The notes under the pieces were generated by a model. That model was not told the DNA's origin and did no database searches. It saw only the letters and a list, made by a program, of their open reading frames with translations. Made by a program: the position numbers and the translations under genes. Below, piece after piece: positions 1 to 64,000 of a stretch of 64,000 bases of DNA; the stretch's first letter is position 1, and each line of letters begins with the position of its first letter. This stretch comes from Roseobacter cerasinus (lineage in GTDB: Bacteria > Pseudomonadota > Alphaproteobacteria > Rhodobacterales > Rhodobacteraceae): the NCBI RefSeq assembly GCF_009811755.1, contig NZ_BLIV01000003.1, forward strand, positions 620,001 to 684,000, read 5' to 3'.

Positions 1-2092
1 CAACCGCAAAGCCGCGGCCAGCTTCGCCCGCGCGCGCGGCTTCCACACCCGCGTTGAGCGCCAGCAGGTTGGTTTGGAACGCAATGTCGTCGATCACGGT
101 CGTAATCTTCGAAATCTCCTGCGACGACGTCTTGATGCCATCCATCGCGGCGACAGCTTTGCGCGCAATCTCGCCGCCGCTTTCCGCGTTGGTCTGCGCA
201 TCAACAGCCATGCTGGAGGCTTCATCAGCCCCTTCAGCCGCCGATTTCACCGAGCTGGTCAACTCGTCCAGAGCTGCGGCGGTTTCTTCCAGTGTCGCCG
301 CCTGCTTTTCGGTCCGCTTGGACAGATCATCTGCGGCTGATGTGATCTCGGATGTTTCGTTGTGAATCGATTCCGAATTATGCAGAACCGCGCTGACCGC
401 ATCCATCAAGGCACGGATTGCAGCATTGAAATTGGCGCGCAGCTTCTCGTAATCTTCCGGGAAACTCTCCTCGATCTCGACAGTCAGATCCCCCTCGGCC
501 AGCGACTGCAAGCCGACGGCCAGAGCACCGACCACACGATGCTGCTGCTCTGCAACGCGGGCGCGCTCTTCTTCGGCAAGCCGCATGGCCTCGGCGCTTT
601 CCGTGACGTCTGTTCCTAGGAAAATGGCCCGCTCAAGACGGCCGTCAGGTGACGGAACAGAGGCAAAGTTTCCTTCCACCACCAGGGTCTTCCCGTCTGA
701 GGCACGGGTTACGCCAAACCGGCCAAAGACGGCTTCGGCATCGGTACCGCTAGCAAAGACCCGCTGCTTGAGCGTCTCCTTGTCAATATCTCCCCCAGCA
801 CTGCCTTCAAAGACAGTGGTGAACACACGGCTCATGACCACGTCCTCTTGCTCATCCAGCAATGCAATGAGGTTGGAGTTGGCGGCAACCACGTGACCCT
901 GAGCATCAAATTCAATGCGCAGCTGTGCTTCGTCGATGTTGTCCAGCAAGGCCGCGTTGCGGGCCGCTTCGGTCGTGTCTGACCATTCAATCACGGCACC
1001 AATCATCATGCCCTTCTCATCCAGCGCGGCATTCACGTTGATGGAGATCAAGGCCTCCCCGATCTTTGCAGTATGCGAGATCGGCAAGGCATCAGACCCT
1101 TTGGTCTGGATCTCTTGAGCCTGCACACTCAACTCGCTGAAAGACGCAAGTCTTGCCCCCAGAACTTGACCGGATTGCAGATCCGGCCACGCCGCTTTCA
1201 GATCGGGCATGATCGTGTTCAGCAGCGCTTCGCAAGTTGGATTGATAAAGAGGACCTTAAGCTGTTCGTCCACCATCATCATAGGGGCCGTCGAGCCGAC
1301 AAAGGCGGCGCTTTTGAAGGCGCTTTCGCGCTCAGCCTGCTTTGCTTCGGCCAGTGCGCCGCGGAAATTGTCCAGACGCCGGGCCATCTGCCCCACTTCG
1401 TCGCCACGCCCGGTGAAGGGCACGTCAATGTCATACTTGGCGTTTTCCACCTCCCCCATCGCAACCGTCAGCCGTGTAATCGGGCGCGACATCTGGCTGC
1501 GCAGGAAAAGACCAGCCAAACCCACAGCAACGACCATGACCACCAGACCGGAGGTCAGCGATTTGGCTTGAAGAGCGTTGAGCTCTGCCAAGAGGCTTGC
1601 GTCACTCCACGTTGTCACGACAACCCCGGCAACGGCCGCCCCGTCACCAAACACAGCCGGCGCTGCAGCGGATTGCCCATCGTCGGCAAGGACGGCCTGG
1701 TTTTGCTCCAGCGCGGTCTGCGCCAGGGCCGCAGCGGCCGCTGCGTCAAAAAGCTCATTGCCCGCGGAATAGAGGATCGTACCGGTCGTGCTCATGACCA
1801 GGGCACCTGTGGCATCCGGCTCCGCAGCCTTGACGACCCCTTCGACAATCTGCTGCACCGCATTGGCATTGCCGAACTTGATCGATCCACCCATTTGCAT
1901 GGCAAGCAAACCTGTCACTTCACTTGCGCGACTGCTCAGACTGTCAGATGCCATCTGGTGCTTCATCGTATCATTCATGATGGCAATGACGGCCACAACG
2001 CTCACGATGCAGATGACGACCATCACACTGCATTTCACAAAGAGACTGTTGAACGCGCCCAACCCGCCCAGTTTGCGTTTCGCTGAAGACAT
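1..2092 (-). CDS. Methyl-accepting chemotaxis protein, C-terminus cut by window edge
   Basis: This is a chemoreceptor that signals to the CheA/CheW complex at the inner membrane. Reading leftward from the ATG at 2090-2092 the protein opens [14 protein letters not shown], then has a hydrophobic segment at about residues 17-40. A periplasmic sensor region, a second membrane segment, a HAMP-like linker and two PAS-like segments follow. The conserved signalling hairpin with [20 protein letters not shown] lies at the left edge. The frame is open to position 1, so the end of the signalling domain is missing from the window. A GGAG-type ribosome site lies just upstream of the start. The ligand cannot be told. 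The family call is firm; the boundaries of the PAS segments are approximate. Confidence 0.93.
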
Positions 2093-2323
2093 CTTCGGCT
2101 CCTCTTGTTTGCGGTCGATCCCAACGCCGGCCTCAACAAAAGGGCGACCGGGCAGGGTGGCTGGTATTCTCCTACAAGGCAGGTCTTACGGAGCGCTTAA
2201 TGCAAACACTGGGACTTTCAGCGAATTCGTCACATCGTCCGTAGGTCTGAGACAGATCAGCTTGGGAAGACGCAATCCCGCAGCCGTAGGGGCGGCACCG
2301 CTATGGTCAACAAAGCGCAGGTG

Positions 2324-3955
2324 TCACAGAATGTGCCACGCTCCGGTGAGCAGCGCAAAGAGCGCGATCAGCCCATTTGCGGTTGCATGTGCGACGATCG
2401 CGTCTGTGACATTGCGGCTGCGCCAGACAAGGGCCGCAAACAAAGCCCCCGCGATGGCAGCCACGATCCAGCGGTCGTGCAATGCCGCAAAAGCTGCGGT
2501 TGAGACAACCAGCCCAACCCCCAGCATGATCCCCCGGCCTGATGGGGCAATACGGCTGATCAGATAGTCGCGGAAAAACAGCTCTTCGATCACTGGCACA
2601 AAAACCGTGGTGCCGACGATGCGCGCCACCAGCCACAGCGAGAAAGCCACGCCGGTCAGACTGCCGTAGGGCGCGTCGCCCGTGTTCGGGCCGGACAGGA
2701 TCCACAGCACGGCGATCCCCAAACCTACAGCAACCGACAGCAGATCAAGCCGCCAGGCGAGATTGCGCAAGGCAGGCCACACCAGGGCCAGTGCTGCCCC
2801 CATGGCCATCGCCCGCCAGACGTAGAGCTCTCCGGGCGACTGAGACCAGGTGCTGGCCAGCAAGGCCGACGCCATGAAGACGATGAACGGCAGGATCCGC
2901 ACCACAGCCGGATCGTTCAGGAACGGCGGCAAGGTCAGCGCCCGCTCGGTCCCGGTGTCGCGGCGCAGCCAGGGCACAGCGCGAGACGCCATGATCAAGA
3001 GGAGCGAGAGGACCGTAAAGGACAGCCACCCGGCATGGCTGTGAAAAGCGCCAATCGCCAAGTCAGGTTGGCCTTCGAAGCCGATGACAAGCAGCAGCGA
3101 AATGCGAAAGACGTTGAAAACCCAGCTGAGCAGCAGGCCCAGAGGAAACAGAATGAGCGCGTGGGGAAACCGCAGATCCTTGCGGAAAAGCCCCATGTAA
3201 AGTGCAAGGAACACGGTGATCAGCATGAAGCCTTCCACGCCAGAGCACTGCGGCCCGACGGCGACGGCAAACGCATCCGTGCCGATGATCTTTTCCGCTG
3301 GCAGCGCGGAGACGACATATCCCAGAAGGCCCAGCACCCAGAGCGTGGCAAAGAAAGTGATGTCGGTGATCGCGTCGATGCCCCAGAGCGGCTGCAGCTG
3401 ATCGGACAGCTCGGGCAATGTGACGCCGATGGCCAGAAGTATCGTCAAGGCCCCCGCATTCTCCGAGAGCAGCCTGCGCCATGCGGACCAGGGTGCCACA
3501 AACAAGGCCGCGCCCGCTGCAGCGATCAGACCGCCCAAAGACCAGGAGAGCGCAGCCGCCGTCACCACGCCAGGCGCGCTGTCATCACTCAACCCGAACC
3601 ATGGCGCGAGAATGAGGGCAAATCCAGCCAGATTGAGGACAAGCCCCGTGCCCACTGCCCCTGGCTTGGCCAGAAGCGACGCAACATGGCCGCGCCGCGC
3701 GACCACGAAGATGGCCAGGACGGCCAGAACAGCCAGCACCCGCGGCACAATGCGACCAGCAAGCGCGCAGAACCACACCGGCGCAACGGCCCGGCAGGTA
3801 AACTCGAACCCGTGTTGATAGAGCAGTGAGATCGCCAGAAGCTCGGCCGCAAGCACCAGCGCCAAAAGACCCAGCACGCTGACCCGGCCAGCAGAATTTA
3901 CGGAAATGATAAGCTGTCTCACTGGCCTCTCCTTTACATCAGAGATCCGCTGCAC
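2324..3955 (-). CDS. xrtE: Exosortase E fused to a CPBP-type protease (VPEID-CTERM system)
   Basis: This is a polytopic membrane transpeptidase predicted to cut and sort proteins that carry a C-terminal VPEID-type signal. The 543-residue protein has about a dozen hydrophobic segments. The N-terminal half holds the exosortase residues: Cys237 in GPQCSG, Arg284 in FNVFRIS and His305/His307 in FHSHAGW. The C-terminal half is a CPBP (CAAX-like) intramembrane protease with EE at 457-458 in PVIEELFFRDYL, His493 in LHDRW and His523/Asn527 in AHATANG. This two-part architecture is the known exosortase E/protease family. Its likely substrate lies immediately upstream at 4053-4244. The first in-frame ATG was taken as start; a shorter N-terminus is possible. 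Confidence 0.92.
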   Translation of the reverse strand: MQRISDVKERPVRQLIISVNSAGRVSVLGLLALVLAAELLAISLLYQHGFEFTCRAVAPVWFCALAGRIVPRVLAVLAVLAIFVVARRGHVASLLAKPGAVGTGLVLNLAGFALILAPWFGLSDDSAPGVVTAAALSWSLGGLIAAAGAALFVAPWSAWRRLLSENAGALTILLAIGVTLPELSDQLQPLWGIDAITDITFFATLWVLGLLGYVVSALPAEKIIGTDAFAVAVGPQCSGVEGFMLITVFLALYMGLFRKDLRFPHALILFPLGLLLSWVFNVFRISLLLVIGFEGQPDLAIGAFHSHAGWLSFTVLSLLLIMASRAVPWLRRDTGTERALTLPPFLNDPAVVRILPFIVFMASALLASTWSQSPGELYVWRAMAMGAALALVWPALRNLAWRLDLLSVAVGLGIAVLWILSGPNTGDAPYGSLTGVAFSLWLVARIVGTTVFVPVIEELFFRDYLISRIAPSGRGIMLGVGLVVSTAAFAALHDRWIVAAIAGALFAALVWRSRNVTDAIVAHATANGLIALFALLTGAWHIL

Positions 3956-4007
3956 GGGCTGGAGCGCACCTTTGCGCAGCGTCAGAACTCAATCGTTACA
4001 TACAGGT

Positions 4008-4035
4008 AAGCGGCCCCACCGAAGCGGGACCGCTT
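4008..4035. terminator. GC-rich hairpin between the VPEID gene and the exosortase gene
   Basis: Arms AAGCGGCCC (4008-4016) and GGGACCGCTT (4026-4035) pair with one bulged base around a 9-nt loop. TTGTCTTTT follows on the plus strand. It sits in the 97-bp gap between two leftward genes. The T-rich tail is on the wrong side for a classical leftward terminator, so it may instead be an attenuator or mRNA-stabilising 3' structure that uncouples the abundant small target from the enzyme. Inference only. Confidence 0.35.
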
Positions 4036-4052
4036 TGTCTTTTAATGGATGG

Positions 4053-4244
4053 TTACGCAGACTTGCGACGGCGCTCCCAGGCCAGCAGAACAACCGCAGC
4101 CACAACAGCCAGAGCTGCTGTGCCTTCAAGTGCGCTGATTTCAGGCACTTGCGGTGTTCCGCCGGGAATGACGGTGATGGCAAAAGATGCAGGAGCTGTT
4201 GCTACAAGAGCGACTGCAGAAGCCAGAACCTTTTTCATGTCCAT
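4053..4244 (-). CDS. Minimal VPEID-type CTERM protein (63 aa)
   Basis: This is a very small exported protein, and the likely substrate of the adjacent exosortase E. Residues 1-22 form a signal peptide (MDMKKVLASAVALVATAPAS, then FA). About ten residues of mature sequence follow, then the sorting signal: VPEIS at about 34-38, a hydrophobic helix (TAALAVVAAVVLLAW) and the basic tail ERRRKSA. The tripartite signal matches the VPEID-CTERM class, with Ser in place of the final Asp. So little mature sequence remains after removal of both ends that it may act as a precursor or regulator rather than a structural protein. An AAGGAAA ribosome site precedes the ATG. Confidence 0.85.
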   Translation of the reverse strand: MDMKKVLASAVALVATAPASFAITVIPGGTPQVPEISALEGTAALAVVAAVVLLAWERRRKSA

Positions 4245-4382
4245 TTTCCTTCAAAGTTATTGCAATAATCATTGCAGTTTATCACGGGTTCTTCCGCGAT
4301 TTCGAGCGTGCCGGTCTCCCGGCCCACGTTGATTTTGAGACCAGGCCAAGTTTTGGGCCTGCCCTCCTGTTTTAACCTGCGA

Positions 4383-7166
4383 TCAGCAGATGCATTCGTA
4401 CTCGACGCCGAAGATGAACGGCTGATCTTGGCCGTCGGGCGATGTCGGATCGATGATCAGGCCGAAGATGTCGCCATCCTGAGCGACGAAGCCATCCCCT
4501 TGTGCCAAGGCAATCTGGACGATTTCATTGATGTTCTCGACCGTACCGATTTCCAGACCATCGCGAACACCGTTGTTGTTGTCCGTGACCTCCTGGAACG
4601 GGAACTCGTTGATCACGAAGGTGTCGCCGTTCATCAGAGTCCAGATGGCTTCCTGCACCTCGAAGTCAGTGTAGGTCTTGCCGTTGCCATCGCCATTGTC
4701 GACTTGAGTCTGATCGTTGTTCAGCAACCAGTTGACCGAGTCGATGTTGTCGGCATTCAGGCCCGCGCTGCCCACGGCGGCAGCATTTGCCTCGGTGGCG
4801 AGCAAGACGTTCCCGGTGCTCGGCACGAAAGCTTCCAGCGTCTGGATCGCGTCCATACAGTACGCCATCGTGTAGGAGCCCGTCGGCAGAGCCGAGTTCG
4901 AAGACGCTGTGATTTCCAGCGTGTAGGCCTCGACAAACTCACCGAGGTTTGCCCCTTGCAGCACCGTGTAGTTGACGGTCGTGCCGTCGATCAGCGCACC
5001 GATCGTCTCTTCCGAGGCATAGCCCTTGAACGTCACATCAACGTTCGCCGTGTCAATTGCACCGTCGCTGTCTTCGACCTTGAACTCGAAGGAGGCTGTC
5101 GCTGAGTCGCCAAACCCCAGCGAGGAGAACGCATCCAAACCGTCGAAGACAAATGCGTCTTCATTCCGTGTCACCGACAGGCCGGAAAAGTCAAAAGTGC
5201 CGCCGCCATCAATGTTGGCTGTACCGTCGAGCAGAATGGTCTCGCCATCGTCAATGTTCAGGCCACCCAACATGGTGATCGATACCGACGCACTGTCTGT
5301 GTCCGAGAAGTTGTCGGACAAATCGACGATGATCTGCTCGTCGGCACAGCCCATACCCGCATCATCCGTGGCGACCGGGTCAACGTTGGGGACAATCACG
5401 CCGGCGTCGTTGTCGGGCGTATTCTCACCCGCCACAACGACGATGTCGTTGATGACAGACATGCCGTCACCAATATCACGAGCGTCGCTGTCGATGTCGT
5501 CGGAGACATCATCGTCCACGTTCCGAGCGGTCAGTTGCTTGCCAGATACGGTATCGGTGAATTTAACACCATATGTGCCTGCTTGGAGGCCGGTAAAGGA
5601 ATAGTTGCCTTCTGAATCGGTTGTCGTCGTGATACCGGTGCCATTCCCGGCAGCGTCCAGCAATTCGACCTCAACGCCCTGCACACCGTTGCCAGCTCCG
5701 TCATTGTCCAGGCCATCGCGATCATCATCGCAGAAGTAGCGACCAGACAGCGATCCGGGCGGTTGTTGTGCCTCACCGGGAACAAAGCACAGATCGTCAA
5801 TCGCACCCGACCCATCGAGTTCCACATCCATGCGGACCACATTTTCCACATCCATAACAACCTGCCCCACGCCGCCATTGACAAGGTTCGGGATGTCGAA
5901 GGTCTGGGTTGTGCCATTCACAAGGGTCAACGTGATGGTACCGCCCTCTTCGGTATCGACCACCTTCAGGTCAAACACCCATGCCGGGGCGTCAAACTCA
6001 AAGGTCAGCTTGCCGCCCACCACGTCATCGGGGTCGCTCTGGTCACCATCTTCAGAAACGATCAGCACGTTGCCCAGCTGCGCCACCTGTGTTTCCAGGT
6101 CACCGTCACCACCGGTCGGGTTCTGGCTGTCGAAGATCATCGCATCGCCCGAGCCACCCATGGCGGAGATGGTCACGCCATCAATCTGAGCACCCAGGAT
6201 GTCACCGGCTGCGAACCCTTCGAAGTCCAGCTTGACGGCACCGGGTGCGTCGCATTCCTCGAACTTGACCTGCTCGAACTTGAGCGCGTCGATCCGCACG
6301 AATTCATTGCCGTCGCGCCAGGCGCGGATCTCGACGTCATCGCCTTCCGCGATCTCAAGACCCTGCAGCGTGACTTCGGAGAACCCATCGTTGTCGCCCC
6401 CCCAACCGTCAACACCGCTGTCGAGGATGACGGTCTGCTGGAACTCGCCGTTCACAAAGACCATCAGCTTGGAGTTGCCGTCGCATTCGTCCTGCACACA
6501 GATGGTCAGGTTATAAACACCGTCCTCGCCACCAAAATCGGTGGAAATCTTGCCGTCGCGACCGGAAATCTTGGCCAACTCGCCACCGGACGCCATGTCG
6601 CCTTCGACCACGTGAAAGCCGTGCAGATCCAGGCTCTCCGCCTCGACGGTGTAGGTGCAGGTGTCAGGATCCAGATCCCACTGCGGGGGGGCTGGCGGCT
6701 CGGGCGGTGTCGCACCCAAATGCTCGTATTTGATGCCGTGCCCGGTCACGTTGCAGCACCCCACAACGGTCAGGCTGACCCCGGCGGGCGGAACATCCCC
6801 GACAAAGGTGAAGTAGTCATCGCCAGCACCGGCGGCATTGTGGCCACCAATTTCGACCTCAGCCATCGTGTAGATCTTGCCGTCCGATCCTTTCACATAC
6901 CAGGCTTTTTCGATGAACATCTTGCGATGACCACCGGTCGCCACGCCGTCAATGAACGCGTTCTGGCCATATTGGTCATTCGAAATGTCACGGCTGTCGC
7001 CACGCCAGTTGTCGCCGCTCAGACGTGAGTCGTTATCGCGGACAGTCACATTCACTGTGGCCTCGCCCGGCATCACGAACTTGTCGCCATGATTGATGTT
7101 CCAGTCCCCGTTTTTAAGCAGGTCAGCTTCGCGAAACGCGGTGAAATTATAGTTCTGGTAAGTCAT
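4383..7166 (-). CDS. Large secreted multidomain protein with SdrD-B repeat and C-terminal thioester-like domain
   Basis: This is a 927-residue, very acidic, probably extracellular protein with no classical signal peptide, which suggests type I-like export. Visible segments: residues 1-150, a beta-rich N-terminal domain; 170-300, a CBM35/CBM60-like carbohydrate-binding module starting TVEAESLDLHGF; 310-462, a domain seen in many secreted proteins (DFEGFAAGDILG); 470-600, an SdrD B-like domain starting GSLSGRYFCDDDRDG; 600-715, a cadherin/Ig-like segment; and 715-927, a domain with Cys770 in MAYCMDA and Gln838 in VQEAIW. The last pair fits the [YFL]C and hydrophobic-Q-x-x-hydrophobic-W motifs of thioester adhesin domains. 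It is transcribed toward the VPEID/exosortase pair but carries no CTERM signal. The domain calls are inferred from motifs. Confidence 0.85.
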   Translation of the reverse strand: MTYQNYNFTAFREADLLKNGDWNINHGDKFVMPGEATVNVTVRDNDSRLSGDNWRGDSRDISNDQYGQNAFIDGVATGGHRKMFIEKAWYVKGSDGKIYTMAEVEIGGHNAAGAGDDYFTFVGDVPPAGVSLTVVGCCNVTGHGIKYEHLGATPPEPPAPPQWDLDPDTCTYTVEAESLDLHGFHVVEGDMASGGELAKISGRDGKISTDFGGEDGVYNLTICVQDECDGNSKLMVFVNGEFQQTVILDSGVDGWGGDNDGFSEVTLQGLEIAEGDDVEIRAWRDGNEFVRIDALKFEQVKFEECDAPGAVKLDFEGFAAGDILGAQIDGVTISAMGGSGDAMIFDSQNPTGGDGDLETQVAQLGNVLIVSEDGDQSDPDDVVGGKLTFEFDAPAWVFDLKVVDTEEGGTITLTLVNGTTQTFDIPNLVNGGVGQVVMDVENVVRMDVELDGSGAIDDLCFVPGEAQQPPGSLSGRYFCDDDRDGLDNDGAGNGVQGVEVELLDAAGNGTGITTTTDSEGNYSFTGLQAGTYGVKFTDTVSGKQLTARNVDDDVSDDIDSDARDIGDGMSVINDIVVVAGENTPDNDAGVIVPNVDPVATDDAGMGCADEQIIVDLSDNFSDTDSASVSITMLGGLNIDDGETILLDGTANIDGGGTFDFSGLSVTRNEDAFVFDGLDAFSSLGFGDSATASFEFKVEDSDGAIDTANVDVTFKGYASEETIGALIDGTTVNYTVLQGANLGEFVEAYTLEITASSNSALPTGSYTMAYCMDAIQTLEAFVPSTGNVLLATEANAAAVGSAGLNADNIDSVNWLLNNDQTQVDNGDGNGKTYTDFEVQEAIWTLMNGDTFVINEFPFQEVTDNNNGVRDGLEIGTVENINEIVQIALAQGDGFVAQDGDIFGLIIDPTSPDGQDQPFIFGVEYECIC

Positions 7167-7753
7167 CCGTATGTCCCAACTTGATACAGGTCATGCAGGA
7201 TGAGCTTTTGAGCAAAGGCAGGATGGTACCTCCCTTAAGCGCGCTCGCCACTCAACGTGGTAAAACCGCCTTAAACGCCTGACTTTCGGTAGAGAATACA
7301 AGGGCTTATGTGCCCCTCTGTTGTGTCAAAAACTAACACGCGCAGCTCAATTGCCACGACACTCGTCCCGAAACTCCTACGACGCCCCCAAACCGGTCTC
7401 TCCGCGTCCCCCGCATTGGCCTCCGTTTTATGGTCGCAACCTTACAGCTAAAATCCGCTCAAATGGTAACAAAAATTTAATTAACTTGTGATTACGGTTA
7501 AAAAAGGCACGGTTTCCTGAAAAAATCTCGTCATGGTGGTTGGTGCATCGCCAACTCAACCTCAGATTTTGCGCGAATCTCCCGACGACTCAGGTGCCGC
7601 GTGCTGAGAACCGGCTCAAACCCCCAAAGATGTGATCCCGATGTGAGTCACAAGCGTGATTGGTTTGCGGGTTGAGATCAAACCTTACGTGCGGAAATGG
7701 ACAGGCCGTGGTCTTTTCCACATTGACGCCTCCCGGCCGATCCAGTCTAGATA
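7167..7753. other. Non-coding divergent promoter region
   Basis: No convincing gene is seen. The stretch separates the leftward 927-residue gene from the rightward cobalamin-transport operon and must hold both promoters. Around 7470-7530 it is strongly AT-rich (for example TTTAATTAACTTG), unlike the GC-rich surroundings, which suits a promoter or nucleoid-protein binding region. No clear operator palindrome was recognised. Confidence 0.6.
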
Positions 7754-7950
7754 ATGGTGATGGTTCTCGACCGCCCCAAGGCGAATGAGATGAAAAGGGA
7801 ACACGGTGCGGCTGGACTACTCGACGCCAAATCCGTGACTGCCCCCGCAACTGTAAGTGGTGAGCAACCCCGATATGGACCACTGGACGCGACGTCCGGG
7901 AAGGTTCGGGAACGCGACGACCCACAAGTCAGGAGACCTGCCATCACCGG
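7754..7950 (+). promoter_or_regulatory. Cobalamin riboswitch
   Basis: This RNA element binds adenosylcobalamin and normally lowers expression of the downstream uptake genes when B12 is plentiful. The diagnostic blocks are present in order: AAAAGGGAACACGGTG, then CCGTGACTGCCCCCGCAAC followed by TGTAAG, then AAGTCAGGAGACCTGCC. It lies about 130 nt before the first gene of a B12-type ABC operon, exactly where such a switch is expected. The 5' boundary is approximate. Confidence 0.95.
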
Positions 7951-8058
7951 CGCCTATCAGTCGTCGGCATTTCAACGCGATGCAGGCGGGGTGCCTGGTC
8001 AGGAGCATATGATGGCAAAGCGGTTCCAACCGCCAAAATCCTGTTCTGCCTGCCACGC

Positions 8059-8077
8059 CCGCCTGTTTGGCGGAGGG
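8059..8077 (+). promoter_or_regulatory. Hairpin overlapping the ribosome binding site of the B12 operon
   Basis: CCGCC (8059-8063) pairs with GGCGG (8069-8073) around the loop TGTTT. The right arm contains the first bases of the GGAGGG ribosome site (8072-8077), four bases before the ATG at 8082. This could be the expression platform of the riboswitch upstream, hiding the ribosome site in the ligand-bound state. The structure is read from sequence; its role is inferred. Confidence 0.5.
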
Positions 8078-8081
8078 CCTT

Positions 8082-8477
8082 ATGGAACATCGCATAACGA
8101 TCTGCACATCCTGCCGACACAAGGGCACCACATGTCGGCCCGGATATGAACTGATCGAACGTCTGCGCCAGGCCATCGCCCTGGCCGGGGAGGCAGTTTC
8201 CGACACGTTCGAAATCTCCGGCGTTGCCTGCATGGCGGGCTGTGATCGTCCCTGCACCGTGGCCTATCACGGCACACAGAAGGCGACTTATCTCTTCGGA
8301 GACATCGATCCGAACACGGACATCAACGATCTTGTGGCTTTCGCCGAGCAATACGCCGATCTGCAAGACGGGTGGTGTTCCTCTGTGGACCGGCCCGGTA
8401 AGCTGCGCCAGACCACCCTCGCCCGCGTGCCCGCCGCGATCGTTGCGATCGAAGCCAGCAAGGCCAGGGCGTCGTGA
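8082..8477 (+). CDS. DUF1636 cysteine-rich protein, [2Fe-2S] ferredoxin-like
   Basis: A 131-residue cytoplasmic protein with cysteines at 8, 11, 18, 50, 54 and 58 (ICTSCRHKG and VACMAGCDRPC). The spacing recalls thioredoxin-fold [2Fe-2S] ferredoxins and DUF1636 metal-binding proteins. The ATG at 8082 was preferred to an upstream TTG because it has GGAGGG four bases before it. It is the first gene behind the cobalamin riboswitch and its stop overlaps the GTG start of the ABC ATPase, so it is translated with the importer. A role in reducing or handling cobalamin is plausible from context but unproven. Confidence 0.88.
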   Translation: MEHRITICTSCRHKGTTCRPGYELIERLRQAIALAGEAVSDTFEISGVACMAGCDRPCTVAYHGTQKATYLFGDIDPNTDINDLVAFAEQYADLQDGWCSSVDRPGKLRQTTLARVPAAIVAIEASKARAS

Positions 8478-9274
8478 CCGCCGCACATCTCTGCGTGCAA
8501 GACCTTTCCTGGTCGCCCAGGCGCGGATCAACCCCGCTGCTGCACCCAACCAGCTTTGATCTGGATCCGGGGCGCGTGCTGGGCATCGTCGGGCCGAACG
8601 GGGCCGGAAAGACCACGTTGCTACGGCTGCTCTACCGGTTTCACCGCCCCGTAGCCGGCAAGGTCCGCATCGATGGTGAGGACATCTGGACCCTGTCAGC
8701 ACGCGCCGTGGCACAACGGGTCGCCGCCGTTCTGCAGGAGCAACCAAGCGATTTTGCCCTGACCGTAACAGAGATCGTAACCCTGGGGCGCACACCGCAT
8801 CGGCGTGGCTTTGCCGGGACGGCGGGCGCGCAGGATCAAGCCATCATCGACAGCGCATTGGAGCGGCTGGAGCTGCAAGGACTGGCCCATCGCCATCTCG
8901 ATACACTCTCCGGTGGCGAACGTCAGAGGGTCATGGTCGCCCGCGCGGTGGCACAGCAACCACGCCTTCTGATCCTTGATGAGCCGACCAACCATCTTGA
9001 TATCCGCCATCAACTCGAAGTGCTGGACCTGATCCGCAGCCTGCCCTTGACGATCGTCACTTCTCTGCACGATCTGAACCTGGCCGCGAGCGTGTGCGAC
9101 GACCTGCTGCTTCTGCGCGAGGGGCATACCGTGGGCTTCGGGCCACCACGCCACGTGTTGTCGGAGGAAGCGGTGGCGCAGGCCTTCCGGGTGACCACGC
9201 GGCGCGAACAGCTGTCGCAGAGCGGAGCGGAGCATCTCACATTCCACCTTAAAACCAAAGGACACCTTCGATGA
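8474..9274 (+). CDS. ABC transporter ATP-binding protein, cobalamin/iron-siderophore type
   Basis: This is the energy-coupling subunit of a BtuCD/FecCDE-class importer. The 266 residues carry Walker A GPNGAGKTT at 40-48, signature LSGGE at 145-149 and Walker B LLILDEPTNHLD from 165. It starts at GTG 8474, overlapping the preceding stop codon, and its end overlaps the next gene by four bases, showing tight operon structure. The riboswitch upstream argues for cobalamin (BtuD role) rather than a ferric siderophore as substrate, although the sequence family alone cannot separate the two. Confidence 0.94.
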   Translation: MTAAHLCVQDLSWSPRRGSTPLLHPTSFDLDPGRVLGIVGPNGAGKTTLLRLLYRFHRPVAGKVRIDGEDIWTLSARAVAQRVAAVLQEQPSDFALTVTEIVTLGRTPHRRGFAGTAGAQDQAIIDSALERLELQGLAHRHLDTLSGGERQRVMVARAVAQQPRLLILDEPTNHLDIRHQLEVLDLIRSLPLTIVTSLHDLNLAASVCDDLLLLREGHTVGFGPPRHVLSEEAVAQAFRVTTRREQLSQSGAEHLTFHLKTKGHLR

Positions 9275-10206
9275 AAACACCCCTTCTGGCCACCGCCGCC
9301 GTTATCCTGTCGGCTGGCCTGACCCTGGCCGAGACCACGGTTGAAAGCTGCAATCGGACGGTCACCTTCGACGCCCCACCAAAGCGTGCCGTCTCAAACG
9401 ATGTGAACCTGACAGAGATGATGCTGGTGCTGGGTCTGGCTGACCGGATGGTGGGCTATACCGGGGTCTCGGGCTGGAAGACGCTGGATGAAGGGATGCG
9501 CGCAGGTGTTGAAGAGCTGCCCGAGCTTTCGGCCAAATACCCCTCGAAAGAGGTGCTCGTTGGCGCGGATGCCGATTTCTTCTTTGCCGGCTGGAACTAC
9601 GGCATGAAGGTCGGCGGGGAGGTGACACCCGAGACCCTGGAGCCCTTTGGCATCAAGGTCTATGAGCTGACCGAGAGCTGCGCCCATATCATGCAAAAAG
9701 ACAAATCCAGCATCGACGACATGTATGCGGATCTGATGACTCTGGGCCGCATCTTTGATGTCGAGGAGAAGGCCAGTGCGCTTGTGGACGGCTACAGGGC
9801 GGAGCTTTCAGCTTTCAGCGACGGGCTGACCATCAGCACGCCCCCACGTGTCTTTGTCTATGACAGCGGCGAAGATACGCCCTTTACGGCCGGTCGCTAT
9901 GCCATGCCCACTGCACTGATCGAAGCTGCGGGTGGGGTCAATATCATGGATGACTTTGACAAAAGCTGGGCCACCGTGACCTGGGAGGAAGTGGTCGAAC
10001 GCAATCCCGAAGTCATCGTGATCGTCAACTATGGCGAGGTCACGGCAGAGCAAAAACGCGCCTTCATGATGTCGACCCCGGCCTTTGCGGACCTCGATGC
10101 GGTCAAAAACGACCGCTTTGTGACACTGGAGTACGTCGAGGCCACCCCAGGCCCGCGCAACATTGAGGCCATTAAGACGTTGGCCCGGGCGTTCCGGGCG
10201 GACTGA
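9271..10206 (+). CDS. Periplasmic substrate-binding protein, BtuF/FepB-like
   Basis: A 311-residue binding protein of the cluster that captures cobalamin or a siderophore in the periplasm. The first 20 residues, MKTPLLATAAVILSAGLTLA, form a signal peptide. A two-lobe fold follows, with family features such as RAVSNDVNLTEMMLVLGL near the N-terminus and PEVIVIVNYGE in the second lobe. The ATG overlaps the end of the ATPase gene. Riboswitch control makes a BtuF role the best guess. No TonB-dependent outer-membrane receptor is encoded nearby, so entry through the outer membrane must rely on a gene elsewhere. Confidence 0.92.
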   Translation: MKTPLLATAAVILSAGLTLAETTVESCNRTVTFDAPPKRAVSNDVNLTEMMLVLGLADRMVGYTGVSGWKTLDEGMRAGVEELPELSAKYPSKEVLVGADADFFFAGWNYGMKVGGEVTPETLEPFGIKVYELTESCAHIMQKDKSSIDDMYADLMTLGRIFDVEEKASALVDGYRAELSAFSDGLTISTPPRVFVYDSGEDTPFTAGRYAMPTALIEAAGGVNIMDDFDKSWATVTWEEVVERNPEVIVIVNYGEVTAEQKRAFMMSTPAFADLDAVKNDRFVTLEYVEATPGPRNIEAIKTLARAFRAD

Positions 10207-10210
10207 CACC

Positions 10211-11266
10211 ATGGACAGAAGCAGGACAGCCCGCCTGCGCACAGGCAATTTTCGCGGCCCTCTGACCGTTCTGCTGGGCGGGCTGGTTCTGCTTCTCGTC
10301 TCATTGTCATTGGCCATTTCAGTTGGGGCGGTGCAGGTCCCGCTCGGCACGGTCTGGGGCATCTTTCTCGACAAGCTCTGGCCCGGGCTGATTGACCCGA
10401 CCTGGAGCAAGGGGCGCGCGGCAATTGTCTGGGATATTCGCTTTCCCCGGGCGCTGCTTGCAATGATGGTGGGCGCCGGGCTGGCGATGGTGGGCGCCAG
10501 CCTGCAGGCGGTCACCCGCAACCCGCTGGCCGACCCGCATCTGCTGGGGATTTCCTCGGGCGGCGCCTTCGGCGCCATTCTGGCGCTGCTGCATACGGGG
10601 CTGTTTACCGGCCTTCTGACGGTGCCGCTTCTTGCCTTCCTCGGCGCGCTTGGCGCGACAGCCATTGTGCTGGGTGTCTCGCGCTTTGCCGATGCCACCA
10701 GTTCGGACCGGCTCGTTCTGGCAGGCGTTGCGGTCTCTTTCATCATCATGGCGGGAGCCAATGTGCTGATCTTTCTGGGTGACCCGCGCGCAGCCCATGT
10801 GGTGGTTTTCTGGATGCTGGGCGGTCTTGGCTTGGCGCAATGGAGCCAGCTGATGTACCCGTTCATCGTGCTTCTATGCTCCGCGACCTGGCTGCTGTTT
10901 CATACTCGCGAGTTGAACGCGATGACGGTGGGGGACGAGACGGCATCGACACTTGGAATACCCGTCGCGCGCTTTCGCCTGTCTGTCTTTGTGGCTGGGG
11001 CACTGATCACCGGCGTCATGGTCGCCTTTTCCGGCATCATTGGATTTGTGGGGCTGATGGTGCCGCATGTCGTGCGTTTGCTGGTGGGCGGCGACTACCT
11101 GCGTGTTTTGACCGGTTCAGCGGTGATGGGCGCGGTCTTCCTGTTGTGGGCTGATATCGCGGCCCGAACCGTCATGGCCCCCGAAGACATACCCATCGGC
11201 ATCATCACCGGTTTGGTGGGCGGCCTCTTCTTCATCTGGCTTCTTGGGCGACGCAAGGCCGGCTAG
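10211..11266 (+). CDS. FecCD/BtuC-family ABC transporter permease
   Basis: The membrane channel of the importer, 351 residues with about ten helices. Family hallmarks include RFPRALLAMMVGAGLAMVG with TRNPLADPHLLGISSGG after it, and the ATPase-coupling stretch GFVGLMVPHVVRLLVG near the C-terminus. An earlier in-frame start at 10163 would run back into the binding-protein gene, so the ATG at 10211, four bases after that gene's stop, was chosen. It is the last gene of the riboswitch-led operon. A leftward metal operon ends 18 bp beyond it. Confidence 0.94.
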   Translation: MDRSRTARLRTGNFRGPLTVLLGGLVLLLVSLSLAISVGAVQVPLGTVWGIFLDKLWPGLIDPTWSKGRAAIVWDIRFPRALLAMMVGAGLAMVGASLQAVTRNPLADPHLLGISSGGAFGAILALLHTGLFTGLLTVPLLAFLGALGATAIVLGVSRFADATSSDRLVLAGVAVSFIIMAGANVLIFLGDPRAAHVVVFWMLGGLGLAQWSQLMYPFIVLLCSATWLLFHTRELNAMTVGDETASTLGIPVARFRLSVFVAGALITGVMVAFSGIIGFVGLMVPHVVRLLVGGDYLRVLTGSAVMGAVFLLWADIAARTVMAPEDIPIGIITGLVGGLFFIWLLGRRKAG

Positions 11267-11283
11267 TGGTGGTGTCGGCGCAA

Positions 11284-12204
11284 TCAACCGCCGCTGATCT
11301 GGCTCACGGCATTCGAGATGGCCGTGATGGCCCGATCCAGTGCCGCGTCAAACGCGATATCGGGCTCTTCCTGCGCCAAAGGCGGAAATATCACGCTGTG
11401 AAGGCCAAGCGATTGGGCGGCGACAAGGGCCTCTTCTGGTGGCGCGGCTTCCCAAATCAGAATACGTGCCTCGGTTTCACCGGCACGCCTTTCCAGCTCA
11501 GCCAGCTCCGCGAAGGTGGGCATCGCACCGGCCTCCCATTCCAGCGTGGTGATCGACAAAGCATACCGCCGGGCAAAATACTGATAGCGGGGATGGGTGG
11601 CGATAATCGCAACGTCCTGCGCGCCGCTCAACGCGGTGCGGGCCTTAGCGTCCAGACGTTCCAGGTCGGATTTCAGCGCAGCAAGCCTGTCGGCGACCTC
11701 CGCTTCCGGGGCCAGGTTTCGGGCGACAACCGCAGTTGCAATGGCCTCGGCCTGAGCCAGTGCAAGCATCGGGTCGAGCCATAGATATGAGGCAAGCCCC
11801 TCATGCGCATGCTCCCCGCCGTCGCCATGGCTGTGCGTGATGCTTTCGGTCACGATGAACCGGTCTTTGAGAGCCATCGACGTATTCACCAGCCGCGTGC
11901 GCGGCAGTGACACGCGGTCAACCCAGGTCGCAAACCCTGCCCCGTTCAGCAAGATCAGATCCGCAGACTGGATCATGCTGATATCCGCAATGCTCGGGCG
12001 CCAGTAAGACGGGTCGACATCCGCCGGAACTGGGAAGATGACGTCGGCACTGTCGCCCAGAAGGCGGTCAGCAAAGTATTGGAGCGGATAGTTCACCGCA
12101 ACGACACGGGGCTTCTCCTGTGCCGCGACGGGCCCGATGCTGCACAGGAAAATCGCCACAGCCACCAGTGACTTGAGGATAGGCGACACCGTCAGCTTCC
12201 GCAT
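11284..12204 (-). CDS. ZnuA/TroA-like metal-binding lipocalin-free periplasmic protein with altered ligands
   Basis: A 306-residue cluster A-I (ZnuA/TroA) substrate-binding protein. A signal peptide ends near residue 28 (GPVAAQ), and a His-rich loop THSHGDGGEHAHEG spans about 123-136. The usual first histidine (DPHxYxP) is Ser66 in DPSYWRP, and the second (HxWLDP) is Tyr140 in YLWLDP. His204 in ATHPRYQYFA and Glu252 remain. Two of four canonical ligands are therefore replaced, so the bound metal or ligand may be unusual. It overlaps the preceding small gene by 13 bp and is the last gene of a six-gene operon. No ZnuB/ZnuC partners are present here; the only ABC pair in the operon is MacB-like. 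Confidence 0.88.
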   Translation of the reverse strand: MRKLTVSPILKSLVAVAIFLCSIGPVAAQEKPRVVAVNYPLQYFADRLLGDSADVIFPVPADVDPSYWRPSIADISMIQSADLILLNGAGFATWVDRVSLPRTRLVNTSMALKDRFIVTESITHSHGDGGEHAHEGLASYLWLDPMLALAQAEAIATAVVARNLAPEAEVADRLAALKSDLERLDAKARTALSGAQDVAIIATHPRYQYFARRYALSITTLEWEAGAMPTFAELAELERRAGETEARILIWEAAPPEEALVAAQSLGLHSVIFPPLAQEEPDIAFDAALDRAITAISNAVSQISGG

Positions 12205-12527
12205 TTCTGTGCGATGTCCTCAGGCGTCACAATCCAATAATTGTCGTGACTGCCCGTGCCTACCTCGATCACCAGCCCGCCGGAATGATCGACGCGGTCC
12301 AGCGGCACGCGGGCGGTGCCGTCACGGCCCAAAGGCAGCGTCATCAGTAGGGAATTCTCGCCATCCAAAACACGTACATCACCCTTTTGCGCAATCCTGC
12401 CATTGGAGAATTTGACCTCGACGGTCACCGCCTCACAATCAACCGACGCAAAGACAACCAGCTGATGCGCCGCCACACCCGTCGGGGCGACGACGGCCAG
12501 AGCAAGGACAGCAAGCGCCCGGATCAT
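12192..12527 (-). CDS. Small periplasmic protein of unknown function
   Basis: A 111-residue exported protein with a signal peptide of about 20 residues (MIRALAVLALAVVAPTGVAA), then a short beta-rich domain containing VKFSNGRIAQKGDVRVLDG. There are two cysteines (in DCEAV and QKCGS) that could form a disulfide. I do not recognise the family. It overlaps the DUF4198 gene upstream by four bases and the ZnuA-like gene downstream by 13, so it is an integral operon member, possibly an accessory metal chaperone. In nickel and cobalt systems DUF4198 proteins often travel with small periplasmic partners, which is the basis for that guess. Confidence 0.8.
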   Translation of the reverse strand: MIRALAVLALAVVAPTGVAAHQLVVFASVDCEAVTVEVKFSNGRIAQKGDVRVLDGENSLLMTLPLGRDGTARVPLDRVDHSGGLVIEVGTGSHDNYWIVTPEDIAQKCGS

Positions 12528-13294
12528 TGACCCGTCCAGTCTTCGAAGTGCACCCAGATCACCGCGCCCAGCTCAACCGCCTTGTCTGCGCCCTCTTGCG
12601 GCAGCGTATAATCGGCGGTGTTGAGCGCAGCAAAGCCCCACCAGCCGTGCGATGGCGGCGCATAGGTGAAGACGCCATTTGCATCCGCCTTGACCGTCTG
12701 GGTGATCATCAACTCATCCGGCACCGTGGCGCCGGCCCCGTCATTGAAGAACTCCACTTCCACTTCTGCGTAAGGTACCGGCGCACCGTCCAGCTTGACG
12801 ATCCCCTGAAAGACATTGTGCTCCCAAAGGCCAAAGGGCTTGGACAGCGGCACAATCTCGGTCTTCAGGCCCAGCTCGGTATCCCAGCCCTCATCATCGC
12901 CATAGGCGGTCACGTAAGTCTTGGTGTAGTGAATGATGAAAGCATCTTCCGCAGGCTCCCAATAGGGCTGTGGTTCCATCGCGAAGACATAGGTGCCGGG
13001 CCGCTCCAGCGGATAGTCCAGTGTATAGCCCTTGTCCTGCATCACCGTCGCGTCCTGCAACCCCCCCAACAGGTCAGTGGTGCGGCCCTCATGGGTGACG
13101 GAAAAGGCGACGGGCCGGTCCAGCACCATCCCATCCAGCTCGAACGGGTGCGAAAACGACATGGTCAAAGCGACGCTGCGCCCGTCTTCCTGACTGATCA
13201 TGGGATCATCGGGAATGATCATCCCGTAGTGCGCGAGTGCAGGCGCGGCCGCGATGAGAGCGGCACAAGATGCGGCAAGGAAATAGCGTGTCAT
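12524..13294 (-). CDS. DUF4198 periplasmic protein, metal-uptake associated
   Basis: A 256-residue exported protein. The signal peptide ends at about residue 21 (APALAH), leaving a mature N-terminus beginning HYGMIIPDD, where the His could serve as a metal ligand. The body is beta-sandwich-like with PFGLWEHNVFQG and a late HGWWGF motif, as in DUF4198 proteins linked to nickel or cobalt transport. It lies between the FtsX-type permease gene and a small periplasmic gene in one operon. The family call is good; the metal is unknown. Confidence 0.85.
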   Translation of the reverse strand: MTRYFLAASCAALIAAAPALAHYGMIIPDDPMISQEDGRSVALTMSFSHPFELDGMVLDRPVAFSVTHEGRTTDLLGGLQDATVMQDKGYTLDYPLERPGTYVFAMEPQPYWEPAEDAFIIHYTKTYVTAYGDDEGWDTELGLKTEIVPLSKPFGLWEHNVFQGIVKLDGAPVPYAEVEVEFFNDGAGATVPDELMITQTVKADANGVFTYAPPSHGWWGFAALNTADYTLPQEGADKAVELGAVIWVHFEDWTGQ

Positions 13295-13309
13295 GGAACC
13301 TCCTGATGA

Positions 13310-14479
13310 TTAAGCGCCCAAAGCAAGCAACCAGCCCACCCAGGCCCCGGCATTTCGGGACACAACCAGCGCGCCCGATGCGGCGATACCTCCCGATATC
13401 AACAATAGCGTAACGGTTTCTGCCGCCAAGAGGCGCAGCACCATGCCCCGGCGTGCGCCGAGTTTGACCGCAGTGGAGATCTCTCGCGCGCGCAGGCGGT
13501 AGCTGAGGAAAAGCGCCAGCCCGACGGCCGCGCAGGCCGCAACCGCGATGATGGCCGTGACAACATCCAGCAGCGATTTTATTCGAAAGATCCGGTCAAC
13601 AAGGCCCTGAATGACCGCCGCGGGTTCGATCAGCTGGGCGGGTGCCGCGCTGTCGAGATAGCGCCCTTTCAGGATCGTGGCGGACCGCGTGTCATTTGGC
13701 ACCACGATGACGGCAGAGGCGGGATAATCGTCCTGACTGCCGTGGAAATGGAAACTCTCGATGTTGTCCGGCGTGATGCGCTGATACTGCACCACAGCCG
13801 CATTGGCGAGCGCAGCCGAGCCGGATGCAATGTCACTGGCGGTCACAACGTCTTCGTGCCCGTGGCCGATGCCTTGAATGACCCAGGCCGTCTTTATGTC
13901 GACAAATATAGCCCTGTCATCGGGCGAATTGGTGGGCGCCAGAACCCCGACGATAGGCATTTCCAAGGGATACACACCGTCAAGGTCAAACAGGTTTTCG
14001 GGAGCCGAGACCAGCGTATCCCCCACGGTTTTGCCAAGCGCTTCGGCCACGTCAGCGCCGATCACGGCATCTCCAAGAACAGACAGGCCACGCCCGTCGC
14101 GCAAAGTCAGATCGCGAAAGTCGAAGTAGTCCAGCGTCGTTCCCACGATGCGAAACCCGCCTGACGAAAACGCTGTATGCACAGGGATCGGGATGGCAAG
14201 CCCACTGTCCCAAACAGCCTCCACCTCTCGCATCGGCACAGGGTCAGGCCGTTCGTCCGAGAAATACAGCGCCGCCATCGTCAGATCGAGCCGCGACCCC
14301 CGGCTTCCCAGCAAAAGCGGTGTGGCCTGCCCCCGGGCGACAAGCGCGCGTTCGCTTGTCGACAGCAGGATCCGGGTGGCGACCGGAACGAAGATGATCA
14401 GCCCGGCCACCAGGATCAGAACCAGGCTGCGCGCCCAGTGATACCTCAGGTAGGCAAAAGCCAGGTAGAGCGCATTCAT
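13310..14479 (-). CDS. MacB/FtsX-type ABC transporter permease
   Basis: A 389-residue membrane protein with one N-terminal helix (about residues 14-36), a large periplasmic domain of about 230 residues, and three C-terminal helices starting near residue 290. This is the arrangement of MacB/LolCE/FtsX permeases, which use ATP to drive periplasmic work or efflux rather than import. Its start overlaps the stop of the partner ATPase gene by four bases (14476-14479). Association with a ZnuA-like binding protein and DUF4198 is unusual and points to a metal- or metallophore-related function. Confidence 0.9.
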   Translation of the reverse strand: MNALYLAFAYLRYHWARSLVLILVAGLIIFVPVATRILLSTSERALVARGQATPLLLGSRGSRLDLTMAALYFSDERPDPVPMREVEAVWDSGLAIPIPVHTAFSSGGFRIVGTTLDYFDFRDLTLRDGRGLSVLGDAVIGADVAEALGKTVGDTLVSAPENLFDLDGVYPLEMPIVGVLAPTNSPDDRAIFVDIKTAWVIQGIGHGHEDVVTASDIASGSAALANAAVVQYQRITPDNIESFHFHGSQDDYPASAVIVVPNDTRSATILKGRYLDSAAPAQLIEPAAVIQGLVDRIFRIKSLLDVVTAIIAVAACAAVGLALFLSYRLRAREISTAVKLGARRGMVLRLLAAETVTLLLISGGIAASGALVVSRNAGAWVGWLLALGA

Positions 14480-15144
14480 GTCGCCGTGCCTTCGCGAAAC
14501 TGAGCAAAGTCGAGCACGCGCTCGAAACGCGGCAAAAGCTCGTGGTCGTGGGTCACGGCCAGCACGGCAGCGCCGACTTCGGACGCCTGTGCAAAGAGCA
14601 GATCCAAGATGCGCGCTTTGCTCTCGGGGTCGAGATTGCCGGTGGCCTCGTCCGACAGGATGAGCTTGGGTTGCGTCACCAACGCGCGGCAGATTGCAAC
14701 CCGCTGCTGTTCTCCCTGGCTGAGCGCTGATGGGTGCCGCTCAAGCTTGTCGGCGATCCCGCAGGCGGCGGCCAGTGTCTCGGTCCTGTCACGTGCAGCG
14801 TCGTCGAGGGTCAGCGCCGGGGTGATCCGGTAAGGATAGAGGATGTTCTGCCGCGCGGACAGATAGTCCAACAGCGCGAAATCCTGAAACACAAAGCCGA
14901 TCTGTGCTGCGCGGAACCGGCGGCGGGCCGCATCCGACAGAGCGGAGACTTCGGTGCCCGCAACCGCAATCCGCCCGGTGTCGGCGGTGAGGAGACCGGC
15001 GATCAGATTCAGAAGCGTGGTCTTGCCGCTGCCACTGGGCCCGACGATGGCAACCCGGTCACGGTAGCCAAGCGCAAATTCAGGGATCCGCAAACGGAAC
15101 CCGCCCGCGCCATATTCAAAGGTGAGGTTCTCGATCTGGATCAT
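14476..15144 (-). CDS. ABC transporter ATP-binding protein, LolD/MacB class
   Basis: A 222-residue ATPase with Walker A GPSGSGKTT at 35-43, the LolD-type Q-loop stretch GFVFQDFALLDYLSA, signature LSQGEQQRVAICRAL and Walker B LILSDEATGNLD. The signature and family match LolD/MacB/FtsE enzymes. It is coupled to the FtsX-type permease downstream by a four-base overlap, and its ATG shares a base with the stop codon of the upstream gene. It powers the permease encoded at 13310-14479. Confidence 0.93.
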   Translation of the reverse strand: MIQIENLTFEYGAGGFRLRIPEFALGYRDRVAIVGPSGSGKTTLLNLIAGLLTADTGRIAVAGTEVSALSDAARRRFRAAQIGFVFQDFALLDYLSARQNILYPYRITPALTLDDAARDRTETLAAACGIADKLERHPSALSQGEQQRVAICRALVTQPKLILSDEATGNLDPESKARILDLLFAQASEVGAAVLAVTHDHELLPRFERVLDFAQFREGTAT

Positions 15145-15722
15145 CAGTTTGTTTTCGGAGCGGGAAAGGTCTCGCCTGCGGTATCGCGATTGACGTCAAG
15201 AAGGTCGAAATCGGTGATCCGCCAGGCGCCCTCGACAGGGGAGACAATCAACTCGGCACTATAGCTGTTGCCCCTCACGTGCAGATGCTCAGCGTGGCCA
15301 ACGGTTCCGATGACCTGCCAGGACGCATCGACCTTCAAAGAGGGCCCGGCGCGGGTAACGCTGGTGTTCAGCAGCTTGATTTCGTGGATTGTCTGGTCCG
15401 CCTTTTCCAAACCGCCGCCTGCCATGGCCCCAACCCGCTCAAGATACAGATACTCCAGCGCGTCCCCATGGGTCACGCTGGCCAGGGTATCATAGATCGC
15501 ACCCTCCTGTGTCTTGCCGAAGGCGTCATAGACCACCAGCAACAACGCCGGAGCGAGGCGCCAGAACTGATCTGTAGCCGCCTCAACGGTCAGCGGGTCC
15601 AGGCCCGGAGCCGTGAACGCATCGGTCGGCGAGCTGTCGGGACGCATCTGACCAAGCACAAGCGCAGTGACCGCGGCGAGACCGGCGAGACAGACAGCAA
15701 CCGCTGCGGATATGCGCCCCAT
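15144..15722 (-). CDS. Membrane-anchored periplasmic protein, first gene of metal operon
   Basis: A 192-residue protein with an uncleaved N-terminal helix or signal peptide (GRISAAVAVCLAGLAAVTAL) and a soluble periplasmic part containing GDALEYLYLERVGAM and a late beta-rich WQVIGTVGHAEHLHVRG. The family is not recognised. Its stop codon shares one base with the ATG of the ABC ATPase (TGATG). As the first gene of the six-gene operon it could be a membrane-fusion or scaffold component of the MacB-type transporter. A palindromic operator candidate lies 46-68 bp upstream of its start. Confidence 0.8.
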   Translation of the reverse strand: MGRISAAVAVCLAGLAAVTALVLGQMRPDSSPTDAFTAPGLDPLTVEAATDQFWRLAPALLLVVYDAFGKTQEGAIYDTLASVTHGDALEYLYLERVGAMAGGGLEKADQTIHEIKLLNTSVTRAGPSLKVDASWQVIGTVGHAEHLHVRGNSYSAELIVSPVEGAWRITDFDLLDVNRDTAGETFPAPKTN

Positions 15723-16039
15723 GGTTATGCCCCCAAATCAGGCGAGTGACCTGAGCGCACCCTGTTCGACTTGCACCCGAACTGCAAGTCTACCGCATGA
15801 ATGCGTCTCGCACGCCTGGCCGGAGAAATGCGGCGACGGCTTTCTCGGGATCAGAGTGACCAGATGTAATGTTCGACGCCAACCGCCCTGCTGCAACGTG
15901 CCGGCCGGTTTTCGGCTGCCTCTTCCGAGGACCAATCACACGGAAGGCTAGGTCGCTAGGTGCCGGGGTCTGATACGAAAAGGGCCCGACACGCAGCCAC
16001 CCCAGGCCCACAACAGAAACGTGGCGCTCTCCGGGCCCG
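15723..16039. other. Non-coding gap: promoter and operator of metal operon, 3' end of chemoreceptor gene
   Basis: No gene is seen. The left part must hold the promoter of the leftward metal operon and includes the palindrome at 15768-15790. The right part follows the stop of the chemoreceptor gene and is GC-rich without a clear T-tailed hairpin. Confidence 0.6.
15768..15790. promoter_or_regulatory. Palindromic operator candidate for the metal operon
   Basis: GACTTGCA and TGCAAGTC form a perfect 8-bp inverted repeat separated by 7 bp (CCCGAAC). It lies 46-68 bp upstream of the first gene of the operon at 15722, a normal place for a repressor such as a Fur-family metalloregulator. The sequence does not match a consensus I can name with certainty. 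The repeat is seen directly; the role is inferred. Confidence 0.5.
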
Positions 16040-18451
16040 TCAGGCCATTTGCCAACCCGCATCAATCTCGGCAGGCACCGGAGCACCGCCAGTAACGGCC
16101 CTCTTTGCCCGGTGGGAGGCCATACGCTCCTCTGCCCTGTCCTTAGAGACAGTTCCCGCATCAAAGACGTCGATGCCTTTGAATTTGGCCAGTTCCGAGG
16201 CAAGGGAACGTGCCTCTTGACTAAGCGACACACTCGCCGCGGTCATCTCTTCCAGGGATGCGGCGTTGCTCTGAGCCATAGAGTCAATTGTCTGGACCGC
16301 TGTGCTCACCTCTTGAATGCCTGTCGATTGCTCTTCGACCGCGGAGGTGATGTCTGCAATCTGATCGGACGCTTCCTCCACCTCACTGGCGATCTCCGAC
16401 AAAGCGGACCTGGATTTGGCGACCTGCTTCACACCAGCCTCGACCGTGCGGTTGTTATCTTCGATGACCTCGCTGATTTCCTGCACGGCCTCCTGTGAGC
16501 GTTGTGCAAGGGATCTGACCTCTGACGCCACAACCGAAAACCCGCGACCCGCTTCACCCGCGCGCGCCGCTTCGACACCGGCATTCAGCGCAAGCAAATT
16601 TATCTGAAATGAGATATCTTCAATGACCTGAACCACGACGCTGATCTTGGATGACGCATCGGTCAAAGCGGAGATTGACGCCTCGGTTTCATCGGCGACG
16701 CGCCGGCCTTCGACTGCGTTAGCGCGCGCGCGCTGTGTCGCCTCATTGGCGGCTTGCGCGCTGGTCACGACCTGTTTGATGCTCGCGGTGATCTGTTCGA
16801 CCGCCGCAGATGTCTCTTCCACCGATGCTGCATTGTCCTCGGCCCGCTTTGCCATATCCAGAGACGTCCGCTCCAGCTCGGCAGAGCTTCCGGACACGGT
16901 CTGACCGCTGTTCATGATCAAAGCCATAGTCCCCGACAGCTGCTGCAAAGCGTTGTTGAAATCGGATTGCATCCGCTCAAAACTGCCCTTGCGGTCGCCT
17001 TCGATGCGGACGCCGAGATCACCTTTCGCCAGTTGAGCCAGACTCTCCACCAGATCGGAAACATTGGTTTCCATAGAGCCCAGCAGGCGGTTGATCACAG
17101 CACCCAGCGCGCGCAGATCATCAGGCTGGCTCTCGCTGTCCAATCGCACCGAGAAGTTTCCGTCTGCGGCCTCGCCCAGCACCGTATCCATACGCTGACG
17201 AAAGTTCTCAAAAACCTCCATGCGTTCGCGTTCGGCATCCATTTCTCTTTGCCGCGCCGCCTCCTTCTCCCGTTGGCGTTCGATTTCTTTTTGCTGCTCA
17301 AGCCGCGCGCGTTCGCGCTCCTTCTCGTCGTTCTGCTTGACCTGTTCATCCAGCGCACGCGCCTCGCGCGCATTTTCAAGAAAGACGGCCATCGCATTGG
17401 TCATCCGGCCTATTTCATGCCGGTCGACGCTGCGTGGGATCTCGATATCAAGATTGCCATCAGCGAGCTCGGACATGTCATCCGTCACCCGGGTGACCCC
17501 CCTCGAAATCGTACGCGCAGTAAAGAATGACAACGCAGCGGCCGAGAGTGTCCCGACCACAAGGATCGCCACAACAACAAAGATGGATTGCTCGGCACGG
17601 GCTTGCCCTGCCGGGCCAAGCATGTCTTGCCGCGCGACAATGCCGCCGACGATCGTTCCCATCTTCTGCACCGCCTCAGGTCCAATGTCGTCCATCTCGG
17701 CATATGCTGCATTTCTTGCCGTGATCGTTTCCGAAACCGAGTTCGTCAAGTTATCAAACCTGTCCAGATCCCGAAGGGTCAAGCTTGCAAGCTCACGGCG
17801 GCGCGGGTTTTTAAGAACGTCCAGCAAACGGTGCAGGCCGTCCTGCGCAGCCCTTATCTCTGCCGTGGACCGCTCATAATTCTCTGGTCGATTGTCAACG
17901 AGAAACCTCTCAAGATACAGGCGCGCGAGCAAAAGGTTGGACGCCGCCAATCCAGCGCGCGAACTTGCCTCAGCATCGTTCTCGGCCAGCGCCGTTTCCA
18001 TGATTTCCGTGAGTTGCTGCCGTGCCTTTTTCCCCAGATCAGCCACTTCCGCGACCAGCGTATTGCGCTCACTCTGCTGCGTATACGCTGTTTGCAGAAG
18101 CTGTTGGTAGGATCGCAGCTGAGTGCTGATCGCAGCCACGTTTGGCATATCCGGATAGCTTGCGATGTAGGCATCAAGCTGGTCTCTCACGGCGTCAATT
18201 TCGGAAATGTTCTCAGTCACTTCATCAATGTATGTGTTGTCCTTTGTGGCGCGATACTTGAGCGATGCGAGGCGTGCCTCAAACAGGTCCTTGGTGACGT
18301 CCGCCGCCACAAGGCTGTTCTTCGCTGTACCGCGATACTCCAGAAACGTGCGCGCCAGCTGGCTGGTCTGGACCGACGCAAACCCGCCCACTGCAATCAT
18401 GAGAGCGACGATCGCACCCATGCCGAGACTTATCTTCATCAAAATAGACAT
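16040..18451 (-). CDS. Methyl-accepting chemotaxis protein
   Basis: An 803-residue chemoreceptor. TM1 is at about 7-29, with a helical periplasmic domain at 30-285, TM2 at 289-311, HAMP at 312-362, a highly charged coiled coil at 363-415, a second HAMP-like unit near 420-500, and the signalling domain at 510-755 with [20 protein letters not shown] at 619-638. The long all-helical sensor is the size of a helical bimodular (HBM-like) domain, which in other bacteria senses organic acids. The ATG at 18451 was chosen over a longer frame because [10 protein letters not shown] begins the membrane segment and AAAGAGGAGCG lies just upstream. The C-terminus ends GWQMA. The ligand is unknown. Confidence 0.93.
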
Positions 18452-19303
18452 CGTGCGCTCCTCTTTCGGATCACCATCTAGAGAAACAGTGCAAGTGTTA
18501 CCGGCAGGTTTATGGCCACAAATGACAACGCTTACAGAGCCAATTTCCTGCAAAGGAGCGCGGATTATGTCAGTTCTCCGCAGCGGCAAAGAGGCCAGAT
18601 GGCCGGGCGAATCACTCAGGCTGTGCCGGTCATGATACTGCTGATCAACTGCTGCCATCTGTTGTGCGGCGTCTTGCACAAGCCGTATTCCTTTGATGCA
18701 TTCCGCATGAACAATCGACTGCCAAGTCGTATGTGCTTGCAGTCAACCCTGGTCTGACCGAGGTCTTTGGGAACGAAGGGGTGGGCGGGGCCCGTCCGGG
18801 CACCACCGAGCCAGAGAAGATCAGACTTGTGTCTGGCACAGCCTTTCGATCCGTGACTGACTGAGCCAAACGGGATTCACCGGATCCTGAGTTAAGGCTT
18901 TGTGGCTGAATGGTCTCGGGCCATGAGACGTTGACCGCGCCTTCCGTTCTGTGGCACCGCATCGGGTGAACGATCTGCGATGGCGCCCCCAAACGGCATG
19001 ACGTCTGTCAGATTTAGGAAAGCAGCGATGGATGCGCGTGATGGCAGAGAGCCCACCCCTCGGACAATCCACGCCCGTACCTATGGGAAAACGGAGACGC
19101 AAAGAAAGCCGCGCCTGTCGTTGCATGCAGACCGCCCCAGGCGATGCCCGGCTTCGCCGCAATTGGCGAGGTTGTGACAGCCACCCAGGCATCGAGGCGC
19201 AGAGCCGTCACCAACACACACCGGCAGGGCATCATTTCGAAGGCGGAGCGCCACTGGTATCTTCCGCCGCCCATGACGCACACCGCTATGCGTCGGTCAA
19301 CAG
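18452..19303. other. Long gap with no convincing gene
   Basis: About 850 bp between the leftward chemoreceptor and chrA. Short frames on both strands have low-complexity, Arg- and Pro-rich shadow composition and no recognisable motif. The left end must contain the chemoreceptor promoter and the right end that of chrA. The stretch may be a decayed gene, but nothing in it can be named. Confidence 0.5.
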
Positions 19304-20554
19304 ATGAACCAGCCCAGCCCCGCAGATCTTGTCCGCGTGTTTGCCCGCATTGGGCTGCTCTCCTTTGGTGGTCCGGCCGCGCAAATCGCGTTGATGCATC
19401 GCGAATTGGTTGCGCAACGCAGCTGGATCAGTGACGAGCGGTTTCTGCAAGCGCTGTCCCTCTGCATGCTCCTGCCCGGTCCTGAAGCCATGCAGCTTGC
19501 GACCTATGCGGGCTGGCGCCTGCGCGGGGTTGCGGGCGGGTTGATTGCCGGTTGTCTCTTTGTGTTGCCGGGCGCCGTTGTGATCCTGGCCTTGGCTCTG
19601 GGGTATGCGCTTTACGGCGCGGTGCCCCTGGTCCAGGCCGCATTCACCGGAATCAAAGCGGCAGTCATCATCATCGTCTTGCAAGCTCTGATCAATATGG
19701 CGCGCAAAGCACTCACCACCCACAGCGCATACGTGCTTGCGGGCGCTGCCTTCTTGGCCCTCTTCGTTCTAGGCCTGCCTTTTCCGCTTGTTGTGGTCCT
19801 GGCGGCTGCCTGTGGCGCCGTGGCGGCGGGCGGGGGCGGGGCGGCATGCGCCGCCCCGCCCCCGCCCGCCGCGCCCTCACCTCTCCGAACCCTTGCATTA
19901 TGGGGCGGGCTTTGGCTGGCGCCCGTTTCCGCCGTCTGGCTTTTGGATCACACGTTCCTGACGCAGATTGGCCTGTTTTTCTCCAAGCTGGCGGTTGTCA
20001 CCTTCGGCGGCGCTTATGCCGTGTTGGCTTATATGACGCAGACGGTCGTGCAGGACTATGGCTGGATCAGCACCAATCAGATGATCGACGCACTTGGGCT
20101 GGCGGAGACCACACCCGGGCCGCTGATACTGGTCACAGAGTTCGTCGCCCTGCTCGCAGGCTTTGCGCAAGGCGGGATCACGCTGGCGCTGGCGGCTGGC
20201 GCTTTGACGCTCTGGGTCACCTTCGTGCCCTGCTTTCTGTGGATCTTCCTGGCGGGACCCTACCTCGATCTCATCGCAGCGAAGCCCCGCCTTGCGGCAG
20301 CCCTCCGTGCGATCACAGCGGCTGTCGTTGGCGTTATTCTCAACCTTGCGATCTGGTTCGCGCTGCATGTGCTCTTCAAAGACATCACAACCGCAGCGTG
20401 GCCCGCCGTCCCGGTGCCGGACCTGGCCTCCCTCGACACATCCGCGCTTGGCCTGACCCTGCTCGCCGCAGGCCTGCTGCTCGGCCTGAAACGCGGCATC
20501 GTCGAGACACTGGCCGTCATGGCTGCTGCCGGGCTTGCGCTCGCTGCGGTCTGA
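19304..20554 (+). CDS. chrA: Chromate efflux transporter (two-domain ChrA)
   Basis: A 416-residue inner-membrane protein made of two CHR domains in tandem. The first opens with FARIGLLSFGGPAAQIALMH and contains LLPGPEAMQLATYAGWRL. The second repeats the pattern with FFSKLAVVTFGGAYAVLAYM and LGLAETTPGPLILVTEFV. The family exports chromate at the expense of membrane potential. The domains are joined by a linker rich in Gly, Ala and Pro (about 175-192) encoded by a perfect 23-bp inverted repeat. A ribosome site is weak. Length is normal for the long-chain class. Confidence 0.93.
   Translation: MNQPSPADLVRVFARIGLLSFGGPAAQIALMHRELVAQRSWISDERFLQALSLCMLLPGPEAMQLATYAGWRLRGVAGGLIAGCLFVLPGAVVILALALGYALYGAVPLVQAAFTGIKAAVIIIVLQALINMARKALTTHSAYVLAGAAFLALFVLGLPFPLVVVLAAACGAVAAGGGGAACAAPPPPAAPSPLRTLALWGGLWLAPVSAVWLLDHTFLTQIGLFFSKLAVVTFGGAYAVLAYMTQTVVQDYGWISTNQMIDALGLAETTPGPLILVTEFVALLAGFAQGGITLALAAGALTLWVTFVPCFLWIFLAGPYLDLIAAKPRLAAALRAITAAVVGVILNLAIWFALHVLFKDITTAAWPAVPVPDLASLDTSALGLTLLAAGLLLGLKRGIVETLAVMAAAGLALAAV
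19823..19872. repeat. Perfect 23-bp inverted repeat inside chrA
   Basis: Arms 19823-19845 and 19850-19872 are exact reverse complements, each 23 nt and almost pure G/C, around the 4-nt loop ATGC. The palindrome encodes the Gly4/Pro4 linker between the two CHR domains. Such a stable hairpin in coding sequence could slow ribosomes or RNA polymerase and is prone to deletion. Confidence 0.95.
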
Positions 20555-20645
20555 CTGCCGCGCGATTTCACCACGCGCCCTCTTTCCTCTGCGCGGGAAT
20601 CGGCTATGCTTTCCGACATATTCCCGATCTGGGCAGAGGACCGCG

Positions 20646-21149
20646 ATGAGCCGCAGCATTGATTATGGCAACCTGATGCACGAGGCCATGCGGGGGCTTA
20701 TTCGCAAAGTGCTGGACGATGTGGCCGAGAGCGGATTGCCGGGCGCACATCACTTCTTCATCACGTTCGACACCAGCCACCCCGACGCGGAACTGGCCGA
20801 TTGGCTGTCGGATCGCTACCCCGGCGAGATGACCGTTGTCATGCAGCATTGGTATGACAATCTTGATGTCGGCCAGGACGGGTTCTCCGTGACCCTGAAT
20901 TTCGGTGACGCGCCGGAGCCGCTGTACATTCCCTACGACGCGATCAAGACCTTCGTGGACCCATCGGTTGAATTCGGGCTGCGGTTTGAAACCCAGGAGG
21001 AAGAGGAGGATGCAGGCGTGCCGGAGCTGAAACCCGCCGCCTCACAAACAGCTGAAAAGACTGCGCCCGCCAAGACAGACCCGGCGAAGGCCACGGCGCA
21101 GACAGCAAAAGACGCCGAAATCGTCTCGCTCGACAGCTTTCGCAAATAG
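20646..21149 (+). CDS. sspB: SspB family ClpXP adaptor protein
   Basis: A 167-residue adaptor that hands ssrA-tagged and other substrates to ClpXP. The conserved core includes FITFDTSHPDAELADWL and LNFGDAPEPLYIPYDAI. It is followed by an acidic and Ala/Lys-rich flexible tail and the short C-terminal ClpX-binding motif IVSLDSFRK, which is typical of the alphaproteobacterial form. The ATG at 20646 starts MSRSIDYGN; the open frame further upstream is not supported by sequence character. The gene ends six bases before the convergent gene at 21155. Confidence 0.93.
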   Translation: MSRSIDYGNLMHEAMRGLIRKVLDDVAESGLPGAHHFFITFDTSHPDAELADWLSDRYPGEMTVVMQHWYDNLDVGQDGFSVTLNFGDAPEPLYIPYDAIKTFVDPSVEFGLRFETQEEEEDAGVPELKPAASQTAEKTAPAKTDPAKATAQTAKDAEIVSLDSFRK

Positions 21150-21154
21150 CCCGA

Positions 21155-21709
21155 TCACTTCTGCTCTAGAAAGGTCGAGACGGTCCGCTGGACCTCTCCA
21201 TTGCGGACGCTTTTATAGTCCAGCTCCAACCCGCCCTCAGCCAATGTGCGGTTGAACTGCTGGATTTCATATCCGCCGTCTTCGGCAACAAAGAGCGAAT
21301 AGACGCTGAGCGTCTCGTCATCAATGCGGCTCCAGACGTAAGGTTCCCCCTTCATCGGGTCGAGTTGCACGTCGTGGCCAAAAACATTGCGCTTCATCGC
21401 CGAGGCGTAGACGTCACCGCGATCAGACGGCACGAACTCCACCTTGTAGGTTTTCTGCTTGCTGGAGCCATCAGGCCGGTAGGTCGTGGTGGTCCAATAC
21501 ACCGAAAACCCCTGTTCGGTCTCAGAAATCTCAACGCTCATATCGCGCTTCTGCGCGCTCCCATCGGGCGAGATGACTTCGGCGCTGCCTTCATACTGAC
21601 CGGCAAACCGCGCGATGTCCGCCTGTGCAGCGCCAACCGCCATGGCGCCGCACAGCATAACGGCACCCAACATCCAGGTGATCCACGTGGTTTGACGTCG
21701 GGATATCAT
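21155..21709 (-). CDS. Exported protein of unknown function
   Basis: A 184-residue protein whose first 31 residues look like a signal peptide (ITWMLGAVMLCGAMAVGAAQ, then ADI). The mature part is beta-rich, with FAGQYEGSAEVISPDGSAQK, KTYKVEFVPSDRGDVYASAM and VWSRIDDETLSVYSLFV. This is the pattern of a small lipocalin-like or single-barrel periplasmic protein. The ATG at 21709 (MISRRQTTWI) was preferred over earlier starts because it begins the signal peptide. It is a lone gene convergent with sspB and divergent from fumC. I cannot name the family. Confidence 0.82.
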   Translation of the reverse strand: MISRRQTTWITWMLGAVMLCGAMAVGAAQADIARFAGQYEGSAEVISPDGSAQKRDMSVEISETEQGFSVYWTTTTYRPDGSSKQKTYKVEFVPSDRGDVYASAMKRNVFGHDVQLDPMKGEPYVWSRIDDETLSVYSLFVAEDGGYEIQQFNRTLAEGGLELDYKSVRNGEVQRTVSTFLEQK

Positions 21710-21922
21710 GAGGGCTGTCCTTTTGTCTGCGCGCTGCTGGGCCTGCGCCAAAGCGCAATTGTCCAATAAAGGAGATAATACCCGCAGGCCGCCGTTCAAC
21801 GGCCTTTGCCCGCAATCCCCATTGTGCCCTTCACACCCGCTTGTCCTGACGCACCCATCCTCCAGTTGCACCGCGCTGTCAGCAAGGGTACACCGCACCC
21901 ACCATAGTCGAGGGAAGATATC

Positions 21923-23314
21923 ATGGCGCAGACCCGCACGGAAACCGACAGCTTTGGCCCCCTGGAGGTGCCTTCGGACAAGTATTGGGGCGCACAGACG
22001 CAACGGTCGATCATGAACTTCCCCATTGGCTGGGAGAAACAGCCCGTCGCCGTCGTGCGTGCCCTCGGCGTGATCAAGCAGGCCTGCGCGCAGGCCAATC
22101 TGGAGCTGGGCAAGCTCGATGCGGAGCGGGGCAAGGCCATCGTACAGGCCGCCTCCGAAGTGGTTGCTGGCAAGTTTGACGACAACTTCCCTCTGGTTGT
22201 CTGGCAGACCGGCTCAGGCACCCAGTCGAACATGAACGCCAATGAGGTGATCGCCAACCGCGCCATCGAGATCATGGGCGGTGAGATCGGCTCCAAAGAC
22301 CCGGTGCACCCCAACGATCACTGCAACATGGGGCAATCCTCAAACGACACCTTCCCCACGGCCATGCATATCGCCACCGCGATGATGGCGCGCGATGTGC
22401 TGCTGCCGGGGCTGGAAAAACTGCACGGGGCGCTGCAGGCCAAAGTCGAGGAATTCGAGGGCATCATCAAGATCGGTCGCACGCATACGCAGGACGCCAC
22501 GCCGCTGACCCTCAGCCAGGAATTTTCAGGCTATACTCATCAGGTCGCCATGGGCATTCAGCGGGTGAAAGACGCTCTTGGCCGCATCTATGAGCTGGCG
22601 CAGGGCGGCACCGCCGTCGGCACCGGGCTCAACACGCCCAAGGGCTGGGATGTGATGGTCGCGAAGAACATGGCTGAGATCACCGACCTGCCCTTCGTGA
22701 CCGCGCCCAACAAGTTTGAAGCCTTGGCGGCCCATGACGCCATGGTCGAAATCTCCGGCGCGCTGAAGACCGTCGCCGCGAGCCTCTTCAAGATCGCCAA
22801 TGACATCCGCCTTCTCGGCTCCGGCCCCCGCTGTGGCCTGGGCGAACTCATACTGCCCGAAAACGAGCCGGGCTCCTCGATCATGCCGGGTAAGGTGAAC
22901 CCCACCCAATGCGAAGCGCTGACCCAGGTCTGCGCCCATGTCTTTGGCAACGACGCCGCCGTGGGGTTTGCGGGGTCACAAGGCCACTTCGAGCTGAACG
23001 TCTACAAGCCAATGATGGCCTACAACGTATTGCAGTCGATGCAACTCTTGGGCGATGCAGCCTCTGCCTTCACCGACAATCTCGTTGTGGGCCTGAAAGC
23101 CGACGCCGAGCGTATCGACAAGCTGATGCGCGAGTCGCTTATGCTGGTGACAGCGCTGGCCCCCGAGATCGGCTACGACAACGCGACAAAGGTCGCCAAG
23201 ACCGCGCATAAGAACGGCACGACGCTGATTGAAGAGGCCGTGAACCTCGGTTTTGTGACCAAAGAGCGATTTAACGAGGTCGTCCGCCCCGAAAATATGG
23301 TTGGCCCAAAGTAA
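21923..23314 (+). CDS. fumC: Class II fumarate hydratase
   Basis: A 463-residue enzyme of the citric-acid cycle that interconverts fumarate and L-malate without an iron-sulfur cluster. The family signature [13 protein letters not shown] is at about residues 316-328, with other conserved stretches [32 protein letters not shown] and [19 protein letters not shown]. Full length for the family. An AGGGAAGA site precedes the ATG. Two small genes follow in the same direction, the first after only three bases, as is common in this bacterial group. Confidence 0.97.
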
Positions 23315-23317
23315 GCG

Positions 23318-23494
23318 ATGAGCGCACCGATCAATCTCAACAAGGCCCGCAAGGCGAGGGCCAAGGCTGCGAAAACAGCGCGGGCGGATGAGAATGCGGT
23401 GCGTTTTGGCCGAACAAAAACGGAAAAAAACGCGGAGAAAACGCAGGCCGAGAAGGCTACGCGCGACCTCGACGGCCACAAGCGCGAGAGATGA
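23318..23494 (+). CDS. DUF4169 small basic protein
   Basis: A 58-residue protein, MSAPINLNKARKARAKAAKT at the start and GHKRER at the end, very rich in Lys, Arg, Ala and Glu and probably helical. It matches the DUF4169 pattern of small alphaproteobacterial proteins. The start lies three bases after the fumC stop, and the stop codon overlaps the ATG of the next gene (ATGA at 23491-23494). So it sits in a fumC-DUF4169-RHH operon. Function unknown; the charge suggests nucleic-acid contact. Confidence 0.88.
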   Translation: MSAPINLNKARKARAKAAKTARADENAVRFGRTKTEKNAEKTQAEKATRDLDGHKRER

Positions 23495-23739
23495 GCGGGC
23501 GCCCCAGCAAGCATTCGGTGACCCTGAAGGGTCACCGCACATCGATTTCACTGGAAGATGAATTCTGGCAGGCCCTGCGGGTGATCGCCGCACGAAAGTC
23601 ACAGCCAATCAACGCCTTGGTTGCCGAGATTGATGTAGAGCGCGGCGCGAGAATGGGGCTGGCCTCCGCGATCCGCGTCTACGTGCTGCGGGACCTGCAA
23701 GCCCAGATCACTGATCAAGACCAACCGCGCCCTATGTGA
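23491..23739 (+). CDS. Ribbon-helix-helix domain protein
   Basis: An 82-residue protein. Residues 1-60 form an RHH_4-type fold: the strand SVTLKGHRTSISLEDEFW, then helices EFWQALRVIAARKS and PINALVAEIDVER. The remainder contains SAIRVYVLRDLQAQ. Proteins of this type bind DNA as dimers, or act as adaptors. It is coupled to the DUF4169 gene by an ATGA overlap. It may regulate its own operon. A strong GC hairpin pair follows the gene. Confidence 0.88.
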   Translation: MSGRPSKHSVTLKGHRTSISLEDEFWQALRVIAARKSQPINALVAEIDVERGARMGLASAIRVYVLRDLQAQITDQDQPRPM

Positions 23740-23747
23740 GCGGCCCC

Positions 23748-23800
23748 GCCCGGCGGATACGCCGGGCCGCGTCCGAGCCCCCTCGACGGGGGCGAGGACG
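23748..23800. terminator. Paired GC hairpins between convergent genes
   Basis: GCCCGGCG (23748-23755) pairs perfectly with CGCCGGGC (23760-23767) around GATA. A second imperfect stem follows at 23770-23800, with its tip GCCCCCTCGACGGGGGC. The pair sits between the rightward RHH gene and the leftward aldolase gene and may stop transcription from both sides. A related double hairpin with the same tip occurs at 38253-38306. Confidence 0.65.
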
Positions 23801-23814
23801 CGTGCCCCTCGCGC

Positions 23815-24714
23815 TTAGACCTGTGAGATCGACGCGCGGTAGATCTTGTCGATGTTGCCACCAAGGGCTGCGTTGAACGCCTCATCCGACATCTTCACAT
23901 TCAACCCTTCGGTCAGCGCCCGGCTGAAGCTGGCGATCATGCTCTTGTTCTGCGCCAGCTTGGCCGAAGCCTCATCCGTCGAATACCCACCCGACAGTGC
24001 CACAACCCGCAACACCCGCGGATGCGCCGCCAGACCATCATAGAGCCCCGCCTGGCTCGGCAGCGTCAGCTTCAGCATGACGTCCACGTCCTCCTCCAGC
24101 GTATCGAGGTGCTTGGCAATCTCCGCCTCCAACACCGCCTCGGCCTCTGCCTTGGTCTCAGAATGGATGTTCACCTCCGGCTCCAGGATCGGCACAAGAC
24201 CTGCTGCGATGACTGTGCGCGCCACCTCGAACTGCTGCGCCACAATCGCCGCGATGCCCGCCGCATTTGCCTCATGAATGACCGAGCGCTCCTTGGTGCC
24301 GAAAATCCCCTTGGACTTTGCCACCCTCAGCGTCTCTTCCAACCCCGGCATGGGCTTGAGCAACTGCACGCCATCTGCCTGCTCTTCCAACCCCTTGTCG
24401 ATCTTGAGAAACGGCACCACGCCACGCTCCGACCAGAGCAGCTCGGCCACGGGCGTATCGTTGATCGCATCATGCATGGTCCGCTCAAACAGGATGGCAC
24501 CGATGACTTTCTCCTTGGTGAAGTCATCCGCCAGGATGATCCGGGCGCGCATGTCATGCATGGCGCGGAACATCTCCTCATCCCCGGAATAATCCTCAGG
24601 CTCAACACCATAGAGCGCAAGCGCCTTGGGGGTCGAGCCGCCCGACTGATCAAGCGCGGCAATGAAGCCTGCACCGGAGTTCATTTGTTCGCGCATCACG
24701 CTGTGGTCTGACAT
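23815..24714 (-). CDS. fda: Class I fructose-bisphosphate aldolase
   Basis: A 299-residue enzyme that cleaves fructose 1,6-bisphosphate by Schiff-base chemistry in glycolysis and gluconeogenesis. Family features include the N-terminal GFIAALDQSGGSTPKALALY, FLKIDKGLEEQADGVQLLKP around the active-site lysines, PILEPEVNIHSETKAEAEAV and the late ALSGGYSTDEA phosphate loop. Full length for the short bacterial class I form. It is a single leftward gene facing the fumC group, with hairpins between. Confidence 0.94.
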   Translation of the reverse strand: MSDHSVMREQMNSGAGFIAALDQSGGSTPKALALYGVEPEDYSGDEEMFRAMHDMRARIILADDFTKEKVIGAILFERTMHDAINDTPVAELLWSERGVVPFLKIDKGLEEQADGVQLLKPMPGLEETLRVAKSKGIFGTKERSVIHEANAAGIAAIVAQQFEVARTVIAAGLVPILEPEVNIHSETKAEAEAVLEAEIAKHLDTLEEDVDVMLKLTLPSQAGLYDGLAAHPRVLRVVALSGGYSTDEASAKLAQNKSMIASFSRALTEGLNVKMSDEAFNAALGGNIDKIYRASISQV

Positions 24715-24783
24715 GATCGAAATATCCTTCTGATTCCGCCCCTTGGCCTCTCCATAGAACAGACGCGCGGATGATGGTATATG

Positions 24784-26136
24784 TTAGCGCCTGACAATGT
24801 TAAGGCGGATGCCATCCCGCGACCGCACGGTCAAATGCGCCACCGGCACAGGCGGCGGGCCGCTGCCCAGTTCCACCTTCAGATCGCGCAGGATATGGGC
24901 CAGCATCATCACCCCTTCGATCATCGCAAACCCGGCCCCGGGGCAGACCCGCGGCCCGGCACTGAACGGCAGATAGGCGGCACGCGCGCAGGTCTGGCCA
25001 TTCTCCGTCTCCCAGCGGGTCGGGTCAAACTCATCGGGGTGGTTCCAAAGGCGGGTCTGTCGGTGCAGATGCCACTGGCTGATCACCACCTGCGCTCCGG
25101 GCGCGACATCCCGGTCGCGAAAGAATTCCGGCGCGGTCGTCTCTCGCACCATCATCGGCACCGGCGGGTAAAGCCGCAGCGTCTCGCGAAAGACATCGCG
25201 GGTAATCTTCAGCTTTGACATCTGCGAGAAATCGGCCAAATCAGCGCCCCGCGCTTCCTCGGCAACGGCCTCCTGCCAGTCGGGGAAAAGCGCCAGCAAA
25301 TAGAGCGCCCAAGCCAGCGCCGATGCGCTTGTCTCATGGCCCGCGAGAAAGAAGATCGCCACCTGATCGACCATCTCGTCCACATCAAACCGCGCGCCGG
25401 TCAGCGGGTCACGCGTGGTCATAATCTTGGTGGCCAGATCTTGCGGCGCTGTGCCCTTGTCGATCTCCCCTTGCCTTTCGGCGGTGAGCTGGTGGATCAG
25501 CCTGCGGATCTCCCGCGCACTGCGGTGCGTTGCGCGCCGATAGCCGCGCGGGACCCAGCTCGGCACCGGGATAAAGGCCGCCAGATTAAGGATCGGCTGG
25601 CTGCGCTGATAGCTCTGGAACGCCTCGAAGACCTGCTGCGCCACCGCATGATCAATGGGGATCGAAAACAGCGTGCGAAAGATCACATCGGCCGCCGCAT
25701 GGCTGGTTTCCGGCTCCATGTCGATCTCCTGCCCCGCTTTGGCCCCCAGACGCGCCGCTGCGCCCTGCGCCGCATGACAGATTGAGGGGAACGTCTCGCG
25801 CAGCCGCCCGCCCTCAAACGCGGGGTCAATGATCCGCCGTTGCCGCTCCCAGGTCTCCCCATTGGTCAGGAACACTGAATTGCCCAGAAGCGGGCGCAGC
25901 CCCGACCCCACGCGGTCCGATTTGGGGAAAGCCTTGGGGCGATCCTTCAGCACAGCGCGGATCACTGCAGTGTCGTTCACCATGTAGCTGCGGAAGAACA
26001 GCGTCCGAAACTCCGCCATCCAGGCCCGGTAGAGCTTGTCCGGCTGTGCCGACAGGATGTCGCGCCGAAAGAGCCGCACGTAGCGCCACAGGCCCACCTT
26101 GTCCGCGCGACTTTCGGGTTTGGGCGGTTGGGTCAT
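24784..26136 (-). CDS. Cytochrome P450
   Basis: A 450-residue soluble monooxygenase. The oxygen-activating helix contains FLAGHETSASALAW, the ExxR motif is in FRETLRLYPPVPMMVRE, and the heme-binding loop is FSAGPRVCPGAGFAM with the cysteine ligand. The sequence style resembles CYP4/CYP102-like or CYP1051-type bacterial enzymes of the E-class, which often hydroxylate fatty acids or terpenoids, but the substrate cannot be told. It overlaps the upstream hydrolase-like gene by four bases, so the two are co-translated. No ferredoxin or reductase gene is adjacent. Confidence 0.94.
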   Translation of the reverse strand: MTQPPKPESRADKVGLWRYVRLFRRDILSAQPDKLYRAWMAEFRTLFFRSYMVNDTAVIRAVLKDRPKAFPKSDRVGSGLRPLLGNSVFLTNGETWERQRRIIDPAFEGGRLRETFPSICHAAQGAAARLGAKAGQEIDMEPETSHAAADVIFRTLFSIPIDHAVAQQVFEAFQSYQRSQPILNLAAFIPVPSWVPRGYRRATHRSAREIRRLIHQLTAERQGEIDKGTAPQDLATKIMTTRDPLTGARFDVDEMVDQVAIFFLAGHETSASALAWALYLLALFPDWQEAVAEEARGADLADFSQMSKLKITRDVFRETLRLYPPVPMMVRETTAPEFFRDRDVAPGAQVVISQWHLHRQTRLWNHPDEFDPTRWETENGQTCARAAYLPFSAGPRVCPGAGFAMIEGVMMLAHILRDLKVELGSGPPPVPVAHLTVRSRDGIRLNIVRR

Positions 26137-27365
26137 GTGGTCGACGTGTAGCCGCTGACGGTGCGGGTCAAACGCGAGGCCGAGGCCGGGCGACCTGCAT
26201 AGCGCGCACCGAGGGTCTGCGGCCCGGCCGTGATCAGGAAATAATCGTAGTCCTTCGGGCGATCGAAGGCACAGAGATACTGGAAATGCAGCCGAAAAAA
26301 CCGCCAGCGCAGCGCCTGCCAGCGTGCGGGGCTGAGGCTCTGGGTGAAGGCAGCGGAGAAGACCAGCGGCCAGCGTTTGTCCGGCGTCTCCTGCCCCGAC
26401 ACCGAGACCGGATCGCAGAGCGCAAAGGAACAGCCGTCACCCGGTGCTGTCACATCGACCCAGACAATATCGTCCCGCACAGACAGATACCGCAGATCGC
26501 GGCGCAGCTCCGTGGCCGCGGGCAGGAAGGACAGCATCGGCACCACCTGCCCCAGCGACAGAAAGCTCAAGGCGGGCCCTTTGTCCGGCACCGCCCCCTG
26601 CCGGATGATGTCAGACAGGACAGTGATCGCCAGATGCGCGCCCGAAGAATGGCCCACCACCAAAACTTCATCCACATCCTCGGTCAGGGCCTGCACAATC
26701 TCTGCGCCAAACCGCTGCAGCCGAGCCGCGATCTCGGGTGGATACGCGCCGCGCCGCGCCGCACTATGGGCAAAATCATGCATCAGGTAATGCGCAAAGA
26801 TCTTGCCATCGATTTTCTGGAAAAACCGCAGGCAGCTGCCGAAGACCAGCGCCGCGATAACCGCTGCCAGCAAGAGTTGCGCGGCAGGCCCAAGCGGCGC
26901 CAGCGAGACCTGCGCGACGCGGCCCGCGCCCCAGCCAAGTGCCACGGCAAAAATGAACTGCCCTGTCAGCATCACAACCGGATAAAGCGCCGCAATCACC
27001 GGCCCCTTGCGCAGCCGCATCAGCCGCCAGAGCGCGCCAGTCGACACATAGATCCATGCGGTGCGCAGCATCGCCAGATAGGTCCGGGTGATCGAGGCGT
27101 GAAAGCTCTGTTGCACAATGTCAGACCAGATCAGCACCTCGATATCGCTGTGCGTGATTTGGCCTTCGACCTCGCTTTGCACCTGCCAGCCAAAGCCGTC
27201 GCCAGCAGTGCCGCCAAGCATCTTCAGCCGGTAGCCCGAGATCGCGGCCTGCGCCGCCCCCTCCTTACGGTAGAGCTCCCGATATCGGCGCGGCGGGAAC
27301 GGATCATATCCGGGGATATAAAAAACCTTGCGGCGCTTTACCTGTGGCGCGGAGGCGCTGCCCAT
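26133..27365 (-). CDS. Membrane-associated alpha/beta-hydrolase-like protein
   Basis: A 410-residue protein with an N-terminal strand FYIPGYDPFPPRRYRELYR, two or three hydrophobic helices at about 130-205, and a serine-hydrolase nucleophile elbow GHSSGAH near residue 245 preceded by VDEVLVV. A conserved aspartate-containing stretch VRDDIVWVDVTAPGDGCSF follows, with a possible C-terminal histidine. This suggests a lipase or esterase anchored to the inner membrane. It is co-translated with a cytochrome P450, hinting at a shared lipid-like substrate. The exact family is not recognised. Confidence 0.8.
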   Translation of the reverse strand: MGSASAPQVKRRKVFYIPGYDPFPPRRYRELYRKEGAAQAAISGYRLKMLGGTAGDGFGWQVQSEVEGQITHSDIEVLIWSDIVQQSFHASITRTYLAMLRTAWIYVSTGALWRLMRLRKGPVIAALYPVVMLTGQFIFAVALGWGAGRVAQVSLAPLGPAAQLLLAAVIAALVFGSCLRFFQKIDGKIFAHYLMHDFAHSAARRGAYPPEIAARLQRFGAEIVQALTEDVDEVLVVGHSSGAHLAITVLSDIIRQGAVPDKGPALSFLSLGQVVPMLSFLPAATELRRDLRYLSVRDDIVWVDVTAPGDGCSFALCDPVSVSGQETPDKRWPLVFSAAFTQSLSPARWQALRWRFFRLHFQYLCAFDRPKDYDYFLITAGPQTLGARYAGRPASASRLTRTVSGYTSTT

Positions 27366-27421
27366 AGCCAGACCTTACTCATCCCGGCAGCATCGCAGGG
27401 CTCCGCTCTACCTTAAGGGGA

Positions 27422-28174
27422 TCAGCCCAGCAAAGCCAAGGCCGGGAATTGTTCCAGCAACCAGTAGGAGAAGGTGGTGAAAGCCCCCGTGACCATGGCA
27501 AGCCCAACCAAGATGAGCAGCCCGCCCATCACGCGTTCGATGGTTTTCATGTGCCGCTTGAGCCGGTTCATCACACCCACGGCGCGTGTCATGAACATCG
27601 CGGCCAGCAGGAAGGGAATGCCCAAGCCAGCGGCATAGACGCCCAGCAGCAAGGTACCCCGACTGACAGAAGCCTCAGAAGCGGCAAGCGAGAGGATCGC
27701 GCCAAGCTGCGGACCGATGCAGGGCGTCCAGCCAAAGGCGAAAGCCAGCCCGAGGATGTAGGCGCCAAAGCTCGACCCGCCTTGATCCCCTGCATCCAGC
27801 CGCGCTTCGCGGTCGAGGAATGGAATGCGGAAGAGGCCCAGAAAATGCAGGCCGAAGACGATCACCACAAGACCTGAGATTTGTGCGAAAAGCACCTGAT
27901 TTTGAAGGAAAAACGCGCCAAAAGCCGAGGCGGTGAACCCCAGAATCAGGAAGACCGTGCTCAGCCCAAGCACGAAGAACAGCGCCGAGATCACCGCACG
28001 CCTGCGGGCCGCAGTTTCGCCGCTCATATCCCCCACCGAGACCCCGCTCATATAGGCGAGATAGGGAGGCACAATCGGCAGCACACAGGGGCTGAGAAAG
28101 CTGATCACGCCTGCAAACAGCGCCACCATCATGGCGGGCAACAGACTGGCGTCGATGATTTCGATTCCAAACAT
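27422..28174 (-). CDS. ccdA: CcdA-family cytochrome c biogenesis / thiol reductant transporter
   Basis: A 250-residue inner-membrane protein with six helices that moves reducing power across the membrane to periplasmic thioredoxin-like proteins for cytochrome c maturation. The redox cysteines are visible in LSPCVLPIVPPYLAYMSG (helix 1) and FGWTPCIGPQLGAILSLA (helix 4), which are arranged as inverted repeats in this family. Length fits CcdA. The gene stands alone between the hydrolase/P450 pair and tusA. Confidence 0.93.
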   Translation of the reverse strand: MFGIEIIDASLLPAMMVALFAGVISFLSPCVLPIVPPYLAYMSGVSVGDMSGETAARRRAVISALFFVLGLSTVFLILGFTASAFGAFFLQNQVLFAQISGLVVIVFGLHFLGLFRIPFLDREARLDAGDQGGSSFGAYILGLAFAFGWTPCIGPQLGAILSLAASEASVSRGTLLLGVYAAGLGIPFLLAAMFMTRAVGVMNRLKRHMKTIERVMGGLLILVGLAMVTGAFTTFSYWLLEQFPALALLG

Positions 28175-28266
28175 GCCCCACCCCTAACGGATATGCGTTA
28201 ACAGGTCACGCGGCGCACGGTCACAACCTTGTGGACAGGATGAAACATCCCGCCTATCTGAGGGGC

Positions 28267-28497
28267 ATGAGCGAGACGACAACCGACCTTGATGCCACCG
28301 GGCTGCTTTGCCCCCTGCCCGTCCTGAAAGCCCGTAAGCGGCTGCAGGCGCTGGCCTCAGGTGATACGCTGACCATGCAGGCCGATGACCCCGCCGCCAT
28401 TGTCGACGTGCCTCATTTTTGTGCAGAAGCGGGCCATGACCTGCTGTCAGCCGACACAGACGGGCCTGTGCAGGTCTATGTGATCCGCAAAGCCTGA
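28267..28497 (+). CDS. tusA: TusA-family sulfur carrier
   Basis: A 76-residue cytosolic sulfur-transfer protein. The hallmark is LDATGLLCPLPVLKARKRL, with the sulfur-carrying Cys at 15 followed by the CPxP motif, then GDTLTMQADDPAAIVDVPHF. The ATG at 28267 has GAGGGG just upstream; a longer frame back to 28231 adds residues not seen in the family. It may deliver sulfur for tRNA thiolation or cofactor synthesis. It is divergent from ccdA. Confidence 0.92.
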   Translation: MSETTTDLDATGLLCPLPVLKARKRLQALASGDTLTMQADDPAAIVDVPHFCAEAGHDLLSADTDGPVQVYVIRKA

Positions 28498-28500
28498 ACG

Positions 28501-28530
28501 AAAAAGGCGCACCAACCGGCGCGCCCTTTC
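28501..28530. terminator. Bidirectional terminator between tusA and rne
   Basis: The segment AAAAAGGCGC ... GCGCGCCCTTTC pairs across a short loop with one extra C. An A-run lies on the left and a T-run on the right, so it can act on both the rightward tusA and the leftward rne transcripts that converge here. Confidence 0.6.
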
Positions 28531-28550
28531 CAATCACTCTCTCTGACCCA

Positions 28551-31247
28551 TCAGCCGCCGAGCGACCACCAGCCTTTGCGCTTGGGCTTGGCCGGTGTCG
28601 GCTCCGGTGCAGGTTCAGCGGCTGCTGTTGCAGGCTCAGGCTCAGCAGCAACGGGCGCCTCGACAACCGGTTCGGGTGCCGCCGGCTCTGGCGAAGGTTC
28701 CGACACCGCCACTTCGGGTTTCGGCGCGTCCTCTGGCACGGAGACCTCCGCAGCCTCTTCGACCTTTGGCTTCTTCGCCCGGCTGGCGCGTTTGCGTTTG
28801 GGCTTCTCAGCCACCTCTTCAACGGGCGCAGGCTCAGGTGCCGCTTCGCTGGTCTGAGCGTCCTCGGTTGCGACAGCTTCCGCCTCTTCCTTGACCTTCG
28901 GTTTGCGGGCGCGCCGCTTGGGCTTGGGCTTCTCCGCCTCCGCTTCGGGCTGCGGTTCTCCCGCGCTCTTCAGAGCAGCGCCTCCCGCCTCAGCGTCTGC
29001 CGTGGCTGGTGCTGAGGCGTCAGCCTCCTGCACCTCGGCGGGCTGCTCGCCGCTCTCATGGGACGCATCAGTGTCACCGGACTGGCCGTTCTCCCCGCCG
29101 TTGGACTTGCCCCGGCGACGGCGACGGCGACGGCGGCGCTTGGGCTTGCCGTCCCCCTCCCCGTCTTCGGATCTGGGCTGATCAGGTGCGGGCGCCTCTT
29201 CGACGGCCGCGTCGCTGTCTTCATCCGCATCCACCTGGTCCATGATCGAGGTGTCAACCGACACCACATGATCCACTGCGGCAGGCACCACGCGCGTCGC
29301 CGTCTTGAACTTCTCAAGGCTGAAATCGGGGCTGACCAGCATCGGATCGCCTTCAATCCGCACCGACAGTCCATACCGCCCCTCAATCTGCGCGATATGC
29401 TCGCGCTTCTGGTTCATCAGGAAGTTGGCGATGCCCACAGGCGCCTTGATCAGCACCTCGCGCGAGCGCTTGCGTGTCCCTTCCTCTTCGATTTGCCGCA
29501 GGATCGACAAAGCCAGATTGTCGTCCGAGCGAATGAGCCCGGTGCCGTGGCAGGCCTGGCAGGGCTGGGTCGTCGCTTCGATCATACCCGGACGCAGACG
29601 CTGGCGCGACATCTCCATCAGGCCGAAGCCCGAGATGCGGCCAACCTGAATGCGCGCGCGGTCGGTCTTGAGCTTCTCCTTCACCCGCTTTTCGACGGCG
29701 GCATTGTTCTTGCGCTCGTCCATGTCGATGAAGTCGATCACGATGAGCCCCGCAAGGTCCCGCAGACGCAGCTGGCGCGCCACCTCGTCGGCGGCCTCCA
29801 GGTTGGTCTTGGTCGCGGTCTGCTCGATGGAGCCTTCCTTGGTGGCCCGACCGGAGTTCACGTCGATGGCCACCAGCGCCTCGGTCACGCCGATCACGAT
29901 GTAGCCGCCCGAGGGCAGCTGTACCGTGGGGTTGAACATGCCCGCCAGATAGCTTTCCACCTGATAGCGCGCAAAGAGCGGCAGGCTCTCGGTGTAAAGC
30001 TTCACGTTCTTGGCGTGGGACGGCATGATCATCTTCATGAAGTCCTTGGCGATGCGATACCCACGCTCGCCCTCGACAAACACCTCATCGATCTCGCGAT
30101 TATAGAGGTCGCGGATCGAGCGTTTGATCAGATCGCCTTCTTCGTAGATCTTCGCGGGCGCAATGCTCTTCAGCGTCAGTTCGCGGATCTGCTCCCAGAG
30201 CCGCTGCAGATACTCATAGTCGCGCTTGATCTCGGCCTTGGTGCGCTTGGCGCCCGCCGTGCGCACGATCAGCCCGGCGCCATCCGGCACCTCGATCTCA
30301 TTGGCGATTTCCTTCAGCTTCTTGCGATCGGCGGCATTGGTGATCTTGCGCGAAATGCCACCGCCCCGGGCGGTGTTCGGCATCAGCACGCAGTAACGGC
30401 CCGCGAGGCTCAGATAGGTGGTCAGTGCCGCACCTTTGTTGCCACGTTCTTCCTTGACGACCTGCACCAGCAGGATCTGACGGACCTTGATGACTTCTTG
30501 AATTTTGTAGCGCCGGGGGCGTGGTTTGCGCGCCGGGCGAATGTCTTCGTGATCATCGTCATCCGCTACGGATTCGATGCTGTCATCCTTGGCCGAGGCG
30601 TCGGATTTCCGCTGGGGCGCATCGTCTTCATCGCCATCATTGTCTTCGATGGTCTCCACCGCACCTTCGGACGCAGCCTCTGCGTCAGCGGGAGCTTCTG
30701 CTGCCTCCGCCGTGGCGTCTTCCGGTGTATCCACGGGCTCTTCGACCGGCGTTTCCGCCACCCGCTCCATCGGCGAGGAGCCTTCTTCATCGTCGAGGTC
30801 GATGGTCTGCATGCCGTCGATCTGATCGGCGTCCACCTCTTTGGTGGCCACCGCATCCTCGGTGCTCGCCGTCTCAGCCTTGGCTTTCGACCGGCTGCGG
30901 CTGCGCGTGCGGCGCTTGGGCTTTTCGTCCTCGTCTTCCTTGGCCTTCTGCGCTTCGGCATAGGCGCGCTCTTCTTCCATCAGAGCCTGACGGTCCGCGA
31001 CCGGGATCTGATAGTAGTCGGGGTGGATTTCCGAGAAGGCAAGGAAGCCGTGACGATTGCCGCCATAGTCGACAAAGGCCGCCTGAAGCGACGGCTCGAC
31101 CCGGGTTACCTTTGCGAGGTAGATGTTGCCGGCAAGCTGCCGACGGTTTTCGGATTCAAAGTCAAACTCCTCAACCTTGTTTCCGTCCACCACCACAACG
31201 CGGGTCTCTTCCGCGTGGGTGGCATCGATAAGCATTTTCTTAGCCAT
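28551..31247 (-). CDS. rne: Ribonuclease E
   Basis: An 898-residue endoribonuclease and degradosome scaffold that processes rRNA and decays mRNA. The start MAKKMLIDATHAEETRV and the S1 domain (from about residue 36, with PSLQAAFVDYGGNRHGFLAF) are interrupted by a long acidic insertion at about 100-260, as in other alphaproteobacteria. The catalytic RNase E/G core follows, with GLIVIDFIDMDERKNN and the zinc-link CQACHGTG. The last 250 residues are Pro/Ala/Glu-rich with basic patches. The ATG at 31247 was chosen because the family starts there; the frame runs further upstream without family character. A long leader precedes it. Confidence 0.96.
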   Translation of the reverse strand: MAKKMLIDATHAEETRVVVVDGNKVEEFDFESENRRQLAGNIYLAKVTRVEPSLQAAFVDYGGNRHGFLAFSEIHPDYYQIPVADRQALMEEERAYAEAQKAKEDEDEKPKRRTRSRSRSKAKAETASTEDAVATKEVDADQIDGMQTIDLDDEEGSSPMERVAETPVEEPVDTPEDATAEAAEAPADAEAASEGAVETIEDNDGDEDDAPQRKSDASAKDDSIESVADDDDHEDIRPARKPRPRRYKIQEVIKVRQILLVQVVKEERGNKGAALTTYLSLAGRYCVLMPNTARGGGISRKITNAADRKKLKEIANEIEVPDGAGLIVRTAGAKRTKAEIKRDYEYLQRLWEQIRELTLKSIAPAKIYEEGDLIKRSIRDLYNREIDEVFVEGERGYRIAKDFMKMIMPSHAKNVKLYTESLPLFARYQVESYLAGMFNPTVQLPSGGYIVIGVTEALVAIDVNSGRATKEGSIEQTATKTNLEAADEVARQLRLRDLAGLIVIDFIDMDERKNNAAVEKRVKEKLKTDRARIQVGRISGFGLMEMSRQRLRPGMIEATTQPCQACHGTGLIRSDDNLALSILRQIEEEGTRKRSREVLIKAPVGIANFLMNQKREHIAQIEGRYGLSVRIEGDPMLVSPDFSLEKFKTATRVVPAAVDHVVSVDTSIMDQVDADEDSDAAVEEAPAPDQPRSEDGEGDGKPKRRRRRRRRRGKSNGGENGQSGDTDASHESGEQPAEVQEADASAPATADAEAGGAALKSAGEPQPEAEAEKPKPKRRARKPKVKEEAEAVATEDAQTSEAAPEPAPVEEVAEKPKRKRASRAKKPKVEEAAEVSVPEDAPKPEVAVSEPSPEPAAPEPVVEAPVAAEPEPATAAAEPAPEPTPAKPKRKGWWSLGG

Positions 31248-31725
31248 ATTTCCAATGTGCACGGCTCTGACCGCGACGACCCAGGCGGATCGGCGAGATA
31301 GGGAACGTGTCTTGTCAGGGCGATATTGAACATGCGCGGCGCCCGGCCTGTTGAGGCCGTGGCGGATCTGCTCAGTGCATTGGCGCGCGTCATCGCGGTT
31401 CTTCTCCAGACACGGGCGCGCAGGTCGCGGCCTCGTATCCATTATATACTGCGTGTCTCGGGCCTCAGCCCTTGCCTCACGTCAGCGGTTCGTCGACCGT
31501 TTCCGGCCCAATCGGTCTGCCCTGATGATAGGAGAAGCTCCACATCACCGGGAACAGCGAATCTCATCTGATGGTTGTATCCGTCCTGAAGACGCACCAT
31601 CACCTGTTAGAATAAATCGACTGTGTAAGAAAACACAATGGCCAATGTCAGGACCGCAGTGAATTGCGGCCCTACGCCCCAGATTTTACGCAGTTTTTCG
31701 CGTGACCCGCCGCATCGGACGCAGC
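31248..31725. other. rne leader region and downstream end of the DctD-like gene
   Basis: No gene is supported. The left part is the long 5' untranslated region of rne, which in other bacteria serves for autoregulation by the enzyme. The right part follows the stop-distal end of the leftward dctD-like gene. Frames on either strand here lack family motifs. Confidence 0.55.
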
Positions 31726-33060
31726 TCAGAGGTAGTCCGACCGCTGTAGCCCGTATTTGGCCATCTTCTCGTTCAGCGTGCGGCGCGGCAGGCAGAGCTC
31801 TTCCATGACGCTGGCGATGGAGCCACGATGGCGCCGCATGGTGTTGTCGATCAGCATGCGCTCGAAAGCTTCCACATATTCTTTTAGCGGTTTGCCTTCC
31901 GTGGTCATCACCGGCTGCATGTCTTCGTGATCGTTCATCAGCAGCGAGGCGATGGTGCCCGAGCCACGGCGCGACTGCAGCACCGCGCGTTCGGCCACAT
32001 TGATCAGCTGACGCACATTGCCCGGCCAGGGCGCCTGCAACAGCTGTGCCGCCTCCTGCGCGGAGACCTGCGGCGCGTCACACCCGTATTCATCGGAGAA
32101 CTGCTCGCTGAGCCGGGTGAAGAGCGTCAGGATATCCTCACCCCGCTGGCGCAGCGGCGGCACGGTGATCCGCAGCGCAGCCAGGCGGTAGAAGAGATCC
32201 GAGCGCAGGGCGTCTTCGCAGGTCCGACCCGCTTCCTGCAGATTGGAAATCGCCACAATGCGCGTCTCCGCCGGGGCGCCCTGCTCGTTGATCACGCTCA
32301 AAAGCCGCGCCTGCATGGTCTCGGACAGCGCTTCGATATCCTCCAGCACCAGCGTGCCGCCGCGCGCTTCTTCGATGGCGGGCAGTTGCGCATCCTCGGG
32401 GTTCATCGGGCCAAAGAGCCGCTTACTCAGCGCCTCTTCCTCATAGGCGCCACAGCTGACCAGCACGAATTTCTTGCCCGCGCGCGAGCCCACTGCGTGC
32501 AGCGCATGCGCCACCAGCGTCTTGCCGGTGCCGGTTTCGCCGTCGATCAGCACGTGGCCGTCCGCCTGACCAAGATCCAAGATATCCTCGCGCAGCCGTT
32601 CCATGACCGGGCTCTGCCCGATCAGCTTTTTCATCAGCTGGCCGCCATCCGACAGCTCCCGCCGCAGCGCGCGATTGTCCATCACCAGCCGCCGTGCGCC
32701 GGTGGCCTTCTTGGCCAGCTCATTCATGCGGTCAGGGTTGAAGGGCTTTTCGAGGAAATCAAAGGCACCCACGCGCATCGCTTCCACCGCCATCGGCACG
32801 TCGCCGTGACCTGTGATCATGATCACCGGCAAGGCACTGTCGTTGCCCATCAGCTTTTTGAGAAACTGCATGCCGTCCATGCCCGGCATCTTGATGTCCG
32901 AAATCACGATGCCCGGATAATCCGGCCCCAGCACCTTGAGCGCATCTTCGGCGCTGCCAAAGGTCTCGGTGTCATAGCCCGACAGCGCCAGCCATTGGCT
33001 GATCGATTGCCGCATATCCTGTTCGTCATCAACAATCGCGATTTTCATTGCTTGGGTCAT
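31726..33060 (-). CDS. DctD-like response regulator lacking the sigma-54 GAFTGA loop
   Basis: A 444-residue regulator. The receiver domain has phospho-acceptor Asp55 in IVISDIKMPGMDG. The central AAA+ domain has Walker A GETGTGKT at 174-181 and a Fis-type DNA-binding end (SIASVMEELCLPRRTLNEKM). The sequence after RLFG (214-217) goes to PMNPEDAQLPAIEEARGGT, so the usual HEKGAFTGA sigma-54 contact loop is absent. Walker B reads LVLEDIE instead of LFLDEI. It may therefore work with the housekeeping RNA polymerase, as the NtrC of Rhodobacter does. It is paired with the kinase at 33064, three bases away, as in C4-dicarboxylate DctB/DctD systems. Confidence 0.9.
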   Translation of the reverse strand: MTQAMKIAIVDDEQDMRQSISQWLALSGYDTETFGSAEDALKVLGPDYPGIVISDIKMPGMDGMQFLKKLMGNDSALPVIMITGHGDVPMAVEAMRVGAFDFLEKPFNPDRMNELAKKATGARRLVMDNRALRRELSDGGQLMKKLIGQSPVMERLREDILDLGQADGHVLIDGETGTGKTLVAHALHAVGSRAGKKFVLVSCGAYEEEALSKRLFGPMNPEDAQLPAIEEARGGTLVLEDIEALSETMQARLLSVINEQGAPAETRIVAISNLQEAGRTCEDALRSDLFYRLAALRITVPPLRQRGEDILTLFTRLSEQFSDEYGCDAPQVSAQEAAQLLQAPWPGNVRQLINVAERAVLQSRRGSGTIASLLMNDHEDMQPVMTTEGKPLKEYVEAFERMLIDNTMRRHRGSIASVMEELCLPRRTLNEKMAKYGLQRSDYL

Positions 33061-33063
33061 GGC

Positions 33064-34824
33064 TTACTCCGCCGCTTGTGTACTGTGGTCGCTGCCCAAT
33101 ATTGGCAGCTGCATTTCAAAAACTGCGCCACCCGCCTGTCCGTTCCGTGCGGTTAGTCGCCCCCCTAGGTCGTTAACGATACCAGAAGAGATGGCAAGGC
33201 CCAGCCCAACGCCGTCGCCAGGCTGTTTTGTCGTATAAAACGGCTCAAACAACTGATCGAGATCTTCGATCCCGGGGCCGTTGTCCCGCACGGTCAACGT
33301 GGCGGTCTCTCCCACCGTCAGCAGGATCTCCACCTTGGGGTTGGTCTCAGACTTGGTGGCGTCGATGGCATTGCGCAGAAGGTTCACCATCACCTGCTCG
33401 ATGCGCAGCCGGTCGCCCATCACCATCACCGGTTTGTCGGGCACAATCCGGCTGATCTGCACATGGCGCTGACGCAGCTGCGGCTCCATCATCGACAGGG
33501 CCGAAGCAAGCGCATCGCCCATATCTACAGGGGAAAACGCCTCTTGCCCCTTGCGCGCGTAAGACTTCAGCTGCCGCGTGATCCCGCCCATGCGCTCAAT
33601 CAGATCATCGATGCGCCCGAAGGACGACAGCGCCTCCTCCTGCCGGTTGCGACGCAGTAAAAGCCGCGCGCCAGCCAGGTAGGTTTTCATCGCCGCCAGC
33701 GGTTGATTAAGCTCGTGGCTGACCGCCGCCGACATCTCGCCAAGCGCCGCGAGCTTGCTCGATTGCTCCAGCGTTTGCTCCGCCACGGCGAGCGTTTCCT
33801 GCACGCGTTTCCGCTCGGCGATTTCCCGCTGGAGCGCCGCATTCAGGGTCCGCAGCTCGGCGGATTCCCGCTGAAATAACGCCGCGCGCAAGGCCGTTTT
33901 GCGGCTCAACGCATAGAAACTGAGCGCCAGAAGGATCGCGAAGCCCATGATCTCCAGCGCCAAAACGCCGTTCACCCGCTCGCGCACCGAGGCATAGGTG
34001 GTGAAGCTCGCCATGCGCCAGCCCCGGAACGGGATGCGGGTTTCCAGCCGCATGACCGCCTCGCCTTCGAGGTAAGAATCCGTGGGCTGCGCTGTCCAAT
34101 CCGCCGTCGCCTGGATGGCGCGCTGAATAGCGTTCTGCGGCGTCTGGCGCGCCAATGCGTCCTCTTCGGTACGCCCGCGCCAGCGCGGCTCCGTCGTCAG
34201 GATGATGGTCCCTGTGCTGTCGGTCACAATCACCGCATCGGAAATCCCCGCCCAGGCGCGCCCGAACTTTTGCAGATCGACCTCAACCGCGATCACCCCA
34301 AGAACGTCCGAACCAGACTGCACCCGCCGCGAATAGAAAAACCCGTAGCCCCCCGCCTCGCGCTCCGCCACGGTGAAGATGGTCGCATTGGCACGGATCG
34401 CATCCACAAAGTAGGGCTCCGCCCGGTGGTTGGAGCCAAGGCGGTTTCGATCCGTCGCCGCCACCGTGCGCCCGTCGATGTCCAGCAGCATCAGCGACGC
34501 GGCGCCAATCTCTTCCACAAAGGAAATCAAACGACGGGTGGAAGCGGTATAATCCGCCGAGTTCAACGCCCCGATCAGCTCCGCATCGCGGGCCAGCAAC
34601 TGCGGCACAATCGCATTCTGCCGCAGCTCAGAGAGCAGGTTGCCGCTGTAAAGCGCCAGCCGCAACTCCGCCCGGTTGCGCGTGCTCTCGGTGAAGCGAT
34701 CCGTCAGCAAGTTGTTGGTGACGGAGACCACGGCAACCGCCAGCAGCAGCAGAACGCCCAACGCCATGCGCACGCGCCAATTGACGGCGCGGGTCTGCGG
34801 ATCAGGATCTGCTGCGGTGCTCAT
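33064..34824 (-). CDS. DctB-like sensor histidine kinase
   Basis: A 586-residue membrane kinase. TM1 is at about 20-42; a periplasmic double-Cache-like sensor with SLMLLDIDGRTVAATDRN and GYGFFYSRRVQSGSDVLG follows; TM2 is near 290; then a coiled linker. The phospho-accepting His is in GEMSAAVSHELNQPLAAMK, with the N box VNLLRNAIDA and the G boxes DNGPGIEDL and GDGVGLGLAIS. This is the DctB architecture for sensing C4-dicarboxylates in the periplasm, though no dctP transporter gene is near. It is co-transcribed with the response regulator downstream. Confidence 0.93.
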   Translation of the reverse strand: MSTAADPDPQTRAVNWRVRMALGVLLLLAVAVVSVTNNLLTDRFTESTRNRAELRLALYSGNLLSELRQNAIVPQLLARDAELIGALNSADYTASTRRLISFVEEIGAASLMLLDIDGRTVAATDRNRLGSNHRAEPYFVDAIRANATIFTVAEREAGGYGFFYSRRVQSGSDVLGVIAVEVDLQKFGRAWAGISDAVIVTDSTGTIILTTEPRWRGRTEEDALARQTPQNAIQRAIQATADWTAQPTDSYLEGEAVMRLETRIPFRGWRMASFTTYASVRERVNGVLALEIMGFAILLALSFYALSRKTALRAALFQRESAELRTLNAALQREIAERKRVQETLAVAEQTLEQSSKLAALGEMSAAVSHELNQPLAAMKTYLAGARLLLRRNRQEEALSSFGRIDDLIERMGGITRQLKSYARKGQEAFSPVDMGDALASALSMMEPQLRQRHVQISRIVPDKPVMVMGDRLRIEQVMVNLLRNAIDATKSETNPKVEILLTVGETATLTVRDNGPGIEDLDQLFEPFYTTKQPGDGVGLGLAISSGIVNDLGGRLTARNGQAGGAVFEMQLPILGSDHSTQAAE

Positions 34825-34862
34825 GCCTTGAAAGTTACGCGAAAGCGGAGCCCCTGCTCAAG

Positions 34863-35531
34863 TCAGGCGTTCACCAGCGCAGCCGCCAATGCGCGGAAGA
34901 GCGCTTGCCCGTCGGTGCCGCCATGCACCGGATCTGCGGCCCGCTCCGGATGCGGCATCATACCCAGCACCCGCCGGTTCTCCGACAGCAGACCCGCGAT
35001 ATCCGCCCGCGCCCCATTCGGATTGTCCGTATAGGTGAAGGCAATGCGGTCCTCATCTTGCAACCGCGCAATGGTGTCATCATCCGCAAAATAGTTGCCA
35101 TCGTGATGTGCAATCGGAATGTCGATCAAATCACCCGCATTGTACCCTTCGGTATAGGCCGATTGCGAGGTTTCCACTTTCAAACCAACGGTCTGGCAGA
35201 TGTACTTCAAGCCCCCATTGCGCAAAAGCGCGCCCGGCAACAGCCCGGTCTCCGTCAAAACCTGAAACCCGTTGCAGATGCCCATGACATAGCCACCCCG
35301 CTCGGCATGCGCGGCCACCGACCGGCAGATCGGCGAATTGGCTGCAATCGCACCACAGCGCAGATAGTCCCCAAAAGAGAACCCTCCCGGGATGCCCACA
35401 AGATCAACGCCATCCGGCAGCGCGCTGTCCTTGTGCCAGACCATTGAGACCTTGGCCCCCGCCGCTTCTAGCGCCACAGCCAGATCGCGGTCGCAGTTCG
35501 ATCCGGGGAAAACAACAACCGCCGCGTGCAT
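34863..35531 (-). CDS. purQ: Phosphoribosylformylglycinamidine synthase subunit PurQ
   Basis: A 222-residue class I glutamine amidotransferase that feeds ammonia to PurL in purine synthesis. Conserved parts are [18 protein letters not shown], the nucleophile elbow [13 protein letters not shown] and the His/Glu of MPHPERA. It acts with PurS and PurL; purL is not in this window. The ATG shares one base with the stop codon of purS (TAATG), so the two subunits are translationally coupled. Confidence 0.97.
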
Positions 35532-35761
35532 TAGCCCATCTCCACCGAATAGGATTCGATCACCGTATTGGCCAAAAGCTTTTCACACATCGCGGTCACA
35601 TCCGCCTCCGTGGCGCCCTCCGCCAGATCCAGCTCGATCACCTTGCCCTGGCGCACGCCGTTCACCCCGTCGAAGCCCAAAGCCCCCAGCGCATGGCGCA
35701 CCGCCTCACCCTGCGGATCCAAAACCCCGTTTTTCAACATCACATGCACGCGCGCTTTCAT
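35531..35761 (-). CDS. purS: Phosphoribosylformylglycinamidine synthase subunit PurS
   Basis: A 76-residue small subunit that bridges PurQ and PurL. It matches the family end to end: [20 protein letters not shown] at the start and [20 protein letters not shown] near the end. It lies 41 bp after purC and overlaps purQ by one base, forming a purC-purS-purQ operon read leftward. Confidence 0.96.
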
Positions 35762-35802
35762 GCCTTACCCTTCATTGTTCTCAAAATATGCATATGCACC
35801 GA

Positions 35803-36561
35803 TCAGTTGATGAGCGTCGGCTTGGTGATCGGCGCCGTCTTCGGCATCACGCCAAGCCGGCGCGCCACTTCCGTGTAGGCATCCTTCAAATCTCCCAGAT
35901 CCCGGCGGAACACATCCTTATCCAGCTTTTGGCCCGTCTCAATATCCCACAACCGGCAGCTGTCCGGGCTGATCTCATCGGCCACGATCAAACGTTGAAA
36001 ATCCCCATCGTAGATGCGCCCCACCTCAATCTTGAAGTCCACCAGTCGAATGCCAACCGCCATCATCACGCCGGACAGAAAATCATTCACCCGCAGCGCC
36101 AGGCTCAGAATATCATCCATGTCCTGCTGACTGGCCCAGCCAAAGGCTGCGATGTGCTCCTCGGTCACCAGAGGGTCACCAAGCGCGTCATCCTTGTAGC
36201 AATACTCCACAATCGGCCGTGGCAGCTGTGTGCCTTCCTCGATGCCCAGCCGTTTCGACATGGTGCCCGCCGCATAATTCCGCACGATAATCTCCAGCGG
36301 CACGATCTCGACACTGCGCACCAGCTGCTCGCGCATGTTCAACCGCTTGATGAAATGGTTCGGCACCCCGATCTGGCCGAGGCCCGTCATGAAGAACTCG
36401 CTCAGACGGTTGTTCAACACGCCCTTGCCCTCGATCACAGCCTTCTTCTCGGCGTTGAAGGCGGTCGCATCATCCTTGAAATACTGCACAATTGTGCCGG
36501 GCTCCGGGCCTTCATATAGAATTTTGGCTTTGCCTTCGTAGATTTTCTTGCGCCGAGACAT
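35803..36561 (-). CDS. purC: Phosphoribosylaminoimidazole-succinocarboxamide synthase
   Basis: A 252-residue SAICAR synthetase joining aspartate to CAIR in purine synthesis. It starts [20 protein letters not shown], with the ATP-binding [17 protein letters not shown] and the family signatures [10 protein letters not shown] and [16 protein letters not shown]. The ATG at 36561 has AAAGGAC upstream; a frame extending to 36807 is not family-like. First gene of purC-purS-purQ. Confidence 0.97.
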
Positions 36562-36715
36562 GGGCGTCCTTTCCCCTTGGGGCGCCAAAAACGCGACCCT
36601 TGCGCGCCTCTCATAGTGGAAGCCCTGCCCTGCCGCAAGCCAGCGCCACTTGCGCCTGACGCGCCAAGCCCGCATATCTGTGGAAACAGGACTTTGTTCA
36701 TCAGGAGACACCCCA

Positions 36716-37030
36716 ATGACCACCTTCGACGACCGCGAAAACGCCTTTGAGAACAAATACGCCCATGACGCCGAAATGCAGTTCAAGGCCGAAGCGCGGC
36801 GCAACAAGCTGCTGGGCCTCTGGGCTGCGGAGCTTCTGGGTAAATCCGGCGAAGACGCGGCAGATTACGCAAAGGAAGTGGTCAAGTCCGACTTCGAAGA
36901 GGCAGGCGACGAAGACGTCTACCGCAAGGTCTCGGGCGATTTGGGCGCACGCGCCGATGAAACGACAATTCGCACAAAAATGGTGGAATTGATGGCCGAG
37001 GCCAAAGCGCAGCTGATGCAAGAAAGTTGA
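36716..37030 (+). CDS. DUF1476 protein, ATPase inhibitor zeta subunit
   Basis: A 104-residue protein of the alphaproteobacterial family that blocks ATP hydrolysis by the F1 sector of ATP synthase. It begins [20 protein letters not shown] and contains [20 protein letters not shown] and the helical tail [17 protein letters not shown]. The inhibitory part is the N-terminal segment. AGGAGA precedes the ATG. It is divergent from purC, and a strong hairpin follows. Confidence 0.92.
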
Positions 37031-37042
37031 ATCTATTCAACA

Positions 37043-37085
37043 CCATGATCCTGGCGTGGCGACCCCCCTCACGCCAGGATCATGG
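37043..37085. terminator. Perfect 16-bp hairpin after the ATPase inhibitor gene
   Basis: CCATGATCCTGGCGTG (37043-37058) and CACGCCAGGATCATGG (37070-37085) are exact reverse complements around an 11-nt loop. It starts 13 bases after the DUF1476 stop codon and probably ends that transcript, although no T-run follows. It could alternatively be a leader structure for the methyltransferase gene downstream. Confidence 0.6.
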
Positions 37086-37096
37086 TCCTGATGTTG

Positions 37097-37132
37097 TCAA
37101 ATTCATAACCAAGATGAGTTTTATGAATTTGA
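37097..37132. promoter_or_regulatory. Second inverted repeat, upstream of the homocysteine methyltransferase gene
   Basis: TCAAATTCATAA and TTATGAATTTGA form a 12-bp perfect inverted repeat with a 12-nt spacer, AT-rich in a GC-rich genome. It lies about 50 bp before the start of the bmt gene. It could be an operator or the promoter-proximal site of a regulator of methionine metabolism. I cannot match it to a known riboswitch or consensus. Confidence 0.45.
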
Positions 37133-37184
37133 TTTGAGACCACGTTCGTGACATGCGCAAGGCCTCCCATAGACGAGGCGTGCC

Positions 37185-38207
37185 ATGACCAACCCGATGA
37201 TTTCTCTGCTGGCTGAAAAGGGCACCTTGCTTGCTGATGGGGCGACGGGCACGAACCTGTTCAACATGGGGTTGATGTCCGGAGATGCGCCGGAGCTATG
37301 GAACACGGATGAGCCGGAGAAGATCAAGACGCTCTACCGGGGCGCGGTCGACGCAGGCAGCGACCTCTTCCTAACAAATTCGTTCGGCGCCAATGCCGCG
37401 CGGCTCAAGCTGCACAACGCCGAAAAACGCGTGCACGAGTTGGCGCGCGTCTCCGCTGAAATCGCACGCGATGTGGCCGATGCCGCCGGGCGCACGGTGA
37501 TCGTCGCAGGCTCCGTCGGCCCCACCGGCGAAATCATGGAGCCTGTTGGCGCGCTCAGCCACAGCCTCGCGGTCGAAATGTTTCACGAGGCCGCCGACGG
37601 GCTGAAATCCGGCGGCGCCGATATCGGCTGGCTGGAAACCATCAGCGCGCCCGAAGAATACCGCGCCGCAGCCGAAGGCTTCCAACTGGCCGGGCTCGAC
37701 TGGGCCGGCACCATGAGCTTTGACACCGCAGGCCGCACCATGATGGGCCTGACCAGCGCCGATATGGTCAAACTGGTGGAGGATCTGGGCGAGACCGCAC
37801 CGCTGGCCTTCGGCGCCAACTGCGGCACCGGCGCCTCCGACCTCCTGCGCACTATTTTGGGCTTTGCCGCCCAAGGCCCCGAACGCCCAGTGATCGCCAA
37901 GGGCAATGCAGGCATCCCGAAATATGTCGATGGCCACATCCACTACGACGGGACACCGGAGTTGATGGCCGACTACGCGGTGATGGCGCGCGCCTGCGGT
38001 GCCTCGATCATCGGGGGATGCTGCGGCACCATGCCCGAACATTTGCGGCACATGCGCGAGGCATTGGACAGCCGCACCATGGATCACCCCCCCGCACTGG
38101 AAGAGATCGTGGACAGGCTTGGTCCCTTCTCGTCGCAGAGCGATGGGACAGGCGAAGATGCAGCCCCCGCCAGGCGCAGCAGCAGGCGGCGCCGCGCGAC
38201 CGTCTGA
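37185..38207 (+). CDS. bmt: Homocysteine S-methyltransferase family protein (Bmt-like; split methionine synthase part)
   Basis: A 340-residue zinc enzyme that moves a methyl group to homocysteine. Conserved features are LLADGATGTNLFNMGL, VIVAGSVGPTGEIMEPVG, the first zinc Cys in GANCGTGASD and the CC pair in IIGGCCGTMPEHL. The C-terminus is basic (RRSSRRRRATV). It is labelled betaine-homocysteine methyltransferase in many genomes. In relatives such as Phaeobacter, however, such stand-alone domains act as the homocysteine part of a split, B12-dependent methionine synthase. A corrinoid protein gene lies 5.4 kb downstream, which supports that reading. Confidence 0.9.
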   Translation: MTNPMISLLAEKGTLLADGATGTNLFNMGLMSGDAPELWNTDEPEKIKTLYRGAVDAGSDLFLTNSFGANAARLKLHNAEKRVHELARVSAEIARDVADAAGRTVIVAGSVGPTGEIMEPVGALSHSLAVEMFHEAADGLKSGGADIGWLETISAPEEYRAAAEGFQLAGLDWAGTMSFDTAGRTMMGLTSADMVKLVEDLGETAPLAFGANCGTGASDLLRTILGFAAQGPERPVIAKGNAGIPKYVDGHIHYDGTPELMADYAVMARACGASIIGGCCGTMPEHLRHMREALDSRTMDHPPALEEIVDRLGPFSSQSDGTGEDAAPARRSSRRRRATV

Positions 38208-38252
38208 TTGCAGACGTCAACGATCTATCGCACAGCCCAACCGCGCGCCGGA

Positions 38253-38306
38253 CCCCGCCCAAAGGCGGGGCAGCGCCCGCCCCCCTTCGACGGGGGGGAA
38301 GGGCGC
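38253..38306. terminator. Double GC hairpin between convergent genes
   Basis: CCCCGCC (38253-38259) pairs with GGCGGGG (38264-38270) around CAAA. A second stem joins GCGCCC (38274-38279) to GGGCGC (38301-38306), with a C-run/G-run tip around TTCGA. It lies between the rightward bmt gene and the leftward tetR gene. It resembles the hairpin pair at 23748-23800, which suggests a family of intergenic terminator elements. Confidence 0.65.
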
Positions 38307-38353
38307 TTCACCCCCGAACCTGATCCCCACTGGTTCGCGATGACAGCGCCTGC

Positions 38354-38983
38354 CTAGCGACGCCCAGAGGCGTCCAGCACCGCCCGGCTCACCGCCATCA
38401 GAAAATCCCAATCGTCCAGGTCCTCAGCTTCGACCTTGTTCTTCTTGTCGATGCTCAGAAAGGCATGCCCGTGCACGCTGGTCCAGAGGATATAGGCCGA
38501 CAGCATGGAAACCGGGCTATTGGCCTCAGCCCCCAGGCAGGCCCCGCAGGCCCGGTCCACGATGTCGCGGCACAGGTTCCCTTTCTGGTGCAGGATGTCA
38601 TCTTCCTCATGGCCTTCGGTCAAGCTGAACATCAGCCGGAACACGCCCGGCTCCGCCTTGGCAAAGTCGATGTAAGCCTGACCGATTCCCGCAACACTCT
38701 CATATGTGCCCACCGCAAACCGGTCCCGGCCCTGGGCCATCTGCTCGGCCAAACGGTCCATCGCGTCCGAGACCAGTGCATTCATCAACTCCGTCCGGTC
38801 TTTGAAATGCTTGTAAGGGGCCGCTGTGCTCACCCCGGCCCGCCGTGCCGCCTCAGCGACAGAAAATCCATCTGGGCCATGCACTTCCACCAGCTCCCGC
38901 ACAACGGCCAGCAGCTGCTCGCGCAGGTCTCCGTGGTGATACGTTGTGCGCCGGTCCGGCAGCGTGTCGTGAGATTCTGACAA
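38354..38983 (-). CDS. TetR/AcrR-family transcriptional regulator
   Basis: A 209-residue repressor. The N-terminal DNA-binding domain contains the helix-turn-helix FSVAEAARRAGVSTAAPYKH (about 38-57) followed by FKDRTELMNALV. The C-terminal ligand domain is of the WHG/TetR_C type. It is divergent from the RND efflux genes with a 78-bp shared promoter region that contains a short palindrome, so it almost surely controls the pump and itself. The inducer is unknown. Confidence 0.92.
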   Translation of the reverse strand: MSESHDTLPDRRTTYHHGDLREQLLAVVRELVEVHGPDGFSVAEAARRAGVSTAAPYKHFKDRTELMNALVSDAMDRLAEQMAQGRDRFAVGTYESVAGIGQAYIDFAKAEPGVFRLMFSLTEGHEEDDILHQKGNLCRDIVDRACGACLGAEANSPVSMLSAYILWTSVHGHAFLSIDKKNKVEAEDLDDWDFLMAVSRAVLDASGRR

Positions 38984-39027
38984 AAAACGCTCCTTCGCGC
39001 TTGATTAAGTTAGAGCCTATAACATAT

Positions 39028-39042
39028 GTAAGCATCACTTAC
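39028..39042. promoter_or_regulatory. Operator candidate for the TetR regulator
   Basis: GTAAG and CTTAC form an inverted repeat around CATCA in the 78-bp gap between tetR and the efflux genes, 20 bp before the adaptor start. Size and place fit a TetR-family site. The half-sites are short, so this is tentative. Confidence 0.45.
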
Positions 39043-39061
39043 TTCACAAGTGAGGCACCTC

Positions 39062-40228
39062 ATGGCCAACACACCATCCGCTGCACACCGCCCGCTTTGG
39101 CGTCGCATCCTACGACAGGGCACAACCATAGTCTTCACCCTTTTGGCCATCGCCTTGGCCATCGGGCTGATGATCCTCGGACAGACGGTTCTGGCAGATC
39201 GCGCCGCTGAGGTCGAGGCACCACCGGCCACCGCCCCCCTGGCCGTCACGGCTCTGCCCCTCACGCTTGAGGACGGCTATCACGTGACCCGCAGGTTCCC
39301 CGGCCAGATCGAAGCGGCACAGCGCACGACCATGGCGTTCGAACAGGGCGGGACGGTTGCCATGATTGCCGTGGATGAGGGGGCCACCGTGCAGGCAGGC
39401 GATCTGATCGCGCGTCTCGACACACGGCTGATCGCGGCAGAGCAGGCCCGGCTGACAGCGGCCCGCCGCGCGCTGGAGGCGCAGGCCGAACTGGCGCGCC
39501 GCACCACCACCCGGCAAACCGAACTGCGCAATCGCGGCTTTGCGTCAAACCAGGCGGTGGACAACGTCACGCTGCAGCTGGCGGAGCTGGAAGCCCGGAT
39601 CGCCGAGATTGACGCAAGTCTCGTCTCGGTCGATCTGCAATTGGAAAAATCGCAGCTGCATGCGCCCTTCGATGGCACCGTGGCCACCCGTCTGGTCGAC
39701 ACCGGCGGCGCGGTTGGCGCCGGTCAGACCATCTTGTCGCTGGTCGAAACCGCAGGAGCGCAGATGCGCGTCGGTCTGAGCCCGAACATTGTCGCTGGCC
39801 TTGAAGACGCAACCAACCTCGAAGCGGTCTTTGCCGAGGACCGCTACCCGGTCACGCTGGCTTCGGTCCTGCCAGAATTGGACAGCGCCACCCGCACCCG
39901 CACCGTGCTGCTGGATTTCGAGGGGGGCGCGCTGCCGCCGCTGCGCGAAACCGGGACATTGATCCTGCAGCAATATGTGGCCGAACGCGGGGCCTGGGTG
40001 CCGCTGTCCGCGCTGCAAGACGCGCCCCGGGGGCTCTGGCAGGTGATGATCCTGACCGAAACCAAAGGTCAGATGACGGTGGCAACGGAAGCGGTCGAAG
40101 TGCTCTTCTCCGATGGCGCACGCGCCTATGTGCGCGGCACTTTCGCTGACGGGACACGCATCATCCCGGACGGCCCGCACCGCGTGGTCGCCGGGCAGCC
40201 CGTTCGTTTGACCGCAGAGGCAGGCTGA
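39062..40228 (+). CDS. RND efflux periplasmic adaptor (membrane fusion protein)
   Basis: A 388-residue adaptor with an N-terminal membrane anchor (about 16-45, IVFTLLAIALAIGLMILGQT). Half of the lipoyl domain follows (RRFPGQIEAAQRTTMAFEQG), then a helical hairpin at about 130-200 and the second half (KSQLHAPFDGTVATRLVDTG). The ATG at 39062 was chosen; a GTG at 39050 would add four residues. Its stop overlaps the ATG of the pump gene. No outer-membrane TolC-like gene is adjacent, so the channel is supplied from elsewhere. Confidence 0.94.
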   Translation: MANTPSAAHRPLWRRILRQGTTIVFTLLAIALAIGLMILGQTVLADRAAEVEAPPATAPLAVTALPLTLEDGYHVTRRFPGQIEAAQRTTMAFEQGGTVAMIAVDEGATVQAGDLIARLDTRLIAAEQARLTAARRALEAQAELARRTTTRQTELRNRGFASNQAVDNVTLQLAELEARIAEIDASLVSVDLQLEKSQLHAPFDGTVATRLVDTGGAVGAGQTILSLVETAGAQMRVGLSPNIVAGLEDATNLEAVFAEDRYPVTLASVLPELDSATRTRTVLLDFEGGALPPLRETGTLILQQYVAERGAWVPLSALQDAPRGLWQVMILTETKGQMTVATEAVEVLFSDGARAYVRGTFADGTRIIPDGPHRVVAGQPVRLTAEAG

Positions 40229-43200
40229 TGGAAACGCTCACCTTTCGCCAACCGCGCCTGGTCGCCCTTGCGCTGCTTGTGATCATTGCCGCCGGTCTCT
40301 CGGCGTTGCTGGCCATCGGGCGGCAGGAAGACCCGACCATCACCAACCTCTTCGCTACCATCACCACGCCCTACCCCGGCGCGGACCCTGCGCGTGTGGA
40401 AACCCTCGTCACCGCCGAGATCGAGGATGAGCTGCGCGAGATCCCGGAAGTGGACGAGATCAACTCCACCTCGGCCACCGGCATCTCGATCATCCAGGTG
40501 GACCTGCTGGAGACCCTGCCCGACGGGCGGATCGAACAGGTCTGGTCGGAAATCCGCGATGCGCTTGCAGATGCGGGGGCGAATTTTCCTCAAGGCGTCG
40601 CCACGCCCGAGTTCTCCTCGGATGGGGCGGGCACCTACGGGGCCATCATCGCGCTGTCTGCGGATCACAGCGACGTGCCGCTGACGATCATGGGACGCTA
40701 TGCTGAAACGCTGGCCGACAGCCTGCGCAGCGCGTCGGGCACCAAACAGGTCGAAACCTTCGGCGCGCCTGAAGAAGAGGTGCTCGTCACCCTCGACCCG
40801 GTGCGCGCCGCCGCACTTGGGCTGAGCGCGGACGATGTCTCTGCCGCCATCGCCCGGGCCGACAGCAAAACCCAGGCCGGGCGCCTGCGCAGCCCCGACA
40901 ATGAGTTGATCATCGACCTTGAGGGCGACATCACAGCGCTGAAGCGGGTGCGCGAGATGATCCTGCGCGAAGGCCCGGATGGGCAGGTCACCCGTGTGGC
41001 CGACATTGCCCAGATCAGCCGTGAGCCGCGCCTGCCGCTGGCCGAGCAGGCGCTGCACAATGGCGCGCCCGCCATTCTTGTTGCAGCCAAGCTCGAAGAT
41101 GATCTGCAGGTCGATGTCTGGATGGACCGCGTCGTGGCGGAACTGGGCAGTTTTCAGAACATCGTGCCCGACAGCATCAACGCCGAGCTGATCTTTGACC
41201 AAAGCCGCTACACCGCCGACCGTCTGGCCGAAGTCGGCGGAAACATGGCGATCGGTGTGGCGCTGGTGGTCGGCGTTCTGCTGATCACCATGGGCGTGCG
41301 GGCGGCGCTGATTGTGGCCCTGATCCTGCCCATTGTTTCGCTGGCCACGCTCGCCACGATGAACATCATTGGCCTCGCGATCCATCAGATGTCAGTCACA
41401 GGTCTGATTGTAGCGCTGGGGCTGCTGGTCGATGCGGGCATTGTGATGACCGACGAGGTTGGCAAGCGCATCGCCGATGGCCAGACCCGGCTGTTGGCCG
41501 TGCGGGGGGCGGTGCGACGGCTCTTTGCGCCGCTCTTTGCCTCAACCATCACAACCGCGCTGTCTTTCACCCCGATGATCCTGCTGCCCGGCCCGGCGGG
41601 GGATTTCGTGGGCTCCATCGCCATTGCGGTGGTGACCATGCTGATGTGGTCCTTTGTGGTGGCGGTGACGCTGACCCCCGCCATTGCCGGCTGGGCCATG
41701 CCAGCAGGCGACAAGGGTGGTTTGCTCTCCTCCGGCCTGCGCGTGCCCGCGCTGTCGCGCGCCTTTGCAACGACCCTGCGCTGGTCAGTGCAAAACCCGA
41801 TCCGCTCAGTCGCGCTAGCGCTGGTCCTGCCAGTGCTTGGCTTTCTGTCGATGCCGCTGCTGACCGCGCAATTCTTCCCGGGCGTGGACCGCGATCAGTT
41901 TCACATCGAGGTCGATCTGCGGCCAGGTGCGGCGCTTGGCCAGACCGAGGCGGTGGTCGCACGGCTAGACCAGCTGCTGCGCGACGCAGCCGAGACGCAG
42001 CAAGTCTCCTGGGTCCTGGGCAAATCGGCGCCTGCGTTCTACTACAACATGGCCGGTGGCCGCGACAACGCCGCCCGCTTTGCCGAAGCGCTGGTCACCA
42101 CCACCTCCCCGCAGGCCACCGAAACTCTGATCGCACGGCTGGAACGCAGCATCGACGCAGTGGCCCCCGAGGCGCAGGTGCTGGTGCGCGGGCTGGTGCA
42201 AGGCCCGCCCGTGGACGCGCCGGTTGAGTTGCGCATCGTCGGCCCCGATCTTGCGACCCTTCGCGAAACCGGTGCCGAAATCCGGCGGATTCTGTCGGAT
42301 ATCAGCTCCGTGACCCTTGCCCGTGGGACGGTCACCAATGGCGCACCGGAGGTGAGCATTGATGTGGATGAAGCCAAGGCCCGCCAACTCGGTCTGGACT
42401 TAGCAGGTGTTTCCCGGCAACTCGAAGCCGGTCTGGAGGGTGTCGCGGGCGGCTCTCTCCTCGAAGGCCCCGAAGAGCTGCCGGTACGCGTCCGCTTCGG
42501 CCAGGCCACCCGCAGCGACCTGACCGCCATCGCAGATTTGATGCTGCTGCCGGGCAATGCCGCGCAGCTCTCGGCGCACGGCCAGTTTCCAGGCGTCCCC
42601 CTCTCCGCCATCGCGGAGCTGACGCTGACCCCCAGTGAGCCCATCATCACCCGCCGCAACGCCGAACGGGTCAACACCATTCAGGCGTTCATCCTGCGCG
42701 ATGTTCTGCCCGAAGAGGCCCTGGTCGAGGTACAGGCAGCGCTTGACGCTCAAGGCTTCGACCTGCCCGCCGGATACCGGCTGGAGATCGGCGGCGACAG
42801 CGATGCGCGGGCCGAGACGATGGGCAATCTGCTGGCCTCGCTGGGGCTGATCGTGACGCTGTCGATCGCGGCCATCGTGATGACCTTCAACTCCTTCCGC
42901 CTTTCCGCCATTGCCTTGGTGGTCAGCGTGCTCTCGGCGGGTCTCAGCATTCTGGCGCTGGCCGTGTTCCAATACCCCTTTGGCATCAATGCGATCATTG
43001 GGGTCATCGGCTCCATCGGCGTGTCGATCAACGCCGCCATCATCATCATGACCGGCCTGCGCGACGACCCGGGCGCGCGGGCCGGTGATGCTGAGGCCAT
43101 GGTGAGTGTGCTGATGAGTTCCAGCCGGCACATCATCAGCACCACCATCACCACCTTTGGCGGCTTCCTGCCCCTGATCCTCGCGGGCGGTGGCTTCTGG

Positions 43201-43365
43201 CCGCCCTTTGCCATGTCCGTGGCGGGCGGAGTGCTGCTGTCTACAGTGGTGTCTTTCTACTTCACGCCGCCGATGTTCGCGCTGCTCTACGCAAAGCGGG
43301 GGGCGAAAGAGGCGCAGCAGCCCACACCACAACCGGTCCTGAATCTGGTGCAAGCGGCGGAGTAA
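40228..43365 (+). CDS. RND efflux transporter permease subunit
   Basis: A 1045-residue inner-membrane proton antiporter of the AcrB/HAE1 superfamily, with twelve predicted helices and two large periplasmic loops. The proton-relay region contains GLLVDAGIVMTDE in helix 4, where the usual second Asp is Ala. A GFLPLILAGGGFWPPFA stretch lies in the C-terminal half. It is co-translated with the adaptor and controlled by the divergent TetR gene. Substrate unknown. With one acidic residue where AcrB has DD, it resembles the HAE pumps common in alphaproteobacteria. Confidence 0.94.
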   Translation: METLTFRQPRLVALALLVIIAAGLSALLAIGRQEDPTITNLFATITTPYPGADPARVETLVTAEIEDELREIPEVDEINSTSATGISIIQVDLLETLPDGRIEQVWSEIRDALADAGANFPQGVATPEFSSDGAGTYGAIIALSADHSDVPLTIMGRYAETLADSLRSASGTKQVETFGAPEEEVLVTLDPVRAAALGLSADDVSAAIARADSKTQAGRLRSPDNELIIDLEGDITALKRVREMILREGPDGQVTRVADIAQISREPRLPLAEQALHNGAPAILVAAKLEDDLQVDVWMDRVVAELGSFQNIVPDSINAELIFDQSRYTADRLAEVGGNMAIGVALVVGVLLITMGVRAALIVALILPIVSLATLATMNIIGLAIHQMSVTGLIVALGLLVDAGIVMTDEVGKRIADGQTRLLAVRGAVRRLFAPLFASTITTALSFTPMILLPGPAGDFVGSIAIAVVTMLMWSFVVAVTLTPAIAGWAMPAGDKGGLLSSGLRVPALSRAFATTLRWSVQNPIRSVALALVLPVLGFLSMPLLTAQFFPGVDRDQFHIEVDLRPGAALGQTEAVVARLDQLLRDAAETQQVSWVLGKSAPAFYYNMAGGRDNAARFAEALVTTTSPQATETLIARLERSIDAVAPEAQVLVRGLVQGPPVDAPVELRIVGPDLATLRETGAEIRRILSDISSVTLARGTVTNGAPEVSIDVDEAKARQLGLDLAGVSRQLEAGLEGVAGGSLLEGPEELPVRVRFGQATRSDLTAIADLMLLPGNAAQLSAHGQFPGVPLSAIAELTLTPSEPIITRRNAERVNTIQAFILRDVLPEEALVEVQAALDAQGFDLPAGYRLEIGGDSDARAETMGNLLASLGLIVTLSIAAIVMTFNSFRLSAIALVVSVLSAGLSILALAVFQYPFGINAIIGVIGSIGVSINAAIIIMTGLRDDPGARAGDAEAMVSVLMSSSRHIISTTITTFGGFLPLILAGGGFWPPFAMSVAGGVLLSTVVSFYFTPPMFALLYAKRGAKEAQQPTPQPVLNLVQAAE

Positions 43366-43578
43366 CCGGCGCTTAACCTCTATATCTTTATGAAAAGATT
43401 TCGGATGCGGCAGCTCTGAGGGTGCTTGTGCCGCGCAGGTCTCGCACGCTAAAATTCGCGTCAGATGGTCGCGCGCCGATATCGTCGTGTCGCTATTTGG
43501 ACAGTGCGACTCACTCGATCTGTCAAAACGAAAGTGAGGCCAGACCCCGCACGCCGGGGCAGCGATAGAGGATTGCCC

Positions 43579-44277
43579 ATGTCGGACGAAGACGAAATCA
43601 TCCTGTCGGAGCTGGACGACGAAGAACTTGTCCAGCAAATGTTCGATGATCTTTATGACGGCCTCAAAGAAGAGATCGAAGAGGCGGTCAACATCCTGCT
43701 GGAGCGTGGATGGCAGCCCTATGACATCCTGACCAAGGCGCTTGTGGGCGGTATGACCATCGTGGGCCATGACTTCCGCGACGGGATCCTCTTCGTGCCC
43801 GAGGTGCTGCTGGCGGCCAATGCGATGAAGGGCGGCATGGCCATCCTGAAGCCGCTGCTGGCCGAAACCGGCGCGCCGCGTGTGGGCAAGATGGTGATCG
43901 GCACCGTGAAGGGTGACATCCACGACATCGGCAAGAACCTCGTCGGCATGATGATGGAAGGCGCAGGCTTCGAGGTGGTCGATCTTGGTATCAACAACGC
44001 GGTCGAGAAATACATGGAGGCGCTGGAGACCGAGGCGCCGGACATCCTCGGTATGTCGGCCCTGCTGACCACCACGATGCCCTACATGAAAGTTGTGATC
44101 GACACGATGGTCGAACAGGGCGTGCGCGATGACTATATCGTTCTTGTGGGTGGCGCGCCACTGAATGAGGAGTTCGGCAAGGCCATCGGCGCGGATGCCT
44201 ACTGCCGCGATGCCGCCGTTGCTGTGGAAACCGCCAAGGAGTGGGTCGGGCGCAAGCACAACCAGAAAAGCGCCTGA
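43579..44277 (+). CDS. Corrinoid (B12-binding) protein, MtbC/MetH-like
   Basis: A 232-residue methyl-carrier protein. Residues 10-95 are the helical cap (VGGMTIVGHDFRDGILFVPE). Residues 100-225 form the Rossmann-like B12 domain with the cobalt-ligand motif DxHxxG (Asp113, His115, Gly118 in KGDIHDIGKN) and the later GGAPLNEEFGKAIGADAYC. It would carry the methyl group between a pterin methyltransferase and the homocysteine methyltransferase at 37185 in a split methionine synthase. The ATG at 43579 (MSDEDE) has AGAGGA upstream. It heads a four-gene run. Confidence 0.93.
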   Translation: MSDEDEIILSELDDEELVQQMFDDLYDGLKEEIEEAVNILLERGWQPYDILTKALVGGMTIVGHDFRDGILFVPEVLLAANAMKGGMAILKPLLAETGAPRVGKMVIGTVKGDIHDIGKNLVGMMMEGAGFEVVDLGINNAVEKYMEALETEAPDILGMSALLTTTMPYMKVVIDTMVEQGVRDDYIVLVGGAPLNEEFGKAIGADAYCRDAAVAVETAKEWVGRKHNQKSA

Positions 44278-44321
44278 TCCTGCGCGCGGCAAGGACCGGG
44301 CCAAACGAAAGGACAGGTCAC

Positions 44322-44537
44322 ATGGCGCTCGACAAACTGGTGCTCATCTGCCTCTGCGTGATCGCTGCCTTCGGCGTCACCCTATGGCTGGCCGCGCTTG
44401 TGCTGACAGCCTTGCATGTCCCAGCCGGTTGGCTGGCCCTGATCCCGGCAGCACTGGTTGGTTATGTTTTCTACCGGGTTCTGTCCGAACGGCTCGGGAA
44501 CGCCGACGAAGACCACTACGACAGGATGAAACACTAA
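44322..44537 (+). CDS. Small two-helix membrane protein
   Basis: A 71-residue protein with two hydrophobic helices (LVLICLCVIAAFGVTLWLAA and GWLALIPAALVGYVFYRVL) and a charged C-terminus ERLGNADEDHYDRMKH. The ATG at 44322 follows AAAGGACAGG. I do not recognise a family. It ends one base before the start of the YbjQ-family gene and lies 44 bp after the corrinoid gene, so it is part of that operon. Confidence 0.78.
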   Translation: MALDKLVLICLCVIAAFGVTLWLAALVLTALHVPAGWLALIPAALVGYVFYRVLSERLGNADEDHYDRMKH

Positions 44538-44538
44538 G

Positions 44539-44862
44539 ATGCTGGTGGTCACCGCCTCCCAGATCGCAGGACGACCCATCGCAGAAACGCTGGGCCTCGT
44601 CCGCGGCTCTACAGTGCGTGCAAAACACATCGGCACGGATATCGTTGCGGGCCTGAAAAACCTCGTGGGCGGCGAAGTCACAGGCTATTCATCGCTGATG
44701 GCAGGCGCCCGCGAACAGGCGCTGGACCGGATGATCGCCGAGGCGCAGACACTGGGCGCCGACGCAGTGGTCGACATGCGGTTCGAGACTTCGCAAATCA
44801 TGGGCGGTGCATCCGAAATTCTGGCCTACGGAACGGCTGTGCGTCTCGATGCCGCTTCATGA
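44539..44862 (+). CDS. YbjQ/UPF0145-family protein
   Basis: A 107-residue protein of the heavy-metal-binding-domain (YbjQ) family, which forms pentamers of unknown role. The family pattern is clear: GRPIAETLGLVRGSTVRAKH, YSSLMAGAREQALDRMIAEA and a beta-strand GADAVVDMRFETSQIMGG. It is packed between a small membrane protein gene and a DUF1638 gene that overlaps its end by 14 bp. Confidence 0.9.
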   Translation: MLVVTASQIAGRPIAETLGLVRGSTVRAKHIGTDIVAGLKNLVGGEVTGYSSLMAGAREQALDRMIAEAQTLGADAVVDMRFETSQIMGGASEILAYGTAVRLDAAS

Positions 44863-45481
44863 TCAAAGCCTGACCGAGGAGGGTCTGGCACCCACCGGCC
44901 AGGGCCGTGTGCTGCTGATCGCCTGCGGCGCGCTTGCCCGCGAGATCCTTGATCTAAAGGCCCTGAACGGCTGGACCCACCTGGATCTCACCTGCCTGCC
45001 CGCAAAATACCACCTCTACCCGGAAAAGATCACCCTAAGCGTGCGCGAGACGGTGACCAAACACCGCGCCCGCTACGATCAGATCTTTGTGGTCTACGCG
45101 GATTGCGGCACCGGAGGGTTGCTGCAAAAGGCCTGCGCAGAGCTTGGCGTTGAGATGGTGTCCGGCCCGCACTGCTATTCCTTCTTTGAAGGCAATGACC
45201 GCTTCGCCGCACAAAGCGAGACGGAGATCACCACCTTCTACCTCACCGACTTTCTGGTCCGCCAGTTCGATGCCTTTGTGGTCAAACCCATGGGCCTCGA
45301 TCGCCATCCGGAACTGCGGGATATGTATTTCGGAAATTATGAAAAGCTGGTCTACCAGGCCCAGACCGATGATCCGGGACTGACCCGCAAGGCTCAGGAC
45401 TGCGCGGCCTTCCTCGGTCTTACCTTTGAACGCCGCTTCACCGGCTACGGTGATCTCGCCACAACATTGGCCAAACTCTGA
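44849..45481 (+). CDS. DUF1638 protein
   Basis: A 210-residue cytosolic protein. Conserved segments are VLLIACGALAREILDLKAL, LTCLPAKYHLYPEKI, VVYADCGTGGLLQKA and YLTDFLVRQFDAFVVKPMGL. DUF1638 genes are often found near corrinoid methyltransferase systems, as here, and may help maintain or reactivate the corrinoid protein. The ATG at 44849 begins MPLHDQSLTEEG and overlaps the preceding gene. Strong hairpins follow the stop. Confidence 0.88.
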   Translation: MPLHDQSLTEEGLAPTGQGRVLLIACGALAREILDLKALNGWTHLDLTCLPAKYHLYPEKITLSVRETVTKHRARYDQIFVVYADCGTGGLLQKACAELGVEMVSGPHCYSFFEGNDRFAAQSETEITTFYLTDFLVRQFDAFVVKPMGLDRHPELRDMYFGNYEKLVYQAQTDDPGLTRKAQDCAAFLGLTFERRFTGYGDLATTLAKL

Positions 45482-45499
45482 TCCGCTGCCGTCCAACCG

Positions 45500-45548
45500 C
45501 AAAGCCCGGCACGGGCTTTGCTCATCATGTCGTGGCGCCGAAGGCGCC
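45500..45548. terminator. Hairpin pair between the DUF1638 gene and sufE
   Basis: CAAAGCCCG (45500-45508) pairs with CGGGCTTTG (45512-45520) around GCA. GGCGCC (45534-45539) pairs with GGCGCC (45543-45548) around GAA. The two sit between convergent genes and can end both transcripts. Confidence 0.65.
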
Positions 45549-45557
45549 TCCGCCGGA

Positions 45558-45965
45558 TCACGCGGCGGCGGCCACCGCGCGCAAGCGCTCGATCATCGCC
45601 CGCAGCCCGTTGGACCGTTGCGCTGACAGATGATCATTCAGCCCCAGCCGCGCCATCTCCGCCCGCGCATCCACCTCAAGCACCTCCGCCACAGGCAAGC
45701 CCGCATAAAGCTTGCGCAAAACCGCAATCAGACCATTCACGATCATCGCATCGCTCTCGCCGTCGAACTGCAGCACGCCCCCATCGGTCACCACATGCAG
45801 CCAGACCTGACTGGCACAGCCGTCCACCTTCGTGGCGGGCACCTTTAACGCCGCATTGAGCGGCGCCATCATCTTGCCTTCCTCGATCACCAGCCTGTAG
45901 CGGTCTTCCCAGTCTTCCAGAAACTCGAAATCCTCAACCAGATCTTCAAAAGCTGCCTGCGCCAT
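45558..45965 (-). CDS. sufE: SufE-family sulfur acceptor
   Basis: A 135-residue protein that takes sulfur from the cysteine desulfurase SufS for iron-sulfur cluster assembly. The active cysteine lies in KVDGCASQVWLHVV. Other conserved parts are FEFLEDWEDRYRLVIEEGK and IVNGLIAVLRKLYAGLPVAE. Normal length. No suf genes are adjacent; a divergent lipoprotein gene starts 126 bp upstream. Confidence 0.94.
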   Translation of the reverse strand: MAQAAFEDLVEDFEFLEDWEDRYRLVIEEGKMMAPLNAALKVPATKVDGCASQVWLHVVTDGGVLQFDGESDAMIVNGLIAVLRKLYAGLPVAEVLEVDARAEMARLGLNDHLSAQRSNGLRAMIERLRAVAAAA

Positions 45966-46091
45966 CTTGGCCCCCTCATGTCTCGGATCTCACCTAAGTC
46001 CGGTCTCCCCAAAGGTCCAGCCTCCCTTGGCGCTTTTCAACCCCGGCCAGATGCGATAACTCCAAAAGCAACAAAACCAATGGCAGGCACC

Positions 46092-46607
46092 ATGCGCATC
46101 ACAGTTTCCGCCCTTCTGGTCTCGACCCTTGTTCTTTCGGCCTGCGGCGGCTTGCGCGACAGCCGCGTGAACCCGTTCAACTGGTTTGGCCGCGGCGAAC
46201 CCGCACCCGTCACAACCACGGACTCTGAGGTGAACCCTCTGATCCCAACCCGCAGCGGGATCTTCAGCTCGAACCGAGGGCCAAGCACTTTTGAGGGCAC
46301 GCCAATCGATACAGTCAGTGCGCTGGTGATCGAACGCGTACCGGGCGGCGCCATCATCCGGGTGACAGGTCTCGCGGCCAGACAAGGCGCCTATGATGTG
46401 CGCCTCACACCCGCAAATGAGGACGAAGAGGCTGTGGACGGTGTTCTGACCTACCGTCTGGAGGGGCTGCGCCGCGCAGGCACCCGCCAGGGCGCACCGG
46501 CCACACGCGAGGTGACCGTCGCGCGCAAAGTCACCAGCCTGACCCTGGCGGGGGCGCGCACGATCCGAGTGGAAGCCGAGCGCAATGCGTTGGAAGCCCG
46601 CCGCTGA
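46092..46607 (+). CDS. Lipoprotein of unknown function
   Basis: A 171-residue predicted outer-membrane or periplasmic lipoprotein. MRITVSALLVSTLVLSAC is a lipoprotein signal with lipobox LSAC at residues 15-18, then a Gly-rich start (GGLRDSRVNPFNWF). The mature part has VSALVIERVPGGAIIRVTG and a beta-rich C-terminus. An alternative ATG lies four codons upstream at 46080. I do not recognise a named family, though many roseobacters encode a short lipoprotein with the NPFNWFG motif. Confidence 0.82.
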   Translation: MRITVSALLVSTLVLSACGGLRDSRVNPFNWFGRGEPAPVTTTDSEVNPLIPTRSGIFSSNRGPSTFEGTPIDTVSALVIERVPGGAIIRVTGLAARQGAYDVRLTPANEDEEAVDGVLTYRLEGLRRAGTRQGAPATREVTVARKVTSLTLAGARTIRVEAERNALEARR

Positions 46608-46667
46608 TCTGACAGCGGCATTGGACAAGCGTCCTCTGTCGATGTGTCAGCCCAGAAGTGAAACGGC

Positions 46668-47828
46668 CTAGTCCAGCGCCACAATCCGCACGTCGGACCC
46701 ATCTGCCGCCAGCGCGATTTTCCCTTCACACAGCCGCAGTGCATCTGCGCCAAACACTTCCTTGCGCCAGCCATGCAGCGCGGCGACGTCACGTAGCCCA
46801 GCCGCAATCGCATCCAGATCCGCCGCTGGTGCAATCAGCTTGGCCGCCACACCCGCGCTCTCGGTCTTGGCTTTGAGCAGCACCCGCAACAGATCGGCCA
46901 GCGCCGGGTTCACCTGCATCTTGTCCCGTGACCGGTCTGGTTGGGGCATCTCCGCCGGATCGCAGGTTACCCCGGCCTTGACCGCAGCCAGAATGCCATC
47001 AGCAATATCCCCGCGCCGCGCCTCACGCAGCAACAGCCGAGACCGCCCCAGCTCTTCGGAGTTTTTCGGCTTGTTCGACGCCAGCTCCACCAGCGCGTCA
47101 TCCTTGAACACCCGGTTGCGCGGAATGTTCCGCTCCTGCGCAAAGCTTTCCCGGAAGGCCGCAAGCTCGCGCACCACCGCCAGAAACTTGGGCGAATTCG
47201 TGCGCGTCTTGACCCGCCGCCAAGCCTCGCGCGGGTGAACCACGTAGGTCTCAGAGCTGGTCAGCACCGACAGCTCTTCTTTCACCCAGCGGCTGCGCTC
47301 GGTTTCTTCCAGCTTCTTGGCAAGGAATTCATAGATGACCCGCAAATGCGTGACATCCGCCAGCGCATAGGTCTTCTGCGCATCCGTCAGAGGCCGCCGC
47401 GACCAGTCGGTAAACCGCGAGGTCTTGTCCAGCGAGGTCTTGGCAATGCGCCGCACCAGCGTCTCATAGCCCGCCTGTTCGCCAAAGCCGCAGACCATGG
47501 CCGCCACCTGGGTGTCAAACAGCGGCTCCGGAAAGACCTGCGCGTCGACAAAGAAGATCTCCAGATCCTGCCGGGCCGCGTGAAACACCTTGACCACCGA
47601 GGTGTCCCGGAACAGCGCATAGAGCGGCTCAAGCGAGATGCCCTCGGCCAGCGGATCCACCAGCACGGCGGTGCTGTCATCCTTGCCGGGCATGGCAAGC
47701 TGGATCAGACACAACTTGGAATAATAAGTGCGTTCCCGCAGAAACTCCGTATCGACCGTCACATAGTCATGGTTGGCGGCCGCTTCGCAAAATGCGGCCA
47801 ACTCCGCGGTCGTGGTGAGTGTCTTCAT
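46668..47828 (-). CDS. rnd: Ribonuclease D
   Basis: A 386-residue 3'-to-5' exoribonuclease for tRNA maturation. DEDD-type catalytic residues are visible: VTVDTEFLRER at the N-terminus, the second Asp in KVFHAARQDLEIFFVDA, and YALADVTHLRVIYEFL holding the last Asp. An HRDC domain follows at about 210-290 (RELAAFRESFAQERNIPRNR). Full length. It is followed by intergenic sequence and preceded 93 bp upstream by purN. Confidence 0.95.
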   Translation of the reverse strand: MKTLTTTAELAAFCEAAANHDYVTVDTEFLRERTYYSKLCLIQLAMPGKDDSTAVLVDPLAEGISLEPLYALFRDTSVVKVFHAARQDLEIFFVDAQVFPEPLFDTQVAAMVCGFGEQAGYETLVRRIAKTSLDKTSRFTDWSRRPLTDAQKTYALADVTHLRVIYEFLAKKLEETERSRWVKEELSVLTSSETYVVHPREAWRRVKTRTNSPKFLAVVRELAAFRESFAQERNIPRNRVFKDDALVELASNKPKNSEELGRSRLLLREARRGDIADGILAAVKAGVTCDPAEMPQPDRSRDKMQVNPALADLLRVLLKAKTESAGVAAKLIAPAADLDAIAAGLRDVAALHGWRKEVFGADALRLCEGKIALAADGSDVRIVALD

Positions 47829-47921
47829 ACTGCCGTTTCTTTGTTTTCGATGCCGGTGGTCCCGGCAACCTGACCCTTACACGACGCGCACAGCATTGAC
47901 CAGAACGGCACTCCAGCGCGT

Positions 47922-48515
47922 CTACGAGAGAAGGACCGGGCGGCGGTCGCCACTGGCAAAGCGCGCCAGCACCTGCGGGTAAAGCAGATGTTCCTGCGTG
48001 AGCACACGTGCCGCCAGCGTCTCTTCGGTGTCATCCGGCAGAACCGGCACGCGGGCCTGCCCCAGGATCGGCCCATCATCCAGCGCCGGGGTGACCTCAT
48101 GCACCGTGCAGCCATGCACCGTATCCCCCGCCTCGAGCGCCCGGGCGTGGGTGTGCAGCCCCTTGTATTTGGGCAAGAGCGACGGGTGGATATTCAGCAT
48201 CTTACCCCGCCAGGGGTCGACAAACTCTGCCGTCAGCTTGCGCATGAACCCGGCCAGGCAGATCAGATCCGGCGCATAGGGCGCAATCGCGCCGCTGATC
48301 GCGTGCTCAAAGGCCGCGCGATCCTTGCCGAAGGGGTGGTGCCGCACCACTTCTGTGGGCACGCCACGGGCCTCCGCATGCTCCAGTCCCTTAGCCTGCG
48401 GATCATTGGACAGCACAACGCAGGCGCGCGCCGGGTGATCGCCGACCATGCTCTCCAGCAACTTGACCATGTTGGAGCCACCGCCGGAGATGAAAATCGC
48501 GACCCGTTTGGTCAC
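47922..48515 (-). CDS. purN: Phosphoribosylglycinamide formyltransferase
   Basis: A 197-residue enzyme that formylates GAR with 10-formyl-tetrahydrofolate in purine synthesis. Catalytic Asn and His are in [20 protein letters not shown] and the Asp in [15 protein letters not shown]. The N-terminal phosphate loop is FISGGGSNM. Its ATG overlaps the purM stop codon (ATGA at 48512-48515), so it is co-translated with purM. Confidence 0.96.
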
Positions 48516-49558
48516 ATCAGCGTGCCTGTATAGGACATGCCCGGCGTTGCGGTCACCGTGCCGAGCCGCGTCACGCGCTCGCCCGCCTCGCCCAGCACGT
48601 CAGCCAGTGCGTCCGCCCTGTCCGGTGCCACCACGAGGATCAGGCCGATGCCGCAGTTGAAGGTCTTGAGGATCTCGGCTTCGGCCATGCCGCCCGTCTC
48701 TGCCATCCAGCGGAACACCTCGGGCAGCTGCCAGCTGTCCAGATCAATCTCTGCGCCCAGATCATCGGGCAGGACCCGCGGCAGGTTTTCCGTCAACCCG
48801 CCGCCGGTGATATGCGCCAGCGCATGCACACCGCCCGCGCGTATCGCCGCAAGGGCGGGTTGCACATAAAGACGCGTCGGCGTCAGCAGATCTTCTCCAA
48901 GCGTCACATCCGACCATGGGCACGGGTCTGCCCACCCCAGCCCCGACAGCTCGACGAGCTTGCGCACGAGGCTATAGCCGTTCGAATGCACCCCGTCAGA
49001 GGCCAGCCCCAACAGGACATCGCCCTCAGCGACGCCGTCTGGTAAGGTTTGGCCGCGCTCCAGCGCGCCAACCGAAAAACCTGCGAGATCAAAGTCCCCC
49101 GGCGGATACATCCCCGGCATCTCAGCGGTCTCACCGCCGATCAGCGCGCATCCAGCCCGGGCACAGCCCTCAGCGATGCCTTCGATGATCCGTGCGGCCT
49201 GCTCTGTCTCAAGCGCGCCTGTGGCGAAGTAGTCGAGAAAGAACAGGGGCTCAGCCCCCTGACAGACGAGATCATTCACACACATGGCCACCAGATCGAT
49301 GCCCACACCATCCACATGGCCGGTGTCAATCGCGATGCGCAGCTTGGTGCCCACACCGTCGGTGGCCGCCACCAGCACCGGGTCGGAATAGCCTGCGGCC
49401 TTGAGATCAAAGAGCGCCCCGAACCCGCCCAGACCAACCATCACACCGGGCCGGTTTGTGCGTTTTGCCGCCGGTTTGATCCGCTCGACCAGAGCGTTGC
49501 CTGCGTCGATATCGACGCCCGCATCTGCATAGGTGATCCCGTTTTTTGGCGACGTCAT
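48512..49558 (-). CDS. purM: Phosphoribosylformylglycinamidine cyclo-ligase
   Basis: A 348-residue AIR synthetase of purine synthesis. It starts [20 protein letters not shown] and contains [40 protein letters not shown] and [16 protein letters not shown]. The ATG at 49558 was chosen over a longer frame to 49678 because the family begins with this YADAGVDI segment and GGAGAGCAAATC lies upstream. First gene of purM-purN. Confidence 0.96.
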
Positions 49559-49689
49559 GATTTGCTCTCCAGATCGGTGCGGCGGCTCATCGGCAGTTAG
49601 AACATTCACCGCAGCTGTGCAATGACCCCAGGCGCTGCGATCCGGCTCTTGACGAGGCCCGCAGTGCAGCTTACCCAACGCCTTATGGC

Positions 49690-49766
49690 GGGCCTGTAGC
49701 TCAATTGGTTAGAGCAGAGCGCTCATAACGCTTTGGTTGCGGGTTCAAGTCCTGCCGGGCCTACCA
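49690..49766 (+). tRNA. tRNA with CAT anticodon (tRNA-Met, or tRNA-Ile2)
   Basis: A complete 77-nt tRNA with encoded CCA. The acceptor GGGCCTG pairs with CGGGCCT (two wobbles), the D arm is GCTC...GAGC, the anticodon loop is CTCATAA and the T arm contains GGTTCAAGTCC. The anticodon CAT fits elongator Met or lysidine-modified Ile2. The acceptor stem looks somewhat tRNA-Ile-like, so the identity is left open. Confidence 0.95.
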
Positions 49767-49779
49767 TTCCCCTCCACTC

Positions 49780-50019
49780 GTGAACGGCGTGCGGCCCCGG
49801 ATTACCTGCACGGTTGACGGGCTGCGGCTGGACGCCGAGGACATCGACCCCGCAATCTTGCTCGCTCAAAGCACCAACTATAACCAGCAGGTGACTGGCG
49901 CGACGGGAGTTTTCTATGACAACATGGTCAGGATCGATAGGGGAGCGCGCGCATTGGGCAAATGGTTTTGCCTTCGACGTCGCCCCTGCGCTTCTGTGCC
50001 CGGACTGCCTGATGTGTAG
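49780..50019 (+). pseudogene. Short fragment resembling a BLUF photoreceptor domain
   Basis: A 79-residue frame beside the tRNA. The stretch DIDPAILLAQSTNYNQQVTG followed by ATGVFYDNMV is like the central part of BLUF domains (xLLxxSxxNNxxxGVTGxLxY), but the flavin-binding N-terminal Tyr strand and the later conserved parts are absent. It is probably a decayed remnant. The match is weak and by eye only. Confidence 0.3.
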
Positions 50020-50098
50020 GGTCAAAGCGGCCACCTCCGCGATTTCTGTCCACGACCGGATACAACCACAGCGTCAACGCCCGGCGGTTCCATAGCCC

Positions 50099-50938
50099 CT
50101 AGACAGATGCGCCGCCCGCCTGCGCGCCTTTGGGAAAGAGCTCCTCCGGGATATCCTCGGATTGGACCAATATGGTGTTCGGCAGCGCCGCGATGCCGCT
50201 GAGATCGCGCGCATACTGACGATCCACCAATCGGGCGGCATCCCTGTCGAAAAAGTCCTGCTGAACCACCCGCGACAGGGTCAGGTCATATTGCACAGAG
50301 GCATCGATGTAAGGCGCGATCGTGGTGGCAAGCGCTTCATCGGCGTTGATCAACGTGATGGCGAAAGGCAGCGCCATCTTCGCCAGATCCGAAAAATCCC
50401 AGACCACGATGCGGTTGTCCGCACAGGCCTGCCGGAGGCGCGTGACCAGATCGAGCCAGCTTGGGATCTCTTCCGGCAGAAAGGCAAGATCAATTCCCTT
50501 GCGGTTCACCGGCGGCAGGAAAGGGACATAGGTCTTGGGGTTCTGGATCGTGAGATGCAGATCAAGGGTTGTGTGGCGAAAGAGATCCGCCAGCTGTGCG
50601 ACACGTCTTTCGGCGCCGGCGAGAAACAGACCATCCCGGACCACGTAGTCGGGGTGCGCCATCAACACATGCTGGCTGATCGCGAGAACATCACGCTCCT
50701 TCAACATCTGGAAAAACGGATCCTGCACCGTCCGCGCGCGCGCCAGCAAATCGTTCGGGTCCTCACCGCCAAGCAGGATCGGTTTCAGATATTTGCGAAA
50801 CTCACGGTTGAGCATGGCATGGGTCGTTGTATCCTCGCGCAGGGCTTTGGTGCGCGCCGCTTTCTTCAGCAGCACGGGCGCCACATTCGGCGCACCAATG
50901 TGGACGTTCACATGCCCTGAGAATAGATCAAACGACAT
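50099..50938 (-). CDS. Unknown protein with degenerate sulfotransferase-like start
   Basis: A 279-residue cytosolic protein starting MSFDLFSGHVNVHIGAPNVA. The opening recalls bacterial sulfotransferase-like proteins (xxxHIGxxKTxTTxLQ), and the following LREDTTTHAMLNREFRKYL fits that fold. But the PAPS-binding Lys-Thr/Ser loop is missing, so it may not be an active sulfotransferase. Later stretches include VLMAHPDYVVRDGLFLAGAE and NRIVVWDFSDLAKMALPF. A longer start at 51112 is possible. No operon partners; a CTERM protein is divergent. Confidence 0.7.
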   Translation of the reverse strand: MSFDLFSGHVNVHIGAPNVAPVLLKKAARTKALREDTTTHAMLNREFRKYLKPILLGGEDPNDLLARARTVQDPFFQMLKERDVLAISQHVLMAHPDYVVRDGLFLAGAERRVAQLADLFRHTTLDLHLTIQNPKTYVPFLPPVNRKGIDLAFLPEEIPSWLDLVTRLRQACADNRIVVWDFSDLAKMALPFAITLINADEALATTIAPYIDASVQYDLTLSRVVQQDFFDRDAARLVDRQYARDLSGIAALPNTILVQSEDIPEELFPKGAQAGGASV

Positions 50939-51392
50939 TTCTGTTCTCTGGCCCCACCCTGAACTGCTCCGGACCTCAAAAGATCCCCATGATGGATGGG
51001 TCTTGCATGCAGTTGGCTGGTTTTCAATCTCCGAATGCCTGGCGACATGCTCCAGACCATCCTGTCCAAAGGCAGGTGAGACCATGCAGCCCGCACCCGC
51101 ATTCTGAAACAAATGATAGGCGCGCCAGCGTCAGCGGACGGACGCAGGCAGGATCGCACGCATGAATATGTCTCCTGGTGCGGCGTGACCGTCATTTTTC
51201 ATCAATGCAGGGCTGACTGGCGACAGATCACAACGCTGCGATCAAACTGCTGATGTTGCGTCACATTCCCGTTTACCATGTGGTCTCGGAATCGACTCCT
51301 TGACTAAAAATTGTGCTAAAAGTGACCTCTGCCAGAGAAAACAGTCTGGTGGGTTTGTTACGAGTGTCGCAGTTATCTGAGGGGTTACACCC
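50939..51392. other. Divergent intergenic region without a supported gene
   Basis: About 450 bp between the leftward unknown gene and the rightward VPLPA-CTERM gene. Frames here have no family motif. The right end (about 51295-51330) is AT-rich, with TTGACTAAAAATTGTGC, and is the likely promoter area of the CTERM gene, although a clean -35/-10 pair with normal spacing is not evident. Confidence 0.5.
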
Positions 51393-52205
51393 GTGTTCAG
51401 TCAACGAGTACGTCTGGTCGCCGCAACGGCTGTCTGTTGCGCAAGTGTCGTTCAAAGCCCCGGCTTTGCCCGCACCCTGTCGGATACCGTCAGCCCGCCC
51501 ACACGCCCCGCGCAGGTGCTGTCTCTGACCAACCTGTTGCAGCAGGGCGCACCTGGCGGAGCGTGCATCACAGAGGCGGACATCGATCAGACCGTCTTTG
51601 CCACCGGCAAAGGGCCGCGACTGCCGCGCAGCTGTTTGCCGGAGCCTTGCAAAGAGGCGCTGACACCGGTCCAACTGGCTGAGTTGATTGGCCGCCCGCT
51701 CCAACAATCGGAATGGGACCGCTACTTTGCGCGTTACGCTGATGTGTGCCGCAAGGAAGTGACAAGCTTCGAAGATGAAGCGGCAGCGGACATCGGCCCA
51801 ATGTCAATCACCGCGTTCTGGGCCCCTATTCTTGGATCCCGCATCACCCAGTCTCCCCCTGTGATCGCCCTGCCAAGCCTGCCGTCGGATCCGGTTGCGA
51901 GCGGGCTATCGCAACCGCCATCCTTCCCGTTTGAGTCCGGCCCCTTCCGTAGAAGCTCCAACCCGGTTCCAAACGCGCAGGAGGATGAGGAAGAGAGCCC
52001 GACAATCACGTTTTTTGATGACCCGGAAGGCGATCCCGATGGCGATCAGAACACCCCCGATGGCAACAGATTGCACCCGTCTGATGACGGCGGCAAGACA
52101 CCTGACGAAGCCGAGACTGTTGGTGTCGTACCGCTTCCTGCGGCGTTCTGGATGCTCTTCGCGGCGTTTGGCGGACTATTCGGACTGCGCAGGCGGCGGC
52201 GCTGA
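51393..52205 (+). CDS. VPLPA-CTERM sorting-signal protein
   Basis: A 270-residue exported protein. The signal peptide MFSQRVRLVAATAVCCASVV begins at a GTG codon with TGAGGGG upstream. The mature part has four cysteines in the first third and an acidic, low-complexity region (about 190-240) with DDPEGDPDGDQN. The end is a CTERM signal: VVPLPAAFWMLFAAFGGLF then GLRRRRR. The VPLPA motif marks a sorting class different from the VPEID class near the left end. The protease or exosortase for it is not in the window. Confidence 0.88.
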   Translation: MFSQRVRLVAATAVCCASVVQSPGFARTLSDTVSPPTRPAQVLSLTNLLQQGAPGGACITEADIDQTVFATGKGPRLPRSCLPEPCKEALTPVQLAELIGRPLQQSEWDRYFARYADVCRKEVTSFEDEAAADIGPMSITAFWAPILGSRITQSPPVIALPSLPSDPVASGLSQPPSFPFESGPFRRSSNPVPNAQEDEEESPTITFFDDPEGDPDGDQNTPDGNRLHPSDDGGKTPDEAETVGVVPLPAAFWMLFAAFGGLFGLRRRRR

Positions 52206-52214
52206 GGCGCGCCC

Positions 52215-53540
52215 CTATCGCGCAATCACGATATCCGCACGCAAGCCCCCCAACCGCTCGGATGAGCTGAGCCGCAACACCCCACCATGCGCCCGCGCGA
52301 TATCGGTCGCGATTGCAAGCCCAAGACCGACACCACCACCCCGATCCTGATTGCGCGCCGCATCAAGCCGCGTGAAGGGGCGCGTGGCCTCCGCCCGCCG
52401 ATCTTCGGGGATGCCGGGGCCATCGTCTTCGACGCGGATGCGCAGGGCTTTCTCTGTCATCAGAACAGACACTTCTGCCATCGCCCCATATCGCACCGCG
52501 TTGGAAATGAGATTGTCCAGCGCGCGCCGCATGGCCAAGGGATTCAACTGCACCGTGCCCGTCCCCTCCCCATCGGGCGGCAGCAACGCGACATCCCGCC
52601 CGGCACGCCGCGCATCCTCCACAACGGATGCAACAAAGGCATGCGGCTCGATCGGCTCAGGCTCCCCCTCGCCTGCCCCTTTCACAAAGTTCAAAAAGGC
52701 GTCAAGCATGCCCTGCATGTCGTCCACGTCCTGCTCCAGCGCGGCGCGTTCGTCCTCTTCGAGCATCGACAGGCTCAGCCGCATGCGCGTGAGGGGCGTC
52801 CGCAGATCATGGCTGACCCCCGACAGCATCAGGGTGCGTTGTTCGATCTGCCGTTCGATGCGGTTGCGCATGTCGAGAAAGGCATGCCCTGCCGCACGCA
52901 CTTCCAACGCCCCTGCTGGGCTGTAGGGTTCGTGACGGCCGCGGCCAAAGGCCTCCGCCGCGCGGGCCAGCCGTTTGATGGGCCGCAGCTGATTGCGCAG
53001 GTACAAGATGGCGATCACCGTGACCAGACCACCAAAGAAGATCATATTTACAAACAGCTGGTGCGGGTTTGATGCAGAGATCCGGCGCCGGTCAAACCCG
53101 ATCTTGACGGGGCCAAATCGCGTATCGGCATAGACATGCACCCGCCGGTTCTCGGTCAAATCAATGGCCGCGATGCTTTGCACCTGCGCGGGAAGCATAG
53201 CGACAATCACCCGCCCCGAGAAATCCCAGAAGTCGCGCAGATGAGCCTGGGGGACGTCACCCTCAGCCACAGGCTCAACCACAATGGCCAGTTGTGACAG
53301 CTCTTCGATCACATATGAGTTGATGGAGCCCAGGTCCGGCGCAGACTCCACCACATCCAGAACCAGCCGCAGCTCGCGGGCAACAGTGGTCGCCATCTGC
53401 TGTGTGACATCCTCGAAATGCCGCGTCAGAAAGAGAACGGTCACCACCAATTGCAGAACCACAACCGGCAAAAGCAGGATCATAACGGCCCGCGCATAGA
53501 GGCTGCGCGGCATATAGTATTTGAGCCAGGCAAAAGACAT
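52215..53540 (-). CDS. EnvZ-like sensor histidine kinase
   Basis: A 441-residue kinase with TM1 at about 14-36, a periplasmic part of about 120 residues, TM2 at about 163-185, and a HAMP linker. The phospho-His is in SGVSHDLRTPLTRMRLSL, the N box is LDNLISNAVRYG, and the G boxes are VEDDGPGIPEDRR and GVGLGLAIATDI. The SGVSHDLRTPLTR version is typical of EnvZ. A cognate OmpR-type regulator is not adjacent, since the next gene is a divergent hydrolase. It ends ten bases after the convergent CTERM gene. Confidence 0.94.
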   Translation of the reverse strand: MSFAWLKYYMPRSLYARAVMILLLPVVVLQLVVTVLFLTRHFEDVTQQMATTVARELRLVLDVVESAPDLGSINSYVIEELSQLAIVVEPVAEGDVPQAHLRDFWDFSGRVIVAMLPAQVQSIAAIDLTENRRVHVYADTRFGPVKIGFDRRRISASNPHQLFVNMIFFGGLVTVIAILYLRNQLRPIKRLARAAEAFGRGRHEPYSPAGALEVRAAGHAFLDMRNRIERQIEQRTLMLSGVSHDLRTPLTRMRLSLSMLEEDERAALEQDVDDMQGMLDAFLNFVKGAGEGEPEPIEPHAFVASVVEDARRAGRDVALLPPDGEGTGTVQLNPLAMRRALDNLISNAVRYGAMAEVSVLMTEKALRIRVEDDGPGIPEDRRAEATRPFTRLDAARNQDRGGGVGLGLAIATDIARAHGGVLRLSSSERLGGLRADIVIAR

Positions 53541-53582
53541 GGCTAGAACCCTAAAGGCGCGTGGCTGTCTACGAAAGGGTGA

Positions 53583-54500
53583 ATGGTCGTGTCCTCCTCA
53601 GAGCCATTTGACCCGGTCATAGGGGATGCAGAGCAACTGGAGCCTGGCCTCCGGCGCATTGTCGCGCCGAACCCCTCTGCGATGACCTACTCCGGCACAA
53701 ACACCTACCTGCTGGGCGACACCGATATTGCCGTGATCGACCCAGGCCCTCTGGACGCCGACCATCTGGGCGCGATCCTCGCGGCCATCACCCCGGGGCA
53801 GCGGATCACCCATATCGTCGTGACCCATGCGCATCTGGATCACGCGGCGCTCGCCCGCCCCCTGCAGGCGGAATGCGGTGCGCCTGTCTTGGCCTTCGGA
53901 CCGGCAATCTCCGGGCGATCTGCCGTGATGCAACGTCTTGCGGAGGATGGCCTCAGCGGCGGCGGAGAGGGTGTCGCCGATGATTTCAACCCCGATGAAA
54001 CGCTGGAAGATGGCGCGCTGCTCTCAGGCAATGGCTGGCGACTGAGAGTGCTGCATACACCGGGCCATATCGGCAATCACATCTGCCTGGCCTGGGGAGA
54101 TGCCTGCTTCACAGCCGATCACGTCATGGGATGGGCCAGCTCGCTGGTCTCGCCACCGGACGGCGACCTGACCGATTTCATGATGTCCTGCCGACGATTG
54201 CAAAAGCAGGCCTGGAGGCGGTTTTATCCTGGCCACGGCGATATGATAGAAGATCCAGCCGGGCGACTGGATTGGCTGATTTCACATCGCCAACTTCGGG
54301 AAGCGGCCATCCTCGAAGCGCTCAGATCCGGCCCCCTGGATGCGCATGAGTTGGCTGTGCTGATCTACCACGACACGCCATCTGGTTTGATTGCCGCCGC
54401 AACGCGCAACGTTTTTGCGCATTTGGTTGATCTTGTGGGTAAAAAAAGGATCGCACCACAGGCCCCGCTGCGCCCGACGACGCGCTTTCATCTGCTGTAG
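53583..54500 (+). CDS. MBL-fold metallo-hydrolase (LACTB2-like)
   Basis: A 305-residue hydrolase of the glyoxalase II/LACTB2 group. Zinc ligands are in THAHLDHAAL (HxHxDH), the following His in LHTPGHIGNH, the Asp in CFTADHVMGW and the His in RRFYPGHGDM. A C-terminal winged-helix tail (DAHELAVLIYHDTPSGLI) matches the LACTB2/BLACT_WH type. Such enzymes hydrolyse thioesters or cut RNA. It stands alone, divergent from the kinase and 72 bp before tRNA-Asn. Confidence 0.92.
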   Translation: MVVSSSEPFDPVIGDAEQLEPGLRRIVAPNPSAMTYSGTNTYLLGDTDIAVIDPGPLDADHLGAILAAITPGQRITHIVVTHAHLDHAALARPLQAECGAPVLAFGPAISGRSAVMQRLAEDGLSGGGEGVADDFNPDETLEDGALLSGNGWRLRVLHTPGHIGNHICLAWGDACFTADHVMGWASSLVSPPDGDLTDFMMSCRRLQKQAWRRFYPGHGDMIEDPAGRLDWLISHRQLREAAILEALRSGPLDAHELAVLIYHDTPSGLIAAATRNVFAHLVDLVGKKRIAPQAPLRPTTRFHLL

Positions 54501-54572
54501 ACCTGCGGCGGCCAGTTTTCGCAAAATCCCTCTGGACGCCCGAAAGAGCCGCTGCTATATCGCCAAAACCGT

Positions 54573-54647
54573 TCCGGCGTAGCTCAGCGGTAGAGCAGTT
54601 GACTGTTAATCAATTGGTCGTAGGTTCGATCCCTACCGCCGGAGCCA
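54573..54647 (+). tRNA. tRNA-Asn (GTT)
   Basis: A complete 75-nt tRNA with CCA. TCCGGCG pairs with CGCCGGA; the anticodon stem GTTGA/TCAAT encloses CTGTTAA with anticodon GTT; the T loop is TTCGATC. Its last 47 bases are repeated at 59782-59828, marking it as the integration site of a genomic island. Confidence 0.98.
54601..54647 (+). repeat. Island attachment site, left copy
   Basis: A 47-bp exact direct repeat of the right copy at 59782-59828, made of the tRNA-Asn 3' part from the anticodon stem to CCA. Tyrosine-recombinase islands leave such a duplication. Similarity continues imperfectly for about 90 bp beyond the repeat at matching offsets (GAGTACAGAATAAG here, GAGTACAGAGTAAG there). 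Confidence 0.92.
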
Positions 54648-54655
54648 AAGATTTC

Positions 54656-54690
54656 AAGGACTTAGCGCTCATCGGCTAAGTCCTTTTTCT
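54656..54690 (+). terminator. Intrinsic terminator after tRNA-Asn
   Basis: AAGGACTTAGC (54656-54666) and GCTAAGTCCTT (54675-54685) are exact reverse complements with an 8-nt loop, followed by TTTTTCTTTT-like sequence. This is a textbook terminator nine bases after the tRNA. Confidence 0.9.
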
Positions 54691-54838
54691 TTTCGAGTAC
54701 AGAATAAGTACAGCAAACACCGCTCGGATCGGTGTTCTCGGATTATGGACGATCCTCCTCAACACCCTGCTCGACTAGACCGCTACGCAACTGTAAGATG
54801 CATGTGATAAGAAGGCGGGATTTTTAGGCGAGATTTCA

Positions 54839-55582
54839 ATGAAATACGACGACGTGCAAATCACGGGCATTGGAGAACTGCTGGACGTATTGTCTGGGCA
54901 AGTTCCAGAAAACGAACCAGTTTGGTTTCGAGGTCACGCCGACGCGACTTGGAAACTCGATTGCACTCTCGCTCGAAACGGTGGGATGGACAATGAGCTG
55001 CCGCTCATACGCCGCTTCAAACAGAACGCCCTTCCTCTTATCACCAACAGACCAGCGGACGAATGGGAATGGCTTTTCTTGATGCAGCATCATGGCCTGC
55101 CGACCCGTCTCTTGGACTGGTCGGAGAGCGTACTGGTCTCGCTATATTTTGCAGTGAATGACGAAGGCGGAAAACATGAAGACGATGATGGGTGTATCTG
55201 GGCCCTTCACCCTCAAGAATTGAACGCAGTCTCGCTACGCGATCCAAACGCCACGCAAGTACTGGGCCTGGGAGATGACGAGCACTTTGACGACTACCTT
55301 CCGAGCAAAATCGGCGCGCAGCGTCAGACCTTTCAACCGCTTGCCGCCACCGCAGTAAGAAACAACCCAAGAATTCAAATGCAACAAGGTGTGTTTACGG
55401 TTTCTCATCGAGACCTTTCGGGTTTAGACGAACTGGACAACACTGATCCTCTTTGGAAAGTTGTTATCCCAGCCGCGAATAAACAAAATTTTCGAAACCA
55501 ACTTAAGGCCCTTAATCTCAGCAAGCTTTCCTTGTTTCCAGAATTGGCCAACGCAGCAGAACATGCACGGAGCTTTATCTAA
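54839..55582 (+). CDS. FRG-domain protein
   Basis: A 247-residue protein of the FRG family. The name-giving Phe-Arg-Gly is at 30-32 in WFRGHADATWKL. The second core motif is QHHGLPTRLLDW at 83-94, followed by SESVLVSLYFAV, and a conserved QQGVFTVSH lies at 182-190. The biochemical activity of FRG domains is not settled; they are frequent in mobile islands and defence neighbourhoods. The stop shares a base with the ATG of the DUF262 gene (TAATG), so the two proteins are made together in a set ratio. No signal peptide. Confidence 0.92.
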   Translation: MKYDDVQITGIGELLDVLSGQVPENEPVWFRGHADATWKLDCTLARNGGMDNELPLIRRFKQNALPLITNRPADEWEWLFLMQHHGLPTRLLDWSESVLVSLYFAVNDEGGKHEDDDGCIWALHPQELNAVSLRDPNATQVLGLGDDEHFDDYLPSKIGAQRQTFQPLAATAVRNNPRIQMQQGVFTVSHRDLSGLDELDNTDPLWKVVIPAANKQNFRNQLKALNLSKLSLFPELANAAEHARSFI

Positions 55583-56622
55583 TGGCGAAATTTGACATCA
55601 ACACAATGTCAGAATCCTCTGTTCTGGACCTGGTCGAATTGAAACCAGAGATTCAAGTAGACCCAGAATACCAAAGGCCAGGAGGGGTATGGTCTCTCTA
55701 TAAGAAGCAGTTATTCATCGACTCGTTGATCAACCGGTACGACATCCCAAAATTCTATTTCCACTACTTGATTGGCCCAAATGCCATTGAAGGCAAGAGA
55801 TACGCGGTGATCGATGGTCGTCAGCGACTTGAGGCTATTTGGGATTTTGTGGAAGGAAAGTTTGCTTTGGGAGCAGACTTTTCTGCGCAAGACAACCCAG
55901 ATGTTGCCGCTGCAAACATGACATACAGCGAACTTTCGGATAAATACCCTCGCGTTCTGTCGAAGCTCCACACCCGAAGCCTTCCGGTTCAGGTGATCAT
56001 TGCCGACGAACTTGATTTCATTGAGGACATGTTCACGCGCCTAAATGAAGCCACCCCACTGAACGCCGCCGAGAAAAGAAATGCGTTTGGCGGCCCACTA
56101 CCGACCATCTTCCGAGACATAGCGGCGCTCCCGTTTTTTACCAACAAGGTCAAAGTCTCCGGCACCCGCTATCGCTACCACGATCTTGCCGCTAAGCTCT
56201 TGTATCTTGAGCATGTTGGGGAGTTTGTAGACACAAAAAAGGCCTCGCTGGACGCCTTTGTGAAAGACTCCAAGGCTGGAAAAGTGTCGGTAGCTCAAGC
56301 AACGGTCGGTCACGTTATTGCTGTGCTCACAAAGATGGCAGAAGTCTTTGCTGACAGCGATGTGCTGCTAAAAAGTTCAGGCATGGTGGTCGTCTATTAC
56401 CTGCTGTTCTCGAAGTTACTCTCCGAAAACGCATCAATCAATTTTGGCAGAGCGGAACTTTCTGGCTTCGAAGACATTCGAAGGGACAACCGAGCGAAAT
56501 TCGCTGCCGAGGAAGACGGTGTCGACTTCAAACTGATCGAGTTTGACGAGCTTGCGCAGTCGTCAAACGATGGCGCTGCCATTCAACGAAGATATGAGGT
56601 TTTGCGTGAGCACGTTACCTAG
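55582..56622 (+). CDS. DUF262 (ParB/GmrS-like) protein without HNH domain
   Basis: A 346-residue protein of the DUF262 family, related to the nucleotide-binding part of GmrSD, BrxU and SspE defence proteins. Family motifs are YQRPGGVWS at 30-38, the DGxQR signature DGRQR at 78-82 followed by LEAIWDF, and FTRLNEATPLNAAEKRNA at 151-168. No DUF1524 HNH nuclease is attached, unlike GmrSD, so a separate effector is expected; the FRG protein upstream is the obvious candidate. It is translationally coupled to it. Length is that of a stand-alone DUF262 domain with a helical tail. Confidence 0.92.
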   Translation: MAKFDINTMSESSVLDLVELKPEIQVDPEYQRPGGVWSLYKKQLFIDSLINRYDIPKFYFHYLIGPNAIEGKRYAVIDGRQRLEAIWDFVEGKFALGADFSAQDNPDVAAANMTYSELSDKYPRVLSKLHTRSLPVQVIIADELDFIEDMFTRLNEATPLNAAEKRNAFGGPLPTIFRDIAALPFFTNKVKVSGTRYRYHDLAAKLLYLEHVGEFVDTKKASLDAFVKDSKAGKVSVAQATVGHVIAVLTKMAEVFADSDVLLKSSGMVVVYYLLFSKLLSENASINFGRAELSGFEDIRRDNRAKFAAEEDGVDFKLIEFDELAQSSNDGAAIQRRYEVLREHVT

Positions 56623-56699
56623 TGTGTACAAACCCAAGATACACACTTGACAATCGCCAGCCGCACCCCCAACTTGTGTACACGATCAATGTACACAAG
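56621..56699. promoter_or_regulatory. Two palindromes at the restriction-gene promoter
   Basis: Site 1: AGTGTGTA (56621-56628) and TACACACT (56640-56647), 11-bp spacer. Site 2: CTTGTGTACA (56673-56682) and TGTACACAAG (56690-56699), 7-bp spacer, ending 8 bp before the ATG at 56708. Both share the GTGTA/TACAC half-site. They fill the whole 85-bp gap between the DUF262 stop and the nuclease start and look like operators for an autoregulating protein, probably the helix-turn-helix at the nuclease N-terminus. Confidence 0.75.
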
Positions 56700-56707
56700 G
56701 AACATCT

Positions 56708-57712
56708 ATGGAAAATACGCAACTTGCCTCCCTTACGGAGCTCGCCTCGATAGCAAATGTTTCTCGCCAAGCCGTCTGGAACTGGTCCAAACGCAAGGCC
56801 GACTTTCCCAAACCTGTGTCGGAAGGACCAAATGGTCCCACATACAAGGTCGAGGAATTCAAGACTTGGCTTGAGAACGATGGGAAAGCGATTGGTGGAG
56901 CATTAGTCGGAGCCAACTCAGTTGCAGAAGATCTCCTGGCGACTGATCCGAACAACGCGAGGTCCGCAATTGAAGCCCTAAGTGCTGTTAAGAAAAAGCG
57001 GCTGCGACAAGAACTGACCGCCAAAATGGAGCTCTTGCGGGAACTGGAAGCCGAATTGGATGCAGTCAAGCAACCAGAACACATTTTTGACCCATCAAAT
57101 CCAAACTACATGGGCCGGTTTACTGCTGCAGCCCTGCTAATCCAACCCCGTCACCCCCTTGCGGAAGTCGAAAAATTCTACGGTGCGGGTGTCTATGCGC
57201 TCTATTACAAGGGCGACTTCCCCGCATACGAAAAGATTTCAGGAAAGGAGACGCCTCTGTATACAGGCAAGGCCGACCCCAAGATTGCGCATGCGGAAAA
57301 CCCTACCGAGCAAGGTGAGTCATTGAGTCGACGGATCAATGAGCACCGCAAGAGCATAGAGTTGGTGTCGGGCGAAGGTGGCATAAGCCTAGATGATTTT
57401 GAAGTTCGGTACCTTGTGACCGCTAGCGGATTTCAGGTAACCGCCGAAAACTTCCTCATCAATTACTTTAAGCCAATTTGGAACAAAGAAACCAAAATCT
57501 GCTTTGGTATTGGCAAGCATGGTGATGATGCCAATACTCGCAAGAACAAAAAATCTCCTTGGGACACATTGCACCCGGGACGTAAATGGGCGCTTGCGAG
57601 TGAGGAGATGAAAACGCCTGCTGAAATAGCGGCCGATATTTCCGACCATCTAGATGCCTTCCCGCCTATTGATGAGGTCGACTTTAAATCCCTCCTTCTT
57701 GGAGGAACTTAG
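56708..57712 (+). CDS. Eco29kI-like GIY-YIG restriction endonuclease with N-terminal helix-turn-helix
   Basis: A 334-residue nuclease. Residues 5-56 form a helix-turn-helix (LTELASIANVSRQAVWNWSK). Residues 87-122 form a charged helix. Residues 155-300 are the Eco29kI-type GIY-YIG fold with Tyr163 in GVYALYY, Tyr185 and Lys188 in PLYTGKA, Arg209 and His213 in SRRINEH, Glu247 in TAENFL and Asn259 in KPIWN. All the known catalytic positions are present. Eco29kI itself cuts CCGCGG; the target here is unknown. The stop overlaps that of the convergent methyltransferase gene by four bases. Confidence 0.92.
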   Translation: MENTQLASLTELASIANVSRQAVWNWSKRKADFPKPVSEGPNGPTYKVEEFKTWLENDGKAIGGALVGANSVAEDLLATDPNNARSAIEALSAVKKKRLRQELTAKMELLRELEAELDAVKQPEHIFDPSNPNYMGRFTAAALLIQPRHPLAEVEKFYGAGVYALYYKGDFPAYEKISGKETPLYTGKADPKIAHAENPTEQGESLSRRINEHRKSIELVSGEGGISLDDFEVRYLVTASGFQVTAENFLINYFKPIWNKETKICFGIGKHGDDANTRKNKKSPWDTLHPGRKWALASEEMKTPAEIAADISDHLDAFPPIDEVDFKSLLLGGT

Positions 57713-58869
57713 CTATTGCCCAACTTGTCCCGTACACTTTCTGCAACAACTCTACCAAGTTCAACAGGCACAGCGTTTCCAAGCTGGCGCATGGTTTCAC
57801 TCCATGATCCGTGAAAAACCATCTGGTCTGGGAAGGTCTGGAGACGCGCTGACTCCCGGATTGTAAAGTATCTAACACTCCCATCAGGTCGTCTTAGCAT
57901 GTTCTCTCCACCGGGCACGCCGTGCACGCCTGCTTTTAATGTTTTTGCGGGCTCATCTAGAGGACTACCTGTGTGACCTGGGTAGCTTCTAGCACCTGGT
58001 TGAAAGTTATGATCCTTGAACTTTGTTGACCGCTTGGGCGACATTTTTGGGTCCGGCATATCCGAAATCGCATCTCGAACGGTCTTCCAGCCCGCGAAAT
58101 TTGGTCGCGCGTCTAGACGTGATGCTCGTCGAATTTGGCGCTCCTCCTCGGGGCGATCCTTCTTCGAAACCTTGTGCCGGTCCCAGTATTCTCCGGAACG
58201 CCATTTGTCCCAAAGCAATGCATCTTGGGAATGCGTCGTGTCAGGGAAGTGCCAATCGATTGAGGTATCTGATCGAAAACCAACGATGAAGACACGTTCA
58301 CGCTTTTGGGGAACCCCGTAATTTGCAGAGTTGAGAACACGTAGCGCTACACGATACTCTAATCCACGGTATCGACCCTTGGTTTCATATTCCTCTAACC
58401 GAGCCAAGTGATCCAACCAAGGCTCGCCGTGCTTTTCGACGAGTTCCGGATGCCTTAGCTGCAGGCGAATATACTCGAGGTAATTTGCAAAGGTTGTTCG
58501 GGTAAGCCCCTTCACGTTTTCGAAAACGAATGCACGAGGCTTCAGAGTTCTGATTGCTCGGATTGCTTGCGGGAACATATCTCTTGGATCGAGATGCGCT
58601 CGGTGTCTTCCTCCTAGTGAGAACGGCTGGCAAGGCGGTCCACCAGTTACCAAGTCGACGTCATTTTCAATGCTCTTGAAATCAAACTCTCGAACATCAA
58701 CCTCGTGGAGAGGCCAATCGGCAACCAAGTCCAAACCCAGATCTTTGTTTTGGCGAATGGTATCGCAAGCCCATCGGTCCCAGTCCATAACTGCAACTGG
58801 CGTGAAACCAGCTTGGCTCACTCCCAATCCTAGGCCACCCGCCCCGACGAATAGTTCAACTGATCTCAT
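57709..58869 (-). CDS. DNA (cytosine-5-)-methyltransferase
   Basis: A 386-residue C5 methyltransferase that protects the host from the neighbouring restriction enzyme. Motif I is ELFVGAGGLGLGVSQAGF, motif IV is GGPPCQPFS with catalytic Cys80, motif VI is FENVKG, motif VIII is YGVPQKRERVFIVG, and motifs IX-X are RESARLQTFP and QLGNAVPVELG. The ATG at 58869 (MRSVEL) with GGAAGAG upstream was preferred to a longer frame beginning at 59016. It is convergent with the nuclease gene, and the two stop codons overlap (57709-57712). Confidence 0.95.
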   Translation of the reverse strand: MRSVELFVGAGGLGLGVSQAGFTPVAVMDWDRWACDTIRQNKDLGLDLVADWPLHEVDVREFDFKSIENDVDLVTGGPPCQPFSLGGRHRAHLDPRDMFPQAIRAIRTLKPRAFVFENVKGLTRTTFANYLEYIRLQLRHPELVEKHGEPWLDHLARLEEYETKGRYRGLEYRVALRVLNSANYGVPQKRERVFIVGFRSDTSIDWHFPDTTHSQDALLWDKWRSGEYWDRHKVSKKDRPEEERQIRRASRLDARPNFAGWKTVRDAISDMPDPKMSPKRSTKFKDHNFQPGARSYPGHTGSPLDEPAKTLKAGVHGVPGGENMLRRPDGSVRYFTIRESARLQTFPDQMVFHGSWSETMRQLGNAVPVELGRVVAESVRDKLGNS

Positions 58870-59209
58870 ACCGCTCTTCCGATCATCTTCATCGTATAGC
58901 GTGAAGATTAATGCTTCCTGATTAGCTGCTTGCGGGTTCGAGGACCCTACCGCACAAGATATAGAACATGGGGTGCTGCTCGTACATGGTTTTGTGGTCT
59001 CCGATGGGCCGACCACAAAGCCGACTGCCGCCTAGCGCAGCATCGGGACGTCTACACCCTTCTTCCGCAGGACGGCCGCAACCGACGCTATAGAGCGGAC
59101 CGTGGTCTTGGCGTCTGGGAACTCGGCCATGGCCAGCTTTGACCTGTCCGACCCGGATCAGCTGGCGCGGGCATTCCACCACACCAACACGAAGCCGATG
59201 GAGGCTCAC
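58870..59209. other. Degraded sequence in the island, no nameable gene
   Basis: The left end must hold the methyltransferase promoter. The rest is GC-richer than the intact island genes and contains only short frames. One plus-strand frame from about 59100 (VVLASGNSAMASFDLSDPDQ) reads like the tail of a real protein but cannot be named. Confidence 0.45.
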
Positions 59210-59552
59210 GCAACGGTGAGGCAACCCGCTCCCCATTAATCGTTTCTTCGGCATAGTCGCCCGTTCTATTCTCAAAGGCTTGCCGTTCCGTTCGCCGGTT
59301 GCTCAGCATCACCGCCAATTCGTCAACCCAGGGATCATCGACCGTCTCGTCTGCCTGGCGTTCTGCCGCCATCGACCACAAAGGCTCCGGTAATACGTGC
59401 CCGATGCCCGACTTGAACAACGCATCAGCTTCGGCCCAGAGTTGGTCTCGATGCTCGGCAATCCAATCCAGATCAACTCTGGACCCAGGAGCCATTTCCA
59501 ACGGCCAGAAACGCCGAGCACCAGTTGGATCGCTCAGGTATGGCAGATGCAC
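59210..59552 (-). pseudogene. Fragment of a VapE-like (virulence-associated E) protein
   Basis: The minus strand encodes SDPTGARRFWPLEMAPGSRV followed by DLDWIAEHRDQLWAEADALF. This is typical of the end of the VapE/primase-helicase domain of phage-like islands (the RRFWP and RDQLWAEA motifs). The frame has no proper start and loses likeness downstream, so it is a remnant. It abuts an integrase remnant out of frame. Confidence 0.7.
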
Positions 59553-59641
59553 ATCAGCCCTTTCACTTCGGTGTCCCGATGGATGCCCGAGCCGAGTGGG
59601 AGGTCCCTGATACGGGCCTCGGTGAATTTGAGTATGGTCAT
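59534..59641 (-). pseudogene. N-terminal remnant of a tyrosine integrase
   Basis: A 35-residue frame starting at ATG 59641: MTILKFTEARIRDLPLGSGI then HRDTEVKGLM. It matches the arm-binding start of tRNA-island integrases (xFTxxxIxxLPxPxxGxxxxRDTExKGL). After KGLM the frame ends within ten bases, where the VapE-like frame begins. A deletion thus seems to have joined the two genes and destroyed the integrase. Confidence 0.65.
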
Positions 59642-59781
59642 GAAAAGCACAGTCCCGAGTACAGTGTTTGCGATTAATCCAGGTGGGCCTGGATGGTGTT
59701 ACCGGGATGATATTGCTATGTTTTCAAGGCACCGTACGCCCCGAATGAGCCAAAATGGACCATGATTTGCTCGCAATCTCA

Positions 59782-59828
59782 GACTGTTAATCAATTGGTC
59801 GTAGGTTCGATCCCTACCGCCGGAGCCA
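59782..59828 (+). repeat. Island attachment site, right copy
   Basis: An exact 47-bp copy of the tRNA-Asn 3' end (compare 54601-54647), without the 5' half of a tRNA. It marks the right border of the island. Downstream, GAGTACAGAGTAAG occurs at the same distance from the repeat as in the left copy, so the flank may itself be left from a related element. Confidence 0.92.
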
Positions 59829-59960
59829 TAAAAATCAAGCACTTAGGCTGATTTTCGTCGTGCCCCTCGGGGCCCGAGTACAGAGTAAGCACAGAAAACA
59901 CCGCGCAGATTGGAGTTGTCTGTTTCTGGTCCCTGTCTTCGTCCAGCCCTGCAGCCTAGC

Positions 59961-60230
59961 CTAGGTCGGGAAACGCGAACTTAGCAGTCTGGTCTTTTCT
60001 GTCACCCGTTGCCATATCGCCCGGGGAAGGGCCAACGGTCGCTGCGCAGGTGACCCCAGCAGTGCTTCAAGCTGCGGCCGAAACATGGGCGTGGCGATTT
60101 GTTGCCCCGTTTGCCACCAGAACGCGTGTTCGGTCAGGTTGAATACACGAAAAGAAACCCGTCTCGTCAGACCTTTGATGACTTCGACCGCTTTTTCCTT
60201 TCGTGGAGCACAGAACGCCTCCATGACCAA
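59961..60230 (-). CDS. Doubtful small ORF
   Basis: An 89-residue frame, MVMEAFCAPRKEKAVEVIKG at the start, with FRVFNLTEHAFWWQTGQQIA and a basic end. Amino-acid composition is plausible for a protein but no family is recognised. It lies just outside the right island repeat, in a 550-bp stretch with no other gene (59829-60382), and could be a remnant of a neighbouring element. Confidence 0.3.
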   Translation of the reverse strand: MVMEAFCAPRKEKAVEVIKGLTRRVSFRVFNLTEHAFWWQTGQQIATPMFRPQLEALLGSPAQRPLALPRAIWQRVTEKTRLLSSRFPT

Positions 60231-60382
60231 GCTGGCATATTTGAAGTTCCAGCCTCGCTGGCCTGACGCTATGCGAATATGCTAACTGGTCAAATGGAGG
60301 TCAAAACCTGAACGGAACCAATCTAAGATAGCAGGCTCTCCAAAGAGCAGGTCAGAGTCTTACCGCAAAAGGAGGTGAACAC

Positions 60383-60736
60383 ATGTCATATATAGACGGA
60401 TTTGTCGCGGCGGTGCCAAACGACAAAAAGCAGGAATTCCTCGATCATTCCCGGATCGCCGGTGCCGTATTCAAACGCTACGGAGCATTGAAGACTGTTG
60501 AGAACTGGGGGGATGATGTTCCAATGGGCGAGGTCACGTCCTTTCCGCAGGCCGTTCAATGCAAGGACACCGAAACCGTGGTCTTCTCCTGGGTTGTCTG
60601 GCCGTCCAAGGACGTGCGTGATGCCGGGTGGGCCAAAATCATGGAAGACCCCGAAATGTCCCCCGATGCAAACCCAATGCCCTTCGACGGCAAGCGCCTG
60701 ATTTTCGGTGGTTTCGAAACACTCCTTGAAACCTAA
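60383..60736 (+). CDS. DUF1428 family protein
   Basis: A 117-residue protein of the DUF1428 (YbaA-like) family with a ferredoxin-like alpha/beta-barrel fold. It begins MSYIDGFVAAVPNDKKQEFL and contains the family stretches VFKRYGALKTVENWGDDVP, VVFSWVVWPSKDVRDAGW and PFDGKRLIFGGFE. A near-perfect ribosome site, AAAAGGAGGTGA (60367-60378), stands four bases before the ATG, so translation should be strong. Its stop codon overlaps that of the convergent kinase gene. Function unknown. Confidence 0.92.
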   Translation: MSYIDGFVAAVPNDKKQEFLDHSRIAGAVFKRYGALKTVENWGDDVPMGEVTSFPQAVQCKDTETVVFSWVVWPSKDVRDAGWAKIMEDPEMSPDANPMPFDGKRLIFGGFETLLET

Positions 60737-62217
60737 AGAAGACGCGCGATGTCTTTTGTCTGCTCGTAGAGGCGGCGAAACAGATCATAACCCGTGCTAT
60801 AGGCCGGGTGAGACACGGCAGTGACCGTGGCCGCCGCTGGGTTCCACTGGGCGATATCCGCACGTTTCACCGCCTCAATCGCAATGGCTGCCAAAAAGGC
60901 GTCGCCATAACTTGCGCCAATGGTCTTTTGGCAAACCACCTGATCTATGCCCGTGATGTCCGAGGTCGCTTGCAGCCACAGCTGGTTTTTCGTCCCACCG
61001 CCCACAGCAAGCACGCGTTTGGGCGAGGACCCGAACTCTGCGAAAGTGTCGGTCACATGGCGGGTACCATAGGCGATGCCTTCGATCAGCGCGCGATACA
61101 TGTCGCCGCGTGTGTGGGTCAGGTTTAAACCAAACAAAGCGCCTTTGGCATGCACGTCATGCAAGGGCGTACGTTCCCCCGAGAAATAAGGCAGCTGCAA
61201 CAGACCATTGGCTCCGGGGGGTGAGGCCGCAGCCTCCTGAGCCAGCAGAGGGAAGGCCTCCGCCGTGTCCAGATCACGTGCGATCTGATCCCGGAACCAA
61301 TGGGTCAGCGTGCCTGAGGTGGCCAGCCCCGCCATCGACGCATGCTCTCCCTCAAAAAGCCAAGGGGCATACCAGATGCGCGGGTCGGTGACTCGCTTTG
61401 CCGTGCGCAGAATGATGAAGATGGTCGAGCCATACATCATCATCATATCGCCCGGGTGATCCACCCCGACAGAGAGCGCTTCGGCGGCGGCATCGATGGT
61501 CCCGGCGGTCACTGGCGTCCCGGGCGCCAGCCCGGTCGCCGCGGCCGCCGCCTCGGTCACCTGCCCAGCGATCTCACTCGACCACATCAAGCGCGGCAGC
61601 TTGTCCAACGGCAGAATGTCATCCGCCAGATCATCGACCCACCCCTGGATATGCACATCGTAGAGTGGCGCAAAACTTGAGGCGGTGTAGTGGTCAATGA
61701 CCACCTCCCCGGTCAACCGCTGCACTAAAAAGCTGGTCGATGTCATCACATGCGCGACCTGCGCATAAAGGTCTGGATGATGGCGCTTGAGCCAGAGGAT
61801 CTTGGGGCCCACCGACTGGGATGTCAGCGCATTGCCGCAGCGGGCAATCAGCACATCCTCACCAATCCGCTCGGTGAGCTCACGCACCTCCATCTCGGCC
61901 CGACCATCCACGCCGTATAGCACGCCATTCATCAAGGGCGCGCCATCAGCCGCAACCGGCAGCATGCAAGGACCAATGGCGCTGCACCCCACGGCCTTGA
62001 TCTCGCGCGCATCAATCCCGCTCTCCCGCAGCAGGGTCTGGCAGACAAAGACGAAATCCCCCCACCAGTCCTCCTGCGGGCGATGCTCAGCCCAGCCGGG
62101 TCGAGGCACCAGCATCTCGTGGCTGCGGGCGGCCTGCGCCACGACCTCGCCCGCGTGGTCCACCAAAACGCCCTTGGTTTCATAGGTGCCGATGTCGATG
62201 CCCAGTGTATATGCCAT
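60733..62217 (-). CDS. FGGY-family carbohydrate kinase
   Basis: A 494-residue sugar or polyol kinase of the xylulokinase-like group. The phosphate loop is GIDIGTYETKGVLVD at the start, with GWAEHRPQEDWWGDF, a catalytic-base region GTIDAAAEALSVGVDHPGD, YFSGERTPLHDVHAKGALFG and the adenosine-binding VLAVGGGTKNQLWLQATSDI. The usual DxGTxxxK reads DIGTYETK. It is the last gene of a leftward operon with an M42 peptidase and a BtpA/SgcQ protein; it overlaps the peptidase gene by one base. The substrate cannot be told. Confidence 0.93.
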   Translation of the reverse strand: MAYTLGIDIGTYETKGVLVDHAGEVVAQAARSHEMLVPRPGWAEHRPQEDWWGDFVFVCQTLLRESGIDAREIKAVGCSAIGPCMLPVAADGAPLMNGVLYGVDGRAEMEVRELTERIGEDVLIARCGNALTSQSVGPKILWLKRHHPDLYAQVAHVMTSTSFLVQRLTGEVVIDHYTASSFAPLYDVHIQGWVDDLADDILPLDKLPRLMWSSEIAGQVTEAAAAATGLAPGTPVTAGTIDAAAEALSVGVDHPGDMMMMYGSTIFIILRTAKRVTDPRIWYAPWLFEGEHASMAGLATSGTLTHWFRDQIARDLDTAEAFPLLAQEAAASPPGANGLLQLPYFSGERTPLHDVHAKGALFGLNLTHTRGDMYRALIEGIAYGTRHVTDTFAEFGSSPKRVLAVGGGTKNQLWLQATSDITGIDQVVCQKTIGASYGDAFLAAIAIEAVKRADIAQWNPAAATVTAVSHPAYSTGYDLFRRLYEQTKDIARLL

Positions 62218-63311
62218 CAGGTATAGTCGTCCCGGTTCAGTGAGTAGTCAGGGGTGAGGCGCGCCAACATCTCTTGCAGAAGAGTCGAAAGCTGCGCGAG
62301 ATCGCGCAGATCACAGACCTCGCGGGCCGAATGCGAATAGCGCATGGGAAAGCCCAGATCGAGGCTCGCCACTCCCTCACCCACCAGCTGCACATAGCTG
62401 AGATCGGTCAACACGCCGGTCTGCGCCGAGCGTTGCAGCGGCAGGCCTCGGGCGGCTGCACTGTCTTCGGCCAAGCGCACCAATGCGGGATGCGGGATCA
62501 CACCGTTCAGCGTGCCACGCCCGTGAAAGCTGTAAAGGCTCACGCCCGGCCCCTGCCCCAGCGCCATCTCGCCGCGCGTTGCCATATCGGGTGTGTCGCT
62601 GGCCAGCATCAGGTCAATCTGCAGCGCGATATCCGGCTGCAACCGCTGCGCCAGCGGCTGCGCGCCGCGCAGGCTGAACTCCTCCTGCACCGTGAAGCAC
62701 AAATGCACCGGAGGTCCATCCCTCCGCTGCAGGAGGTTGGCGGCGACATCAAGCAGCACGGCACAGCCCGCGCGATCATCGACGCTGGTGCCCATGATGC
62801 GGGTGTCGCCCAGCTGCACCGCGCGGGGCGAATAGACCACAGGCGTGCCAATGCGCAGGCCCGCAGCCTCCGCCGCGCCTTTCGTCGCAAAGCCTGCGTC
62901 GACAAAGACCTCGGCATAGGGCACCACAGTGTATTTCTCGGCAGACGTCGTGGCGTGATGGCTCTTGTTGGCGATCACGCCCGGCAGGTCCCTGCCCTCG
63001 CCAAGACAGATCAGCACCTCCTGTGCGGGCAGCGCGCGCTCTGGCACCCCGCCAAGACGTTCAAGGCGCAAAAGGCCATCCGCTTCGATCTTGCGCACAA
63101 CAAAACCCAGCTGATCCATATGGGTAAAGAGCATCACCGACGGCCCCTGCCCCTCGAAGCTCACCCAAAGGTTCCCGAGCACATCGCTTTGAGCCGCGCA
63201 GCCCATTGCCTCAAGACGGGCTGCAATGGCGCGCCGGACGCGATCCTCATGGCCCGAAAGACCCGGGATGCGCATCAGCGCCATCAGATCTTCCTCAATC
63301 TGATCTGTCAT
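62217..63311 (-). CDS. M42-family metallopeptidase (FrvX-like)
   Basis: A 364-residue di-metal aminopeptidase of the M42 family. Metal ligands fit: His/Asp in MLFTHMDQLGFVV, Asp in GTSVDDRAGCAVLLD, the catalytic Glu pair in FTVQEEFSLRGAQ, Asp in LMLASDTPDM and the last His in MRYSHSAREVCDL. FrvX-like members occur in sugar operons, where they may act on glycopeptide-like or amide substrates. Four-base overlap with the BtpA gene upstream, one-base overlap with the kinase downstream. Confidence 0.93.
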   Translation of the reverse strand: MTDQIEEDLMALMRIPGLSGHEDRVRRAIAARLEAMGCAAQSDVLGNLWVSFEGQGPSVMLFTHMDQLGFVVRKIEADGLLRLERLGGVPERALPAQEVLICLGEGRDLPGVIANKSHHATTSAEKYTVVPYAEVFVDAGFATKGAAEAAGLRIGTPVVYSPRAVQLGDTRIMGTSVDDRAGCAVLLDVAANLLQRRDGPPVHLCFTVQEEFSLRGAQPLAQRLQPDIALQIDLMLASDTPDMATRGEMALGQGPGVSLYSFHGRGTLNGVIPHPALVRLAEDSAAARGLPLQRSAQTGVLTDLSYVQLVGEGVASLDLGFPMRYSHSAREVCDLRDLAQLSTLLQEMLARLTPDYSLNRDDYT

Positions 63312-64000
63312 GCACGCGCCGCCTGCACGCGGTCCATGAAATCAGCGGCGCGGTCGGGGTCCACGGGCTTCCAGGTGTCGCCATCGACTTTCAGCGAAGA
63401 GCCGACAATGCAGCCATCCGCCACGCGCAAAACATCCGCAACCGTATTGTGCTTGACCCCGGTGTTGGCCAGAACCGGCGTGTCGGGCAAGGCCACTTTC
63501 ACGGCTTCCAGATCACTCATCGCAGCCGCCTCCCCCGTGATCTGACCCGACACCAGCACCGCATCGGGGATCGAAGAAAACACCGCAGACCGGGCGCGAT
63601 CCGCCAGGGGCCGGGCGTCCAGCGAATGTGCGAACTCCGCCGAGACGTTGAACAGCATCGCCATCTCCGACCGCCCCAACCGGTTACGGTAGCGCATGGC
63701 CTGTCCCGCATCCGGCGCCCAATGCCCCATGTCAGAGGCATAGGTACCGGTAAAAATCTCGCGCACAAAGGCGGCCCCCGTCACGGCCCCCACGGCGACG
63801 CTCGCCATAGGGTCCCAGAGCATGTTCACACCAAAAGGCACGGTGATCTCATCGCGCAGCTGCCCGATCACATAGGCCATCATGGCGGTTGAAGCGGCAT
63901 CAACCTGGAATTCATATGGCCGGTCGTTTTCGTTGCCGAACATCACCGCATCAAAGCCAGCGGCCTGCAAGGCGCGCAGATCGGCGCGCGCGGCGGCCAC
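63308..64000 (-). CDS. BtpA/SgcQ family protein, N-terminus beyond window
   Basis: At least 230 residues of a BtpA/SgcQ TIM-barrel protein; the frame is open to the right edge. Conserved parts are AAGFDAVMFGNENDRPYEF, VPFGVNMLWDPMASVAVGA, GAAFVREIFTGTYASDMG, PVLANTGVKHNTVADVLRVA and GCIVGSSLKVDGDTW. SgcQ-type proteins accompany sugar uptake genes, and BtpA affects photosystem I in cyanobacteria; the reaction is not defined. It is co-translated with the M42 peptidase gene, so a transport or regulator gene for the same sugar probably lies to the right. Confidence 0.93.
   Translation of the reverse strand: MAAARADLRALQAAGFDAVMFGNENDRPYEFQVDAASTAMMAYVIGQLRDEITVPFGVNMLWDPMASVAVGAVTGAAFVREIFTGTYASDMGHWAPDAGQAMRYRNRLGRSEMAMLFNVSAEFAHSLDARPLADRARSAVFSSIPDAVLVSGQITGEAAAMSDLEAVKVALPDTPVLANTGVKHNTVADVLRVADGCIVGSSLKVDGDTWKPVDPDRAADFMDRVQAARA

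Follow-up and report, generated by a model that had tools for sequence, protein, structure and literature searches.

Architecture of the locus

The window, a stretch of 64,000 nucleotides from Roseobacter cerasinus, contains three genes that follow one another on the minus strand and encode a protein with a predicted C-terminal thioester domain (TED), a mini-protein of 61 residues and an exosortase E (XrtE). The first gene is an open reading frame with an ATG start and encodes 927 residues, in which an SdrD_B match and sub-threshold TED matches were found. Its limits, 4383–7166, are those given by an earlier sequence-only reading of this DNA, the gene running on the minus strand from 7166 to 4383.

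Analysis of the TED protein revealed a succession of four regions, all on the minus strand. The N-terminal domain (residues 1–155, 6702–7166) is kept in 22 aligned relatives and has neither a Pfam nor a PDB match. Its model reached a pLDDT of 87.2, while Foldseek returned no match at E ≤ 0.001 and the best VIA match had a Z score of 2.9; a missing match of this kind does not amount to a new fold. The SdrD B-like repeat noticed earlier was borne out, with residues 476–589 (5400–5741) scoring 61.9 bits against a cut-off of 29.7. It is followed by an Ig-like stretch (Big_9, residues 594–712, 5031–5387), which at 19.2 bits remains below the cut-off of 23.6, and by the TED itself (residues 715–927, 4386–5024), recognized from its predicted fold and from profile matches. 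The protein ends with the residues CIC (4386–4394). The carbohydrate-binding-like module that had also been proposed has no Pfam match in this protein, and an RTX repeat, sought in the same Pfam search, was not matched either. Inspection by eye revealed neither a signal peptide at the N-terminus, which reads MTYQNYNFTAF, nor an LPXTG motif, so that the earlier description of the protein as secreted is not backed by a visible export signal.

The mini-protein gene (4053–4238, minus strand) encodes a VPEIS tail and matches the VPEID-CTERM family TIGR04161 with 35.9 bits, above the cut-off of 33. The neighboring exosortase reported by the sequence-only reading was confirmed at 2324–3955 on the minus strand: the product scores 426.4 bits with TIGR04162 (cut-off 150) and combines an Exosortase_EpsH match with a CAAX-type, Rce1-like protease part. 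On the other side of the TED gene and divergent from it, a cobalamin riboswitch (RF00174, 140 bits, 7744–7959, plus strand) precedes plus-strand open reading frames at 8067–11266, which by eye resemble B12 or metal uptake genes.

Fold of the C-terminal domain and the predicted thioester pair

An AlphaFold2 model of residues 715–927 was obtained with a pLDDT of 85.5 and a pTM of 0.85. Comparison of this model with the PDB by Foldseek returned TED-bearing chains at ranks 1 to 23, the next match having an E-value of 1.6. VIA matched twelve solved TED entries, with Z scores from 12.5 (5a0d, 162 aligned residues, 3.5 Å) to 9.2 (6fwy), compared to 3.2 for the next, unrelated entry. At the level of prediction, the fold of this region is thus settled as that of a TED. 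The predicted fold is common to the class I domains CpTIE (5a0g), Cpa (4c0z/2xi9), SfbI (5a0l), PnTIE (5a0n) and FNE (5dcq) over nearly the whole domain; identity in the structural alignments is 9–13%. The beta-sandwich insert of about 75 residues characteristic of class II, as in the TIE protein of pLS20, is not predicted between the helix 162–176 and the strands 186–193 and 203–208; because this insert before the last strands is absent from the model, the window domain is class I-like in its predicted structure.

To cover related domains, we used the last 213 residues as a query against 59 relative genomes, of which six, own genome included, were positive. The resulting six-row alignment then served to scan genomes taken one per species (43 loci) and IMG/VR (two loci). 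Alignment A2 comprises 44 domains from several phyla. The genome scan behind 42 of its rows was seeded on two stretches that contain neither the Cys nor Gln838 nor Gln915, and its single viral row stems from a scan whose seeds included VQxAIW. It leaves out L047 (no domain match), L052 (same translation as L051), L002–L007 and L053–L073; alignment A3 leaves out L013. Judged by record title, the loci belong mostly to genera of Rhodobacterales, the others being found in Gammaproteobacteria (L017, L036), Verrucomicrobiae (L024), Anabaena (L044), Rubrivivax (L045), Tepidiphilus (L047), [Muricauda] (L049) and a Planctomycetota MAG (L050). In [Muricauda] meishanensis, the protein with the TED-like domain (L049:5611-6732) has a lipoprotein-like start by eye, and in the two IMG/VR contigs (L051, L052) the TED-like domain lies within a 1934-aa open frame with the same translation.

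Sequence profiles agree with the structural assignment at low scores. With the Pfam TED family (PF08341), the full protein matches at residues 768–848 with 16.4 bits and the domain alone reaches 19.9 bits, both below the cut-off of 22; 43 of the 44 members of A2 match at E ≤ 0.1 (best 2.1e-8) and ten at E ≤ 2.4e-4, the estimated E-value at 22 bits. The Pfam TED search returned no match in the own genome and likewise none in the 14 control genomes, which makes this negative uninformative. Such weak scores are unsurprising because the TIE protein of pLS20 itself scores just 23.6 bits with this family. Searched against PDB sequences at E ≤ 10, the A2 profile found two matches, 5a0l (SfbI, E 0.03) and 4c0z (Cpa, E 1.2), both of which are TEDs with the Cys and the Q-AIW motif aligned. 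A profile comparison between A2 and the class II TED of pLS20, meant as a positive control, failed with a probability of 0.2%.

The sequence-only reading had paired Cys770 in MAYCMDA with Gln838 in VQEAIW as the two partners of the bond. Both residues are where it placed them (codons 4859–4857 and 4655–4653, minus strand), as are the VNWLLNN and MNGD stretches. Residues 769–772 (YCMD) fit the motif [YFL]CΦζ of the bond Cys. Across A2, Cys770 is kept in 42 of 44 domains, and Gln838, Trp842 and Gln915 (codon 4424–4422, minus strand) are each kept in all of them; this conservation across several phyla makes the motifs more than a chance resemblance. In the model, Gln838 lies within the helix 120–132 and Gln915 directly before the last strand, 203–208 (domain numbering).

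Published structures bear on which glutamine would form the bond. The pairs given by Walden et al. (PMC4450167) are Cys109-Gln261 in SfbI, Cys94-Gln247 in PnTIE and Cys138-Gln267 in CpTIE. In solved TEDs as described there and by Miller et al. (PMC6194298), the bond Gln has a beta-sheet context, while the Gln of the helical TQxxΦW motif hydrogen-bonds the Cys backbone. According to Walden et al. (PMC4450167), the bond requires neither the Gln nor the Trp of the TQxA(I/V)W motif, a statement repeated by Miller et al. (PMC6194298), who found that these two residues also flank the bond in class II domains. The last residues aligned by VIA pair position 209 of our model with residues 275 of CpTIE, 255 of PnTIE and 270 of SfbI. 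If the last strand is ungapped, Gln915 falls on Gln267 of CpTIE, on Gln247 of PnTIE and on residue 262 of SfbI, one off Gln261. The Cys-to-Gln spacing is 145 residues in the window protein and 113–158 in the family (median 138); three crystal structures have spacings of 129, 152 and 153. Because the bond Gln of solved TEDs matches the late-strand Gln915 and the helical motif Gln is inessential, the predicted thioester pair is most likely Cys770-Gln915. The earlier proposal thus stands for the TED fold, the conserved Cys and a repeat-bearing, surface-type protein in an alphaproteobacterium, but not for Gln838, which sits in the helical TQxxΦW-type motif.

The fold could also persist with no working thioester, the domain acting as a non-covalent lectin-like or protein-binding module in which Cys770 has a structural role. 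Two natural TED variants without the bond Cys speak for it, L033 with a Tyr and L040 with a Gly at this position, which keep the Gln residues, Gln915 included, and the Trp842 position; the D-Q-P-F-I surroundings of Gln915 also fit only partly the ΦQζΦΦ pattern, a motif that its authors describe as weak and frequently not obvious in class II. We nevertheless consider such a module quite improbable, given the near-invariant Cys and the invariant Gln915 in A2, and given the TED proteins of cassettes with the neighboring genes described below, in which the Cys is present in 25 of 25 and the Cys/Gln pair occurs without exception.

Recurrence of the mini-protein and exosortase E genes

The association of the TED gene with the mini-protein and XrtE genes is recurrent. 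Among 43 loci, a count that excludes the three plasmid loci L133–L135, a VPEI-tailed mini-protein gene follows the TED gene on the same strand within 1.3 kb in 24, with 20 VPEIS and four VPEID tails as counted by hand. XrtE comes next on the same strand in 19 loci, all of which have the mini-protein. The searched stretch contains no mini-protein gene in 19 loci, including three with two bases or fewer downstream (L044, L045, L047), and no XrtE in 24. The three plasmid loci all carry the mini-protein, annotated as hypothetical in the three plasmid records examined, and two of them carry XrtE. In six loci (L020, L032, L039, L041, L046 and L133), a VPEIS mini-protein follows the TED gene and XrtE is absent from the searched stretch.

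Analysis of 394 genomes of the window's family, own genome included, identified a TED in 21 and an XrtE over the cut-off in 42. Both were present in 14 genomes, compared to 2.2 expected (hypergeometric p 1.9e-10), leaving seven of the 21 TED genomes with no XrtE over the cut-off and 28 of the 42 XrtE genomes with no TED match. The two matches are 403–521 bp apart in 13 of these 14 genomes, on one strand in 12 and convergent in G270; in the remaining genome, G188, they lie on different contigs.

The window XrtE and mini-protein both exceed the cut-offs of the exosortase E/VPEID-CTERM system (TIGR04162, TIGR04161), from whose arrangement elsewhere the TED cassettes differ. Their tails are mostly VPEIS (20/24) and their genes follow the order TED, mini-protein, XrtE on one strand. 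In the 28 XrtE genomes with no TED, by contrast, a reading of the neighboring genes revealed a VPEID mini-protein beside XrtE in 22, a VPEV tail in one and none in five, and the VPEID gene is convergent with xrtE in 21 of the 22. An XrtE tree built from 56 sequences (open frames of at least 350 aa, three of the 56 rows being copies of others) requires three changes of the TED-cassette label, compared to a mean of 18.9 after shuffling, with none of 500 shuffles as low; L098 (G188) was labelled as other despite the TED on another contig there. As judged from these sequences, TED-linked XrtEs group apart, which neither shows nor excludes a single origin.

These results weigh on the possibility that the TED and XrtE genes are mere neighbors, independent surface genes transferred together on islands or plasmids. 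The TED gene does occur on four plasmid records, where it is annotated as an SdrD B-like domain-containing protein in three and as hypothetical in one; each part is also found without the other, and the flanks vary. Besides TED and XrtE, no open reading frame of at least 100 aa recurs in more than five other loci. However, order and spacing are constant over many genera, with the narrow range of distances given above, and the XrtEs of TED cassettes form a separate lineage, so we hold a mere neighborhood through shared transfer to be somewhat unlikely.

Two direct links between the TED protein and XrtE were considered and rejected. The TED protein has no TIGR04161 match at E ≤ 1 and hence no VPEID-CTERM tail, and the mini-protein is the sole match over the cut-off in its own genome; for this reason, the tail test speaks against the TED protein as a substrate of XrtE. 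The terminal CxC residues, found in 24 of 25 cassette members, also occur in seven of 19 other TED proteins and are therefore not specific to the cassette.

Export, polarity and proposed function

In Gram-positive adhesins, the TED is N-terminal and the anchor C-terminal. The window domain shares with class I TEDs the YCxD Cys, a Gln near the C-terminal strand and the helical Q-AIW motif, and its protein shares with the Gram-positive TIE proteins (BaTIE, TIE of pLS20) the combination of a TED with Ig- and SdrD-like stalk repeats. It differs by its diderm host and by its reversed polarity: instead of an N-terminal TED after a signal peptide and a C-terminal LPXTG for a sortase, it has a C-terminal TED ending in CIC, and its export would probably follow the type I route. 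By its predicted fold, the domain is a true TED in a Gram-negative bacterium, in which host, polarity, probable export and partner genes differ from those of known TEDs, while the chemistry concerned is of a kind already known.

Type I export is inferred from the lack of a visible signal peptide and from the type I genes next to the TED gene of four relatives. ABC and HlyD genes are adjacent in L017, L018 and L036, and the plasmid of Rhodobacter sp. CZR27 (L134), as annotated, carries in a row ABC, HlyD, TED, mini-protein and XrtE genes. In L024, an ABC gene beside the TED gene is cut by the locus edge. No type I genes lie beside the TED gene of the window, and the own genome has one PrtD-type ABC protein over the cut-off, on another contig. 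ABC matches in L008, L012, L016 and L023, with 27–34% identity over about 200–230 residues, were not taken as evidence of type I secretion. Since type I substrates exit with the C-terminus first, the TED would be at the leading end and reach the outer tip. The giant Gram-negative adhesins secreted by type I systems likewise combine repeats with no visible signal peptide and adjoining ABC/HlyD genes, as in the four relatives, but the window protein has no RTX match and its N-terminal domain corresponds to no known retention module in Pfam.

Taken as a whole, the locus probably encodes a fibrillar surface protein with a covalent grip. Cys770 and Gln915 would form an internal thioester in the class I-like TED, and a target amine would open it to give a covalent link. 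The SdrD_B and Ig-like repeats would act as a stalk with the conserved N-terminal domain at the far end, and a type I system would deliver the TED to the outer tip. The protein would work together with the VPEIS/VPEID mini-protein and the distinct XrtE lineage; surface retention would probably include the processing of the mini-protein by XrtE.

The orientation could also be the opposite. The C-terminal TED would then be the anchor itself and react with an amine of the cell's own surface, perhaps that of the XrtE-processed mini-protein, leaving the N-terminal domain distal. Its location where Gram-positive adhesins carry their anchor, its repeated association with the mini-protein and XrtE genes and the lack of any other visible anchor in the protein would fit this arrangement. 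Yet the TED also occurs in the 19 of 43 loci that have no mini-protein, it lies beside type I genes in L017, L018 and L036 with no XrtE, and the mature mini-protein of the window contains no Lys by eye; an anchoring TED therefore appears unlikely, and an outward-facing TED is preferred.

To our knowledge, the reactive thioester "harpoon" domain has so far been described in Gram-positive bacteria. A search of titles and abstract openings in the open-licence PMC literature returned no report of TEDs in Gram-negatives, and a search of the open-licence PMC literature found no paper for "VPEID-CTERM"; a survey of isopeptide bonds whose scope includes Gram-negatives mentions the TED in its figure legends (PMC12617251). 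Through TEDs of Rhodobacterales, Gammaproteobacteria, Verrucomicrobiae and further groups, the range of covalent adhesion would come to include environmental diderms, and the recurrent tie to XrtE makes the purpose of exosortase E directly testable through three neighboring genes. A more specific proposal, which we advance only tentatively, is that in diderms a C-terminal thioester harpoon exported by type I secretion is served by a dedicated XrtE lineage and a VPEIS mini-protein that prepare the surface holding it. If true, it would join two systems with no earlier link in the literature searched and give the TED-linked exosortase lineage a role.

Further genes lie close to the TED gene in some relatives. 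In two gammaproteobacteria, a 2OG-Fe(II) oxygenase gene (PF13759; L017:1256-1927 and L036:6729-7472) is located between the TED and type I genes, and its product is possibly a modifying enzyme; the family was assigned by a test of the L017 gene, which the L036 open reading frame matches. Proteins with a Hint domain, often type I substrates, are encoded beside the TED genes of L011 (2–889) and L133 (7142–8296); the first, the one protein tested, has an RTX match, and the second was assigned from its annotation alone.
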